Source: an uncultured Clostridia bacterium
Lineage (GTDB): Bacteria; Bacillota; Clostridia; Christensenellales; Borkfalkiaceae
Length of the DNA stretch: 49,971 nt
Assembly: GCA_947631465.1 (NCBI GenBank)
Contig: CANRLK010000008.1
Span: 1 to 49,971 of the forward strand
Reading direction: 5' to 3'
The notes beneath the pieces are model-generated. The model had not been told where the DNA came from and ran no database searches. It saw nothing but the letters and a program-made list of their open reading frames with translations. Position 1 is the stretch's first letter, and each line of letters opens with the position of its first letter. Shown here in pieces: positions 1 to 49,971 of this stretch. Both the position numbers and the translations under genes were made by a program.

Positions 1-237
1 ATGAACCTTTCGACGGCGTTCTATTTCATTCTCGTGATGGGCTTTGTCTGCTATGCGGGGAAGATCCTCGTAAAGCTAAAAGAGATCGTGACGACGAAGT
101 CCGCCATAAATTCAAAGTCGCCTGCCCCTTCGGAAGAGAAGCCCGAAGAGGGGACAGGGCAAACGGAAAAGACGGATGAAAAGAAAGGGGAAGGTTTCCC
201 AGCAGACTTTGAAAAGGAAAGAAAAGAGGATGAGTAA
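1..237 (+). CDS. small single-pass membrane protein, unknown function
   Basis: A 78-residue protein beginning at the first base of the window. Residues 4-22 form one hydrophobic membrane segment; the rest is a highly charged Glu/Lys-rich cytoplasmic-looking tail. I do not recognise a family. The start codon is at the window edge, so its ribosome binding site cannot be seen and the true start could lie upstream. No partner gene is visible on this side. Confidence 0.5.
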   Translation: MNLSTAFYFILVMGFVCYAGKILVKLKEIVTTKSAINSKSPAPSEEKPEEGTGQTEKTDEKKGEGFPADFEKERKEDE

Positions 238-261
238 AAACTCGTCCTTATTTTATTAAGG

Positions 262-320
262 AAAAATCCGAACGATCAAAGCAACGAATTTTCTCGTTAC
301 GATGATTTGGTTCGGATTTT
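262..320 (-). terminator. terminator of the tRNA operon
   Basis: On the minus strand an 11-base stem (AAAATCCGAAC at 263-273 paired with 310-320) encloses a loop that can itself fold, and ends in a run of five T. It lies just after tRNA-Tyr, the last gene of the tRNA operon. Confidence 0.75.
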
Positions 321-327
321 GTGCCTT

Positions 328-412
328 TGGTGGGAAGAGGTGGATTCGAACCACCGAAGTCGTTGACGTCAGATTTACAGTCTGATCCATTTGGCCGCTC
401 TGGAATCTTCCC
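328..412 (-). tRNA. tRNA-Tyr (GTA)
   Basis: The minus strand folds as a class II tRNA of 85 bases: acceptor GGGAAGA pairs with TCTTCCC, the anticodon loop is CTGTAAA (anticodon GTA), there is a long variable arm, and the T arm carries GGTTCGAATCC. The CCA end is encoded. It is the last gene of the five-tRNA operon. Confidence 0.97.
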
Positions 413-427
413 ATTTGTGAAATTGTT

Positions 428-503
428 TGGAGCTGGTGACCGGAATCGAACCTGCAACCTGCTGATTACAAATCAGCTGCTCTGCCAGTTGAGCTACACC
501 AGC
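428..503 (-). tRNA. tRNA-Thr (TGT)
   Basis: A 76-base cloverleaf on the minus strand with acceptor GCTGGTG, anticodon stem CTGAT/ATCAG enclosing anticodon TGT, T loop GGTTCGATTCC and an encoded CCA. Fourth gene of the tRNA operon. Confidence 0.97.
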
Positions 504-597
504 AAGTTTGTCCAATAGGGGACAACCTTCTCCCGATCCGTTTCTCTCCCTTCGGAAGAACAGGGCACGGCTTGCCGCTTTCAAGCATTCCGCATCT

Positions 598-673
598 TGG
601 TGCCTTGGGGTGGAATCGAACCGCCGACATATGGATTTTCAGTCCACCGCTCTACCGACTGAGCTACCAAGGC
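598..673 (-). tRNA. tRNA-Phe (GAA)
   Basis: A 76-base cloverleaf on the minus strand: acceptor GCCTTGG, anticodon loop ACTGAAAAT with anticodon GAA, T loop GGTTCGATTCC, CCA encoded. Third gene of the tRNA operon. Confidence 0.97.
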
Positions 674-677
674 ATAC

Positions 678-707
678 ATAAGCCTCATTCCTCCGAATGA
701 GGCTTAT
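678..707 (-). other. hairpin in the tRNA-Asp/tRNA-Phe spacer
   Basis: A perfect 13-base stem (678-690 with 695-707) with a four-base loop lies between two tRNAs. It has no T-run in the direction of tRNA transcription, so it is more likely a processing or spacer structure than a terminator. Confidence 0.5.
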
Positions 708-713
708 TTCTTC

Positions 714-790
714 TGGCGACCCAAAACGGGCTCGAACCGTCGACCTCCAGCGTGACAGGCTGGCGCTCTAACCAACTGAGCTATTGGGCC
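714..790 (-). tRNA. tRNA-Asp (GTC)
   Basis: A 77-base cloverleaf on the minus strand with acceptor GGCCCAA/TTGGGTC, anticodon loop CTGTCAC (GTC), T loop GGTTCGAGCCC and an encoded CCA. Second gene of the tRNA operon. Confidence 0.96.
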
Positions 791-852
791 ATTTTTTCTT
801 ATCTTGCGGATCTTTTCGGCTTGCCGAAATCTTTCGCGTCTCCGTTGCAACG

Positions 853-929
853 TGGTGGGCCTTCACGGACTCGAACCGCGGACCGATCGGTTATGAGCCG
901 ACTGCTCTAACCAACTGAGCTAAAGGCCC
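853..929 (-). tRNA. tRNA with anticodon CAT (elongator Met, or Ile2)
   Basis: A 77-base cloverleaf on the minus strand with acceptor GGGCCTT, anticodon loop CTCATAA and an encoded CCA. The anticodon CAT fits elongator methionine or the lysidine-modified isoleucine tRNA; the acceptor starts with a G-C pair so it is not an initiator tRNA. I cannot separate Met from Ile2 by eye. First gene of the operon, 31 bases from the promoter. Confidence 0.9.
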
Positions 930-959
930 GCTGCCCGTCGCAATTCGCAACGCTTGTTT

Positions 960-988
960 ATCATATTATAATTGCGCCCAAAAGTCAA
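960..988 (-). promoter_or_regulatory. sigma-A promoter of the tRNA operon
   Basis: Minus strand TTGACT (988-983), 17-base spacer, TATGAT (965-960). It points into the tRNA cluster. Confidence 0.8.
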
Positions 989-1121
989 GTATTTTTCCGC
1001 ACATTTTTGCAAATTTCCAAAACTTTTTTTCGACGCTTTGTTTTCTTTTTCTCCCTTTTCCCTCAAAACTTCTCCGTTTTGCCCTGTTAGAATAGTTTTG
1101 TACTCTCTCGGAGGACTTCTT

Positions 1122-1430
1122 ATGAAGCTGCTTTGCTGCCCCAAAGGGGATTCTCTGTATCTCTATCTCTCGGGCGAACTCGACGATTGCTCCGTCTCGC
1201 GGCTCAGAGCCGAGACCGACGCCTTGATCGACGAACATGCGGGGCTCTCCCGCGCCATCTTCAATCTCGCGGGCGTCCGCTTTATGGACTCAACAGGCAT
1301 CGGCTTTCTGATCGGACGCTATAAAAAGCTCAAACAGTACGGCATCGCCATGTTCCTCGAAAACCCCGACAGCTGCGCCGACAAGGTCTTGCTCGTGAGC
1401 GGCGTCTATTCGCTCATCCCAAAGGTATAA
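1122..1430 (+). CDS. spoIIAA: anti-sigma F factor antagonist SpoIIAA
   Basis: A 102-residue STAS-domain protein. In its unphosphorylated form SpoIIAA binds SpoIIAB and frees sigma-F in the forespore; phosphorylation by SpoIIAB on a conserved serine turns it off. The phosphorylation motif is visible as MDSTGIGFLIGR, with Ser57 the expected target. Start chosen at ATG 1122 because GGAGG lies 8 bases upstream; the open frame extends further upstream but has no support there. It is the first gene of a three-gene operon, followed 10 bases later by spoIIAB. Family assignment is firm from motif, size and gene order. Confidence 0.95.
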   Translation: MKLLCCPKGDSLYLYLSGELDDCSVSRLRAETDALIDEHAGLSRAIFNLAGVRFMDSTGIGFLIGRYKKLKQYGIAMFLENPDSCADKVLLVSGVYSLIPKV

Positions 1431-1440
1431 AGGTATTGTT

Positions 1441-1878
1441 ATGAATAAAATGTCCCTTTCTTTTTTATCGAGACCCGAAAACGAAGTCTTTGCCCGCAAC
1501 GCCGTCGCTGCGTTCGCGCTTCCGCTCAATCCCACCCTCTCCGAGCTCTCCGACGTCAAGACCGCCGTCTCCGAAGCGGTGACGAACGCCATCGTCCACG
1601 GCTACGGCGAAACGGAGGGCTGGATCAAAGTCGATTGCGGCATCGGCGACGGGACCATACATATCACCGTTTCGGACAGCGGAAAGGGGATCGAGGATTT
1701 AAGCCAGGCCCTCACGCCATTCTTCACCACGCTGCCCCAAGAGGAGCATTCAGGTATGGGCTTTACCATCATGCAGACGTTTATGTCGTCGTTTTCCGTC
1801 CGTTCCCAAAAGGGCGAGGGCACGGAAGTCACCATGAGCAAGCACTTCGGCGCAAGGGCGGACGAAGATGCTCGATGA
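1441..1878 (+). CDS. spoIIAB: anti-sigma F factor / serine kinase SpoIIAB
   Basis: A 145-residue GHKL-fold kinase that holds sigma-F inactive before septation and phosphorylates SpoIIAA. The ATP-site boxes are in order: N box EAVTNAIVHG (residues 45-54), G1 box DSGKGI (about residues 79-84) and G2 box SGMGFTIM (about 104-111). Size fits the family. It sits between spoIIAA and sigF and overlaps the sigF start by 11 bases, which suggests coupled translation of the anti-sigma factor and its sigma factor. Confidence 0.96.
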   Translation: MNKMSLSFLSRPENEVFARNAVAAFALPLNPTLSELSDVKTAVSEAVTNAIVHGYGETEGWIKVDCGIGDGTIHITVSDSGKGIEDLSQALTPFFTTLPQEEHSGMGFTIMQTFMSSFSVRSQKGEGTEVTMSKHFGARADEDAR

Positions 1879-2593
1879 AAAGGACACCCTCGTCTTTCTA
1901 CGCCGCGCAAAAGCGGGAGAGGAATCCGCAAAGGAGATCCTGATCAACGAAAATACCTCCCTTCTCAAAAGCATCTTAAAGCGATACCTCGGCAAGGGCG
2001 TGGAGTACGAGGATCTCTTCGAACTCGCCTGTATGGGCTTTCTGAAAGCCATCGCAGGCTTCGACGAGAGCTTCGGCGTGCGCTTTTCGACCTACGCCGT
2101 GCCCATGATCGCAGGGGAGATCAAGCGCTTTTTGCGGGACGACGGGAGCATCAAGGTCTCCCGCGCGCTCAAAAAGACGACGCGCGAAATGAACCGCTTC
2201 ATCGAGCAATATTCTGCGGAGCACGGCGTTCAGCCCACGCCCAAGCAGCTCGCCGAGGCTTTCCAAATGGAAGAGAGCGAAGTGGTCTTTACGCTCGGCT
2301 CTGCGCGCATGCCCGTCTCCATCTACGAGCAGACCGACTTCAAGGACGAAAAATCGGTCTCGCTCGCCGACCGTCTGCCCGCCAAGGACACGCAGGACGA
2401 TATGATCGATCGCATGATCCTCAAAACCGCGATCGCAGCCCTTCCCGAGCGCGAACAGAAGATCGTCTATCTCCGCTATTTCCGCGACATGACGCAGAGC
2501 GAAGTCGCGCGGGAGATCGGCGTGTCGCAGGTGCAGATCTCGCGCATCGAAAACAAGATCATGTCCGAGCTCTATAAGGCGCTCGAAGCATAA
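1868..2593 (+). CDS. sigF: RNA polymerase sigma-F factor
   Basis: A 241-residue sigma-70 family protein, the first forespore-specific sigma factor. Region 2 is clear (YEDLFELACMGFLKAIAGFD followed by FSTYAVPMIAGEIKRF, recognising the -10 and core polymerase), region 3 follows (PTPKQLAEAF), and region 4 ends with the helix-turn-helix TQSEVAREIGVSQVQISRIE. Its position after spoIIAA and spoIIAB separates it from sigma-G, sigma-B and others. The start overlaps spoIIAB. The operon ends with a strong terminator. Confidence 0.96.
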   Translation: MLDEKDTLVFLRRAKAGEESAKEILINENTSLLKSILKRYLGKGVEYEDLFELACMGFLKAIAGFDESFGVRFSTYAVPMIAGEIKRFLRDDGSIKVSRALKKTTREMNRFIEQYSAEHGVQPTPKQLAEAFQMEESEVVFTLGSARMPVSIYEQTDFKDEKSVSLADRLPAKDTQDDMIDRMILKTAIAALPEREQKIVYLRYFRDMTQSEVAREIGVSQVQISRIENKIMSELYKALEA

Positions 2594-2626
2594 CCAAGCA
2601 CATCCATTCCGACATACATTCCGAAA

Positions 2627-2668
2627 CGGGAAGCGGACGGCAAACGCCGTCCGCTTCCCGCTTGTCTT
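2627..2668 (+). terminator. terminator of the spoIIA operon
   Basis: A perfect 15-base GC-rich stem (2627-2641 with 2646-2660) with loop AAAC, followed by a T-rich stretch (CTTGTCTTTC). Confidence 0.85.
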
Positions 2669-2725
2669 TCCTAATCATAATAGCGTGAGATTTTGATGAA
2701 ATCGTTTGAATTTGCGGCGTTTTCT

Positions 2726-2754
2726 TTGACAAAAAATTTTTTGCGTGATATGAT
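2726..2754 (+). promoter_or_regulatory. sigma-A promoter of the heterodimeric ABC exporter
   Basis: TTGACA (2726-2731), exactly 17 bases, TATGAT (2749-2754). The start codon of the first exporter gene is about 80 bases downstream. Confidence 0.8.
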
Positions 2755-2834
2755 AAATGATATGATGTCTGAGGCGACCGCATTTGCTTTGTCCGTCGCT
2801 TTTGAAAATATCCATCGATAAGGAGGTGTTTTTT

Positions 2835-4661
2835 TTGATCAAGACGCTTGCAAGATCGATCCGCGAATATAAGCTCGTCTCCATTTTGTCGCCCATTTTC
2901 GTGACATTTGAGGTCATTTTGGAATGCCTGCTTCCCTATACCATCACAAAGCTCGGCAGTGCGATCGAAAGTCCCACCGTCAGCATGTGGTCCTGGGGAA
3001 ATTCTTGGGAGACGCTCGGGATCTGGCAATATGCGATCATTCTCGTATCCATGTCGCTCGCATCTCTTCTTTGCGGCATGCTCTCCGGGATCTTTTGCGC
3101 CAAAGCCTCGACGGGCTTCGCGCGCAACCTTCGGAAGGATATGTACTATAAGGTGCAGGATTTCTCCTTCGAAAACATCGATAAATTTTCCACGCCCTCG
3201 CTCGTCACCCGTATGACGACGGACATCACCAACGTACAAATGGCGTTCATGATGATCATCCGCGTCGCGGTCAGAAGCCCGATGATGATGATCTTCTCCG
3301 TGATCATGGCGTTTGTCATGGGGGGAAGCCTTGCCTGGATCTTTGTCGGCGTCATTCCGCCGCTTGCGTTCCTGCTCTTCTTCATCATGTGGAAAACCAT
3401 GCCGCTGTTCCATCGCGTATTCAAAAAATACGATAACCTCAACGAATCCATTCAAGAGAACGTCAAGGGCATCCGCGTCGTCAAGTCGTATGTGCGCGAG
3501 GACTTCGAAAAGCAGAAGTTCGACCGCGCGGCGACCGACGTGCAAATGGACTTCACCAAGGCGGAGCGCATCCTCGCTTGGAACAACCCCGTCATGCAGC
3601 TCTTCTTCTACGGCGTGCTCTCGACCGTGCTCTTCCTCGGCTCGTATTTCATCTTCCATGAGAGCGGTCGGGCACAGGGCATTTCGGTTTGGAGCGTCTC
3701 GCAGCTCATCGTCTACGGCATGCAGATCTTGATGTCGCTCATGATGTTCTCCATGGTCTTTGCGATGATCGCAACGTCCATCGAGAGTTCCCGCCGTATT
3801 TGCGAGATCTTGAAAGAGGAGTCGACGCTCAAAAGTCCCGAAAACGCCGTGCATGAAGTCAAGGACGGCTCGATCGACTTCAACGGCGTGTCCTTCAAAT
3901 ACTTCGCGAGCGCCGAAAAGAACGTACTCGAAGGGGTGGACCTGCATATCCGCTCGGGAGAGACCATCGGCATCATCGGCGGCACGGGCTCGTCCAAGAC
4001 CTCGCTCGTCAACCTCGTCTCGCGCCTCTATGACGCGACGGAGGGCTCGGTCGAAGTCGGCGGCAGGGATGTGCGCGAATACGATCTCACTTCGCTCCGC
4101 AACCAAGTGGCGGTCGTGCTGCAAAAGAACGTCCTCTTCTCGGGGACGATCAAGGAAAATCTCCGCTGGGGAAACCCGAATGCGACGGACGAAGAACTCG
4201 TCGAGGCTTGCAAACTCGCGCAGGCGGACGATTTCATTCGCTCCTTCCCCGACGGGTACGATACCTTCATCGAGCAGGGCGGCACGAACGTCTCGGGCGG
4301 GCAGAAACAGCGGCTCTGCATTGCCCGCGCGCTCCTCAAAAAGCCCAAGATTTTGATCTTGGACGACTCGACCTCCGCGGTCGATACCCATACCGACGCG
4401 CTCATCCGCAAGGCATTCCGCGAATACATTCCCGAGACGACCAAGATCATCATCGCCCAGCGGACGTCGTCCGTCGAGGATGCGGACCGCATCGTCATCA
4501 TGGACAACGGGCATATCGACGCCGTCGGCACGCACGAGGAGCTCTTGGATCATAACCCGATCTATACCGAGGTCTACCGCACCCAGAACAAGGGCGGGAA
4601 GGCGATCTCGTCGCTCGGAGAAATGGACGCAGAAGGAGGTGACGGCAATGCCGAGATTTGA
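2835..4661 (+). CDS. ABC exporter half-transporter with degenerate ATP site
   Basis: A 608-residue fused permease-ATPase of the multidrug/lipid exporter type (six N-terminal membrane segments in about residues 15-320, ATPase from about 350). Start is TTG at 2835, fixed by AAGGAGGTG at 2820-2828; upstream ATG 2784 has no binding site. The ATPase has Walker A GGTGSSKTSL (a serine where GKS/T enzymes have glycine), signature VSGGQKQR, and Walker B LILDDSTSAVD, where the catalytic Glu is Asp. The switch histidine is Gln (IIAQRTSSV). This is the pattern of the degenerate subunit in heterodimeric exporters such as BmrCD or TM287/288. The partner gene overlaps by 14 bases. Substrate is unknown. Confidence 0.92.
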   Translation: MIKTLARSIREYKLVSILSPIFVTFEVILECLLPYTITKLGSAIESPTVSMWSWGNSWETLGIWQYAIILVSMSLASLLCGMLSGIFCAKASTGFARNLRKDMYYKVQDFSFENIDKFSTPSLVTRMTTDITNVQMAFMMIIRVAVRSPMMMIFSVIMAFVMGGSLAWIFVGVIPPLAFLLFFIMWKTMPLFHRVFKKYDNLNESIQENVKGIRVVKSYVREDFEKQKFDRAATDVQMDFTKAERILAWNNPVMQLFFYGVLSTVLFLGSYFIFHESGRAQGISVWSVSQLIVYGMQILMSLMMFSMVFAMIATSIESSRRICEILKEESTLKSPENAVHEVKDGSIDFNGVSFKYFASAEKNVLEGVDLHIRSGETIGIIGGTGSSKTSLVNLVSRLYDATEGSVEVGGRDVREYDLTSLRNQVAVVLQKNVLFSGTIKENLRWGNPNATDEELVEACKLAQADDFIRSFPDGYDTFIEQGGTNVSGGQKQRLCIARALLKKPKILILDDSTSAVDTHTDALIRKAFREYIPETTKIIIAQRTSSVEDADRIVIMDNGHIDAVGTHEELLDHNPIYTEVYRTQNKGGKAISSLGEMDAEGGDGNAEI

Positions 4662-6582
4662 CGCGGCTACGCGCCGCAAACTTCCGCGCACCAAGGGCAT
4701 GTTCCGCCGCACGATGAAGGCGCTCTTCAAGGCGTATCCCAAGATGCTCACGATCGCCATCGCCTGCATTATCTTCAATGCTATCGTAAGCGCACTTCCT
4801 TCTATCTTCATGGAGCGCATTTTCACGGTCGTGGGGGACGCGCTTTCGAACAACTTGGGCTGGGAATCCATCAAAGGCGAAGTCACCCGCTATATGCTCA
4901 CTCTCATCGGGCTGTATGTGCTCTCTTTGATCTCGGGCGCGGTCGATAAGCAGCTCATGGCGATCATCACGCAGGGTTTCTTGAAGAAGATGCGCGAGCA
5001 GATGTTCAACGGCATGCAGGATCTTCCCATCCGCTATTTCGACTCGCACAGCCACGGCGACATCATGAGCTATTACACGAACGACATCGATACGCTCCGC
5101 CAAATGATCTCGCAGTCCCTGCCGCAGCTGTTGACTTCCGTCATCATGGTCTTGACCCTGTTCTTCATCATGATCTGGTACAGCTTCTATCTCACCTTGA
5201 TCGTGCTTGCGGGCGTCGGGCTCATTCTGGTCGTGACGAAAGTCGTCGGGGGCGGCGCGGGCAAGTACTTCTTGGGACAGCAGCGCGCCGTCGCAAAGAC
5301 CGAGGGCTTCATCGAAGAGATGATGAACGGACAGAAGGTCGTCAAGGTGTTCTGCCACGAAGAGGAAGCCAAGGCGGACTTCGACAAGGTCAACGACTAT
5401 TTGTGCGACCAATCCAACCGCGCAAACCGCTATGCCAACATGCTCATGCCCATTTTGGGCAACATCGGACATGTGCTCTACGTCATTATCGCGGTCGCGG
5501 GAACGATGCTTGCATTGGAACACGTCAGGAATATGGGGCTCATCGTGCTCTTCGGCTTCGACAATGGGGTGTTCACCATTGCAAATATCTTGTCCTTCCT
5601 GCAAATGACGCGGCAGTTCTCCAACAACATCAACCAGGTGTCCAACCAGGTGAATCCCGTCATCATGGGGCTTGCGGGCGCGGCGCGGCTGTTTGCGCTC
5701 ACCGACGAAAAGCCCGAAGAGGACAAGGGCACGGTCACCCTCGTCAATGCGCGCGAAGAGGGGGACGGGCTCGTCGAATGCGAAGAGCGCACGGGCATTT
5801 GGGCTTGGAAGGAACAGCTGCCCGAGGGCGGCGTCAAATATACCCGCCTTGCGGGAGACGTGAGAATGTTCTCCGTCAACTTCGGCTATGAGCCCGAAAA
5901 GGTCGTCCTGCACGACGTCACGCTGTATGCGCGCCCCGGGCAAAAGGTCGCATTTGTCGGCGCGACGGGCGCGGGCAAGACGACCATCACCAATCTTTTG
6001 AATCGGTTCTATGAGATCAAGGACGGCACGATCACCTACGACGGCATCGACATCGGAAAGATCAAAAAATCCGAACTCCGCCGCTCGCTCGGCATGGTCT
6101 TACAGGATACCAACCTCTTCACGGGCTCGGTCATGGAGAACATCCGCTACGGCAAGCTCGACGCGACCGACGAGGAGTGCATCCAAGCCGCCAAGCTCGC
6201 AGGCGCGGACGAATTTATCACCCGCCTGCCCGAAGGATACGATACCCAGCTCTACCAAAACGGCGCGAACCTCTCGCAGGGCCAGCGGCAGCTCTTGTCC
6301 ATCGCGCGCGCCGCAGTCGCCGACCCGCCCGTCATGATCCTCGACGAGGCGACAAGCTCCATCGATACCCGCACCGAAGCGATTGTCCAGCGCGGTATGG
6401 ACAGCCTCATGGAAGGAAGGACCGTGTTCGTCATCGCCCACAGGCTCTCGACCGTCAAGAACTCCAACGTCATCATGGTCCTCGAACACGGCAGGATCAT
6501 CGAACGCGGCACGCACGAACAGCTCATCGACATGAAGGGCAAGTACTACCAGCTCTATACGGGCGCGTTCGAACTCGAATAA
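4648..6582 (+). CDS. ABC exporter half-transporter with canonical ATP site
   Basis: A 644-residue partner of the preceding gene. Six membrane segments lie in the first 330 residues, followed by an unusual acidic linker with the motif CEERTGIWAWK (about residues 376-386) before the ATPase. The ATPase is canonical: Walker A GATGAGKTT (about residue 437), signature LSQGQRQL, Walker B MILDEATSSID with catalytic Glu, switch IAHRLSTV. The pair should therefore form a heterodimer with one active and one degenerate site. Start ATG 4648 is set by GGAGGTGA just upstream, inside the end of the first gene. Confidence 0.93.
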   Translation: MPRFDAATRRKLPRTKGMFRRTMKALFKAYPKMLTIAIACIIFNAIVSALPSIFMERIFTVVGDALSNNLGWESIKGEVTRYMLTLIGLYVLSLISGAVDKQLMAIITQGFLKKMREQMFNGMQDLPIRYFDSHSHGDIMSYYTNDIDTLRQMISQSLPQLLTSVIMVLTLFFIMIWYSFYLTLIVLAGVGLILVVTKVVGGGAGKYFLGQQRAVAKTEGFIEEMMNGQKVVKVFCHEEEAKADFDKVNDYLCDQSNRANRYANMLMPILGNIGHVLYVIIAVAGTMLALEHVRNMGLIVLFGFDNGVFTIANILSFLQMTRQFSNNINQVSNQVNPVIMGLAGAARLFALTDEKPEEDKGTVTLVNAREEGDGLVECEERTGIWAWKEQLPEGGVKYTRLAGDVRMFSVNFGYEPEKVVLHDVTLYARPGQKVAFVGATGAGKTTITNLLNRFYEIKDGTITYDGIDIGKIKKSELRRSLGMVLQDTNLFTGSVMENIRYGKLDATDEECIQAAKLAGADEFITRLPEGYDTQLYQNGANLSQGQRQLLSIARAAVADPPVMILDEATSSIDTRTEAIVQRGMDSLMEGRTVFVIAHRLSTVKNSNVIMVLEHGRIIERGTHEQLIDMKGKYYQLYTGAFELE

Positions 6583-6631
6583 GCGGCTCTCACTCTTTGA
6601 GGAGATTGTCGATAACTTGAATTATTACACG

Positions 6632-6662
6632 GCCGTCCTGCAAACGCGGGACGGCTTTTCTA
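6632..6662 (+). terminator. terminator after the heterodimeric exporter
   Basis: Stem GCCGTCC (6632-6638) pairs with GGACGGC (6649-6655), followed by TTTTCT. Confidence 0.75.
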
Positions 6663-6764
6663 CAAGTTTTTTGGACTTTTGACCCAAAATTTTTATGTTT
6701 TTTTCAATATCTTTTTGTGAAAAAGTCACAAAGCGGAAAATATATCCATTTTTTTTTTTTTCTG

Positions 6765-6793
6765 TTGACTTCTTTGTCGAAAGTTGTTATAAT
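6765..6793 (+). promoter_or_regulatory. sigma-A promoter of the exporter/giant-protein operon
   Basis: TTGACT (6765-6770), 17 bases, TATAAT (6788-6793), preceded by a long T tract at 6749-6760. The first large gene starts about 170 bases downstream, so the transcript has a long leader; the leader contains an 11-codon frame at 6914. Confidence 0.85.
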
Positions 6794-6913
6794 ACGGCAG
6801 ATAGTAGGCATAAATTGAAGAAAAATGTCGTTTCTTTGATAAAAAAGTGAAAATTTTCACACAATTTTCTTATAATTGTAATGTGCGAAAAAATCCACAT
6901 AAAGGAGCGGAGA

Positions 6914-6949
6914 ATGGGCAAGCTAACGGCGAGCGGGAGCATCGCTTAA
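6914..6949 (+). CDS. possible leader peptide (11 codons)
   Basis: A short frame, MGKLTASGSIA then stop, starts six bases after the strong site AAAGGAG (6901-6907) and ends 21 bases before the ABC ATPase start. Its binding site is better than that of the ATPase gene, so it may be translated and act by coupling. Nothing else supports it; it could be chance. Confidence 0.3.
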   Translation: MGKLTASGSIA

Positions 6950-6970
6950 GGGGCAGCCCGAAAGGTAGTT

Positions 6971-7711
6971 ATGGAAGAAAACGATGTGATTTTGGAAGTC
7001 AGCGACTTTTCAAAAAAATACAAAAATAATAAGAATTATTCTGCGCGGCACGTCAGTTTTACGGTCGCGGCGGGAGAGGTCGTGGGACTTGTCGGGAGCA
7101 ACGGTGCGGGCAAGTCGACAATCATCAAGAGCGTGATCGGCGTGCTGCCCTTTACGGCGGGGACGATCAAGGTCGGCGGCTTCGACGTCGTCAAACAGTC
7201 CGAAAAGGCGAAGAAGATCATCGGCTATGTGCCAGACGATCACTCCGTCTATGAAAAGCTCACGGGCAGGGAGTACGTCAACTATATCGGAAGCCTGTAC
7301 GGCGCGACCAAGGAGCAGAAGAAGTATGTGACCGAGACGCTTGCGGAGAAGTTCGACATTGCCTATGCGCTCGACAAGCAGATCGCGGGCTACTCGCACG
7401 GCATGCGGCAGAAGATCTGCATTTTGGGCGCGCTCGTGCATGAGCCAAAACTCTGGATTCTCGACGAACCCATGGTCGGCTTGGATCATCAGACGATGAC
7501 GCTCCTTTGCGATTATATCAGGGGATATGCGGGCGAGGATAAATGCGTGCTGTTCTCTTCGCACAATCTCGAAGTCGTCGGGAGAATTTGCGACAAGATC
7601 ATCTTTATTCGGGAAGGGGAGCTTCAAAGCATCGTCGATCTGAGGAAAGAGCAGGACTTCGACCTCAGCGCATATTATACCAGGCTCAACGAGGGCAAGC
7701 GCGATGCGTGA
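6971..7711 (+). CDS. ABC transporter ATP-binding protein (ABC-2/Ecs type)
   Basis: A 246-residue stand-alone ATPase. Walker A GSNGAGKST (about residues 42-50), signature YSHGMRQK (about 140-147), Walker B LWILDEPMVGLD and switch SSHNLEVV are all present. The Q loop region and GMRQK signature match ATPases of ABC-2 and EcsA type exporters. A weak site AAAGG precedes ATG 6971. The permease gene overlaps its end by 8 bases, and the giant surface protein follows, so the transporter may serve that protein or its assembly (inference). Confidence 0.92.
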   Translation: MEENDVILEVSDFSKKYKNNKNYSARHVSFTVAAGEVVGLVGSNGAGKSTIIKSVIGVLPFTAGTIKVGGFDVVKQSEKAKKIIGYVPDDHSVYEKLTGREYVNYIGSLYGATKEQKKYVTETLAEKFDIAYALDKQIAGYSHGMRQKICILGALVHEPKLWILDEPMVGLDHQTMTLLCDYIRGYAGEDKCVLFSSHNLEVVGRICDKIIFIREGELQSIVDLRKEQDFDLSAYYTRLNEGKRDA

Positions 7712-9308
7712 ATTTATCCGTTTGCAGCTCAAATTGAAGTGGGGGCTCAACCGCAATAACAATAAGGCGAGCGCGGCGATGACGGCAGTCGCGGCGCTGT
7801 TTGCGGTCGCCATTGCCTTGGCGCTCGTGTATGTGCTGTCCTATGTGCTCAAAGCGAGCATTTCGGTCACCGTCAAACAGCTTGCACAGCTGTATCTGAC
7901 TCTCATTCTGTTGGGGCTTACCGTCGGAGCGACGGGCATGCAAATGAAGCGGCTGTACCGTCCCGCCGATCTTCTCATCACGGCGCGTTTTCCGCTCAGC
8001 CCGTTCAAGCGTTTCCTCGGGTATTTGGTGCTCAATTACATCGATCTTACCATCTATTCGGCGATCTTGCTTTTGCCCGTCATGATCGTGTTCGGCGTCT
8101 GCATGAAGTGCATTTCGGCGATGTATCTCTTGGGGGTACTTCTCGGGGTCTTGATCATGCCGATGATCCCGTTCGTGCTGTCGATCTTTCTCGCGATCCC
8201 CGCGGTCTTTCTCTCGTCGCTCTTGGAGCGGCACGGCGTGCTGCGGCTCATCGTCTTTGTGGTGTTCCTCGTCGGCGCGTTCATTTTGTATGACTATCTT
8301 CTCACCGTCCTTGCGCAGTTCTTTATCCACCGCAATTGGGAGACGGGCACGCTCGAAATCTGGACGAAACTGCTCGAGTATTTGGACCGACCGTATAATC
8401 CCGCATATTATCTCGGGAATGTCATCTTCTTTGAAAACTTCTGGCTCGGGCTCGGGGTGATCTTGGGCGCGTTTGCGGCGCTGCTTGCGCTCGGCGTTGC
8501 CTTAGCGCGGGCGGTCTGCTCCAACTTTCAGGCAAAGGCGCTCGGCGGCGGGGACGGAATACCTCCGAAGCATTCCAAGCTCGACGGCTATAAAAGCGGC
8601 AGGGCGATCTTCCGTTACAGCCTTCGCGAGATCATGCGTACCAAGACCTATTCGTACTTTTATTTGGGCGTTGCGATCTCCACGCCCGTGATGGTGTTCT
8701 TCTGCAACCGTCTCGTGACGATGGTCGGCGAGGCGCAGATCGGCAGAGGCATCAATTTCGGCGCGTCCATGCTCGTCGTTGCCGTATTCATGGCGATGAT
8801 CTGCTCGTTCACGGCGACGGTTTTAAGCGTCGAAGGCAGAAACTTTTACATCACGAAGCTCGTGCCCGTCTCATACCGCAAACAGCTGCTCGTCAAGGGG
8901 CTTTTGAACGTCGGCGTGAGCGCGATCGCGCTTTTCATCAGCTTTTTCGTGCTCGGCGTTCTTAAATTTTTGAACGCGGCGGAGATGGGCGTGCTCCTCG
9001 GGACGCAGCTTCTTCTTGCCGTGGGGCTCGTGTTCAACGGCATCAATCTCAACCTTGCCAATCCCAATTTGAAGCCCAAGGCAAACGGCGAGGCGGAGGA
9101 GATCAACATCGCCTACATGCTGCTCATCGGGCTCGTCATTGCGGCGCTCTTTGGGGCGTGCAGCATCATCCTTCCGCGCGTCATGGAGAGCAGCGGTGCG
9201 CTTCTTTCTTATCTCTTGGCGGCGGGTGCGGCGCTTGTCTATGCGCTCATCAACTTCCTCGTGTTCTGGTTCACGGCGGAGAAAAAATATCAAAAGATCG
9301 AAGCGTAA
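7704..9308 (+). CDS. ABC exporter permease, multi-pass membrane protein
   Basis: A 534-residue protein with roughly twelve hydrophobic segments, starting with one at residues 27-52 and ending with one at 498-522. It overlaps the ATPase gene by 8 bases, as expected for the permease of the same complex. It resembles large EcsB/ABC-2 permeases in size and layout, but I see no signature motif. A soluble loop is apparent around residues 275-310. The next gene starts 15 bases later. Confidence 0.8.
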   Translation: MREFIRLQLKLKWGLNRNNNKASAAMTAVAALFAVAIALALVYVLSYVLKASISVTVKQLAQLYLTLILLGLTVGATGMQMKRLYRPADLLITARFPLSPFKRFLGYLVLNYIDLTIYSAILLLPVMIVFGVCMKCISAMYLLGVLLGVLIMPMIPFVLSIFLAIPAVFLSSLLERHGVLRLIVFVVFLVGAFILYDYLLTVLAQFFIHRNWETGTLEIWTKLLEYLDRPYNPAYYLGNVIFFENFWLGLGVILGAFAALLALGVALARAVCSNFQAKALGGGDGIPPKHSKLDGYKSGRAIFRYSLREIMRTKTYSYFYLGVAISTPVMVFFCNRLVTMVGEAQIGRGINFGASMLVVAVFMAMICSFTATVLSVEGRNFYITKLVPVSYRKQLLVKGLLNVGVSAIALFISFFVLGVLKFLNAAEMGVLLGTQLLLAVGLVFNGINLNLANPNLKPKANGEAEEINIAYMLLIGLVIAALFGACSIILPRVMESSGALLSYLLAAGAALVYALINFLVFWFTAEKKYQKIEA

Positions 9309-9323
9309 AGGGGAAACTAAGTT

Positions 9324-12300
9324 ATGAAAAAACTAATGACTTCAACCATCATCGTGCTGCCGCTCTTGATCCTCGCGATCATGCTCGTGAGCGGCGCGAT
9401 CATGAGCCTGATCACGCATATCTACGTCGAAAACGTCGAGTTCGTCCAAAACGACACGCTCGTGCTCGTCATGGAAAACGAATCGCTTCCGCCGAGCGAA
9501 CAGCTTCTCGTCAACGTCTTTCCGCTCAAAGCGGACAACCGCGACGTTTTCTATACGGTCGGGGACGAGTCCATCGCCGCCGTGGATGAAAACGGGGTCG
9601 TGACGGCAAAATTCTACGGCGAGACGTATATCACCGTCACGAGCGTGGAGAACAAGGCGGCGAGCGCACAGCGCAAGCTCATCATCACCGACAAGTCGGT
9701 GCATAAGATCGTCCTCGGCAGCGGGATCAAGACCGAAATGTACGAGGGCGAAACCCAATCGCTCTCGGTCAGCATCTATCCGCAGGAAGCGGAAAACCGC
9801 CTCATCCATTGGCAAAGCTCGGATGAGCGCATTCTCCATGTCGGCGAAAACGGCGTCATTCAGTCGGTCGGCGCGGGCAAGGCGACGGTCACCGCGATCT
9901 CGGACGACAACGAACAGGTCACCGACGGCATCGAGATCATGTGCTATAAGCAGGTAACGGGCGTTTCGTTCGACAAGTCCGTCGTCGTCACGTCGCTTGA
10001 TTCGAGCGTCTTCCCCGAAGTGAAACCCGTGCCCTCGGACGCGTTTGTCAAACTCGCCTATTCGAGCGGCGACGACAAGATCGCTTCGGTCGATCAAACG
10101 GGCAAGATCACCTTCCACAAGGCGGGCAAGGTGAAGATCTACGTCCATGCGACCGACTTCGGCGGCAAGATCATCGACGCTGCCAAGGAATACATCTCGA
10201 CGAACGGCTATTTTATCCCGCCGCTCTTTACGGTCAAGGACTATTCGGTCGACTATGACGACTACGGAACGGAAACGCCGCTTCCCGTCGAGTTTACGAT
10301 CGCGCCCGACGGGGCGTATCGGAAGGTCACGAGCATCGTCTGCGACCCCGCAGACCAGCTCGCCTTCGATGAATCGGCCATGACCTTCCGCTTTGCCAAG
10401 GAAATGCCCGTCGGCAAGACCTACGTCGACGTTATCGTGCATGCGACCGTCTACGACGCGGAAACCCACGACGTGACCGAAAAATATGAGGACAAATTCC
10501 GCGTCAACGTCTCGCGCGACGCGACAAACGTCGAGGCAAGTTATAACGGCACGGTCGCCGCCAATATTCAGACGAAACTCGACCGTCTGACCTTCACGAC
10601 GCTCAAAAGCGCCGAAGCGACGCTTGTCAACGTCTTAGTCTATCCCGAAAACCATACCAACACCATAAAGTATGAACTCATCGACGGGGAAAATATTGCC
10701 AAGATCGAAAACGGCGCGCTGTCGTTCTCGAAAGAAGGGACGGCGAAGGTCAAGATCAGTCTTTTGAACGCAAAGGGCGAGGAAACGGCGGCAATGGAGC
10801 TTTCCGTCACTTATACGCCGCCTGAACCCGGTGACGTCGAGGTCAAAGTACAAGAGCAGGGAAGTATCGTCCAAACCTCTCTCAACATTTTCGGGGAAGG
10901 CGAAAGCGCAAAGGACTCGGGCGTGATTTATTTCACAAAGCCCGCAGATACCGACGTCGAATATGCAGTCACGAAGGGGCAGGACATTGTCAAGCTCATC
11001 AAGCCCGAAGGCGAAGAGGGGAACTATAAGATCGAACCCTTGAAGGGCGGATTTGCGGAAGTGCAAATTACCGCGACGCAGAATACGCCGTCGGGATTGA
11101 TGCTTGCAGCGAGCGGGGAGCGCGTTTGGACGATTCAAGTGTATGTCGATCTCCCCGTCAAAGCCGAGGACTTCGAGATCACGTTCAATGGTCAGCCTTG
11201 CGCAAATACCTTCCGCACGAGCCTTGCAAAGGTGGGGTATCATGTTGAGCTTAAAGATCGCAATGGGTCATCGGAAGGGAAGGAACTGACCGTCACGCTT
11301 GCGAACAGCAGCGAAAAGGTCGGCGGGCACAGCCATTCGGGCGAAGTGATCTTCACGACGAGCGACGAGATCGCCTTCATGTTCGGCGTTTCCTATACCG
11401 ATCAAGTGCCAGAACAGCACAGAAAGGAAGGCGTGGGACTTGCCAGCGTGTCCCGCTCCGTCTCCACGACCCGCGGCAAGCTCGACGAAGCTCCCAAAAT
11501 CAAAAACGGCGAGCAAGAAATCGGCCTCGAAGAGCATTTGACCTTCGGGAACATCGGGGACACGATCACCTTGAAGGTCGAAGGACCTTATCATCCGTCC
11601 GACTTCGTGCTCCAAGATAATCTTCCGACGATTGTCGGGAATGAGTGTGTCACGGTGAAAGTCTCCGAGGACGGGACGATCACGCTCACGAGCACCGATC
11701 TTTGCGAAAATAAGGATATGATCCTCACGGTCGGCGGGGTGACGTTTAAGCTCATCGTTACGGTTCAGGCAAAGGCGGACAGGATTGCCGTCGTCTGCTG
11801 CGATCAAACGCTCGAAGAGGGGAAAACCTATCAGACCCTTTTGTCAAAGCTCACCTTCACGGTGACGATCGGAAGAGAGGACGGGAAAGATCCCACGAAT
11901 CCCAATGTTGAGTATCGAATCGGCGAGGAGGGCGCGTGGACGCTTGCCGTGTTGGTTGACGGAAAGATCACGCTTGAAATCAAAGACGGCGAAAGCACGA
12001 TTTACTTCCGTTCACAAGATGAGGGCGCAGACATCGATCTTAAATTCTCGAAAGTTAAACCCGATGATTTTGGGCTTCAGGTCAGCTATGTCGACGCGAA
12101 AGGGAATGAAGTCGTCATTGAGAAGATCGAGAGCGCGAAAGATGCGAAGCTTCGCACCTACGTCTTGCCCGCAGTCATTCAAAACCGCTTGCTCATGAAG
12201 GTCCTCTTGAATGAGGACTACCTCGGAAAATTCGGAACGGATGCCGATGATGACTTTAAGAACCTCTTTACGACCGAATTTGACGAAGAGAAGGACATCA

Positions 12301-14405
12301 CGATCACGCACGAAGCAATGTCGGGCACGATTATCCTGTCCTTTATGGCGCAGAGCTTTGAAAAGGACGTGGAGATCAAGTGCGGCGATGTGAAGATTAT
12401 CTTGCAGCTTGAGCGCGTCAATTTGGCGAGCGTCGAGCTCACGGGCTTTGACAGCGGGAAGGATTCGGACGTGTACCGCGGCTATCAACAAGTCCGCGTC
12501 TTTGCAAAGCACAGCGATTATGACGGCAAGCAGGTCGATTATTATAAAATTCCCTATCTTGCAGTCTCCGATATAGAGAAAAAGACCCCCGTTCCGCCCG
12601 AACATGTCCATTGGGAGATGAAAAAGGTCAAGGACGGAGAAGAGGACGAAGTTCTTGCGTCGCAGCGCGGCAAGGTCGTGACGGTCGGCGACAAGACGTA
12701 TAAGATCGTGCCCGAAGAGGGGAACGAGGGCGGCACAAGCTACGTCTTGGAAGATCAAGATGGCAAGATTGTCAGCGGACAAGAGGGGAAGAATCCCGAA
12801 AACATTCCTTGGGTGGATGTTTTCAGCGAGGCAGGGTTTTCGCGCATTTACTTCGGGAATTTCAAGGGTCTTTCCGAGGTGGACGTTCAAAACGACTACT
12901 TCGGCAACTTCGGCGAGAAGGAAGATTGGCAGAAGGTTGGACAGCAGCCCGACGATCAAAGCGGAAGAGATTTCAAAGCTTCCGAGGGCGCATACAGCTT
13001 TTTGCGGGTCGAGGCGGGGGACGGCGCGAAGGAGAGCTCCGTCAACGCGCACTTCAACTTCAACGTGCTTGAAGATGACACACTTGTGAATGTATTCAAC
13101 GCTACGGGATACTTCAATGCCAACCATAGAAATGTCGTTTTACACAACGATTTGTACGGCGAAGACGAACTGAGCGCAGACGCGCAGAAAGAGAGCGAAG
13201 CAAAGAGTAACGATTTGATCTTGAATCAAAGTGTAAGCGGGCAAAACGATAGCAACGTTACCAAAGATTCGATTTATGGCAACGGTTATCAAGTCAATAT
13301 AAAAGTGTTGAATGATACGATTGTCGGCAATAAGTTGAACAGCAATAAAGAGAATACGGCCAATGCAACGACTTTCGGCACACTGTATAATGTGACATTA
13401 AAGGGGAGAAACCCGCATACAGACATTAAACCCACGGAGGATAAGATATACTTCCTTCTTAACGGTGCGTATTATTCGGATATCCAATATTACAGCAAGT
13501 TAAATCCGAGCGGGAATACGCTGTGCCTGAAAAATACCGTACTGCGATATATTTCCAGCGCGGCAGTGCAGTTGTATAATCCTGGGAAAAAGGTGTATCT
13601 TGAAAATGTGGTTATGACGGAGTGTCTCAAAGGCGTTTCTATGGAGAACGCGAACTCCGATCAACACATGTATATCAGAGGATTCTGCGATGTGCTCAAT
13701 TATTTAAATACCCAAGGAATAAAAAACGGTATGGGTGCTTTGAATGGCGGTGGTGCAAGCATGGTTAGTATACTTCTTACTGAAAGCGATATGATACAGG
13801 CGTGCGATGACCATTTGGAATGGTTTGGCAAAGACGCTTCCTGGTATGCGAAGAATATGCAAAACAGGGGTAGATTTGTCAATTTTGCCGCCTTTATGCA
13901 AGTTGCAAGCAATACGGGATTTGAAACGTATTTCTGGCACGACGACGAGAAATATACTACGGAAAAGATCGGGGAAAGCATTTCTGGGAAAATCACGATC
14001 AGCATAATGGGATATAATATCAATGTCGTGTCATATGAAAATACCGTTGCAGACGACGGCGGGGTTGTCGGTGAAGACGGCAAATACGCCTCGCGCACGA
14101 TGAGTGAACTGTTCAGTGAGAAACGTGGTATTCGTCTGCTTTGCCAATATTTAGACAGCGAAACTAAAAACACCGAGCATATTCAATGGCACATAAACAA
14201 GGTGCACCGCGATACTTCGCTCATCGAAGGTTGGGAAGAAGATCATATCGAGGCATTGAAGCAATCGCTTATCAATGCAAAGGATAAAGGTTGGGACGGA
14301 GAATGGCCCGATGGGTCGAAGCTCGAAGATGCGTTGAATCCTTCCGCGGCGAATACAAAGGCGATCCTTCCGTCAAAGAGAAAGTTCGAAGAGAAAGGGG
14401 TTTGA
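9324..14405 (+). CDS. giant surface protein with Ig-like (Big_2) and beta-helix modules
   Basis: A 1693-residue protein with one N-terminal membrane anchor or signal segment (residues 8-34) and no LPXTG sorting motif. Residues about 40-300 hold repeated Big_2-like units (for example ESIAAVDENGVVTAKFYG, then a second copy ending VGAGKATVTAISD). The middle is a series of beta-rich repeats. Residues about 1310-1450 look like a right-handed beta-helix (short strands ending in N-G turns: YGNGYQVNIKVLNDTIVGN, LYNVTLKGRN, LKNTVLRYISS). From about base 13080 the DNA becomes AT-richer with different codon choice, suggesting an acquired C-terminal module. Placed 15 bases after an ABC permease in one operon. 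Likely a cell-envelope adhesin or glycan-interacting protein; function not established. Confidence 0.85.
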   Translation: MKKLMTSTIIVLPLLILAIMLVSGAIMSLITHIYVENVEFVQNDTLVLVMENESLPPSEQLLVNVFPLKADNRDVFYTVGDESIAAVDENGVVTAKFYGETYITVTSVENKAASAQRKLIITDKSVHKIVLGSGIKTEMYEGETQSLSVSIYPQEAENRLIHWQSSDERILHVGENGVIQSVGAGKATVTAISDDNEQVTDGIEIMCYKQVTGVSFDKSVVVTSLDSSVFPEVKPVPSDAFVKLAYSSGDDKIASVDQTGKITFHKAGKVKIYVHATDFGGKIIDAAKEYISTNGYFIPPLFTVKDYSVDYDDYGTETPLPVEFTIAPDGAYRKVTSIVCDPADQLAFDESAMTFRFAKEMPVGKTYVDVIVHATVYDAETHDVTEKYEDKFRVNVSRDATNVEASYNGTVAANIQTKLDRLTFTTLKSAEATLVNVLVYPENHTNTIKYELIDGENIAKIENGALSFSKEGTAKVKISLLNAKGEETAAMELSVTYTPPEPGDVEVKVQEQGSIVQTSLNIFGEGESAKDSGVIYFTKPADTDVEYAVTKGQDIVKLIKPEGEEGNYKIEPLKGGFAEVQITATQNTPSGLMLAASGERVWTIQVYVDLPVKAEDFEITFNGQPCANTFRTSLAKVGYHVELKDRNGSSEGKELTVTLANSSEKVGGHSHSGEVIFTTSDEIAFMFGVSYTDQVPEQHRKEGVGLASVSRSVSTTRGKLDEAPKIKNGEQEIGLEEHLTFGNIGDTITLKVEGPYHPSDFVLQDNLPTIVGNECVTVKVSEDGTITLTSTDLCENKDMILTVGGVTFKLIVTVQAKADRIAVVCCDQTLEEGKTYQTLLSKLTFTVTIGREDGKDPTNPNVEYRIGEEGAWTLAVLVDGKITLEIKDGESTIYFRSQDEGADIDLKFSKVKPDDFGLQVSYVDAKGNEVVIEKIESAKDAKLRTYVLPAVIQNRLLMKVLLNEDYLGKFGTDADDDFKNLFTTEFDEEKDITITHEAMSGTIILSFMAQSFEKDVEIKCGDVKIILQLERVNLASVELTGFDSGKDSDVYRGYQQVRVFAKHSDYDGKQVDYYKIPYLAVSDIEKKTPVPPEHVHWEMKKVKDGEEDEVLASQRGKVVTVGDKTYKIVPEEGNEGGTSYVLEDQDGKIVSGQEGKNPENIPWVDVFSEAGFSRIYFGNFKGLSEVDVQNDYFGNFGEKEDWQKVGQQPDDQSGRDFKASEGAYSFLRVEAGDGAKESSVNAHFNFNVLEDDTLVNVFNATGYFNANHRNVVLHNDLYGEDELSADAQKESEAKSNDLILNQSVSGQNDSNVTKDSIYGNGYQVNIKVLNDTIVGNKLNSNKENTANATTFGTLYNVTLKGRNPHTDIKPTEDKIYFLLNGAYYSDIQYYSKLNPSGNTLCLKNTVLRYISSAAVQLYNPGKKVYLENVVMTECLKGVSMENANSDQHMYIRGFCDVLNYLNTQGIKNGMGALNGGGASMVSILLTESDMIQACDDHLEWFGKDASWYAKNMQNRGRFVNFAAFMQVASNTGFETYFWHDDEKYTTEKIGESISGKITISIMGYNINVVSYENTVADDGGVVGEDGKYASRTMSELFSEKRGIRLLCQYLDSETKNTEHIQWHINKVHRDTSLIEGWEEDHIEALKQSLINAKDKGWDGEWPDGSKLEDALNPSAANTKAILPSKRKFEEKGV

Positions 14406-14409
14406 GAAG

Positions 14410-14456
14410 GACACCCCCTCAGTCACGCCAAGGCGTGACTGAGGGGGTGTCACCTT
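14410..14456. terminator. long bidirectional hairpin between convergent genes
   Basis: A perfect 20-base stem (14410-14429 with 14432-14451) with loop AA, then ACCTTATTTTT on the plus strand. It lies between the convergent giant gene and CBS gene and can serve both. Its half sequence CACCCCCTCAGTCACGC also occurs in the repeat islands at 44322 and, in variant form, at 49714 and 22880. Confidence 0.85.
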
Positions 14457-14460
14457 ATTT

Positions 14461-15165
14461 TTAATCCTCCAATAGTCCGTAGAGCATCGTCAGATCGTAT
14501 GCCGTCAATATGTTCACGATCGGCTCGCCCATCAACCCGTGCTCCGTGATGACGACCGCAAGCAGCTTCCGATTTGCCGTGAATGCGTCGATCGCATCCT
14601 GCACCGTGCTCTCCTGCCCCAATAGCGCGTAATACCGCGGAAAATCGTCGTCCCGAAGGATCTTATGGCAGGGCATCGACAAAAACTTGTCCATGTCCTC
14701 GCCGCGCTCCAACGCCTCGCCGAGGCTCTTGACAAGCCGTCGGTTGTTCACCATGCCGATAAACCGTCCGCTCCGATATACGGGCAAGTTCGAATAGCCC
14801 GTCCGCGATATGAGCAGCACCGCGTCCTCGACGGTCGCGCTCTCCGATATGCCCGTCGCGCCCTTCTCCTTGATGGTGTTCAGCTTGGGCGGCGCGGACA
14901 GAAGTTCCGAAATGTGCCTGACAAGCGCGGTGAACTCGTCGCTCGGCTCTGCGATGATCTGCTCCCGCGTGCTGTTATGCACGATCGCATTGCGCAGCCG
15001 CGCAAGCGTCATCAATTCTTCTTCATAGCGTTGGACGGTCTTATTGAGCTCGGCGCACCGCCGCACAAGATCCGAAAATTGCAAGTTTCCCTTGCCCTTA
15101 TAAATGACGCGAAGCCGCGCGTCGATGACATTATAGGCAGAGATGAGTTCGATCGCATTATTCAT
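14461..15165 (-). CDS. CBS-domain protein with HEPN-like N-terminal helical region
   Basis: A 234-residue cytoplasmic protein. Residues about 105-234 form a CBS pair (GYSNLPVYRSGRFIGMVNNRR; second unit STVQDAIDAF...VVITEHGLMGEPIVNILTAYDL), a module that usually binds adenine nucleotides. The N-terminal 90 residues are helical and contain RLRNAIVHN, matching the R-N-x3-H pattern of HEPN domains (about residues 57-63). The promoter should lie in the short gap before 15231 or be shared with the upstream minus-strand gene. Function unknown; nucleotide-sensing regulator is a reasonable inference. Confidence 0.75.
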   Translation of the reverse strand: MNNAIELISAYNVIDARLRVIYKGKGNLQFSDLVRRCAELNKTVQRYEEELMTLARLRNAIVHNSTREQIIAEPSDEFTALVRHISELLSAPPKLNTIKEKGATGISESATVEDAVLLISRTGYSNLPVYRSGRFIGMVNNRRLVKSLGEALERGEDMDKFLSMPCHKILRDDDFPRYYALLGQESTVQDAIDAFTANRKLLAVVITEHGLMGEPIVNILTAYDLTMLYGLLED

Positions 15166-15230
15166 GGCAAAATTATATCATACTTTTTCTCTTCTTGCAA
15201 CTTGCAAAGCGAGGTTTTTCGTTTCAGCCG

Positions 15231-15905
15231 TTAAAATTCCGTCCTGCGCCGTAAAAAGAACCCGCGCCGACGGGTCTCGACGATATGAAACTCCTGCATT
15301 TTTTCGAGCTCCAACACACACGGGCTTTTGGGCGAGGAAAACCGAAGTTTTCCCATGGGGTCGGCGGCTTGCGCATAGCCCAAAGCACACATGCACACAG
15401 GGATCCCGAAGAAAAACGCCCCCGCGCGGATGAGCGTGAGTTCCAAGCCCTCGTTGAGCGTCTCGAACACCGAGATCGCAAGATCTGCCCCGCACCGCGA
15501 GACCGTTTCGAGCATTTGCGGAAAATACAGATCTTCGGCGACGATCACCCCGAGCTTGCCCGCCTTCGTGTCATAGATCTTGATCCCCGCGCCGCAGCGG
15601 TATTCGCTCCCGTCGATGCGGTTGACCATGTCCGAAACGCCCAAGATCCTGCCTTTCTCCGCCACAACCGCAGACTTGCGCTTGATTCCTCTCGCATTCG
15701 TATAACACCCGCAGACAACGACGTTTTGTCCCATCTTCGAGAGGATCGCCACGTCTTCGAAAAGGCTGGTTTCGCCTTTGAGCTCCCGCTCATAACTCAC
15801 TTCCCCGAGACTTTGAAAGGGGAACACGGTCACGTCCGCGTTGCAGTCGGCGGGCTGTTCGCCGAGCGTCCCGTTTGTCACAAAACATATGCGCATACAA
15901 TCCAT
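15231..15905 (-). CDS. nitrilase-fold protein lacking the catalytic cysteine
   Basis: A 224-residue protein with the carbon-nitrogen hydrolase layout. The segment GVIVAEDLYFP aligns with the family's G-x3-C-x-D-L-x-F-P motif, but alanine sits where the nucleophilic Cys should be. The N-terminal Glu motif (FPE) reads FPFQ, so two of the three catalytic residues appear lost. The C-terminal GGADLAI-like strand is present as CGADLAISVFE. Start could be ATG 15905 or 15896; neither has a good ribosome site. It probably lacks amidase activity and may bind a ligand or regulate. Downstream is the CBS gene. Confidence 0.7.
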   Translation of the reverse strand: MDCMRICFVTNGTLGEQPADCNADVTVFPFQSLGEVSYERELKGETSLFEDVAILSKMGQNVVVCGCYTNARGIKRKSAVVAEKGRILGVSDMVNRIDGSEYRCGAGIKIYDTKAGKLGVIVAEDLYFPQMLETVSRCGADLAISVFETLNEGLELTLIRAGAFFFGIPVCMCALGYAQAADPMGKLRFSSPKSPCVLELEKMQEFHIVETRRRGFFLRRRTEF

Positions 15906-16015
15906 TTTATCGTCTTTTGGGTTTTTTTGTGCATTGCACCGCCTTCTTTTTTCCTTTCGGAGCGCGATTTCTCTTTTTCGACAGAGCTTTTCCCAAAAAA
16001 CCGCTGTAAATCGCT

Positions 16016-16043
16016 TTGAATTTTTTGGAAAATAAGGTAAAAT
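16016..16043 (+). promoter_or_regulatory. probable secA promoter
   Basis: TTGAAT (16016-16021), 16-base spacer, TAAAAT (16038-16043), 35 bases before the secA start. Confidence 0.65.
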
Positions 16044-16077
16044 ATAGAGGTGAAATTTTAACAATCGGAGTGACGCT

Positions 16078-19035
16078 ATGGGATTGATCAAATATCTATC
16101 GAACGGAGACGAGCGCAGAAGCCTCAAACGGCTCGACAAAATGGCAAAACAGGTCGAGGCGCTCGAACCGAAATATCAAAAAATGAGCGACGAGGAACTC
16201 AAAGGACAGACCGCGATCTTGAAGGCAAGACTTCAAAAAGGGGAGACGCCCGAGGACATCCTCTTCGATGCGTTCGCCGCCCTTCGCGAGGCAAGCTGGC
16301 GCGTACTCGGCATGAAACACTTCCATGTCCAGATCGTCGGCGGCATTTGCCTCTTCCAAGGCAGAATCGCCGAGATGCGCACGGGCGAAGGCAAGACCCT
16401 CGTTGCGACCCTTCCGAGCTATCTCGAAGCCCTCACGGGACGGGGCGTGCACATTGTCACCGTCAACGACTACCTCGCCCGCCGCGACGCCGAATGGATG
16501 GGCAAAGTCCATAAATTCATGGGGCTCACGGTCGGGGTCGTCGTCCCGGGGCTCGAAGACGACGTCAAGCGCGCCGCCTATCAATGCGACATCACCTACG
16601 GCACAAACAACGAGTTCGGGTTCGATTATCTCCGCGATAACTTGAAATCCGATCTCAAACTCATGGTCCAGCGCGAACTCAACTTCGCGATCGTGGACGA
16701 GGTCGACTCGATTTTGATCGATGAAGCGCGGACGCCGCTCATCATCTCGGGCAAGGGCGAGCAGTCCTCTTCGCTCTACGAACAGGTCGATAAGTTCGTG
16801 CGCACCCTCACGGGCGGTTTCGACGACGACCTCAAAGACATGGAAGCCGAGAGCTCCAAAAAGAAGAGCAAGGATTCGGGCGCGCAAAAGCTCGCAAAAG
16901 CCGAAGAGCTCAAATGGGACTACGTCATCGAGCGCAAGGAAAAACAGGTCCAGCTCACAGAATACGGCGCGGAAAAGGCGGAAAAATACTTCAACATCGA
17001 AAGCGTCGCCGACGTCTCCAACTTGACGCTCAACCACCATATCCAGCAAGCGCTCAAAGCGCATAAGCTCTTCCACCTCAACGAGGAATATATCATCAGT
17101 GACGGCGAGATCATCATCGTCGATGAGTTCACGGGACGTCTCATGATCGGCAGACGCTATTCAGACGGACTGCATCAGGCGATCGAGGCAAAGGAAGGCG
17201 TGAAGATCCGCGAGGAAAACAAGACCTATGCGACCATCACCTTCCAGAACTATTTTAGACTGTATCGTAAGCTCTCTGGCATGACGGGTACGGCAAAGAC
17301 CGAGGAAGGGGAGTTCCGTACGATCTATTCACTCGACGTCATCTCCATTCCGACGAACAAGCCCATTCGGAGAGAGGACCTGCACGACCGCATTTTCGCG
17401 ACCGAAGAGGGCAAGAAGAAGGCGATCGTGAGAGAGATCGTCGAACGGCATGAAAAGGGACAGCCCATTCTTGTCGGTACGGTCTCGGTCGAAAAATCCG
17501 AGGAGATCTCCCGTCTTTTGCGGCGCAACGGCGTGCAGCATAACATCTTGAACGCAAAGAACCACGAGCGCGAGGCGGAGATCGTCGCGCAGGCAGGCAG
17601 ATACGGCGCGGTCACCATTTCTACCAACATGGCGGGGCGCGGCACGGATATCCTGCTCGGCGGCAACCCCGAATATCTTGCCAAAAAGCGTCTGCGCGAG
17701 GAAGGGGTCGATCACGAGACGATCGAGCTTGCGACGAGCTATGCGGACGTCGATGAGGACGTGCTCGCCGTGCGCGAACGCTATCATAAGCTCTTCGAGA
17801 GCTTCAAGCGCCAGACGGACGAGGAAAAAGCCAAGGTCATCGAAGCGGGGGGACTGTGCATCATCGGCACGGAGCGGCACGAAGCGCGCCGTATCGACAA
17901 TCAGCTCCGCGGACGTTCGGGACGGCAGGGCGACGTCGGCACTTCGGTGTTCTTCATCTCTTTGGAAGACGACCTCATGAAGCGGTTTGGCGGTGAGCGC
18001 ATGCGTGGCATCTATGAACGCTCCAAAATGCAGGAGGACGAATGTCTCGAAGCGGGCTTGCTTTCAAGGCTCATCGAATACGCGCAGAAGCAGATCGAAG
18101 GCAGACATTTCGGCGCAAGAAAGACCGTCCTTCAATACGACGACGTGATGAACCAACAGCGTATCCTCATGTACGGCGAGCGCATGAAGGTGCTCCGCGG
18201 CGAGGACGTGCACGAACAGATCCTCAAATACATTCCCGACTATACGGCAAGCGTCATTTCGGGGGCAGTCAACGTCGAACAGTCTCCCGACAAGTGGGAC
18301 GAGAACGATCTGAACGCCGCCCTTGAACAGAAGGAATTGCCCGAGGGGACGAACTATGTCACCCGCGAGCGGCTCGAAAAATGGGACTATGAAGAAGCCC
18401 TTCGCAGGATCTCTGCGCGCGTCGAAAAAGCGTATGAGGAGAAGATCGAACGGCTTCGCAAGGAGACGGGCATCGACTATGCGGACGTCGAGCGGCAAGT
18501 GTTGCTTCGGAACGTCGACAGGAATTGGATCGACCATATCGACGCAATGGACCAACTACGCAAGGGCATCGGGCTTCGCGCCTACGGACAGAAAGACCCC
18601 GTGATCGCCTATAAGCAGGAAGGCTCGGCGATGTTCAACGAGATGATCGAACGCATCCAGACCAACACCGTCGCAATGCTCTTGAAGATCCGCGTCGAAG
18701 TGCGCCAGCGCCCCGTAGAGCGCGTCATGCCCTCGATCGGACAAAGACGCACGGACGCGCCCGCGCCTTCCGACGGCAGAGAAAGCGCAAACGAGCCGCA
18801 GCAGAGCATGCAGAGTGCGGGTATGCCGCAAAATACGAGTTCGCAAAACGCCCTTCGCGGGGTCGAGACCGAGGGGATGCAGATCCCCGGCGCGGTCGAT
18901 GTGGACAGTTTGAGAACGAGCGGACAGAGTAAGTTCAATCCCGCATCCATGCCAAAAAAGAAGAAGATCGGTCCGAACGACCCCTGTCCCTGCGGCTCGG
19001 GGCTCAAATACAAGAAGTGCCACGGCAAGCCGTAA
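16078..19035 (+). CDS. secA: preprotein translocase ATPase SecA
   Basis: A 985-residue SecA, the motor that pushes preproteins through SecYEG. Walker A region MRTGEGKT (about residues 99-106), Walker B/DEAD-like VDEVDSILIDEAR (about 206-218), the helicase motif NMAGRGTDILLGG, and the C-terminal zinc and SecB-type tail CPCGSGLKYKKCHG (last 15 residues) are all present. An insertion rich in Lys/Ser lies near residue 260. GGAGTG precedes ATG 16078. It is upstream of prfB, with a 57-base gap holding a small hairpin. Confidence 0.98.
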   Translation: MGLIKYLSNGDERRSLKRLDKMAKQVEALEPKYQKMSDEELKGQTAILKARLQKGETPEDILFDAFAALREASWRVLGMKHFHVQIVGGICLFQGRIAEMRTGEGKTLVATLPSYLEALTGRGVHIVTVNDYLARRDAEWMGKVHKFMGLTVGVVVPGLEDDVKRAAYQCDITYGTNNEFGFDYLRDNLKSDLKLMVQRELNFAIVDEVDSILIDEARTPLIISGKGEQSSSLYEQVDKFVRTLTGGFDDDLKDMEAESSKKKSKDSGAQKLAKAEELKWDYVIERKEKQVQLTEYGAEKAEKYFNIESVADVSNLTLNHHIQQALKAHKLFHLNEEYIISDGEIIIVDEFTGRLMIGRRYSDGLHQAIEAKEGVKIREENKTYATITFQNYFRLYRKLSGMTGTAKTEEGEFRTIYSLDVISIPTNKPIRREDLHDRIFATEEGKKKAIVREIVERHEKGQPILVGTVSVEKSEEISRLLRRNGVQHNILNAKNHEREAEIVAQAGRYGAVTISTNMAGRGTDILLGGNPEYLAKKRLREEGVDHETIELATSYADVDEDVLAVRERYHKLFESFKRQTDEEKAKVIEAGGLCIIGTERHEARRIDNQLRGRSGRQGDVGTSVFFISLEDDLMKRFGGERMRGIYERSKMQEDECLEAGLLSRLIEYAQKQIEGRHFGARKTVLQYDDVMNQQRILMYGERMKVLRGEDVHEQILKYIPDYTASVISGAVNVEQSPDKWDENDLNAALEQKELPEGTNYVTRERLEKWDYEEALRRISARVEKAYEEKIERLRKETGIDYADVERQVLLRNVDRNWIDHIDAMDQLRKGIGLRAYGQKDPVIAYKQEGSAMFNEMIERIQTNTVAMLLKIRVEVRQRPVERVMPSIGQRRTDAPAPSDGRESANEPQQSMQSAGMPQNTSSQNALRGVETEGMQIPGAVDVDSLRTSGQSKFNPASMPKKKKIGPNDPCPCGSGLKYKKCHGKP

Positions 19036-19092
19036 TGCTTCCCGAAATGAAATTGTTTCGGCAAATCTTTTCGGCATTGAAATTGGAGTTTT

Positions 19093-20190
19093 ATGTTTAA
19101 GGCAGACGATTACAGACTGAAAATCAAGGCGCTTGAAGAGACATTGGGCGAGGCGAAGTATGCGCTCGACATCGACAACCGCTATGAGCAACTGAAAAAA
19201 TTGAAGGAAGAGCAGGAGCAGCCCGAGGTTTGGCAGGATCTCGAACGCTCGAAGAAGATCGGGCGGGAAATTTCATCCATCGAGGGCAAGATCGCGTCCT
19301 ATGAAGCGGGCAGAAAGGCGCTCGACGATGCGAACGAGATCATCGACCTCATCGAAGAGACCGAGGAAGAGGATCTCGTCCCCGATCTCGACAAGATGAT
19401 CCAAAACGCGGAAAAGGACATCGAAGAGATGCGTATCCGCGCGCTTCTTCGCGGGAAATATGACAGCAGCAACGCGCTTCTCGCGCTCCATGCGGGCGCG
19501 GGCGGGACGGAGGCGTGCGATTGGTGTGCCATGCTCTACCGCATGTATTGCCGCTATGCCGAGACGAACGGCTTCAAAGTGACCGAGATCGACCGCCTTC
19601 CAGGGGACAGCGCGGGGCTCAAATCCGTCGATTTCAAGATCGAAGGGGAGAACGCCTACGGCTATCTCAAAGCGGAGATCGGCGTACATCGGCTTGTTCG
19701 CATTTCCCCGTTTGACGCCAACAAACGCCGTCAGACGTCCTTTGCGTCCCTCGAAGTCATGCCCGAAGTAGACGACGACTCCGAGATCGAGATCAAAGAC
19801 GAGGACATCCGCATTGACGTATACCGCTCTTCGGGCGCGGGCGGGCAAAAGGTCAATAAGACCGAGACCGCGATCCGTATCACCCACTATCCGACGGGCA
19901 TTGTCGTCACCTGCCAAAACGAGCGTTCGCAGCTTCAAAACAAGGAGATGGCGTTCAAGTATTTAAGGAGCAAGCTCGTCGAAAAACAAATCGAACAGCG
20001 CATGGCGGAAGAGGCGGCTCTGAAAGGGGAGACCAAGAAGATCGAATGGGGCTCCCAGATCCGCTCCTACGTCTTTTGTCCCTATACCCTCGTCAAGGAC
20101 CATCGGACGGGCTACGAAGTGGGCGACGTGCAATCGGTCATGGACGGCAATATCCAAGGCTTTATCATCGATTATTTGAAAAAATCTTGA
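19093..20190 (+). CDS. prfB: peptide chain release factor 2
   Basis: A 365-residue RF2 that recognises UAA and UGA. The tripeptide SPF (RISPFDANK, about residues 205-213) marks RF2 rather than RF1, and the hydrolysis motif GAGGQKVNK lies near residue 248. The frame is continuous from ATG 19093, so the autoregulatory +1 frameshift with an internal UGA found in many prfB genes is absent. The N-terminal coiled-coil domain and C-terminal domain are complete. Follows secA; tsaD starts 14 bases after the stop. Confidence 0.97.
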   Translation: MFKADDYRLKIKALEETLGEAKYALDIDNRYEQLKKLKEEQEQPEVWQDLERSKKIGREISSIEGKIASYEAGRKALDDANEIIDLIEETEEEDLVPDLDKMIQNAEKDIEEMRIRALLRGKYDSSNALLALHAGAGGTEACDWCAMLYRMYCRYAETNGFKVTEIDRLPGDSAGLKSVDFKIEGENAYGYLKAEIGVHRLVRISPFDANKRRQTSFASLEVMPEVDDDSEIEIKDEDIRIDVYRSSGAGGQKVNKTETAIRITHYPTGIVVTCQNERSQLQNKEMAFKYLRSKLVEKQIEQRMAEEAALKGETKKIEWGSQIRSYVFCPYTLVKDHRTGYEVGDVQSVMDGNIQGFIIDYLKKS

Positions 20191-20200
20191 TTTCTTCGAA

Positions 20201-20238
20201 TACTATGTCAGACATAATACTATGCAAAACGCCGAAAA
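20201..20238 (-). repeat. 38-base palindromic dispersed repeat, copy A
   Basis: On the minus strand TTTTCGGCG, then TTTTGCATAGTA, then the 13-base palindrome TATGTCWGACATA. It matches copy B (25100-25137, opposite orientation) at 35 of 38 bases, the differences lying in or by the palindrome. It begins 10 bases after prfB and reaches into the tsaD reading frame. Confidence 0.85.
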
Positions 20239-21254
20239 TCAAGGAAACGCCTCTGATTTTGGGCATTGAATCCTCCTGCGACGAAACGGCGGCAGCCGTG
20301 ATCTGCGGGAGGAAAATTCTATCGGGCAAGATCGCCTCGTCCGCCTCGTTGCAGGCGTTGTACGGCGGGGTCGTGCCAGAGCTTGCGTCCCGCGCGCACA
20401 CCGACGCGATCGACGAAGTCGTCGAAGGGGCGCTTCAAGAGGCAAACGTCAAGAAAGAGCAGCTCGACGCGGTCGCCGTTACCTACGGAGCGGGGCTCTT
20501 GGGCGCGCTGCTCGTCGGCTTGTCCTTTGCCAAGGGCTTTGCCTATGGACTGAATATCCCGCTCATTGGGGTCAACCATATCCGCGGGCATCTTGCAGCC
20601 GCCTATCTTGAAGACGAGACCTTGATGCCGCCTTTCGTCACCTTGCTTGCGAGCGGGGGGCATACCGCGATTTTATATGCGAAGAGCGAGACGAGTTTTG
20701 AACTGCTCGGCGGGACGCTCGACGACGCGGCGGGCGAGGCGTTTGATAAGATCGCGCGCGTGCTGTCCTTGCCCTATCCCGGCGGTCCGCATTTGGAGGC
20801 GCTCGCAAGGGACGGGCAAAATGTCGTTCCGCTTCCCAAGATGTTGAAGGGCGAGGGCGGGTATCAATTTTCGTACAGCGGGCTCAAAACCGCGGTCATC
20901 AACTATGTCCATAACGCGCAGCAGAGCGGAAAGAGCTTCTCGCCTGCCGACGTCGCCTGTTCCTTCCAACATGCCGCGCTCGATATTTTGGTCGAAAAGA
21001 TCGTCCAAGCGGCGCAGGAGAAAAAGGTCGACACCGTGACGGCAGGGGGCGGCGTGATCGCAAACGGATACCTGCGCGAGACGCTTGCCGCTGCCTGTCA
21101 AAAGGCGGGCTTGCGGCTCGTGCTTCCCGCCAAGGAGCGTTGCACCGACAACGCCGCCATGATCGCCGCCGAGGGGCTCATTCAATACCGTCAAGGCAAT
21201 TTTTCGCCGCTCTCTCTCAATGCCCAAGCGTATATTCCGCTGGATCTTGCATAA
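20205..21254 (+). CDS. tsaD: tRNA N6-threonylcarbamoyladenosine transferase TsaD
   Basis: TsaD transfers the threonylcarbamoyl group to A37 of ANN-reading tRNAs, with TsaB and TsaE. The ASKHA-fold motifs are clear: GIESSCDETAAAV near the N terminus, the metal ligands in VNHIRGHLAAA (H-x3-H), SGGHTAIL, and AGGGVIANGYLR near the end. Start is ATG 20205, giving MSDIILCKTPKIKETP before the family's usual start. That leader peptide is encoded by the dispersed repeat and has no Shine-Dalgarno site. A non-ATG start (CTG 20251 after AAGG at 20241) is the alternative. Length 349 residues with the leader. Confidence 0.93.
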   Translation: MSDIILCKTPKIKETPLILGIESSCDETAAAVICGRKILSGKIASSASLQALYGGVVPELASRAHTDAIDEVVEGALQEANVKKEQLDAVAVTYGAGLLGALLVGLSFAKGFAYGLNIPLIGVNHIRGHLAAAYLEDETLMPPFVTLLASGGHTAILYAKSETSFELLGGTLDDAAGEAFDKIARVLSLPYPGGPHLEALARDGQNVVPLPKMLKGEGGYQFSYSGLKTAVINYVHNAQQSGKSFSPADVACSFQHAALDILVEKIVQAAQEKKVDTVTAGGGVIANGYLRETLAAACQKAGLRLVLPAKERCTDNAAMIAAEGLIQYRQGNFSPLSLNAQAYIPLDLA

Positions 21255-21292
21255 TTCGACAAAATAAATTTAATTTTTCACGCACTCCCTTC

Positions 21293-21321
21293 TTGACTTT
21301 TCGAGAGGGGAGTGTTACATT
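21293..21321 (+). promoter_or_regulatory. promoter of the 21356 gene pair
   Basis: TTGACT (21293-21298), 17 bases, TACATT (21316-21321); start codon 34 bases downstream. Confidence 0.65.
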
Positions 21322-21355
21322 ATTGATGATAAATTCATGGAAGGAAAATTCAATC

Positions 21356-22255
21356 ATGGAAGGTGTGATCTTAACGCTTTGCCTTTCGCTGGCGCTCGTG
21401 TTGATCGGGGTCGTGCTGTGCGGGGGGATACGGCTTCGCGAGAACTATCGGAAGCTGATGGCTGAGATGAACGACGGAAAATGCGCGCCGAGGACCATTC
21501 TCGTCAAGCAAAACGCGGGGGAGCTCAGGCTCGTCTACTCGATCCAACCGCAGGTGAAACTTTTTGAACGGGATCTCGCCCGCGAGCTTGCGGTCATCCG
21601 CGCGGCGCAGGAGAGCGATATTTTTCTCCGCGACGACGATCTTCCCGCAAGCCAGCCGCCGTGTTCCTTTGAATCCCCGCAAACCGTAGCCGAAGAGAAC
21701 TTCGAAGAACCGACCATGGAAGAGGGGAGCTCTTTGGAAGATGTCATTTTGAAAGAGGAGATTTCTTTGGATGATTCTTCGGAAGAGAGATCCGCGGAGG
21801 GGGCGGTATTGATCCACCGTGGGGAGAAGCTGGATTTTTCAAAGCGGTACGAGCTTTTGAGCGAGAATGAGCGTGCGCTCTTTGACGGGTTTTGCCGCTA
21901 TGTCGAGAAGATTCCGTTTTGCGAGCGTCGGATGCAGGCGAATTGCCTTGTGTTCCGCTATAAGAAGGAGACGATCGTCAAGGTCGGGATTCGGCGCGGG
22001 ACGGCGGTGCTGGAATTTCACATCTTAAATCCCGATCTCGGGCGCATGCTGCGCGAAGAGCGGCTGAAAGGGATGAAGGTCCAACCCGCGAAGATCAAAC
22101 TGACGAGCGAAACGGAGCTTGCGCTCGCGCAAAAGACTGCCGATCTCACGGTCAATTTCTTGAAAAACGAAGAGACGTATAAGCGCGACCAGCGCAATGC
22201 GGCGCGCCGCGAAGCGGAACGGAGAAAGCGCGCGGAAGGGGGGAGACTGCAATGA
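21356..22255 (+). CDS. membrane-anchored protein of unknown function
   Basis: A 299-residue protein: N-terminal membrane segment (residues 4-23), a low-complexity acidic middle (about 95-150, many E, S, D), then a folded C-terminal domain (about 160-290) with YELLSENERALFDGFCRYV and VKVGIRRGTAVLEFHIL, ending in a basic Arg/Lys-rich tail. Start ATG 21356 is preceded by GAAGGAAAA. I do not recognise the family. The next gene overlaps its stop by 4 bases (ATGA), so the two membrane proteins probably work together. Confidence 0.75.
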   Translation: MEGVILTLCLSLALVLIGVVLCGGIRLRENYRKLMAEMNDGKCAPRTILVKQNAGELRLVYSIQPQVKLFERDLARELAVIRAAQESDIFLRDDDLPASQPPCSFESPQTVAEENFEEPTMEEGSSLEDVILKEEISLDDSSEERSAEGAVLIHRGEKLDFSKRYELLSENERALFDGFCRYVEKIPFCERRMQANCLVFRYKKETIVKVGIRRGTAVLEFHILNPDLGRMLREERLKGMKVQPAKIKLTSETELALAQKTADLTVNFLKNEETYKRDQRNAARREAERRKRAEGGRLQ

Positions 22256-22611
22256 ATATGACCGCACTTTACAGCTGTTTCGGCGTGATTCTCGGGCTCT
22301 TGGTCTTGGCGTTGATCGCGCTCGGGGTCATGCAGTTCTTGCTCGAAAAAAAGAGGTTGGAGTTCGAGGAGTCCGAAAACGACGTTGCCGCGCCGCTTCC
22401 GCTTGAAGTTTGCGCCGAGGACGTGCTTTTGCGCATCCGAAACGCCGAGATCGACACGATTGCGCCGCTCTTTTCCGACGAGAAAGAGCCGATGTCCCGC
22501 AGTGCTGCGCCTTGTTCGCCCGCCCAAGAGGTTGAAGTTGATTCAAAGGATAGTGCCGAAAGCGACGACGGATTTTTCTCCGAAGCCGCAGCAACGAGTT
22601 CGCCGCTTTGA
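22252..22611 (+). CDS. small single-pass membrane protein
   Basis: A 119-residue protein with one membrane segment (residues 7-29) and an acidic Ser/Glu-rich tail. The start overlaps the previous stop codon (ATGA) with a purine-rich ribosome site upstream. The tail layout resembles that of its neighbour, hinting at a membrane pair. No family recognised. Confidence 0.65.
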   Translation: MNMTALYSCFGVILGLLVLALIALGVMQFLLEKKRLEFEESENDVAAPLPLEVCAEDVLLRIRNAEIDTIAPLFSDEKEPMSRSAAPCSPAQEVEVDSKDSAESDDGFFSEAAATSSPL

Positions 22612-23265
22612 AAAAAGGCGGCATAAATCGCGGGGGATTTCATTTTCGGGTTTAGCCCAAATCATTACAGGCGACGCGCAGCGCCTATTCACTTTTTGGC
22701 GCACCTTCGAGGCGCATTGCAAATTCTGCTCAGCAGCCCAGTGGCCTGTAAGCTACAATGCGCCAGCCGAGCTGGTGGCGAGGCGGCCTTGCGCCGGGGG
22801 CGACCGCAGTAAGGCGGCGCGAACACAACCCACTTCTTGGCGCCCCCTTCGAGGGGAGCTGGCGAGGCGAAGCCGAGACTGAGGGGGTGTCTCCTTGTGT
22901 GCAAGGCTCATCAGAGACGCACCCCTTTTGGCGCGTATTCGCGCGCCACTTTCCCCTCAAGGGGACAGCAAGAAAAAAACGCGAGGGCGCGCCACGGTCT
23001 CACATGGGTAGAACCCCGTGTTCGGTCACCGTTCGCGCCTGTGATGCGCTCACTCCTGTCGCATTACGCCAACGGTTATCAGCCGTTGGCAAAGTGCAAT
23101 GCTCCACCCCTCAATGGGACAGCAAGGGAAAGCGAAACGCAAAGGTGCGAACGTACCCCACAACTTGGCTCACCCACCGAGTGGGAGCTCGCCCACCCCT
23201 CAAAGGAGACAGCAGGAAAAAGGCGAAAGGCAAAGGATATTTCTCCATAACGGGCTGAAAGGGCG
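22612..23265. repeat. repeat island 1, no gene
   Basis: About 650 bases with no credible gene. It contains a full-length palindromic repeat (22920-22978: caccccttttgg, GGCGCG...CGCGCC palindrome, TTTCCCCTCAAGGGGACAGCAAG), two partial copies of its right end (around 23104-23125 and 23195-23222), and a piece of the CAGTC...GGGGGTGT repeat at 22880-22898. Frames here are open only because the repeats lack stops. Confidence 0.75.
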
Positions 23266-23901
23266 ATGAATCGTAGGAACGTGCGGGGCATACAATGGGG
23301 TATGGACCTCATTTCGCCGATTCGGGAGCTCTGTTCCCGCGCGCTGTCGCAAAAAATCATCTTGATCTGCCTTTTCGCGCTCACCCTTTGCAGTACGGTC
23401 TGTGCGATCATCTTTCTCAAAACGCCCGCGTTTTTCGACTATCATCTCAAAATTTGCGACCGTTTCTTGGATCGCGTCTGTTATTCCGACCGAAGCGTCG
23501 TCGTCATCTGCTTTGAACGCGCGGCGGGATGTGCGTTTTATCTCCTCTTGATTCTGCTCGGCGGCTTGCATCCCGCCGCGCTTGTGTTGCCGTCCTGCGC
23601 GCTCGTGTTCCGCGCTTACAATTTCGGCGGAATGCTCGCAATTCTCTTTTCCGTCTATAAATTCTCGGGCGCGATCGTCGCTTTCACCCTCTATCTTCCC
23701 ATCCATCTTCTCTTGGACGTTCTGCTCTTTGCGGCGGCTTCGATCTCTTTCTCGCGCGCGTTCTGCTTCCGCTTCTGCACCTCGGACTTCAAAGAGCTAC
23801 TATTGGACTTTTTGCTCTTTCTCCTGCTCGTGTTCGCGGTATGCGTCGTGGAAGCGATCTTGCTCGGCGTATTCTTCCATCCGCTCGGAAATTTGGTCTG
23901 A
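23266..23901 (+). CDS. multi-pass membrane protein, possibly SpoIIM-like
   Basis: A 211-residue protein with five or six hydrophobic segments. The central part (about residues 85-165), with LLGGLHPAALVLPSCALVFRAYN followed by a YLPIHLLLDVLLF segment, has the general layout of SpoIIM/DUF95 proteins, in which a conserved loop joins long helices. This is a weak similarity by eye. Start could be ATG 23266 (binding site only 2 bases away) or ATG 23302. It is followed 38 bases later by a D-Ala-D-Ala carboxypeptidase gene, which fits an engulfment or wall-related role but does not prove it. Confidence 0.6.
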   Translation: MNRRNVRGIQWGMDLISPIRELCSRALSQKIILICLFALTLCSTVCAIIFLKTPAFFDYHLKICDRFLDRVCYSDRSVVVICFERAAGCAFYLLLILLGGLHPAALVLPSCALVFRAYNFGGMLAILFSVYKFSGAIVAFTLYLPIHLLLDVLLFAAASISFSRAFCFRFCTSDFKELLLDFLLFLLLVFAVCVVEAILLGVFFHPLGNLV

Positions 23902-23939
23902 GCCCGCGTATTTTTCGTAAAACCGCGCAAACTGTCTCT

Positions 23940-25091
23940 ATGAAAAAATTTATTGTTACGGCGCTTGCCGCCTCTGTGTTGCTTGCGCCGATGGGTTTGA
24001 AATATCAAAAGACGGTTGCGGGCGCAGAGCCCTTGGCGGACTGCAAGGCGGCGTATCTCTGCGACTATGAAAGCGGCACGGTCGCCTACGCCCAAAACGA
24101 GACCGAACGCCTGCCCATTGCCAGCATGTGCAAGATCATGACCCTGCTTCTCTCCTTTGAAGCGGCGGATGCGGGCGCGCTTTCTTACGATGAGATGATC
24201 CCCGTAAGCGACGCCGCCTCGGGCATGGGGGGCTCGCAGGTCTTTCTCGGAAGCGGACTTTCCTATCCCGCGTCCGAGCTCATGAAAACAGTCGCCGTCT
24301 GCTCGGCAAACGACTCCTGCGTCGCGCTCGCGGAGCGCATCGCGGGCAGCGAAGATCTCTTCGTCGAAAAAATGAACGCAAGGGCGATCGAACTCGGCGC
24401 GGAGAACACCCTGTTCGCAAACTGCACGGGGCTTCCCAAAGAACCGCAGTATTCCTGCGCGAAAGACGTTTCGCTCATGTTGAGGGAATTGTTGAAACAT
24501 CAAAAATACTTTGAGTTTTCCAAGATCTGGTTGGAAGATTTTCATCATCCCGACGGGCGGATCACGACGATCACGAACACCAATAAGCTTTCCCGCTTTT
24601 ATGAGGGCTGCGACGGGGGAAAGACGGGCTTCACCAACCAGGCAGGTTTTTGTCTTGCGGCGACCGCAAAGCGCGGGGAAATGCGCTTAGTCTCCGTCGT
24701 GATCGGCGCGGACAGCTCGGACAAACGCTTTGCGGGGGTCAAGAATCTGCTCAACTTTGCCTTTGCGAACTACGAAAGCAGGAAGATCGTCAATGCGGAG
24801 ACCCCGTTTGAGGAAAAACTCGAAGTGCGCGGCTGTAAGCAAAAGGAAGTTTCGGTCTGCGCCGAACGCTCGCTTACGGTCTTTGCAAAGAAAGGGGAGG
24901 CGGTCGAGGCGACTTCCGAGACCATCTATCAAGACGTCAAAGCGCCCTTTGACAAGGGCACGGTCGTCGGCGAGGTCGTGCTCTATGTGAACGGGGTCGA
25001 AAAAGACCGCTGCAAGCTGCTCGCCTTCGACGCCGCAGAACGCTTCTCTTGGGGCGAAGCCTACAAAGAGATCGCCCGAAATTGGAACTGA
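23940..25091 (+). CDS. D-alanyl-D-alanine carboxypeptidase (PBP5/DacF family)
   Basis: A 383-residue penicillin-binding protein that trims the terminal D-Ala from peptidoglycan stem peptides. Signal peptide residues 1-30, then the catalytic motifs: SMCK (Ser62, Lys65; most relatives have SMTK), SAN (about residue 121) and KTG in GGKTGFT (about 228). The C-terminal all-beta domain of the family follows (about 290-383). There is no clear C-terminal amphipathic anchor. Start ATG 23940 gives a complete signal peptide, although its ribosome site is poor. A terminator follows at 25139. Confidence 0.92.
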   Translation: MKKFIVTALAASVLLAPMGLKYQKTVAGAEPLADCKAAYLCDYESGTVAYAQNETERLPIASMCKIMTLLLSFEAADAGALSYDEMIPVSDAASGMGGSQVFLGSGLSYPASELMKTVAVCSANDSCVALAERIAGSEDLFVEKMNARAIELGAENTLFANCTGLPKEPQYSCAKDVSLMLRELLKHQKYFEFSKIWLEDFHHPDGRITTITNTNKLSRFYEGCDGGKTGFTNQAGFCLAATAKRGEMRLVSVVIGADSSDKRFAGVKNLLNFAFANYESRKIVNAETPFEEKLEVRGCKQKEVSVCAERSLTVFAKKGEAVEATSETIYQDVKAPFDKGTVVGEVVLYVNGVEKDRCKLLAFDAAERFSWGEAYKEIARNWN

Positions 25092-25099
25092 TTTCTCGT

Positions 25100-25137
25100 T
25101 TTTCGGCGTTTTGCATAGTACTATGTCAGACATAATA
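25100..25137 (+). repeat. 38-base palindromic dispersed repeat, copy B
   Basis: Plus-strand copy of the repeat at 20201-20238: TTTTCGGCG, TTTTGCATAGTA, then TATGTCAGACATA. It starts 8 bases after the carboxypeptidase stop codon. The minus strand here would again encode MSDIVLCKTPK. Confidence 0.85.
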
Positions 25138-25138
25138 G

Positions 25139-25167
25139 CCCCAAGATATGGGGTTATTTTGTTTTTT
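25139..25167 (+). terminator. terminator after the carboxypeptidase gene
   Basis: CCCCA-AGATA-TGGGG hairpin followed by TTATTTTGTTTTTTT, directly after repeat copy B. Confidence 0.7.
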
Positions 25168-25322
25168 TGCGAATTTTTCGCGAAAAACGGAAAACGCCGA
25201 ATTTTCGAGAAGAAGAAAGGCAGGTTTTGTCGGGAATCAAGGCAAGGCACAACATCTTGACTGGTTTTTATCAATATTTCCCATAAATTGTGGAATATTT
25301 TACTTTCATTCCCTTCAAACGG

Positions 25323-25351
25323 TTGCTTTTCGGGAAAAAATTTGCTATAAT
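25323..25351 (+). promoter_or_regulatory. promoter giving a probably leaderless transcript
   Basis: TTGCTT (25323-25328), 17 bases, TATAAT (25346-25351). The protease start codon is only 8 bases after the -10 box, where transcription itself should start. Confidence 0.7.
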
Positions 25352-25358
25352 CTTGGGT

Positions 25359-26087
25359 ATGTTCGATCTATCGTATCTCATCGAAATTTTTGCGGGCTTT
25401 TTTGCTGTCGTCGTGGTGCTCACGCTCCATGAATTTGCTCACGCCTATGTCGCCTACCGCTGCGGGGACTATACGCCCAAGCTCAGCGGCAGACTTTCCT
25501 TGAACCCACTCAGACATTTCGATCTTATTGGGCTCATCTGTTTTACGCTCGTGGGATTCGGCTGGGCAAAGCCCGTTCCGATCAACCCGAACAATTTCAG
25601 AAAGTACCGCACGGGGCTTGCGCTCACGGCGTGTGCGGGGGTGGTCGTCAATTATATTTGCGCGTTTTTGTTTTATCCGCTCGCGCTCTTGACGATCAAC
25701 TATATGCCGCAGATCGCGTTCGTGACCGACTTTTTAAGGGATTTCTTCCTTTCGCTCTACTCGTTCAGCCTGTCGTTCTGCGTCTTTAATCTTCTGCCGT
25801 TCTATCCCTTGGACGGCTTCCGCCTGGTGGACGCATTGAACCGCCGCCGCGGCAAGGTCTACCGTTTCCTGCGCGAGTACGGCTATTATATCCTGCTGTT
25901 CTTGATCATCGAGAGCTTCGTCTGCAACCTCTTTGTGCGGATGGGCATTTCGCAAATGGACTATTTCAACATTTTGGGCTGGATCATGCAGTTTGCGACC
26001 AAGTACTTGGGCTTCCCGATCTTGGCGGTCTGGGGACTTGCGTTCGGCATGCCCGTCTCCGCGCTTTGGGGGCTTTTGCTATGGTAA
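25359..26087 (+). CDS. site-2 protease family membrane metalloprotease (M50)
   Basis: A 242-residue polytopic membrane protein with the zinc motif HEFAH (His24, Glu25, His28) in the first membrane helix and the third-ligand motif near LPFYPLDGFR (the D of LDG). Compact S2P proteins of this kind cleave membrane-embedded substrates. The start must be near ATG 25359 because HEFAH is at residue 24; that ATG has no Shine-Dalgarno site and lies at the predicted transcription start. The end overlaps scpA by 7 bases, the usual arrangement of this protease with scpAB in Firmicutes. Confidence 0.9.
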   Translation: MFDLSYLIEIFAGFFAVVVVLTLHEFAHAYVAYRCGDYTPKLSGRLSLNPLRHFDLIGLICFTLVGFGWAKPVPINPNNFRKYRTGLALTACAGVVVNYICAFLFYPLALLTINYMPQIAFVTDFLRDFFLSLYSFSLSFCVFNLLPFYPLDGFRLVDALNRRRGKVYRFLREYGYYILLFLIIESFVCNLFVRMGISQMDYFNILGWIMQFATKYLGFPILAVWGLAFGMPVSALWGLLLW

Positions 26088-26881
26088 ACCGCGAGAATTT
26101 CGAATCGGTCGTCGATTATACGACCGTCCTTGACGGCTTCGAAGGACCGCTCGACTTGCTTCTTTTCCTCATCAACAAGGAGGAGATCCGCATCGAGGAC
26201 GTGTTCGTCTCCAAGGTCACGGAGCAATTTCTCGATTACATGAAGGGGCTTCCGTATCTCGACGTCGACAAGGTGAGCGATTATCTCAACATCGCGGCGA
26301 CCATTCTCAAAATCAAGGCGCAAAGCCTCGTGCCCAATCTTCTCGACGACGAGGACATCGAACAGGACGTCGAAGAGGAGAAGGCGGAGCTTATCCGCGC
26401 GCTCGAAGAGTTTCGGCTCATCAAAGAGGAGACGAAAAAGCTCAAAGAGCTCGAAACGATCGGCTACTTTTTCAAAGAGCCCGACAAGAACGTCGGCGAG
26501 ACCAAGACGGTCTTTCTCCTCGACAATCTTACCCTCGAAGGCTTAGTCTCGGCGTTTTCGACGCTCATGTTGAAGCGGGGGAGTGAGATCTCCGAAAACG
26601 AGACGCGCGAGATCCCCAAGGACGAATTTACCGTCGCCCAAAAGGTGCAGACCATTTTGGAGACCCTCGAAACGCGGAAAGAAGTGGGCTTTTACGAACT
26701 CTTCGAACACCGCTACTTAAAGAGCGAGGTCGTCACGACCTTTCAGGCGCTTTTGGAACTTTTGAAATATCAATATCTCTGTGTCAGGCAGACGGAGGCG
26801 TTCGGGGAGATCTCCATCTCTCTCAATCCCGACCGCAACTCGGAGGAGGACGATCTTGGAAAAATTGACGAATATAATTGA
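26081..26881 (+). CDS. scpA: segregation and condensation protein A
   Basis: A 266-residue kleisin that bridges the SMC heads and ScpB in the chromosome condensin complex. The N-terminal signature YTTVLDGFEGPLDLLLFLI (about residues 12-30) and the C-terminal winged-helix region are present. Start ATG 26081 with GGGGG upstream; a TTG at 26066 is possible but less likely. It overlaps both neighbours, so translation is probably coupled. Confidence 0.95.
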   Translation: MVNRENFESVVDYTTVLDGFEGPLDLLLFLINKEEIRIEDVFVSKVTEQFLDYMKGLPYLDVDKVSDYLNIAATILKIKAQSLVPNLLDDEDIEQDVEEEKAELIRALEEFRLIKEETKKLKELETIGYFFKEPDKNVGETKTVFLLDNLTLEGLVSAFSTLMLKRGSEISENETREIPKDEFTVAQKVQTILETLETRKEVGFYELFEHRYLKSEVVTTFQALLELLKYQYLCVRQTEAFGEISISLNPDRNSEEDDLGKIDEYN

Positions 26882-27551
26882 GGCGATCCTCTTTGCCTCG
26901 GGCAAGAGCGTCGCGCTCTCGGACATCGGCGAAAAGCTCGGCGTTTCGGTGCGGGAGATCAAAAAGAGCCTCGAAGAGCTCGAAGCGCGCTACGGCAGCG
27001 AGGGGGGCATCCGCCTGTTGCAGTTCAACGGCAAGGCGCAGCTCGCGTCCAACCCCGACTATAAGGCGGACGTCGAAGCCGTACTCAATCCCATCCGCGA
27101 AAAGGAACTCACCCGCACCATTCTCGAATGTGCGGCGATCGTCGCCTATAAGCAGCCCATCACCAAGACCGAGATCGAACTCTTGCGCGGGGCGAACAGC
27201 GACTATGCCGTCCATGCGCTCGTCGAGCTCAAACTCATCTATCCCTGCGGCAGAAAGGACGCGGTGGGGCGTCCCATCCTCTATGCGACGACGGATGAAT
27301 TTTTGAAACGGTTCAAGCTCAATTCTCTCTCCGATCTTCCCGACTACGAGACGCTCATGGCGGCGATCAGCCGCACCGAGACGGACAGCTATCTCTATGC
27401 GCGGGAAGAATATACGGACGGCGAAGAGGGGACGGACGAAGAACCTTCGCGCGCCCGTGAGGGATTGCAAGAGGAAACCCCTTCGGACGGCTACGAGATC
27501 CCCGACTTTTTGCGCGGGCTCGACGAGGGCGATCTCGTCAAGATCGGATAA
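26856..27551 (+). CDS. scpB: segregation and condensation protein B
   Basis: A 231-residue ScpB with two winged-helix domains (starting EKLTNIIEAILFASGKSVAL; second with ILECAAIVAYKQPITKTEIE), binding ScpA in the SMC complex. Start is TTG 26856, chosen because GGAGGAGG lies 7 bases upstream and the family begins here; it overlaps scpA by 26 bases. The last 45 residues form an acidic extension beyond the usual fold. Confidence 0.95.
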   Translation: MEKLTNIIEAILFASGKSVALSDIGEKLGVSVREIKKSLEELEARYGSEGGIRLLQFNGKAQLASNPDYKADVEAVLNPIREKELTRTILECAAIVAYKQPITKTEIELLRGANSDYAVHALVELKLIYPCGRKDAVGRPILYATTDEFLKRFKLNSLSDLPDYETLMAAISRTETDSYLYAREEYTDGEEGTDEEPSRAREGLQEETPSDGYEIPDFLRGLDEGDLVKIG

Positions 27552-27572
27552 ATCGGAGAAAGGGGCGCGGAT

Positions 27573-28616
27573 ATGCCGAAAACAAACGAAAATCCCAACA
27601 TTCAACGCTTTCGCGAGGCGAAGTACGGGCTCATGTTGCATTTCGGGCTGTATTCCCTGCTCGGCGGCGTGTATCGCGGAAAGCTCGGTCCGAATTATGC
27701 CGAGTGGACGCAGTGCTTTTTGAAGATCGGAAACGCCGAAATGGAACGCCTTGCGAAGATCTTTTGCCCGATCTACTTCGACGCGGACGAAATCTGCGCC
27801 TTCGCAAAGCGCTGCGGCATGAAGTATCTCGTCGTCACGGCAAAGCACCACGAGGGCTTCGCGCTCTTCCGTTCCAAGGCAGACGGCTTCAACGTGTTCG
27901 ACGCTTCGCCCTTTCATCGGGACATCATCAAAGAGCTTTCAACGGCGTGCGAGAAACACGGGCTCAAATTCGGGGTCTATTATTCGCAGGTCATCGATTG
28001 GCATGAAAAGCACGGCGGGGGGTACACCTGCGACCCTTCGGACGCGGCGGGGGACTCTTGGGAGAACAGCTGGGACTTCCCCGACAAGCGCGAAAAAAAT
28101 TATGAACTCTGCTTCCGCAAAAAGATCTTGCCGCAGATCGAAGAGCTCATGACAAATTACGGCGAGATCTTCACGGTCTGGTTCGACATGCCGCTCGACT
28201 CGACGCGGGCGCAAAGCGCAGAGATCTTCTCGCTCGTCAAGCGCCTGCAACCCAATTGCCTCGTCAATTCGCGCCTCGGGAACGGCTGTTACGACTTCGT
28301 CTCCTTGGGCGACAACGAGATCCCCGATACGCTCGAAACGAACGTGAAGGCGGGCGATCTGAACGGGATCAACGGATTAAAGCCCTCGCCCTTCGGACTC
28401 TATGAGTCCGCATGCACCCTCAACCGCTCCTGGGGATACACGGCGACGCAGCCCCGCTGGAAGAGCGCGGATACGGTCTTGACGACGAGAAAAAAGCTCG
28501 AAAAACTCGGCGTGAACTATCTCGTCAACATCGGGCTCGACGGCTTGGGCAGAATCCCGTATGAGGCGCAGGAGCTGCTCTCTTCCGTGCAGGAGAAGTA
28601 TCGCGCGGATAAATAA
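27573..28616 (+). CDS. alpha-L-fucosidase, GH29 family
   Basis: A 347-residue glycoside hydrolase that releases L-fucose from glycans by a retaining mechanism. The family pattern is clear: KYGLMLHFGLYSL at the N terminus, TAKHHEGFALF (about residues 90-100), and VWFDMP, whose Asp (about residue 204) is the expected nucleophile. There is no signal peptide, so the enzyme is cytoplasmic and would act on imported oligosaccharides. The C-terminal beta domain found in longer members is missing. AAAGGGG upstream supports ATG 27573. Suits a gut-living organism using host mucin or milk glycans (inference). Confidence 0.9.
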   Translation: MPKTNENPNIQRFREAKYGLMLHFGLYSLLGGVYRGKLGPNYAEWTQCFLKIGNAEMERLAKIFCPIYFDADEICAFAKRCGMKYLVVTAKHHEGFALFRSKADGFNVFDASPFHRDIIKELSTACEKHGLKFGVYYSQVIDWHEKHGGGYTCDPSDAAGDSWENSWDFPDKREKNYELCFRKKILPQIEELMTNYGEIFTVWFDMPLDSTRAQSAEIFSLVKRLQPNCLVNSRLGNGCYDFVSLGDNEIPDTLETNVKAGDLNGINGLKPSPFGLYESACTLNRSWGYTATQPRWKSADTVLTTRKKLEKLGVNYLVNIGLDGLGRIPYEAQELLSSVQEKYRADK

Positions 28617-28639
28617 ATTTTTGCAGAGATCGATTATTC

Positions 28640-28676
28640 AAAACAGCGTGGAACGTTCCCGCTGTTTTTGTTTTGT
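28640..28676 (+). terminator. terminator after the fucosidase gene
   Basis: AAAACAGCG pairs with CGCTGTTTT around GGAACGTTCC, followed by TTGTTTTG. Confidence 0.8.
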
Positions 28677-28792
28677 GAGATTTTGCTTAAAAATGCGATT
28701 TTTCCCGCGCCGTATGCAAGGTCGGACGGTTATTCTCCTTGGGAAGAGGGAAAAATTTATCGCATAAAAATCTAACGAAAAGGAGTGAAACA

Positions 28793-29704
28793 ATGCAGTA
28801 CAAGGAATGGTTGAACGAGTGGTTGGAGCTGTATGTGAAGGCGTCGACGAAGGAAAGAACGTATCAAAAGTACCGAATGCAGGCGGAGCGGTATCTCTTT
28901 CCCGCGCTCGGCGAGTTCGAACTCGAAAAGCTCACGGCGGGGGAGCTTCAAAAGTTCTCGGTCTCCCTGCAACACCGCGGGCTCGCCCCGAACAGCGTCA
29001 ATTTTATCGTAGCGATCTTGAAGGCGTCGCTCAAAAAGGGGGTCGCGCTCGGCATCGTCGATCGGCAGTTCGCGGACGCGATCGTCCGTCCCAAACAGCG
29101 GACGGGGCAGGTGACTTGCTTCACAAAAGCGGAGCAAAAGAAGATCGAAAATTACATTTTGGAGAAACAAAAGCCGTTTTTGTACGGGATTTTGCTCTGC
29201 CTTTATACGGGGCTGAGAATCGGCGAACTTTTGGCGCTCACCTGGGACGACGTGGACCTTAAAAAGGGCACGCTGTCCGTCACAAAGTCCTGCCACGACA
29301 GCTGGGGACAAAACAAGTACGTCAAAGTGTTCGATACGACCAAAACGGCGAGCTCCGAGCGCATTATCCCGCTGCCGAAGCAGATCGTCTCGATCTTAAA
29401 ATTAGTGAAACGGCAGACGTGCGGGAGATTTGTCGTCGTGGGAAAGAGCGAATACGGCGCACAGATACGGTCGTATCAAAGGACGTTCGGTCATTTGCTT
29501 AAAATTCTGAACATCGAGCACCGCGGTTTTCATACGCTTCGGCATACGTTCGCAACGCGGGCGATCGAAGTCGGTATGGACGTCAAGACGCTCTCCGAGA
29601 TCTTGGGGCATCGGAATCCGTCCGTGACCCTTCGCAGATATGCGCATTCACTCATCGAACACAAGACGGAAATGATGAACAAAGTCGGTCATTTGCTTGT
29701 GTAA
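28793..29704 (+). CDS. tyrosine recombinase
   Basis: A 303-residue phage-integrase-family recombinase. An N-terminal SAM-like core-binding domain (residues 1-100) precedes the catalytic domain with Arg in TGLRIGEL (about residue 141), Lys in DTTKTASS, HTLRHTFATR (about 246-255), and LGHRNPSVTLRRYAH, whose Tyr (about 283) is the nucleophile. The start ATG 28793 has AAAGGAGTG upstream. There is no arm-binding N-terminal domain, as in invertases and Xer proteins. Beside it lies a pair of inverted sites around a promoter (29761-29949), which suggests it flips that promoter. No other phage or transposon gene is nearby. Confidence 0.93.
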   Translation: MQYKEWLNEWLELYVKASTKERTYQKYRMQAERYLFPALGEFELEKLTAGELQKFSVSLQHRGLAPNSVNFIVAILKASLKKGVALGIVDRQFADAIVRPKQRTGQVTCFTKAEQKKIENYILEKQKPFLYGILLCLYTGLRIGELLALTWDDVDLKKGTLSVTKSCHDSWGQNKYVKVFDTTKTASSERIIPLPKQIVSILKLVKRQTCGRFVVVGKSEYGAQIRSYQRTFGHLLKILNIEHRGFHTLRHTFATRAIEVGMDVKTLSEILGHRNPSVTLRRYAHSLIEHKTEMMNKVGHLLV

Positions 29705-29727
29705 AATGAAAAAAGTTCACAAAAAAT

Positions 29728-29759
29728 GAAAAAGGCGGCATGTGGGTTGCCGCCTTTTT
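29728..29759. terminator. bidirectional terminator after the recombinase
   Basis: AAAAAGGCGGC pairs with GCCGCCTTTTT around ATGTGGGTT. The flanking A and T runs let it end transcripts from either side, including the leftward promoter at 29802-29830. Confidence 0.9.
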
Positions 29760-29760
29760 C

Positions 29761-29790
29761 AGTACATAGAATAAGCTATTCTATGTACTT
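29761..29790. repeat. left inverted recombination-like site (IR-L)
   Basis: Two inverted arms AGTACATAGAATA and TATTCTATGTACT surround an asymmetric centre. The 15-base core AGAATAAGCTATTCT (29768-29782) is an exact reverse complement of the core at 29928-29942, so the two sites are in opposite orientation. Arms of about 11 bases and a 7-base spacer (TAAGCTA) fit a tyrosine-recombinase site. Confidence 0.75.
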
Positions 29791-29801
29791 AGACACAATC
29801 T

Positions 29802-29830
29802 ATTTTACATCATTTTATGTAGGAAGTCAA
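29802..29830 (-). promoter_or_regulatory. sigma-A promoter inside the invertible segment, now facing left
   Basis: Minus strand TTGACT (29830-29825), exactly 17 bases, TAAAAT (29807-29802). In the present orientation it drives transcription towards IR-L and the recombinase terminator. Inversion between the two sites would turn it toward the prepilin operon at 30007. Confidence 0.8.
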
Positions 29831-29927
29831 GGAATAAACGCGATTTAACGAAAAAAATAAAAGATTTTCTGTGAAATTTTTTGTCATACAATAGATTTTA
29901 TGTTCTTTTCGGGTCGAAAAGTGACGC

Positions 29928-29949
29928 AGAATAGCTTATTCTCTGTACT
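29928..29949. repeat. right inverted recombination-like site (IR-R)
   Basis: Reverse complement of the left 22 bases of IR-L with a single mismatch (29761-29782 against 29928-29949). The far arm (GTGACGC) is degenerate. A further half-site AAGTACACAGA lies at 29964-29974. Confidence 0.75.
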
Positions 29950-30006
29950 TAAATTCGGCATGAAAGTACACAGAAAAAAACATTCACAAAGCCACGGAGG
30001 GGAAAA

Positions 30007-33000
30007 ATGACGCTTCAAAAACATCGTAAAACAAGACGCGGTTTTTCTTTGGCGGAGCTTCTTATCGTCGTCGCCATCATCGGGGTCCTTGCGGGGATTG
30101 CCTTCGTGTTTATCAATCCCAAGGACATTGATTATGTGGAATACAACCGCAGTGCGGAAGCCATTGCGACAGCCGTGCAAAACCGCCTTACGGAGATCCG
30201 CAACACGGGCGATATGTCAACCCTTCGCGCCCTCGGTGAACAGCTGACGGGATCCGAGTCTATGACGTCCATGGCAGAGAGCACCGACGCGGAAGCAAAG
30301 AAGGGCGGCTATCGCTATCTCTTCAATTATTCGAAGGATGCGAGTGGAACGATTACGAAGAACACTCTGATGAGTTACATCCTTCCCTTCGGTGCGATCG
30401 ATCCCGACATTGCCGACGGGTATTTTGCGGTCATTTTCCAATCGGACACGGGGATGTGTCAAGAAGTGTTCTATTCTCCTAACGAGTTTGAAACTTGCAC
30501 GGTGGATTATCTTTTAACTTTAAGAGGCAACGAAAATGCAGATAAGCGCAAGAAGGCTAATGTCGGCTATTATTTGGGTGAGGCGGACGATCAAGAGATC
30601 GCCTTTGCGAACCTTCCCACGCCGCAGCTCACGATCACGAACTATGAGGAGCTTGTGCTTCAAATCAAAATTCCGAAAGTCAAGCAGCTCGCGGACAAAA
30701 AGCTCGGTCTTCTCATTTCTTTGACTGACAAGGGCGGCGAGGCATTCTCTAAAGAAAAATTATCTCTTACGCAAACTGCGATCTATTCTACCTTCCCGCT
30801 CGGGGATAGTTTGACGGGCGTCGGGAAACCCGTCATTTTGTCAGAACCCCAAAATCAAGAAATCGTTACGGATTCGACGTATACCATGATCTTGGATACG
30901 GTAAAAACGTGTGACACGGTCGATTCGAATGTAGCGCTCGCAAAGACTCCTACGGACAAATTCGAAAATTGGGCGATGCGTTCGGATGCGACAGCAAGGG
31001 AAGGCGATAAAGACAAACCTTTCCAGCTCGGCGATAATTCGGTCATTACGGTCACCGTTTATTGCTTGTACAACGAGAACGACAAGAATTACAGTCAAGA
31101 TTTCCCCGTCGATCCGACCTTCCTGCCGCGTTCGGCGTCTTTGACGTTCAACGGCTGGTTCAATAATTACAACGATAAAACGGTTGAGATTGCTTGCGGG
31201 CGGCATTTGCAAAATCTCAACAATTTGACGGAATTGAGACCGAACCTGGAAAGTTATTTGCCCGAAGTGACGGAAAAGGACGGCAATTATACGTATGGCG
31301 ATCACAACTACGGGATGGCGCATGCTTATACCAACGGTACAAGTGATGGGGATCCCACGGTCAGCTCCGATGACATCGATGAAAAGTACGACAGAAAGGG
31401 TTATGTCAAGAGGATCGAGAAAGCGAAGCAGATCAACGCGATCGACTTCGACAACGACGGCTGGAAAGAGAAGGGACAGCAGATTCTCTTTACGCCCGTC
31501 AATCTTCCGAAGGATTTTTACTACTACGGCAACTATTTGACGATCAGTCATTTGAAAGTCGACGCTCCGTTCTATGCGGGGCTGTTCGGCTATGTATACC
31601 ATGTGCGGCTGTATGATATTTTGCTTGTCAATCCTTCCGTGAAAAGCCAAATGACCGCACATTTTTCGGAGCTCTACGAAATGGGCGTGGGCGCGCTCAT
31701 CGGCACTTCCCGCGATTCTTCTCACATCAATAACTGCCAAGTTTATATGACGCAGGAAAACGGGAAATACGATCCCGAAAAATACCGCGTAACGGGCGAG
31801 TGCTATGTCGGCGGGCTCATCGGGTTCTGCGAAGATGAGCACATCGAGAACTGCTCCGCATCCGTCTACACGGGCTATCAAAAGGACGCAAAGAGGGAGG
31901 ACGGCAGCGACATTTCTTCGCGCTATGTCGGCGGGCTCATCGGGTGTATCACGGGCGACAGCAAGCTCGAAAACTGCTATGCGGCGGGGAATCTCTCGGG
32001 CGAATATGTCGGCGGGCTTGTCGGTTTCATCAAAGAGGACAGCGACCCCTCGGGCGATGATTATCGGATCGAGAGCTGCTATACGGCGGGACATATCGAG
32101 TATGCTACGGTCGAGGCAGCGGGGATTTTGGGACGCATTTACGAGCTTGCGGGCAATGCCAAGGGAGCTGTCAGCGTCTACGGAAACTATTGCGTCGTCA
32201 TCTACGGCACGGAAAGCGGCAAGACCGCAGTCGGAACGCCAAATTACAGGTGGGACTGCAAGACGAAAGATGGAGAGACTGTTCCCATCTACGGTACGTT
32301 CAAGGGCGACGGCTTCGAATGGATCAGCACCGACGATATGGGTTTCAGCGACGTATATCTTACGGGAAGATACGGCGATGACACGTTCTTTGCGGGTGCG
32401 GTCTTTAAGAACGACAATAAGAATTATTACATCGCACAAAAGGGCATCTACTATTCGAACAGTCCGTATTTTACCGCATTGAATGATGAAGTCGAAGATC
32501 TTCTGACGAAGATCCAAGGCGACGCGACAAGTAAAAATTTGTCGACGGATATTGCAAACGCGAAAGATAAAGTCTTTTGGCTCAAAAAACTTGAAACGCT
32601 GGAAGAGCTCAAACGGATGATGGAAGAGATCATCTACGAAGTCGACAACGAAACGGGCAAGGATGCAGAGGGGATTCCCTATAACGAAGGCGGTTACGGC
32701 GACTATGAAACGAAAGAAATTGAGGTGGATGGAAAAAAGGTTACAGTAGAAGATACAGAAAAGAGTAAATATACCAAAGATTTGTATCTTGTGACCAAAA
32801 GAGCAAAGATCGAACAAGATGAAGATACAAGTGAGGGGACTGTAAAGTTAACGGTTGTGCAAGCGATCCACGCTATCTATAATAAGAAATATCCTGTAAC
32901 CGAAAACGGCGTGACTACGGAGAAAACCCTTGACGAATTAAACTATGGGGGAAGCGATAGCCAATTTCAAGATACAAACAAATATTTGAACGGCGACTAT

Positions 33001-34710
33001 TCCTTTATGGGCTTTTATAATGCCCTGAAAGAAGCCTATAACGATTTGATAGATGAGAAAACCGATAACGATGACGCGGCGAAGGAAAAAATAAAGTTTC
33101 TTATCGGTGAAGATGACGGAACAAATGGCGGGGAAAATCGGTTTTATGATAGCAGTTTCTTTTATCGGACGTTTTATAACCGCATGCTTTATAGATTGTT
33201 CAACAAGGCGAAGGACTACTATCAATATGGAAAGACGGATAATAACGGCGAGCTGATTTACCGTCATTTCCGTAGCGATCTGGTCGAAGAGAGATTCCGT
33301 GAGACCCTCTGCGATTTGGCGATGTCGAATGACGGGCGCGACGCTTTGCTCGACCAAGCAAAGTATGACGCCTTGGATAAAGTAATCAAGGGGTTGGAAG
33401 ACTACAAGAAAATCATTGCGATTTGGGAAAAAACGGATGATAAAGATTCCGAGGGAAATCCTATCACGCACCCTATGAAAGGTGAAGCTCAAACAGCCAA
33501 AAATGATGTGAAAGCGGCAATCACTGCCGTTACTGCGCTTAGAGATGGAATAAAGACCTGTGACGTGTGCTCTTCGGAACTTGAAACGTTGATCACGGCA
33601 GCGGAAGACGCTTTGGAGACTTTGAGCAAATTATTTGATAGTCATAAATCGAGCAATCAAGAAAAAGATCCAGGCGATTGGGACGCCGTCGATACAAGTG
33701 GTAAAAAGGGCGACATGCGAAAATTGCGCGATACGATCGATTATACCTATCAAAAAACGGTCGCTCTTTGCCGCGCAACGGCAAACTCGGGCGTTGAAAA
33801 CGCGCTCGACGAGCTTACAGTGAAGCTGAAAGAAACGGGTGCCGATCAAAAAACATTGGTAGATGAATTTGCCAAAAACATCAAGACCTATCTCGGCGAT
33901 CGTTGGAATAACAGGGATTCTGGGCACAACATTGAAAACTCCGAACAGCTCCGCAATGCCGCAAGAGGCTATGTAAATGGTATTGATACGGGGAAGGATG
34001 AGGATAGAGATGGTCATCTCGGCTTCATGTACGACTACGGCAACGATCATACAAATAGTAAAGGCGTAGACGAAAACCCCTATACGAACTCTAAGAACCC
34101 CGTTGCGGACAACAGCTATGTCGATAAAGATAACAAGATCTACAACAACGTGTTCCCGTATCACGAGAGCGCTTATACGCATTATTATCCGTTCCCGTTC
34201 GTATTTGGGCTTGAAGTAGAAGGCGATGACATTCCGACGACCTACGTTCTCTTCCATTACGGCGACTGGCTCACGGAAGATCTTTGGGCGGACGAAGAAT
34301 CGATAAAAGTCACAAATATGTTGTATGAAGCGTATACCGATGTGAAAAACGCCGAACAAGTAATGGCGGAGCTTGAAAAGAATAAAGAAAAGATCACTAC
34401 GGAAAATACAAAGGATGAAATTACTACCCTTTATAATGCGGTAAAAACTTGCGTAGAAAGCGTCGAAAAAGCGTTGGCTGCAACGGATCAGAAAGATGCG
34501 CTGAAATCGATCGGCGAGACGATTCAAGGCTGGATCGCCACGGGTGGCGATTTCGAAAAAATCAGTGAAGCGTTCAAAAAAGAGCAAGATAAAGAGACGG
34601 AGCTCACAGAAATCAAAAATAAATTTGAGGAACTTAAAACGACTTTGACGAACCTTGTGAGCGAAATCGATGCAGTCGTCGGGGACAATGTCGCAAAGGA
34701 TGGTGAGTAA
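30007..34710 (+). CDS. giant type IV prepilin-like protein with GLUG repeats
   Basis: A 1567-residue protein beginning with a class III prepilin leader: TRRGFSLAELLIVVAIIG, with cleavage expected after Gly12, Phe at +1 and Glu at +5, then a hydrophobic helix. Residues about 520-720 hold GLUG-type repeats (YVGGLIGFCEDEHIENC, YVGGLIGCITG, YVGGLVGFIKED), which form beta-solenoid-like folds in surface proteins. From about residue 850 the sequence is helical and charged, and the DNA (about 32700-34650) becomes clearly AT-richer. Ordinary pilins have 120-200 residues, so this resembles a pilus-tip adhesin built on a prepilin stem. It is the first gene of a four-prepilin operon. GGAGGGG at 29997 sets ATG 30007. 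Pilus motor and peptidase genes are not in the window. Confidence 0.88.
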   Translation: MTLQKHRKTRRGFSLAELLIVVAIIGVLAGIAFVFINPKDIDYVEYNRSAEAIATAVQNRLTEIRNTGDMSTLRALGEQLTGSESMTSMAESTDAEAKKGGYRYLFNYSKDASGTITKNTLMSYILPFGAIDPDIADGYFAVIFQSDTGMCQEVFYSPNEFETCTVDYLLTLRGNENADKRKKANVGYYLGEADDQEIAFANLPTPQLTITNYEELVLQIKIPKVKQLADKKLGLLISLTDKGGEAFSKEKLSLTQTAIYSTFPLGDSLTGVGKPVILSEPQNQEIVTDSTYTMILDTVKTCDTVDSNVALAKTPTDKFENWAMRSDATAREGDKDKPFQLGDNSVITVTVYCLYNENDKNYSQDFPVDPTFLPRSASLTFNGWFNNYNDKTVEIACGRHLQNLNNLTELRPNLESYLPEVTEKDGNYTYGDHNYGMAHAYTNGTSDGDPTVSSDDIDEKYDRKGYVKRIEKAKQINAIDFDNDGWKEKGQQILFTPVNLPKDFYYYGNYLTISHLKVDAPFYAGLFGYVYHVRLYDILLVNPSVKSQMTAHFSELYEMGVGALIGTSRDSSHINNCQVYMTQENGKYDPEKYRVTGECYVGGLIGFCEDEHIENCSASVYTGYQKDAKREDGSDISSRYVGGLIGCITGDSKLENCYAAGNLSGEYVGGLVGFIKEDSDPSGDDYRIESCYTAGHIEYATVEAAGILGRIYELAGNAKGAVSVYGNYCVVIYGTESGKTAVGTPNYRWDCKTKDGETVPIYGTFKGDGFEWISTDDMGFSDVYLTGRYGDDTFFAGAVFKNDNKNYYIAQKGIYYSNSPYFTALNDEVEDLLTKIQGDATSKNLSTDIANAKDKVFWLKKLETLEELKRMMEEIIYEVDNETGKDAEGIPYNEGGYGDYETKEIEVDGKKVTVEDTEKSKYTKDLYLVTKRAKIEQDEDTSEGTVKLTVVQAIHAIYNKKYPVTENGVTTEKTLDELNYGGSDSQFQDTNKYLNGDYSFMGFYNALKEAYNDLIDEKTDNDDAAKEKIKFLIGEDDGTNGGENRFYDSSFFYRTFYNRMLYRLFNKAKDYYQYGKTDNNGELIYRHFRSDLVEERFRETLCDLAMSNDGRDALLDQAKYDALDKVIKGLEDYKKIIAIWEKTDDKDSEGNPITHPMKGEAQTAKNDVKAAITAVTALRDGIKTCDVCSSELETLITAAEDALETLSKLFDSHKSSNQEKDPGDWDAVDTSGKKGDMRKLRDTIDYTYQKTVALCRATANSGVENALDELTVKLKETGADQKTLVDEFAKNIKTYLGDRWNNRDSGHNIENSEQLRNAARGYVNGIDTGKDEDRDGHLGFMYDYGNDHTNSKGVDENPYTNSKNPVADNSYVDKDNKIYNNVFPYHESAYTHYYPFPFVFGLEVEGDDIPTTYVLFHYGDWLTEDLWADEESIKVTNMLYEAYTDVKNAEQVMAELEKNKEKITTENTKDEITTLYNAVKTCVESVEKALAATDQKDALKSIGETIQGWIATGGDFEKISEAFKKEQDKETELTEIKNKFEELKTTLTNLVSEIDAVVGDNVAKDGE

Positions 34711-34711
34711 T

Positions 34712-35593
34712 GTGAAGCATACGATCAAACAAAAATTCAGACGCGGGGCGTCGATCGCGATCGCGCTGCTCATCTTTCTGCTTTGCGCGCTTGCGGGCGT
34801 CTCCGCGCTCATGATGGCGGCTTCCAACGCAGGACGCTACTCCCATAAGAGCGAACAGGATTATTACTCCGTCTCTTCTGCCGCACTCTATTTCGTGGAC
34901 TTATTCGCAAGTAGTACCTTGACCTATACGTCCAAACAAATAGCGTTCGAGTACAAGCGGGAGTGGACGTTCGACGCCGCTACGGAAGGAAGCGACCCCG
35001 CCAATCAGCACAATTCCACAGACAGCTACAATCTCACGATCCCAACGGAGTCGGGCTCAATGAGCGGCGGGAGTTACACGTTTAGGACGGAAAGTGGAAA
35101 AACAGACGGATTCAAACTTCAAAGCATTATCTGCGGACAGTGCGATAAGATCGTTCCCTATCTCAACATTCCCGACGAATGGTATGCAAGGGTCAAGGAT
35201 AACGAAGGCGATCCGCCGAAAAGACCCGCTGCTCCCGAGCCCGTCACCGATAAATTTACCTTCACCATGAAGGATTATCCTCAATTCGGCACGGTGACAT
35301 GCACCATGCGCATGGAAGCCAACTACGATCTTCTCTTCACCTTTTTAAGCGAGAGCGGCGGATATTCCATTACCCTCTATTGGGTTGCCGAAGTAGATCC
35401 CGCGATCGTGGCGAAAGATCCCGAATACGTTTATGCCGATGTCGACGAAACAAACAACTTTAAGAAGGGATATTTGAGGCAAATTTCCACCTTAATTGTC
35501 ACGGTAAAATGGAGAAAATCCAACATAACCATTTCAAGAGGCGAGACGGTCGATACTTTTACGGAGGGTGAAAAAAATGAAGAAACTGCTTAA
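34712..35593 (+). CDS. PilX-like minor pilin/pseudopilin-like protein
   Basis: A 293-residue protein with a basic N terminus and hydrophobic helix, RRGASIAIALLIFLLCALAG, like PilX/GspK N termini, then a secreted domain. It lacks Glu at +5, as GspK-type tip proteins do. The extracellular part has a Cys pair (ICGQC) and many aromatic residues. Start GTG 34712 is favoured by GGTGAG 5 bases upstream; ATG 34700 is possible. It follows the giant prepilin by one base and overlaps the next gene. Confidence 0.75.
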   Translation: MKHTIKQKFRRGASIAIALLIFLLCALAGVSALMMAASNAGRYSHKSEQDYYSVSSAALYFVDLFASSTLTYTSKQIAFEYKREWTFDAATEGSDPANQHNSTDSYNLTIPTESGSMSGGSYTFRTESGKTDGFKLQSIICGQCDKIVPYLNIPDEWYARVKDNEGDPPKRPAAPEPVTDKFTFTMKDYPQFGTVTCTMRMEANYDLLFTFLSESGGYSITLYWVAEVDPAIVAKDPEYVYADVDETNNFKKGYLRQISTLIVTVKWRKSNITISRGETVDTFTEGEKNEETA

Positions 35594-35909
35594 AAAACTG
35601 AAAAACAAAAAGGGCGAATCATTCGTTGAGATCTTGATCTCCGTGCTCATCGCCGCGTTCGGGTGCTTGCTCATTGCAACGCTCTATTCCGCTGCCATGA
35701 GTTTGAACGTACAGGCTTCCAAAATGGACGACAACTTTTATAAGAGCATTTCCGAAATGGAGCAAATGTTTGACGGACAAGCGCAGATAAATGACGACAA
35801 AGACCATAAAGTCACCGTTACCGAGGATGGTGGAGGAAATCCGTTCGAAGATGGCGTCTATGTTTACGGAGACAAAGACGGGGGAAATTACGCTTACAGG
35901 AGAGACTAA
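35577..35909 (+). CDS. PilV-like minor prepilin
   Basis: A 110-residue prepilin-like protein. KKGESFVEILISVLIAAFG gives the leader and helix; cleavage after Gly13 would leave Glu at +1 and Glu at +5, the first of which is unusual. The soluble part is small and acidic. GGAGGGTGA precedes ATG 35577, which overlaps the previous gene by 17 bases. Third member of the prepilin operon. Confidence 0.75.
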   Translation: MKKLLKKLKNKKGESFVEILISVLIAAFGCLLIATLYSAAMSLNVQASKMDDNFYKSISEMEQMFDGQAQINDDKDHKVTVTEDGGGNPFEDGVYVYGDKDGGNYAYRRD

Positions 35910-36566
35910 ATGAGAAAGTTATTCGGCAGAAAGGGCTTTACGCTTGCCGAGGCGCTCATCGCGACGGCGATTTTGGCGTTGTTCGTCTCTATGGCGATCG
36001 TGGGGACGTCGGGGCTCTTCGGCACGGGCGAGGAAATGATGGCGGTTTCTAAGGCGGCTGTGCTCGGCTCGGACGTGATGAAAGTCATCACCAATGAACT
36101 GCGCTTCGGCGAATCCTTCAAATTTGAAACAAAAGACGCGACAAGCGGCGATTCGATCACATACGACAGCACGACGTACGGCGAAGGAACTTCGATGAAG
36201 ATAAGCGGCGATTCGAAGAGAAAAGGAGAGCTTTTGATCGTTTCCTCGCCGAAAAACTTTGTTGAAACAGGCGCAGAGGACGGAACGGGAAAGTCGGATA
36301 AGAGTTTTTATCCGATCAGTTCTTCCTCGTACGACGAGGTATGGATCAAATCGATTATGTTTACGATCGAGACAAAAGTCGAAAAAGTCAAAGATGAGGA
36401 GAATATAAAGGAAGAAGACAAAAGGAAGCGGCAGGTCATAAGTTGCACGGTTGCGGTTACTTCGGACGGGACAAACACGCTTTGGGAAAAGACGGTGACA
36501 ATCGTTCCGATTTCGCAAAAGACGGAGCTCTTTCTCACGGAATCCGCAACCAATCAAGGTGGCTGA
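35910..36566 (+). CDS. PilW-like prepilin
   Basis: A 218-residue protein with a textbook prepilin start, GRKGFTLAEALIATAILALF: cleavage after Gly9, Phe at +1, Glu at +5. The exported domain is beta-rich and contains a Lys/Glu-rich stretch near residue 165. The start codon directly follows the previous stop, with CAGGAGAG upstream. Last gene of the prepilin operon; a terminator follows. Confidence 0.85.
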   Translation: MRKLFGRKGFTLAEALIATAILALFVSMAIVGTSGLFGTGEEMMAVSKAAVLGSDVMKVITNELRFGESFKFETKDATSGDSITYDSTTYGEGTSMKISGDSKRKGELLIVSSPKNFVETGAEDGTGKSDKSFYPISSSSYDEVWIKSIMFTIETKVEKVKDEENIKEEDKRKRQVISCTVAVTSDGTNTLWEKTVTIVPISQKTELFLTESATNQGG

Positions 36567-36667
36567 GAAGAGATTTCGCTTAATAGATAGCATACACCGA
36601 AACGTTTTGAATGGAACGAATATTTAATTTTGCTCACTCTCTCTTAACGTTTTCCAATAAAGGGGGG

Positions 36668-36700
36668 CATGGGTCTGTTCTTTTTGACCCATGTCTCTCT
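36668..36700 (+). terminator. terminator of the prepilin operon
   Basis: CATGGGTC (36668-36675) pairs with GACCCATG (36686-36693), followed by TCTCTCTTTG. Confidence 0.7.
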
Positions 36701-36706
36701 TTGTAT

Positions 36707-36752
36707 TTCGAACGAAATCTTTCTTCGCTTTGCTTGAAAGATTTCGTTCGAA
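36707..36752. other. 17-base perfect inverted repeat
   Basis: 36707-36723 pairs without mismatch with 36736-36752 around a 12-base loop. There is no T-run on either side. It could be a second, weaker terminator or the mark of a small inserted element. Confidence 0.5.
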
Positions 36753-36819
36753 GAAACTGACTTTGTACATCAATTGAGACGGTTCTCAATGTTCGCTTCT
36801 TCGGACAATAAGCCGTAGG

Positions 36820-37105
36820 AATGCGGCAAATTGAGTGCGCTTATGGAAAATGCGATTTCCCAACGCGCAGGAAATTAGAATTGACACCCCTTTTGACGCG
36901 CAAATGCGGCGCGCCACTTTCCCCTGATAGGGGACAGCAAGTGGGGGTGGCGATGCTCACCCAAGCAAGGCGATAAGTTTGGATTTCCAATGCGCCGCCC
37001 TCGTTGAGGTTACGACAAACTTTCACTTCGCGGCGGCGCAGAGAGTGAAGGCGTAAAAGCACGCAAAAAAAGCGCTGCGGGGTTCGGGACACATCGCAAG
37101 AAAGG
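36820..37105. repeat. repeat island 2, no gene
   Basis: Contains a 68-base stretch (36823-36890) almost identical to the reverse complement of 43924-43992, a full palindromic repeat (36885-36942) and the 160-base element with the GTTCGGGACAC end (36943-37100). The end hairpin of the last element is cut short at about 37100, just before the MATE gene end. Confidence 0.75.
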
Positions 37106-37110
37106 GTTTA

Positions 37111-38544
37111 TCAATAAGGAAATATCGCGGGAGTGTCCTCACATATTTCTGCCTTTTCCCGTTCTGCCGTTTCGAGCCGTCCGAGCTTCCGATATACATA
37201 AACCATCACGGGCGCGGTGATCAAAAGCGCCAGCGTGTCCGCGATCGGAGCTGCCCAGGCAACGCCCATCACGCCCAATCCGATCGGAACGGTCAATGCG
37301 CAGACGATCACCAAAATATCCCGTAAAAACGAGAGCGGTGCGGAAATTTTTGCCTCGCCCATTGACTGTGTGAAGATCGCGCACACCTTCTGCAAACAGG
37401 TAAATACGATCAACATCAAATAAATTCGAATACAGGGGATCGCAAACTCCATATACAGTGCAGAATCAAGCCCTTCTCCGCCGCCTGCGCCGAACATCTT
37501 GATAAACACCTGCGGGATCGCCTCAAAAAACAGTGTGCAGGCAAGGCATATCCCGCCCGTCCAAAGCAGGATGAGCCGAAAGAGCTTCTTCACTCTGTCA
37601 AACTTTTTCGCGCCGAAATTGTAGCCCACGATTGGCTGTGCGCCTGCGGCGATCCCGATCGCAACATTCAGCACGATTTGGAACAACTTCATGATGACGA
37701 CAAACGCCGCAAGCGGAATGTCCGCGCCGAATTTGCTCGCCATGCCGTATTTCACAAAGAGCAGGTTATTTGTGATCGTCGTCGCAACGATGCAAAGCTG
37801 CGTCAAAAAGCTCGAAAGCCCAAGCGCCATGATCTTTCTCAAAATCCCAAGATCGGGCACAAAACTTTTCAGCCCCACGCGAAAATTTTTGCTTCTGAAA
37901 AGATAGCAAACGCAGATGACAAAGCTCACAAATTGCCCCAAGATCGTGGCATAAGCCGCGCCTTGAATCCCGAGATCGAGTGCGTAGATCGCGATCGGGT
38001 CGCCGATGATGTTCAAGACCGCGCCGACGGTCATGGAAAGCATCGCATATCTCGGCGCGCCGTCCGCCCGTATGACCGCGGCAAGGCAGTTTTGGACGAG
38101 CGCGATCGGCATCATCGCAAAGATAATTCTTCCATAGTCGCGCGAGAGCGTCAGATTTGCCTCTGTCCCGCCGAGGAGCATTAAGAGCCCGTCGCCCCAG
38201 AGATAGGCGGTCAAGATCACGGCACAGCCCGTCAAAAAGGTGAAGAGCATCGCGTTCCCGATCCCGCGGTGGATCTTGTCGCGCTCGCCCTTCCCCAAGG
38301 AGACGGACATCCACGCCGCCGCGCCGTCGCCGAAAAAGAGGGACAGCCCCCAGCCGACCACCGTGATCGGAAAAATGACCCCCGTCGCCGCATTGCCCAA
38401 ATAGCCGAGCTTGCTGTTTCCGACGAAAATTTGGTCGACAATGTTGTAAAGACAGGAGATGATCAACGACAAAATGCACGGCAGCGCAAATTTCAATAGC
38501 AATTTCCCGACCTTTTCTTTGCCCAAATACTCGCTGTTTTCCAT
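37111..38544 (-). CDS. MATE family efflux transporter
   Basis: A 477-residue protein with about 12 membrane helices in two homologous halves, the MATE layout; MATE proteins export drugs or small cations using Na+ or H+ gradients. The N-terminal motif LALPCILSLIISCLYNIVDQIFVG is typical. Start is ATG 38544, with GGAGG 5 bases upstream; the longer upstream frame runs into the structured leader. Expression is probably controlled by the leader at 38569-38679, as seen for MATE genes under riboswitches. A repeat island follows the gene. Confidence 0.93.
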   Translation of the reverse strand: MENSEYLGKEKVGKLLLKFALPCILSLIISCLYNIVDQIFVGNSKLGYLGNAATGVIFPITVVGWGLSLFFGDGAAAWMSVSLGKGERDKIHRGIGNAMLFTFLTGCAVILTAYLWGDGLLMLLGGTEANLTLSRDYGRIIFAMMPIALVQNCLAAVIRADGAPRYAMLSMTVGAVLNIIGDPIAIYALDLGIQGAAYATILGQFVSFVICVCYLFRSKNFRVGLKSFVPDLGILRKIMALGLSSFLTQLCIVATTITNNLLFVKYGMASKFGADIPLAAFVVIMKLFQIVLNVAIGIAAGAQPIVGYNFGAKKFDRVKKLFRLILLWTGGICLACTLFFEAIPQVFIKMFGAGGGEGLDSALYMEFAIPCIRIYLMLIVFTCLQKVCAIFTQSMGEAKISAPLSFLRDILVIVCALTVPIGLGVMGVAWAAPIADTLALLITAPVMVYVYRKLGRLETAEREKAEICEDTPAIFPY

Positions 38545-38568
38545 AAAAACCTCCGAAAAATGAGCAAA

Positions 38569-38679
38569 ACGGCACGCGTTTCCCGCCGTGCCGTCAAAAA
38601 ACAGAACAAAAAACGACACAATGCAGCAGCTCCCGTACCGTAGCAGATTTACGCGCAGACTTGCGCCACATGTGTCGTT
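38569..38679 (-). ncRNA. structured leader of the MATE gene, riboswitch candidate
   Basis: The transcript from the promoter at 38704-38732 can form a closing stem AACGACACA (38679-38671) with TGTGTCGTT (38620-38612), directly followed by TTTTTT, so the stem itself can act as a terminator. Between the halves is a compact fold with GGCGCAAGTCTGCGC and GGTACGGGAGCTGCTGC. A second hairpin with an 8-base stem, ACGGCACG...CGTGCCGT (38594-38569), lies before the ribosome site. This layout (aptamer-like fold, terminator, MATE gene) recalls the mepA-motif guanidine-IV class by context; I cannot confirm the class. Confidence 0.55.
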
Positions 38680-38703
38680 AAGCTCAATGAAATTTTCGGA
38701 TAC

Positions 38704-38732
38704 ATTTTATCACATCCCGCCCTGAAAGTCAA
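38704..38732 (-). promoter_or_regulatory. sigma-A promoter of the MATE gene
   Basis: Minus strand TTGACT (38732-38727), 17 bases, TAAAAT (38709-38704). The start codon is about 160 bases downstream, leaving a long structured leader. Confidence 0.85.
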
Positions 38733-38759
38733 GCGGAAAGCCGTCCCCGCAAGAAATTT

Positions 38760-39140
38760 TTACACGAGGGGTTTGGGATTGGGCTCGGGAATGGGAACGG
38801 GACGGATGGGGAACGGGTTGTCAGGTCCGTGCACGGGCGGCATCGGGTGCGGCTTTTCGGGCTTTTTGACCCGTCCGCCTTTTTTGAAGCCGCCTTGCTT
38901 CGGCGCCTTTTGCCCGTCCGAGGGCTTGTCGCCGTCTTGCGGTGTTTCGGGAGCTTCGCCATTCGATTCTTCATGTTCTTCGGGCGCGAGCTCAAACGTC
39001 TCGTCCGTTTCTTCGGGGAGTTCGGTCACGGTTTTTTCCTGCGTGCCGCGCATGGGAACGGTATCTTTTCCGCATGCCGCCGCTGCGATCAATAGACATA
39101 AGGGCGCCAACATGAGCGCGCAAAGTTGGATCTTTTTCAT
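38760..39140 (-). CDS. small Pro-rich lipoprotein-like protein
   Basis: A 126-residue protein with signal peptide MKKIQLCALMLAPLCLLIAA and a probable lipidated cysteine (AAAC-GK, about residue 23; Ala at -3 is not the preferred residue). The rest is acidic, then Lys/Pro-rich with no predicted fold (the last 35 residues are full of P-x-P). No ribosome site is evident at ATG 39140. Family not recognised; likely a surface or wall-spanning tether. Confidence 0.6.
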   Translation of the reverse strand: MKKIQLCALMLAPLCLLIAAAACGKDTVPMRGTQEKTVTELPEETDETFELAPEEHEESNGEAPETPQDGDKPSDGQKAPKQGGFKKGGRVKKPEKPHPMPPVHGPDNPFPIRPVPIPEPNPKPLV

Positions 39141-39232
39141 ACCCGCAGTATGGGAAAAGGGAACTTTTTTATGCGTTTTTCGTCTTTGTTTCAAAATTGT
39201 ATGCAAAGGATGGAAAAACTTTCGTCAATTGC

Positions 39233-39261
39233 TTGCAAAATTTTCCGCAATATGATATAAT
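39233..39261 (+). promoter_or_regulatory. sigma-A promoter of the ABC importer operon
   Basis: TTGCAA (39233-39238), 17 bases, TATAAT (39256-39261), 150 bases before the start codon. Confidence 0.8.
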
Positions 39262-39267
39262 TCGATC

Positions 39268-39367
39268 GTTCCTGAGCGGAAAGAGCGATCTGACGGCGAA
39301 GGCGCGGAATCCGATGAGTCCTTTTGGAAACATTCTGCCCTTTTCGCCGTGCGAAGAGGGTTTTTTT
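39268..39367 (+). ncRNA. attenuator-like leader of the ABC importer, riboswitch candidate
   Basis: A strong intrinsic terminator, CCCTTTTCGC (39338-39347) with GCGAAGAGGG (39351-39360) and seven T, is mutually exclusive with a closing stem between ACGGCGAA (39293-39300) and TTCGCCGT (39343-39350). Inside that stem a small two-helix fold is possible (CGGAAT 39305-39310 with ATTCTG 39332-39337). This terminator/antiterminator logic is that of a riboswitch or attenuator. I do not recognise the aptamer class; it is not TPP, SAM, purine or cobalamin by inspection. Confidence 0.6.
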
Positions 39368-39411
39368 CTTCGGGAATGAGAAAAATACTTGTTAGGGAAA
39401 AGGAGATCCTT

Positions 39412-40467
39412 ATGAAAAAATTCGTGAAAAGTTTGTTGGCGTTTTCCTGCTGTGCGGCTGCCGCGGTGTCCGTTGCCGCATGCGGCGGCGGGAAAGAAGA
39501 TCTTCCCGACCTCATGGTCGTCGCGCCCGATGGTGCGCCCGCGCTCGCGCTCGTTAATGCGATCGCGGAAGAGGAGAGCCGCGTCGAAGATTCCTTCGAC
39601 TTCAAGATCGTGGACGCGAACAACATCGCAAGCTTCGTGACGGGCGATGCGCCCGAAGCGGATATTTGCATCATGCCCGTCAATGCCGCTGCAAAGCTGC
39701 TCGGAAGCGGGGACGTGTATCAAATGCTCGGCACGGTCACAAACGGCAACCTGTACTTTTTGACGACGGGAGAGCACGCGACCCTTACAGCCTCGGAAGA
39801 GCTGCTCAATGCCTCGCTTCTCGGCAAGAAGATCGGCGTCGTCAAGCTTGCAGACGTCCCCGGGCTCACCCTTCAAGTCGTGCTCAACCAATATCATGTC
39901 CCTTATCAAATTGTCGAGAGTACAGACGCTGCAACGGCAACCGACAAGGTCAATCTCATCGCATTCACGCCCGACAACGTCACGCCCGCGGGCGGGTGCG
40001 ACTATTATCTCTGCCCCGAACCCGCTGCGACCGCCAAGATCAACGGGACGGCAAAGAGCGAGACGCCCTTCAAGCTCGCAGGCGATCTTCAAGCGCTCTA
40101 CGGCGAAGAGGAGGGCTATCCCCAAGCCGTCGCCGTCGCGAAAAAGAGCGTCATCGAATCGAGAAAGTCCGACATCAACATCTTTCTCAGCTATATGAGA
40201 AGGAGCGAGGACTACCTTTCGGATGTCATGGCGACCACCGTTTTGCGTCATCTCGACGAGAACCGCGTGCAGGGGCTCACGCCTTCCTTCAACAAGAACA
40301 ACGTGACGAAAGAAGTCATCGAGCATTGCTCGGTCAGATTCCATGCCGCGGCGGCATATAAGGAAAAGGTCATCACCTTCTTGCAACAGCTCATGGAAGT
40401 CAACGCAAGTTCGACCGCGATCCCGTCCGACGCCTTCTTCTATAATTCGGATAGCGCAGAAGATTGA
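39412..40467 (+). CDS. ABC importer substrate-binding lipoprotein (NitT/TauT type)
   Basis: A 351-residue lipoprotein with signal peptide and lipobox VAAC-GGG (Cys about residue 25). The body (LMVVAPDGAPALALVNAIAEE, LLGKKIGVVKLADVPGLTLQVVL) has the layout of NMT1/SsuA-type binding proteins for sulfonates, nitrate, pyrimidines or similar small molecules. AGGAG is 7 bases before ATG 39412. It opens an operon with a permease (overlap 4 bases) and an ATPase. Transcription is likely controlled by the leader upstream; the ligand is unknown. Confidence 0.88.
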   Translation: MKKFVKSLLAFSCCAAAAVSVAACGGGKEDLPDLMVVAPDGAPALALVNAIAEEESRVEDSFDFKIVDANNIASFVTGDAPEADICIMPVNAAAKLLGSGDVYQMLGTVTNGNLYFLTTGEHATLTASEELLNASLLGKKIGVVKLADVPGLTLQVVLNQYHVPYQIVESTDAATATDKVNLIAFTPDNVTPAGGCDYYLCPEPAATAKINGTAKSETPFKLAGDLQALYGEEEGYPQAVAVAKKSVIESRKSDINIFLSYMRRSEDYLSDVMATTVLRHLDENRVQGLTPSFNKNNVTKEVIEHCSVRFHAAAAYKEKVITFLQQLMEVNASSTAIPSDAFFYNSDSAED

Positions 40468-41207
40468 AAAAGAATTTGATTTTTTCCGCGCTTGCCCTGA
40501 TCTTTTTATGGCTGGCGTGGCTCATCGCCCATGCGGCGGTGAGGAACGATTATATCCTTCCCTCGTGTTGGGAGGCGCTCAAAGAATGCGGGCGGCTTTT
40601 GGGCGAAGCCGCCTTTTGGCGCGCCTTTTTCAATACATTGCTTAGAACGCTCTGGGCGTTCCTGTTCTCCCTTCTGCTCGGCGCGGGGCTTGCGCTCGTT
40701 GCCAACCTTCACGGGGCGGTACGCGCCTTTTTCGCGCCCATTATCTCGGTTTTACGGACCGTCCCGACGATGGCGATCATCCTCATGCTTTTGATTTGGA
40801 CAAACCCCCGCGTTGCGCCCGTGCTCGTCGCGCTGTTTGTGCTCTTTCCGTCCTTTTATGCGGCGACCCTTTCGGCGCTCGACGAAGTGCGCGAAAATTA
40901 CGGCGATCTTGCGCGCGTCTTTCATGTGGGCGTCGGGCGAAAGATCAGACGCATGTATCTGCCCCTCGCCGCGCCGTCCGTTTTGCGGCAGGCGGGGTCG
41001 ATCTTTTCAATGGGACTCAAAATCACCATCTCGGGCGAGGTGCTCTCCAACACCTTCCGCAGCATCGGCGGCTTGATGCAGGAGGCGAAGATGTTCGTCG
41101 AAATGCCGCGGCTCATGGCATTGACCCTTCTCTCCGTTTTCGTCGGCTTTGCGCTCGAAGGATTGGGACTTCTTTTGTATAAGCTCATCGTGAGGTGGCG
41201 GGCATGA
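40464..41207 (+). CDS. ABC importer permease (NitT/TauT type)
   Basis: A 247-residue permease with six membrane helices. The EAA-loop region ENYGDLARVFHVGVGRKIRRMYLPLAAPSV (about residues 136-165), which contacts the ATPase, is well kept. Translation starts at TTG 40464, which overlaps the stop codon of the binding protein gene (TTGA). Family SsuC/TauC-like by layout. Confidence 0.9.
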   Translation: MKKNLIFSALALIFLWLAWLIAHAAVRNDYILPSCWEALKECGRLLGEAAFWRAFFNTLLRTLWAFLFSLLLGAGLALVANLHGAVRAFFAPIISVLRTVPTMAIILMLLIWTNPRVAPVLVALFVLFPSFYAATLSALDEVRENYGDLARVFHVGVGRKIRRMYLPLAAPSVLRQAGSIFSMGLKITISGEVLSNTFRSIGGLMQEAKMFVEMPRLMALTLLSVFVGFALEGLGLLLYKLIVRWRA

Positions 41208-41905
41208 AACTTTCGGGCATTACCAAGCGCTATCGCGATTTTTACGCCCTTCAAGACCTCGATTTTGAGATCGAAGAGGGGAAGATCACCGCAGTTCTCG
41301 GCGAGAGCGGCGCGGGGAAAACGACGCTTTTGAACGTCTTGGCGGGACTGACGAGCTTCGAAGGGGAGATCGACGGCGCGCCCTATCAAAGGGCGAAGGG
41401 GCGAAAGGACGTGTCCTATTTGTTCCAGGACGCGAAACTTCTTCCCAATCTCACGGTGCTCGGCAACCTCAAATTTGTGCTTTCAAAGGAAGAATGGGGG
41501 AAGATCGACGGCATGCTTCAAAGCGTCGGGCTTTCGGGGAAAGAGAAGGCGTATCCGCACGAGCTCTCGGGCGGGGAAAAACAGCGGGTCGCGATCGCGC
41601 GGGCGTTCCTGTATCCCCATCGGCTGCTCTTGATGGACGAGCCCTTCTCTTCGCTCGATCTTTCGCTCAAAAAGTCGCTCATCGAGCTCGTCGTCTCCCT
41701 CTGGCAAGCCGAAAAGCCGACGGTCGTCTTTGTCACGCACGACGTGAGAGAAGCGGCGCTTCTCGCCCATCGCACGCTCGTCTTGAAACGGGGGAAGATC
41801 GTCTATGACGCGCCCATCGGCGCGCCGTACCCCCGTGCGTTTCTGTCGCCGCCGCCCGAGATGGAAAAGCTCGTGGAGGCGCTATTGAACGAAAAACAAA
41901 GTTGA
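41204..41905 (+). CDS. ABC importer ATP-binding protein (NitT/TauT type)
   Basis: A 233-residue ATPase: Walker A GESGAGKTT (about residues 34-42), Q loop YLFQDAKLLP, signature ELSGGEKQR, Walker B LLLMDEPFSSLD, switch FVTHDVREA. The C-terminal tail is the usual short form of SsuB-type proteins. GAGGTGG precedes ATG 41204, which overlaps the permease stop. Completes the three-part importer. Confidence 0.93.
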   Translation: MKLSGITKRYRDFYALQDLDFEIEEGKITAVLGESGAGKTTLLNVLAGLTSFEGEIDGAPYQRAKGRKDVSYLFQDAKLLPNLTVLGNLKFVLSKEEWGKIDGMLQSVGLSGKEKAYPHELSGGEKQRVAIARAFLYPHRLLLMDEPFSSLDLSLKKSLIELVVSLWQAEKPTVVFVTHDVREAALLAHRTLVLKRGKIVYDAPIGAPYPRAFLSPPPEMEKLVEALLNEKQS

Positions 41906-41917
41906 ACAATAAAGACC

Positions 41918-41947
41918 ACGCGGCGGCAAGATTTCTTGCCGCCGCGT
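41918..41947 (+). terminator. strong hairpin after the importer operon
   Basis: Perfect 14-base stem ACGCGGCGGCAAGA with TCTTGCCGCCGCGT around two T. The T-run after it is absent, so termination efficiency is unclear. Confidence 0.65.
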
Positions 41948-41978
41948 ACATACTTGTCCGTTCGCCTGTGATAAACGG

Positions 41979-42668
41979 ATGGGACAAAGCATAGAATGCT
42001 TTGTGAAACGCTATCGCCGTCCGAAACAAAAATGGCGGAAGCGGGTCTGTCTCCTTCTCGTCCTGCTTTTCGCCGTGCTTCTCGTCATCCTCGTCCATGT
42101 CAACATCACGAGGATCTTGATCTCGGTCGCCGAGGCGTCCATGCGCTCCATTACGACGGTCGCCGTCAATGACGCCGTCTATTATACGCTCTCCGACCGC
42201 GTCCGCTATGAGGACCTCATCGACGTTTCCAGGGACGAGGCGGGCAACATCACGGGCATCACGTCCAACTCCTTCGAAATCAACCGCATTGCCCGCGACA
42301 CGGCGTACATGTCCCAGCAGAATTTAACAAAACTGAGCGAAGCGGGGGTAAACGTTCCGCTCGGCGCGTTCTTCGGCATTGAGGCTTGGGCGGGCTTCGG
42401 ACCGAGCATCAATCTCAAAATCATTCCGATCTCCAACGTGGAATGCCGCTTTTCCTCGACCTTTTCCGAAGCGGGCATCAATCAGACCAAGCACAGCATC
42501 TATCTTGAAATCGTCGCCGACATCTCCATCATCATGCCTTCGAGTACAAGAAATTTCGCCTCGCTCACCGAGGTGCTCATTTGCGAGAGCGTCCTCGTGG
42601 GGAAAGTTCCCGACGCGTACCTGCAAGCCGATCTCTTCGGAGACAAATACCATCTCGCGCCCGATTAA
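41979..42668 (+). CDS. yunB: sporulation protein YunB
   Basis: A 229-residue protein with one N-terminal membrane helix (about residues 24-43) and an extracytoplasmic domain of the YunB family: the VAEASMRSITTVAVNDAVYY start, the GFGPSINLKIIPI segment and the IIMPSSTRNFASLTEVLICESVLVGKVPD end are recognisable. YunB is a mother-cell (sigma-E) gene needed for normal sporulation. A weak site precedes ATG 41979 within a hairpin-prone region. It converges with murG, whose stop is 4 bases away. Confidence 0.85.
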   Translation: MGQSIECFVKRYRRPKQKWRKRVCLLLVLLFAVLLVILVHVNITRILISVAEASMRSITTVAVNDAVYYTLSDRVRYEDLIDVSRDEAGNITGITSNSFEINRIARDTAYMSQQNLTKLSEAGVNVPLGAFFGIEAWAGFGPSINLKIIPISNVECRFSSTFSEAGINQTKHSIYLEIVADISIIMPSSTRNFASLTEVLICESVLVGKVPDAYLQADLFGDKYHLAPD

Positions 42669-42672
42669 GTGT

Positions 42673-43734
42673 TCAAGGCGCGGTTTTTTCCGTTTCTTCC
42701 TCTTCTTGCAAGACTTTTTTGATGAGCGAGACGATCTCGGGCGTACCGCTTTGGATGTCGCAGGCGGAGAGGGAAAAGCGCAGGAGTTCATCGCCGTCCA
42801 ATTCATCCAAGGCATGGGGGAGCGCGGAAAGCTCACTCTCGCGAATGATCTTGCAAAGCCCCCGCCGCTCGAAGTAGAGGGCGTTTTGGAGCTGGTCGCC
42901 GCGCGAGGACTTTTCGAGCGGAACAAAAAGGGTGGGTTTTTTGAGCGCGAGCGTCTCGAACACCGTGTTGCTGCCCGCGCGGCAGAGCACGCCGTCACAC
43001 GCGGCATACGCGCTTCCCATGTCGTTTTCAAATTCGCGCTGGATATAACCCTCGGGCGGATTTTCCATCAAATTTCCCTTGCCGCAAAGGTGCAGGATCT
43101 GCCGCTTCTGTAAGATGGTTTCAAGATGTTTCCGCACGGCTTCGTTGATCGCGCGGCTTCCGCTGCCGCCGCCGAGGACGAGCAGGACGGGCTTTTCCGA
43201 TTGAAGCGAGTACTTCTTTCGCGCGCGCATCTTGTCGGAGCGGAAGAGTTCCTTCCGCATGGGCGAGCCGACGCATTTGCCGTTTTCGAACAGCTTTGCG
43301 GTCTCGGGGAACGAGGTCAGCACATAGCGGCACTTCTTTGCGATGAGCTTGGTGCAAAGTCCCGGGGAGAGATCGCTCTCGTGGGTGAGCACGGGGATAT
43401 GCAGTTTTTTTGCGGCGCAGACGGCGGGATAGCTTGCGAACCCGCCCTTGGAAAAGACGAGGTCGGGTTTTTCGCGCTTTAAGATCTCATACGCCTTTTT
43501 CTTCGCCGTATGCAGGGCGAAAGGGATCTTGAAATTTTTCAAACTCAACGATCGGACGAGTTTGGGGCAGTCCACTTCGAAGAAGGGAAAGCCGCTTTCG
43601 AGGAGCAGCTGCTTTTCGATGCCGCCCGTGCCCATATAGGACAGCCTTGCTGTGAATTTGAGTTCGTTCATGACGGCGAGATTGGGCACGACGTGCCCCG
43701 CGCTGCCGCCCCCGCAAAAGAGGACATGCTTCAT
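42673..43734 (-). CDS. murG: UDP-GlcNAc:undecaprenyl-PP-MurNAc-pentapeptide transferase MurG
   Basis: A 353-residue GT28 glycosyltransferase that makes lipid II from lipid I at the inner face of the membrane. The N-terminal glycine loop GGGSAGHVVPNLAV (residues 8-21), the second loop GGGSGSRAINE (about 187-197), the donor site CRAGSNTVFE and the PLEKSSRGDQ motif are all present. GGGGGG precedes ATG 43734 by about 6 bases. It stands alone here rather than in a mur/fts cluster. Confidence 0.96.
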   Translation of the reverse strand: MKHVLFCGGGSAGHVVPNLAVMNELKFTARLSYMGTGGIEKQLLLESGFPFFEVDCPKLVRSLSLKNFKIPFALHTAKKKAYEILKREKPDLVFSKGGFASYPAVCAAKKLHIPVLTHESDLSPGLCTKLIAKKCRYVLTSFPETAKLFENGKCVGSPMRKELFRSDKMRARKKYSLQSEKPVLLVLGGGSGSRAINEAVRKHLETILQKRQILHLCGKGNLMENPPEGYIQREFENDMGSAYAACDGVLCRAGSNTVFETLALKKPTLFVPLEKSSRGDQLQNALYFERRGLCKIIRESELSALPHALDELDGDELLRFSLSACDIQSGTPEIVSLIKKVLQEEEETEKTAP

Positions 43735-44509
43735 ACAAAAACCCCCCGTAGCAGTATATGCCGCAGGGGGATTTTTTATTGTCTACAAAGAAAATCATGC
43801 GATCGTCATTTGGTTGAAGAGCCAAGGAAAAATCTTGCTGTCCCCTCGGGAAAGTGCAGGCATCGCTTTTAATTCTCGTTGTCCCCTTTGAGGGGAAAGT
43901 ACCCGAGCAAAGCGAGGGGGAAAGGGGTGTCAATTTCTAAATTCCTGCGCGTTGGGAAATCGCATTTTCCATAAGCGCACACAATTTGCCGCTTGACAGC
44001 TTAATGCAAGAAAGGATTGTCCTTTTATTGGCATGAAAAATTTATGCATGCTTTTTTATAGTTCTTCTTTTTTCAATGCTGAAAAAAGAAGCAAAAAAGC
44101 TCGGGACACTTGCGATGTGTCCCGAACCCCGCAGCGCTTTTTTTACGTGCTTTTACGCCTTCACTTTCTGCGCCGCCGCAAAGCAGTGCTTTATCGTAAC
44201 CTCAACAAGGGCGGCGCATCGAAAATCCAAGTCTTGCCGCCTTGCTTGGGTGAGCATCGTTGCCCATCTTTGCTGTCCCCTATGAGGGGTGTATCGCAGA
44301 CGAGCTTGTAAATAAGGTAACACCCCCTCAGTCACGCGCGAGCGCGTGCCAGCTCCCCCTTGAAGGGGGAGCCAAGGTGGGGGGAGGGGTTGCCCGCCAT
44401 TCCTTGCCGTCCTCTTGGGGAAAGTGGAGTTTTGCGCTTTTTTCTTGCTGTCCCCTCTATAAGGGGAAAGTGGCGCGCGAATGCGCGCCGAAAGGGGTGT
44501 TATAATTTA
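43735..44509. repeat. repeat island 3, no gene
   Basis: About 775 bases without a supported gene. It contains partial and full copies of the palindromic repeat (43838-43857 partial; 43876-43932 full; 44442-44501 full), the 68-base stretch shared with 36823-36890 (43924-43992), the 160-base element with terminal hairpin (44098-44265) and the CACCCCCTCAGTCACGC repeat (44322-44386). The segment 43790-43812 matches 49910-49932 in degenerate form. Confidence 0.75.
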
Positions 44510-45451
44510 TTAAATGAATGACGCATCCGCTTGATAGGTTTTTGCGATGTTCTCCGCCGCTTCCTTCACGCGGGAGACCAACGACTCGGGCGAAACCACC
44601 TTAAAGCCCTCTCCCGCGGAGAGGATCTTTCCGACGAGCGATTCGTCGTCGGGAAGGGTCACTTCCGCAAAGTACCGCTCGCCCTGTTTTTGGACGTTGT
44701 CCACGCCGAGCCATTCCTCGGCGAACGGCAGCGCCTTTTCAAAGATCTCGAAGCGCGCAAAGACCGAGTTCTCCTCGCTGTGCCAAAAGGTGAGCGGGAT
44801 GTCCTCGCGGCGGAAGGGGATGCGTTCAAACGTTTCGCCTGTTTTGAGCGCAGTCCTGATCCGCCCGAGCTTAAACAGCCGAAACTGTTTCCTCAGCATG
44901 CAATAGGCATAGACGTACCAAATGTTCTGCTTATAGACGAGAAGATGGGGCAGAATCCGCCGCTGCGTGCGCTCACCGCTGCGCGAGGAATAGTCAATGT
45001 CGAGCGATTCGCGCTCCTCGATCGCCCGCTCCATGAGCGACAGCCGCTCGGAAAAACGGTGCGCGTCGCCCCAAGCCCCGCTGTCCACCAAAATGTTGCC
45101 CGTCAGCGATAGGTCCTGCTTTTCCGATTTCATCTCCGCCGTGAGCTTCGAGACCGCTGAGGAAAGCGCATCGTCCTGCAACTGCTCGTTCATGGCGAGC
45201 ATTGCCCCGACCGCCTTTTGATATTCATCCCGCGTCAAAAGCCCCTTGGGGAGCTTAAACGCGTCCGAGATGTACACCCCGCCGTTTTGCCCGCGAAAGA
45301 CGTCGATGGGAATGCCCGAGACCGTCATCTCGTCGATGTAGCGATAGATCGAACGCACCGAAACGTCGTACTTTGCCGCAAGCTCGCCCGCGCTCACCTT
45401 GCGCTTTTGAAGCAGCGTAAAGAGTATGCCCGTCATAATTTGATATTTCAT
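44510..45451 (-). CDS. WYL-domain transcriptional regulator
   Basis: A 313-residue regulator: N-terminal helix-turn-helix (residues 1-60, VSAGELAAKYDVSVRSIYRYIDEM), then the WYL domain (about 140-220, with the HLLVYKQNIWYVYAY segment in place of the WYL tripeptide) and a C-terminal extension with FWHSEENSVFARFEI. WYL proteins bind nucleic acid or nucleotide ligands and control nearby genes, including themselves. Its promoter carries a palindrome (TGACA...TGTCA) that could be the operator. Confidence 0.9.
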   Translation of the reverse strand: MKYQIMTGILFTLLQKRKVSAGELAAKYDVSVRSIYRYIDEMTVSGIPIDVFRGQNGGVYISDAFKLPKGLLTRDEYQKAVGAMLAMNEQLQDDALSSAVSKLTAEMKSEKQDLSLTGNILVDSGAWGDAHRFSERLSLMERAIEERESLDIDYSSRSGERTQRRILPHLLVYKQNIWYVYAYCMLRKQFRLFKLGRIRTALKTGETFERIPFRREDIPLTFWHSEENSVFARFEIFEKALPFAEEWLGVDNVQKQGERYFAEVTLPDDESLVGKILSAGEGFKVVSPESLVSRVKEAAENIAKTYQADASFI

Positions 45452-45490
45452 GCCTTATTTCTCCAAAATTTTTCTTGCCAAACCGAAAAT

Positions 45491-45519
45491 ATTTTATCAT
45501 ACCTGACAATATATGTCAA
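45491..45519 (-). promoter_or_regulatory. promoter and palindromic operator of the WYL regulator gene
   Basis: Minus strand TTGACA (45519-45514), 17 bases, TAAAAT (45496-45491). The palindrome TGACAatataTGTCA (45504-45518) overlaps the -35 box and spacer, as expected for autoregulation. Confidence 0.75.
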
Positions 45520-45529
45520 GTATCGGGGA

Positions 45530-45535
45530 TATAAT
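45530..45535 (+). promoter_or_regulatory. -10 box of the divergent small gene
   Basis: TATAAT 8 bases before ATG 45543 on the plus strand. No good -35 box lies 17 bases upstream; the nearest TTGACA-like hexamer (CTGACA 45503-45508) is 21 bases away and inside the palindrome, so an activator may be needed. Confidence 0.45.
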
Positions 45536-45542
45536 AGGCGGT

Positions 45543-45767
45543 ATGAATGAGGCAATGTACAAAAAAATGATCAAAGCGGCAAGGAAGAGGACGCTCGAAA
45601 GGGTGAATGGGCGGATCGCAAAACGGCTCGAAGAAATCGAAATGAGCGGCGGCGTATCGCTCTTTGATTCGCTTGCGGGGTTGAATGTGAAAGAGAGAAT
45701 AAGAGCCGAAGAACTGCGCCGCGCCCAAACGGAGCGTTCGGCAGAGCTCCTTGCGCCCGTTTTGTGA
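45543..45767 (+). CDS. small basic helical protein, unknown
   Basis: A 74-residue protein with many Lys, Arg and Glu residues and no membrane segment; it should be mostly helical. It is divergent from the WYL regulator and likely shares its control region. There is no Shine-Dalgarno site and the start codon lies where transcription would begin. The family is not recognised; it could be a chance frame, but the start and context favour a real gene. Confidence 0.45.
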   Translation: MNEAMYKKMIKAARKRTLERVNGRIAKRLEEIEMSGGVSLFDSLAGLNVKERIRAEELRRAQTERSAELLAPVL

Positions 45768-45795
45768 GAAAACCTTGAAAAAGCCGCTTGAAGGG

Positions 45796-45824
45796 TTGAC
45801 AAATTTTTCTTTGGGCTGTAAAAT
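45796..45824 (+). promoter_or_regulatory. sigma-A promoter of tyrS
   Basis: TTGACA (45796-45801), 17 bases, TAAAAT (45819-45824); start codon 33 bases downstream. The leader is too short for a T-box. Confidence 0.85.
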
Positions 45825-45856
45825 AAGGAAAAAGAGTTCACATTTCGGAGAGCATT

Positions 45857-47047
45857 ATGCAAAATGTCATGGACACCCTGCGCGCGCGGGGATTTATCAA
45901 ACAGACGGTCGCGGAGGACGAGCTTTACAGACTTTTGGGCGAGAAAAGCGTGCCGTTTTATATCGGATTCGATCCGACGGCGGACAGCCTGCACGTCGGG
46001 CATTATTTGCAGCTCGTCGCCATGAAGCACATGCAGGACGCGGGACACAAACCCATCATCTTGATCGGAGGCGGGACTGCTATGGTCGGCGACCCCTCGG
46101 GTAGGACGGATATGCGCGCGATGATGTCCAAGGAGACCATCGAACACAACATCGCCTGCTTCAAAAGACAAATGTCCCGATTTGTCAGCTTCGAGGGCGA
46201 GAATGCCGCGATCATCGTCAACAACGCCGATTGGCTTTGGAATTTGAACTATATCGACTTTCTTCGCGAGATCGGCACGCAGTTTTCGGTCAATAAAATG
46301 CTCACGGCGGAGTGCTTCAAGACCCGCATGGAGAAGGGGCTCTCCTTCCTCGAATTTAACTATATGCTCATGCAGGCGTACGACTTCCTCGTGCTGTACC
46401 GAAAATACGGCTGCCTCTTGGAGCTCGGCGGCGACGACCAGTGGAGCAATATCTTGGCGGGCGCGGACCTCATCCGAAGAAAAGAGCAAAAGAGCGCGTA
46501 TGCAATGACCTTTACCCTCCTTACGACGAGCGAGGGCAAGAAGATGGGCAAGACCCAAAAGGGCGCAGTGTGGCTGGACAAAGACAAGACGAGCCCGTAT
46601 GAATTTTACCAATATTGGCGCAATACCGCGGACGAGGACGTCGAAAAATGCTTTATGCTCCTGACGTTCGTCTCCGTCGAAGAAGTCAAAGCCCTCTGCG
46701 CCAACAAGGACGAGCGCATCAACGCCGCAAAGGAACGGCTCGCCTATGAGCTTACAAAGATGGTCCACGGGCAGGCGGAAGCCGAAAAGGCGCAGTCCGA
46801 AGCGCGGGCGGCGTTCGGCGGCGAAGGAGAGATGCCAGCGCGCGAAATTTCCAAAGAGACCAAGACCCTTGTCGGCGTGCTCGTCGAGACGGGACTTTGC
46901 AAGAGCAACGGCGAGGCGAGACGGCTCATCGAACAGGGCGGCGTGACGGTCGGCGATACGCGCGGAAGCCTCGATCTTGCGCTTCCCGAAGGGGAGTTCA
47001 TTCTCCATAAGGGAAAGAAGGTGCACATCAAAGTCGTCCGAAAATGA
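45857..47047 (+). CDS. tyrS: tyrosyl-tRNA synthetase
   Basis: A 396-residue class I enzyme that charges tRNA-Tyr. HIGH motif is HVGH (residues 46-49), the KMSKS-like motif is KKMGKT (about 229-234), the tyrosine site includes NYMLMQAYD and GGDDQW, and a C-terminal S4 RNA-binding domain begins near residue 335 ([20 protein letters not shown]). GGAGAGC precedes ATG 45857. Its substrate tRNA gene is also in this window at 328-412. No T-box leader. Confidence 0.97.
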
Positions 47048-47661
47048 TGGAGTATCAAAGCGTCTTTGAGGACGCGGTCACCGAAAAGATCATCGAAAAG
47101 AGCAGATTTCTCTCCTATATTTCCCACACCGAAAGCGAGGATGCGGCGAAGGCGTTTCTTGAAAAGATCCGCGCCCTGCACCCGCTTTCGACCCACGTCT
47201 GCTACGGGTACATCGCCGACAGGGTCGGCAATTTGCAGCGGTTCTCGGACGACGGCGAACCGCAGGGAACGGCGGGCATGCCCATTCTCGGCGTCTTGAA
47301 GGCGCAAAAGCTCTTCGAAACGGCGATCGCCGTCGTGCGCTATTTCGGCGGTGTCAAGCTCGGCGCAGGGGGACTGACGCGCGCCTATGCGGGCGGCGCG
47401 GCAGACGTGTGCAAGATCGCAAAGATCAAAACTTACACGATGGGCGTCGAGATCGAACTTTTTGTCGATTATCCTTTTGTCAATACCGCGCTCAAATTCC
47501 TCGAAGGGGAGACCGTCTTATCGCGCACCTTTGAAAGCGCAGCGCGCTTTTGCGTCATCGTCAAGGAATGCGACCAAGCGTCCTTCTGCGCCCGCGCCCG
47601 CGAAGCCTTCAACGGCAGGGTGGAACTCAAAATCGGCGCGAAATACGTCTATCCCTTTTAG
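47044..47661 (+). CDS. YigZ/IMPACT (UPF0029) family protein
   Basis: A 205-residue protein with the family signature [20 protein letters not shown] and [15 protein letters not shown]...[19 protein letters not shown] (residues about 75-117). Members are implicated in nucleotide or translation-related roles but no reaction is agreed. The start overlaps the tyrS stop codon (ATGA), so it is cotranslated with the synthetase. An alternative start is ATG 47047. Confidence 0.92.
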
Positions 47662-47688
47662 CCGATAAAAATTTTTCGGCTTTTTTGT
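47662..47688 (+). terminator. terminator after the tyrS operon
   Basis: GCCGA-TAAAAATTTT-TCGGC followed by TTTTTTG. Confidence 0.8.
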
Positions 47689-47697
47689 TTCAAACGC

Positions 47698-47726
47698 TTG
47701 ACAAGTATGCTTGGCAGTGATAGGAT
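47698..47726 (+). promoter_or_regulatory. promoter of the membrane protein/XRE regulator pair
   Basis: TTGACA (47698-47703), 17 bases, TAGGAT (47721-47726). It is overlapped by the first operator. Confidence 0.75.
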
Positions 47727-47778
47727 GATATTGCAAAGTGTACTTTGCAATACTATGTCAGACATAGTAAGTTTACTT
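47703..47778. promoter_or_regulatory. three operators, 33 bases apart
   Basis: AAGTATGCTT (47703-47712), AAGTGTACTT (47736-47745) and AAGTTTACTT (47769-47778) all fit AAGTNTNCTT and begin exactly 33 bases apart, about three helical turns. They run from the -35 box to the ribosome site of the following gene. The XRE-type protein encoded at 48195 is the likely binder. Confidence 0.7.
47745..47769 (+). repeat. degenerate copy C of the palindromic repeat
   Basis: TTTGCAATAC followed by TATGTCAGACATAGTA. The 13-base palindrome is intact and extends to nine paired bases per arm (TACTATGTC/GACATAGTA); the TTTTCGGCG half is missing. It lies between operators two and three. Confidence 0.6.
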
Positions 47779-47793
47779 GGCAAGGAGTGCAAA

Positions 47794-48195
47794 ATGTCGG
47801 AAGAAATCGGGAAAAACGAAGGCAAAACGGAGAGCCAATCGCAGGAGACTCTTTCGCAAGAGGAGATCTTGGAGCGCAGCCGCAGGGAGAATGAAAAATA
47901 CGGCGACGAGCGGCAGCAGAAAAAGTGGCAATGGGTGGTCGTGTGCGGATATGCGAGCGCGATCTTTACGGTGTTCGTGCTTGAAATTCTTTTTATAGTG
48001 CTCGGATACGACGCGCTCTATGTTCAAGCGCTCAATCTCATCGCTTTAACGGCGTGCAGCGCAATGGTCTGTTGTATGGCGGTCGTTGCAAAGAGGCTGA
48101 AAAAAGTGTTCATTGCCCTTGCCTGCATTGACGTCGTGGCGATCTTGCTTGTTTGGGTATTTTTTGCCTTGCAGCTTGCGGGGATCCAAATTTGA
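47794..48195 (+). CDS. small multi-pass membrane protein (DUF6442-like)
   Basis: A 133-residue protein: a charged N-terminal half (Gln/Glu-rich, then RRENEKYGDERQQKKWQW) and three membrane helices (about residues 47-70, 75-95, 105-128). The layout, charged DER-Q segment plus helices, is that of small membrane proteins paired with XRE regulators in Firmicutes. GGAG precedes ATG 47794; an upstream start at 47755 inside the palindrome is possible but lacks a site. The regulator gene overlaps the stop. Confidence 0.7.
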   Translation: MSEEIGKNEGKTESQSQETLSQEEILERSRRENEKYGDERQQKKWQWVVVCGYASAIFTVFVLEILFIVLGYDALYVQALNLIALTACSAMVCCMAVVAKRLKKVFIALACIDVVAILLVWVFFALQLAGIQI

Positions 48196-48404
48196 TGAAC
48201 GATCAACTCATTCTTCATAACCGCCTGAAAGAGGTGCGCGCGAAACAGGGACTTTCGCAGGAGGACCTTGCCCGCCGCGTGGGAGTTTCGCGCAATACGA
48301 TCAGCTCGATCGAGACCGAAAAGTTCTGCCCGACCGCAAAACTTGCGCTCGTGCTCTGTATCGCGCTCGGCGTTTCGTTTGAGACGCTCTTCTATTTCTC
48401 GTAA
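48195..48404 (+). CDS. small XRE-family transcriptional regulator
   Basis: A 69-residue lone helix-turn-helix protein: LKEVRAKQGLSQEDLARRVG and VSRNTISSIETEKFCPT give helices 1-4, with a short hydrophobic tail. This is the YozG-like size class, usually repressing its own operon. It shares a base with the upstream stop codon (TGATG), so the pair is cotranscribed. The three operators upstream are probable targets. Confidence 0.92.
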   Translation: MNDQLILHNRLKEVRAKQGLSQEDLARRVGVSRNTISSIETEKFCPTAKLALVLCIALGVSFETLFYFS

Positions 48405-48425
48405 ATTTTATTTCGGAGGCGCATT

Positions 48426-49592
48426 ATGCTTGGAAATTTCACTTTTTGCAACCCGACAAGACTGCATTTCGGCGAAGATTCGCTCGAACAGCTCCGATCG
48501 GAGCTTTCCCGCTACGGAAAGACAATTCAGCTCATCTACGGCGGGGGGTCGATCAAACAAAACGGGATCTATGACAAGGTCGTTTCGATCTTGCGCGGCT
48601 GCGGCAAGACGGTCATAGACGACGGCGGCGTGATGCCCAATCCCACTTATGAACGGCTTTTGGAAGGTGCGAAAAAGGCGCGGGAAAACAAAGCCGATCT
48701 TCTGCTTGCGGTCGGCGGGGGATCTTGCATCGACTATGCGAAGGCGGTCTCGGCGTCCGCTTACTGCGAGGGCGATCCTTGGCAAAAATACTATCTCGAC
48801 TTCGAAGAGCCGACCTGTCGGCTCATTCCCGTCGGCTGCGTGTTGACGATGGTCGGTACGGGCTCGGAGATGAACGGCGGCGCGGTCATTACAAATCAAG
48901 AGCAAAAGCTCAAAATCGGGCATGTGTTCGGCGAGGAGTTGTATCCGAAGTTTGCGATCTTGAATCCCCGCTTTACGATGACAGTGCCGTATCGCCAAAT
49001 GGTCGCGGGCATTTACGACGCGTTCAACCATATTTGCGAGCAGTATTTCTCGGGCGAGGACGACAACGTGAGCGATCGGCTTTCGGAAGCGCTCATGCGT
49101 TCGCTCATCGACAGTTCCCGCATCGCGGTCAAAGATCCGCAGAACTATGAAGCGCGGAGCAACATCATGTGGGCGGCGACCTGGGCGCTCAATACCCTGA
49201 TCGAGCAGGGCAAGACGACCGATTGGGAAGTGCACATGCTCGGACAAGCGGTCGGGGCGTACACCGACGCGACCCACGGCATGACCCTTGCCGCCGTCTC
49301 GCTTCCCTATTACCGCCATATCCTGCCCTTTGGGCTTCAAAAATTCAAGCGTTTTGCGGTGGAAGTGTTCCGCGTTGAGACGGACGGAAAGAGCGACGAG
49401 GAGATCGCAAACGAGGGGCTTTGCGCAATGGAGAAATGGATGCGCGAACTGGGACTTGCGATGAATTTGCGCGAGCTCGGCGTTAAAGAGGACATGATCG
49501 AGGGCATCGCCAAGGCGACGCTTGTCATGGACGGGGGATATAAGACGCTTTCCCATGCGGAGATCGTTCAAATTCTTCGCGAGAGCTTGTAA
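48426..49592 (+). CDS. iron-containing alcohol dehydrogenase (butanol dehydrogenase-like)
   Basis: A 388-residue type III alcohol dehydrogenase of the YqhD/BdhA group. The N-terminal FCNPTRLHFGEDSL, the nucleotide site VGGGSCIDYAKAVS (about residues 94-107), TMVGTGSEMNGGAVI and the metal ligands in YDAFNHICEQYF and the HMLGQ...DATHG segments are present. Fermentative NAD(P)H-dependent aldehyde reduction is the likely role; the substrate is not defined by the sequence. GGAGGC precedes ATG 48426. Confidence 0.93.
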   Translation: MLGNFTFCNPTRLHFGEDSLEQLRSELSRYGKTIQLIYGGGSIKQNGIYDKVVSILRGCGKTVIDDGGVMPNPTYERLLEGAKKARENKADLLLAVGGGSCIDYAKAVSASAYCEGDPWQKYYLDFEEPTCRLIPVGCVLTMVGTGSEMNGGAVITNQEQKLKIGHVFGEELYPKFAILNPRFTMTVPYRQMVAGIYDAFNHICEQYFSGEDDNVSDRLSEALMRSLIDSSRIAVKDPQNYEARSNIMWAATWALNTLIEQGKTTDWEVHMLGQAVGAYTDATHGMTLAAVSLPYYRHILPFGLQKFKRFAVEVFRVETDGKSDEEIANEGLCAMEKWMRELGLAMNLRELGVKEDMIEGIAKATLVMDGGYKTLSHAEIVQILRESL

Positions 49593-49617
49593 GGGTTCTA
49601 TAATTGATTATGATAAG

Positions 49618-49649
49618 CGGCAGGGCGCAATGCTCTGCCGTTTGTTTTT
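49618..49649 (+). terminator. terminator after the dehydrogenase gene
   Basis: CGGCAG pairs with CTGCCG (outer stem; extended by a G-rich inner part), followed by TTTGTTTTT. Confidence 0.8.
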
Positions 49650-49940
49650 ATAGTGGAAAACGGAATTTTCTCTTGCTGTCCCCTATGGAAAGGTGGGTTT
49701 TGCGGTAAGGAGATACTCCCTCAGTCACGCGTAGGGAGCGATGCTCACCCAAACAAGGCGGTGAGTTCGCAAATCCGATGCGCCGCCCTCGTTGGGTTAA
49801 GGCGTGCCTCACGTCGCGGCGGCGCAGGAAGTGAAGGCACAAGAGTTTGAAAGAAAGTGCTGCGGGGTTCGGGACACATCGCAAGTGTCCCGAGCTTTTT
49901 TGTCTAAAAGAAAACCACGCGATCGTCGCGTGGTTCAGGA
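49650..49940. repeat. repeat island 4, no gene
   Basis: Contains a fragment of the palindromic repeat (49672-49700), the CCCTCAGTCACGC repeat (49714-49735), a third copy of the 160-base element (49737-49892) ending in hairpin GGGACAC...GTGTCCC and TTTTTTG, and a 10-base hairpin CCACGCGA/TCGCGTGG (about 49914-49936) that recurs in degenerate form at 43795. Confidence 0.7.
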
Positions 49941-49971
49941 GAGGCTAATGCCGATGAGGTAGACAAAGAAA

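Follow-up and report, generated by a model that had tools for sequence, protein, structure and literature searches.

The stretch of DNA analysed here (the window: 49,971 nt from an uncultured Clostridia bacterium) contains, in this order, a tyrosine recombinase gene, a terminator-like hairpin, a short segment with a promoter-like sequence between two inverted sites, and a putative operon that begins with a giant prepilin gene (Table 1). In a first-pass annotation, this arrangement had been read as an invertible promoter lying between a tyrosine recombinase gene and a type IV prepilin operon. Both flanking genes were recovered as described, the recombinase immediately 5′ of the element and, 3′ of it, the prepilin gene with its N-terminal methylation motif and a GLUG motif.

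Table 1. Positions of the genes and sequence features around the element in the window
Feature	Position	Strand	Remarks
Tyrosine recombinase, 303 aa	28793..29704	+	Pfam Phage_int_SAM_3 and Phage_integrase, E 2.9e-26 and 2.9e-10
Terminator-like hairpin between recombinase and left site	29727..29761		Stems of 14 pairs (minus strand) and 6 pairs (plus strand)
Left recombination site, GTACATAGAAT-AAGCT-ATTCTATGTAC	29762..29788	+	0 mismatches to family pattern
Putative invertible segment, 133 bp	29789..29921		
Sigma-70-like promoter, TTGACT-17-TAAAAT	29802..29830	-	OFF; directed away from the prepilin gene
Right recombination site, TGACGCAGAAT-AGCTT-ATTCTCTGTAC	29922..29948	+	Core inverted relative to left site; inner arm degenerate
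Giant prepilin, 1567 aa, proposed target	30007..34710	+	N_methyl E 8e-7, Glug E 1e-8, IV_pilin_GFxxxE E 2e-6
307-aa protein, same putative operon	34670..35593	+	No family match
113-aa protein, same putative operon	35568..35909	+	PilV-like match, weak and below cut-off
218-aa minor prepilin, last gene of putative operon	35910..36566	+	N_methyl above cut-off, ComGE-like below cut-off

Recombinase, paired sites and putative prepilin operon

The window recombinase has all six catalytic residues (R142, K184, H247, R250, H273 and Y283), none of which varies among 90 full-length relatives (90 of 90), and the enzyme is predicted to be catalytically complete. Its nearest solved chains were 6en0/6emy, named 'Int protein' (E 5e-16).

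The annotation had reported a 22-nt inverted repeat with one mismatch, and in it a 15-nt core matched exactly in reverse complement. The core can be read as such from the sequence, and the repeat extends to 26 nt (29757-29782 and 29928-29953, 92% complementary). It surpassed the repeats of all 40 dinucleotide-shuffled versions of the 600 nt 3′ of the recombinase, which, taken with the comparisons described below, excludes chance. The core by itself was not rare when two mismatches were allowed: AGAATARSYTATTCT had four matches in the 1.6-Mb genome, the two exact ones of the window and two with two mismatches (one of them, at C72:130, belonging to a further site pair), and its reversed control had 20 per strand. 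What had been overlooked is that each repeat is a near-palindromic 27-bp site, in which 11-bp arms flank an asymmetric 5-bp core, with the family consensus GTACATAGAWT-N5-AWTCTATGTAC. This full site is rare, with 17 matches in the same genome versus none in the reversed control at up to three mismatches. Of the inner arm of the right site, TGACGCAGAAT, 7 of 11 positions agree with the consensus. The left and right cores are the same core inverted, as expected from the opposite direction that had been assigned to the two site centres, and the element has the general form of an inverton, inverted repeats around a short segment.

The promoter that had been placed between the sites was found there by its match to consensus, and would be OFF in this assembly. 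The hairpin, previously called a bidirectional terminator, is terminator-like when read from either strand. Over the whole region neither promoter-like sites (3 found versus 2.2 expected) nor terminator-like sites (2 versus 3.9) were in excess. Calculated from the centres of the two sites (29775 and 29935), the promoter of the inverted state would lie on the plus strand at 29880-29908 (−35 at 29880-29885, −10 at 29903-29908), and the start once predicted near 29915 agrees with this, 92 nt 5′ of the ATG at 30007. The prepilin leader also contains a degenerate third site-like sequence, GTACACAGAAA-AAAAC-ATTCACAAAGC at 29964-29990, which could pair with the right site as a hairpin.

A type IV prepilin operon as the target also appears sound. 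Three smaller genes, at least one of them a predicted prepilin, follow the giant prepilin. In the giant prepilin a class III signal or N-terminal methylation motif is joined to a large extra part, the build of a modular type IV pilin. It is alike in this to PilB of Streptococcus sanguinis, a Gram-positive pilin with a small N-terminal pilin part and a large extra part, and its 1567 aa compare with the 860 residues of the most extreme modular pilin named in PMC8179133. Elsewhere in the genome, a second giant prepilin (1278 aa) is accompanied by two small prepilins (C5:3694-8716), and no sites were found nearby.

Site pairs and promoter orientation at related recombinase loci

Homologues of the recombinase (E ≤ 1e-20) were present in 50 of 101 genus genomes. 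The first set, drawn from named genomes (mainly rabbit-gut and ruminant-gut Clostridia assemblies) and with the window counted in, comprised 57 loci. An inverted repeat of at least 14 nt was found within 600 nt at 37 of them, 34 of which beat all 40 shuffles, and none at the other 20. Pooling of both locus sources gave 106 recombinase ends, or 96 after duplicates were dropped.

At these 96 loci, 52 site pairs 3′ of the recombinase were picked on their arms alone. The cores were identical in the inverted sense in 42 of the 52 and in the direct sense in none, and with shuffled partners the inverted matches averaged 2.26 with a maximum of 12 in 10,000; some pairs come from close relatives, so these are not 52 independent cases. 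In the smaller first set, matched cores were found in 29 of 34 pairs, and 22 different left cores were represented. Tyrosine recombinases need shared crossover cores for strand exchange, and cores that are shared within a locus yet differ between loci fit this requirement. No matched pair was found within 800 nt at 46 of the 96 loci, 11 of which are cut by contig ends; the 35 uncut ones suggest that the arrangement is not universal, or that the arms differ there, as in Pumilibacter. In Pumilibacter intestinalis and P. muris (L077/L086), cultured mouse-gut species with a recombinase 53% identical to that of the window, a perfect 19-nt inverted repeat with arms other than those of the family lies 3′ of the recombinase, at distances of 54-72 and 200-218 nt.

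A promoter with a TTG-type −35 could be called in one direction in 45 of 50 matched pairs, compared with a mean of 5.65 and a maximum of 10 in shuffled segments; 35 pointed away from the next gene (OFF), 10 towards it (ON) and 5 were unclear. Under a stricter score 38 of the 50 were called (31 OFF, 7 ON) versus 1.5 in shuffles, and both orientations are present in the family of loci. Moreover, one ON segment (L088) aligned with those of L035, L076 and the window only if flipped, scoring 31.5, 31.0 and 22.5 as compared with 7.0, 1.5 and 1.3 unflipped and with at most 21.0 in 400 shuffled comparisons. L088 precedes a giant prepilin different from that of the window.

The annotation had proposed that orientation be compared in relatives, and held that a single orientation in all relatives retaining both genes would speak against inversion. 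Across the family both states were seen, whereas among strict giant-prepilin orthologues all five loci with a site pair (the window, L006/L035, L037, L041 and L076) were OFF and none ON, although the sample is small, with a single assembly for each species; formally, this is the single orientation that had been named. A further orthologue locus, L039, has no site pair. The all-OFF orthologues are evidence against a frequent ON state at the window locus, or else each assembly records one majority state. Because of these five OFF loci, the claim for the window locus rests on the family.

We searched the first ORFs behind 18 of the relatives' switches against Pfam, and 5 had no match. Giant prepilins with GLUG and/or N_methyl matches stood at L035, L037, L041 and L076; other switches precede LRR_5, MBG_3 and Listeria-Bacteroides repeat proteins, an ABC transporter, a Band_7/zinc-ribbon protein, a helicase with nine HA repeats, an N6_N4 DNA methylase and a C5 DNA methylase. 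This variety implies that recombinase plus switch is a portable module. The switch at L071 precedes the helicase (ResIII, nine HA repeats) and is ON, those at L075 and L079 precede the N6_N4 and C5 methylases and are both OFF, and phase-variable restriction or methylation is possible at these three loci.

Sites and recombinase also go together between genomes: sites were present in 28 of 50 genus genomes with the recombinase versus 1 of 51 without it (Fisher p 2.6e-10), an association that is partly linkage, because many sites adjoin the recombinase. Over 46 loci the recombinase covaried with the adjoining site arms (Mantel r 0.57, reached in 0 of 5000 permutations), which shared descent or linked inheritance could also cause.

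Dispersed probable switches ahead of pilin genes

When the genome of the window was scanned with the 27-bp pattern at up to three mismatches, the 17 sites consisted of seven intact pairs, 137 bp apart (on contigs C6, C7, C18, C24, C33, C71 and C72), the left site of the window, and single sites near the contig ends of C45 and C74. Together with the window pair, the intact pairs are spread over 8 contigs, as the sites of an Mpi-like global invertase regulon are dispersed. We counted 13 N_methyl matches (E ≤ 0.01) in this genome, 12 above cut-off, 8 of them in short pilins, and pilB/pilT-like ATPases are encoded on C34. Six of the 8 short pilins (C33, C72, C71, C7, C24 and C18) begin right after a site pair; of the other two, that on C74 is cut by the contig end and that on C34, beside the pilus machinery, has no sites. 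The switch-fronted short pilins are near-identical over their first ~35 residues and hypervariable in the remainder.

The copy on C33 is ON, and those on C72, C71, C7, C24, C18 and C6 are OFF, as are the promoter halves on C45 and C74. Compared with the six other intact copies, the 110-bp segment of C33 was identical at 89-107 of 110 positions when flipped and at 38-43 of 110 when not. Computed inversion of the sites of C71, C7, C24, C18 or C6, which are all five of the copies with core AGTCT, gave the two sites of C33 exactly over 54 bases, the outer arms and flanks being retained and the inner arms swapped. Thus, the sites of C33 are those of a reciprocal exchange inside the site. The core AAGCT/AGCTT is common to the window and C72, and the other pilin switches of this genome have AGTCT/AGACT. 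On C74 (L135:35-200) the left site of the OFF half is damaged and shortened to GTATCCATGTAC, perhaps a locked copy.

Sites with at most two mismatches occurred in 29 of 101 genus genomes (none in the control). When at most one mismatch was allowed, 17 of 301 family genomes had sites, and these represent 5 of 18 genera. Among 46 pilin-related stretches from 13 genomes, an intact matched pair stood ahead of a pilin in 25, of which 20 were OFF and 5 ON (G000:C33, where G000 is the genome of the window, G025:C1a, G060:C71, G038:C1 and G077:C86, the promoters of the last two being weaker); 3 had a pair with no pilin in reach, and 18 had no pair, several being cut by contig ends. G036:C49 starts inside the segment and reads ON, and by eye its pilin and the ON pilin of C33 resemble the same cysteine-rich variant. 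In none of these genomes was more than one of the intact pilin pairs ON, but mutual exclusion of the pilins is not claimed, since independent switching would give the same with a chance of ~1/3 by a rough hand estimate. With one recombinase homologue (E ≤ 1e-20) and five dispersed site pairs, four ahead of short pilins and one ahead of a longer prepilin frame cut by the edge of the stretch, genome G025 suggests action in trans. In G144:C51, two site pairs with the same core stand in mirror order ~10.8 kb apart (773-937 and 11576-11740), and could also invert the stretch between them.

At eight loci of the window's genome (L128, L129, L130, L131, L132, L133, L135 and L243) and in relatives, the pilin stop codon is closely followed by a ~110-nt structured RNA-like element that contains the motif CGACAGGGATGTAAGG. 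The motif had 38 matches (at most one mismatch) in 13 of 101 genus genomes versus 4 in the reversed control, and the exact motif occurred in 4 of 301 family genomes, all of the same genus as the window. All 25 of the pilins that have an intact pair are followed by the element, some of these loci having been fetched by CGACAGGGATGTAAGG itself. In 35 copies, 80.7% of the cells of the helix around the motif pair, and covariation was 0.449 versus 0.225, above 500 of 500 shuffles, and 0.300 when the helix was slid by −1. Pairs changed on both sides and the number of pair types were not above shuffles in these 35 copies, the RNAalifold consensus fold was weak (−1.3 kcal/mol), and Rfam gave no match at gathering score and only chance-level matches at E ≤ 1.

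Proposed switch, alternatives and significance

Matched inverted cores in 42 of 52 pairs, both orientations in the family and the flipped copy on C33 largely support the invertible-promoter reading of the annotation. We conclude that 29762-29948 is very probably an invertible promoter element, whose segment is flipped by a tyrosine recombinase, most likely the adjacent one, and which switches the giant prepilin operon, is OFF in this assembly and belongs to a family of such switches. In the proposed mechanism, a simple tyrosine recombinase, most likely the product of the adjacent gene, would bring the two 27-bp sites together, strands would be exchanged within the shared 5-bp core, and the 133-bp segment would be inverted because the cores are inverted. 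In the sequenced state the promoter would fire at the terminator (OFF); in the flipped state the giant prepilin operon would be transcribed with a 92-nt leader (ON). The element would belong to a family that comprises seven or more other site pairs, of which six lie immediately 5′ of short type IV pilin genes, and through which a cell or its descendants could display different pilins. That the window element itself flips is what we infer, and the direct support comes from other loci of the family. Transcription would presumably follow the orientation of the promoter, and the benefit of the switches would be surface variation.

Near-palindromic sites also resemble operators, and the pair might instead be bound by a regulator that loops the DNA between them. 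Such operators have no need of a shared asymmetric inverted core, yet this recurs in most pairs despite the 22 left cores of the smaller set, and the segment exists in both orientations with its arms swapped exactly as by a crossover inside the site. On the matched inverted cores and the C33 copy we rejected paired operators, and give them only a very slight chance. We consider it just as improbable that the orientation of C33 is an artefact of misjoined near-identical repeats. The pilin switches are indeed near-identical and contigs do break at them (C6, C45, C74 and G036:C49), but the segment and sites of C33 differ individually from each other copy, the arm swap falls within the 27-bp sites exactly as predicted, and ON copies were found in other genomes too (G025:C1a, G060:C71 and G036:C49) and at recombinase-linked loci of other species. 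Contig breaks at or near sites were given little weight as evidence for inversion, as contigs also start shortly 5′ of or inside recombinase genes, and the leaders of the pilins are repeats.

Within the preferred reading of an invertible promoter, it is still unlikely, though less remote than either of these, that the window copy is a degenerate switch locked OFF, hardly or no longer flipping while the family flips. The degenerate inner right arm could slow or lock switching, and the five OFF orthologues agree with this; on the other hand, both the core and the recombinase of the window are intact, the core is matched between the two sites, and many OFF loci of the family have a degenerate inner right arm, which may simply be what the promoter-distal arm normally looks like. 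Somewhat more weight, albeit in a minority of our expectation, goes to real switches flipped by a recombinase other than the adjacent one, as the genome encodes five tyrosine recombinases (the adjacent gene, a paralogue on C15, and those of C7, C31 and C75). The C15 paralogue, 54% identical to the window recombinase, has no site that we found nearby, and groups in a quick tree (98) with genes of G036 and G077 that are orphans likewise; in these two genomes, too, GTTCATRG-type sites precede pilins. The C15 paralogue could serve the AGTCT/AGACT pilin switches. Against this stand the covariation of recombinase and adjoining arms, for which linked inheritance is an alternative cause, and genome G025, in which one homologue with five pairs implies that this recombinase family is able to serve several loci. 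The window element would be flipped by the adjacent recombinase, or else by its C15 paralogue.

The window element would work like known invertible promoters of Clostridioides difficile and Bacteroides, and has their sequence-level features. The RecV-type switches of C. difficile (flagellar, cwpV, cmr and pdcB) likewise combine short inverted repeats around a promoter, a tyrosine recombinase and dispersed surface switches in a clostridium, RecV being required for some switches and not all (PMC5903667, PMC9286219). The switches named there control flagella, a cell-wall protein and signalling genes, whereas the switches in the genome of the window mostly front pilin genes; RecV and the window recombinase are likened by description and not by sequence. 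In Bacteroides fragilis, Tsr19 flips a neighbouring and a distant promoter (PMC4747536), and both Mpi (serine) and Tsr19/BF2766 (tyrosine) act, one recombinase each, on dispersed promoters of alternative surface products; this is another phylum, Mpi is another kind of recombinase, and polysaccharides are varied rather than type IV pilins. Invertons of Clostridia near a tyrosine recombinase are also described for the hCom2 community, in which inverton group 139 goes with tyrosine recombinase group 35 (PMC11892184). Here, too, the comparison is by description only, and the text of that study contains neither the word pilus nor pili. In Moraxella, DNA inversion selects the type IV pilin that is made (PMC11868660); there the pilin genes themselves invert at one locus, whereas here promoters would invert at many loci.

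Gene conversion and inversion of the pilin genes are both established routes to pilin variation. Piv, the enzyme of Moraxella, is not known to be a tyrosine recombinase. Our searches of the open-licence literature showed no report of a dispersed set of type IV pilin genes with a separate invertible promoter for every gene, and such a repertoire is the unusual part of the finding. We lean, with considerable reserve, towards the wider view that these Clostridia have a repertoire of type IV major pilins (~8-9 cassettes in the genome of the window), each with a constant assembly domain and a hypervariable surface domain, a near-identical invertible promoter ahead and a conserved structured RNA behind, which is used via dispersed site-specific inversion. 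Such promoter flipping would be the equivalent of antigenic variation in pilins, and the giant modular prepilin would be under a like switch, as would other genes for surface functions or DNA modification. The recombinase-site family, with matched cores that vary by locus, is a natural set for studying how tyrosine recombinases choose their sites. If the interpretation is true, a gut bacterium, and many related uncultured species, would gain combinatorial control of the pili displayed to mucus, phages and immunity.
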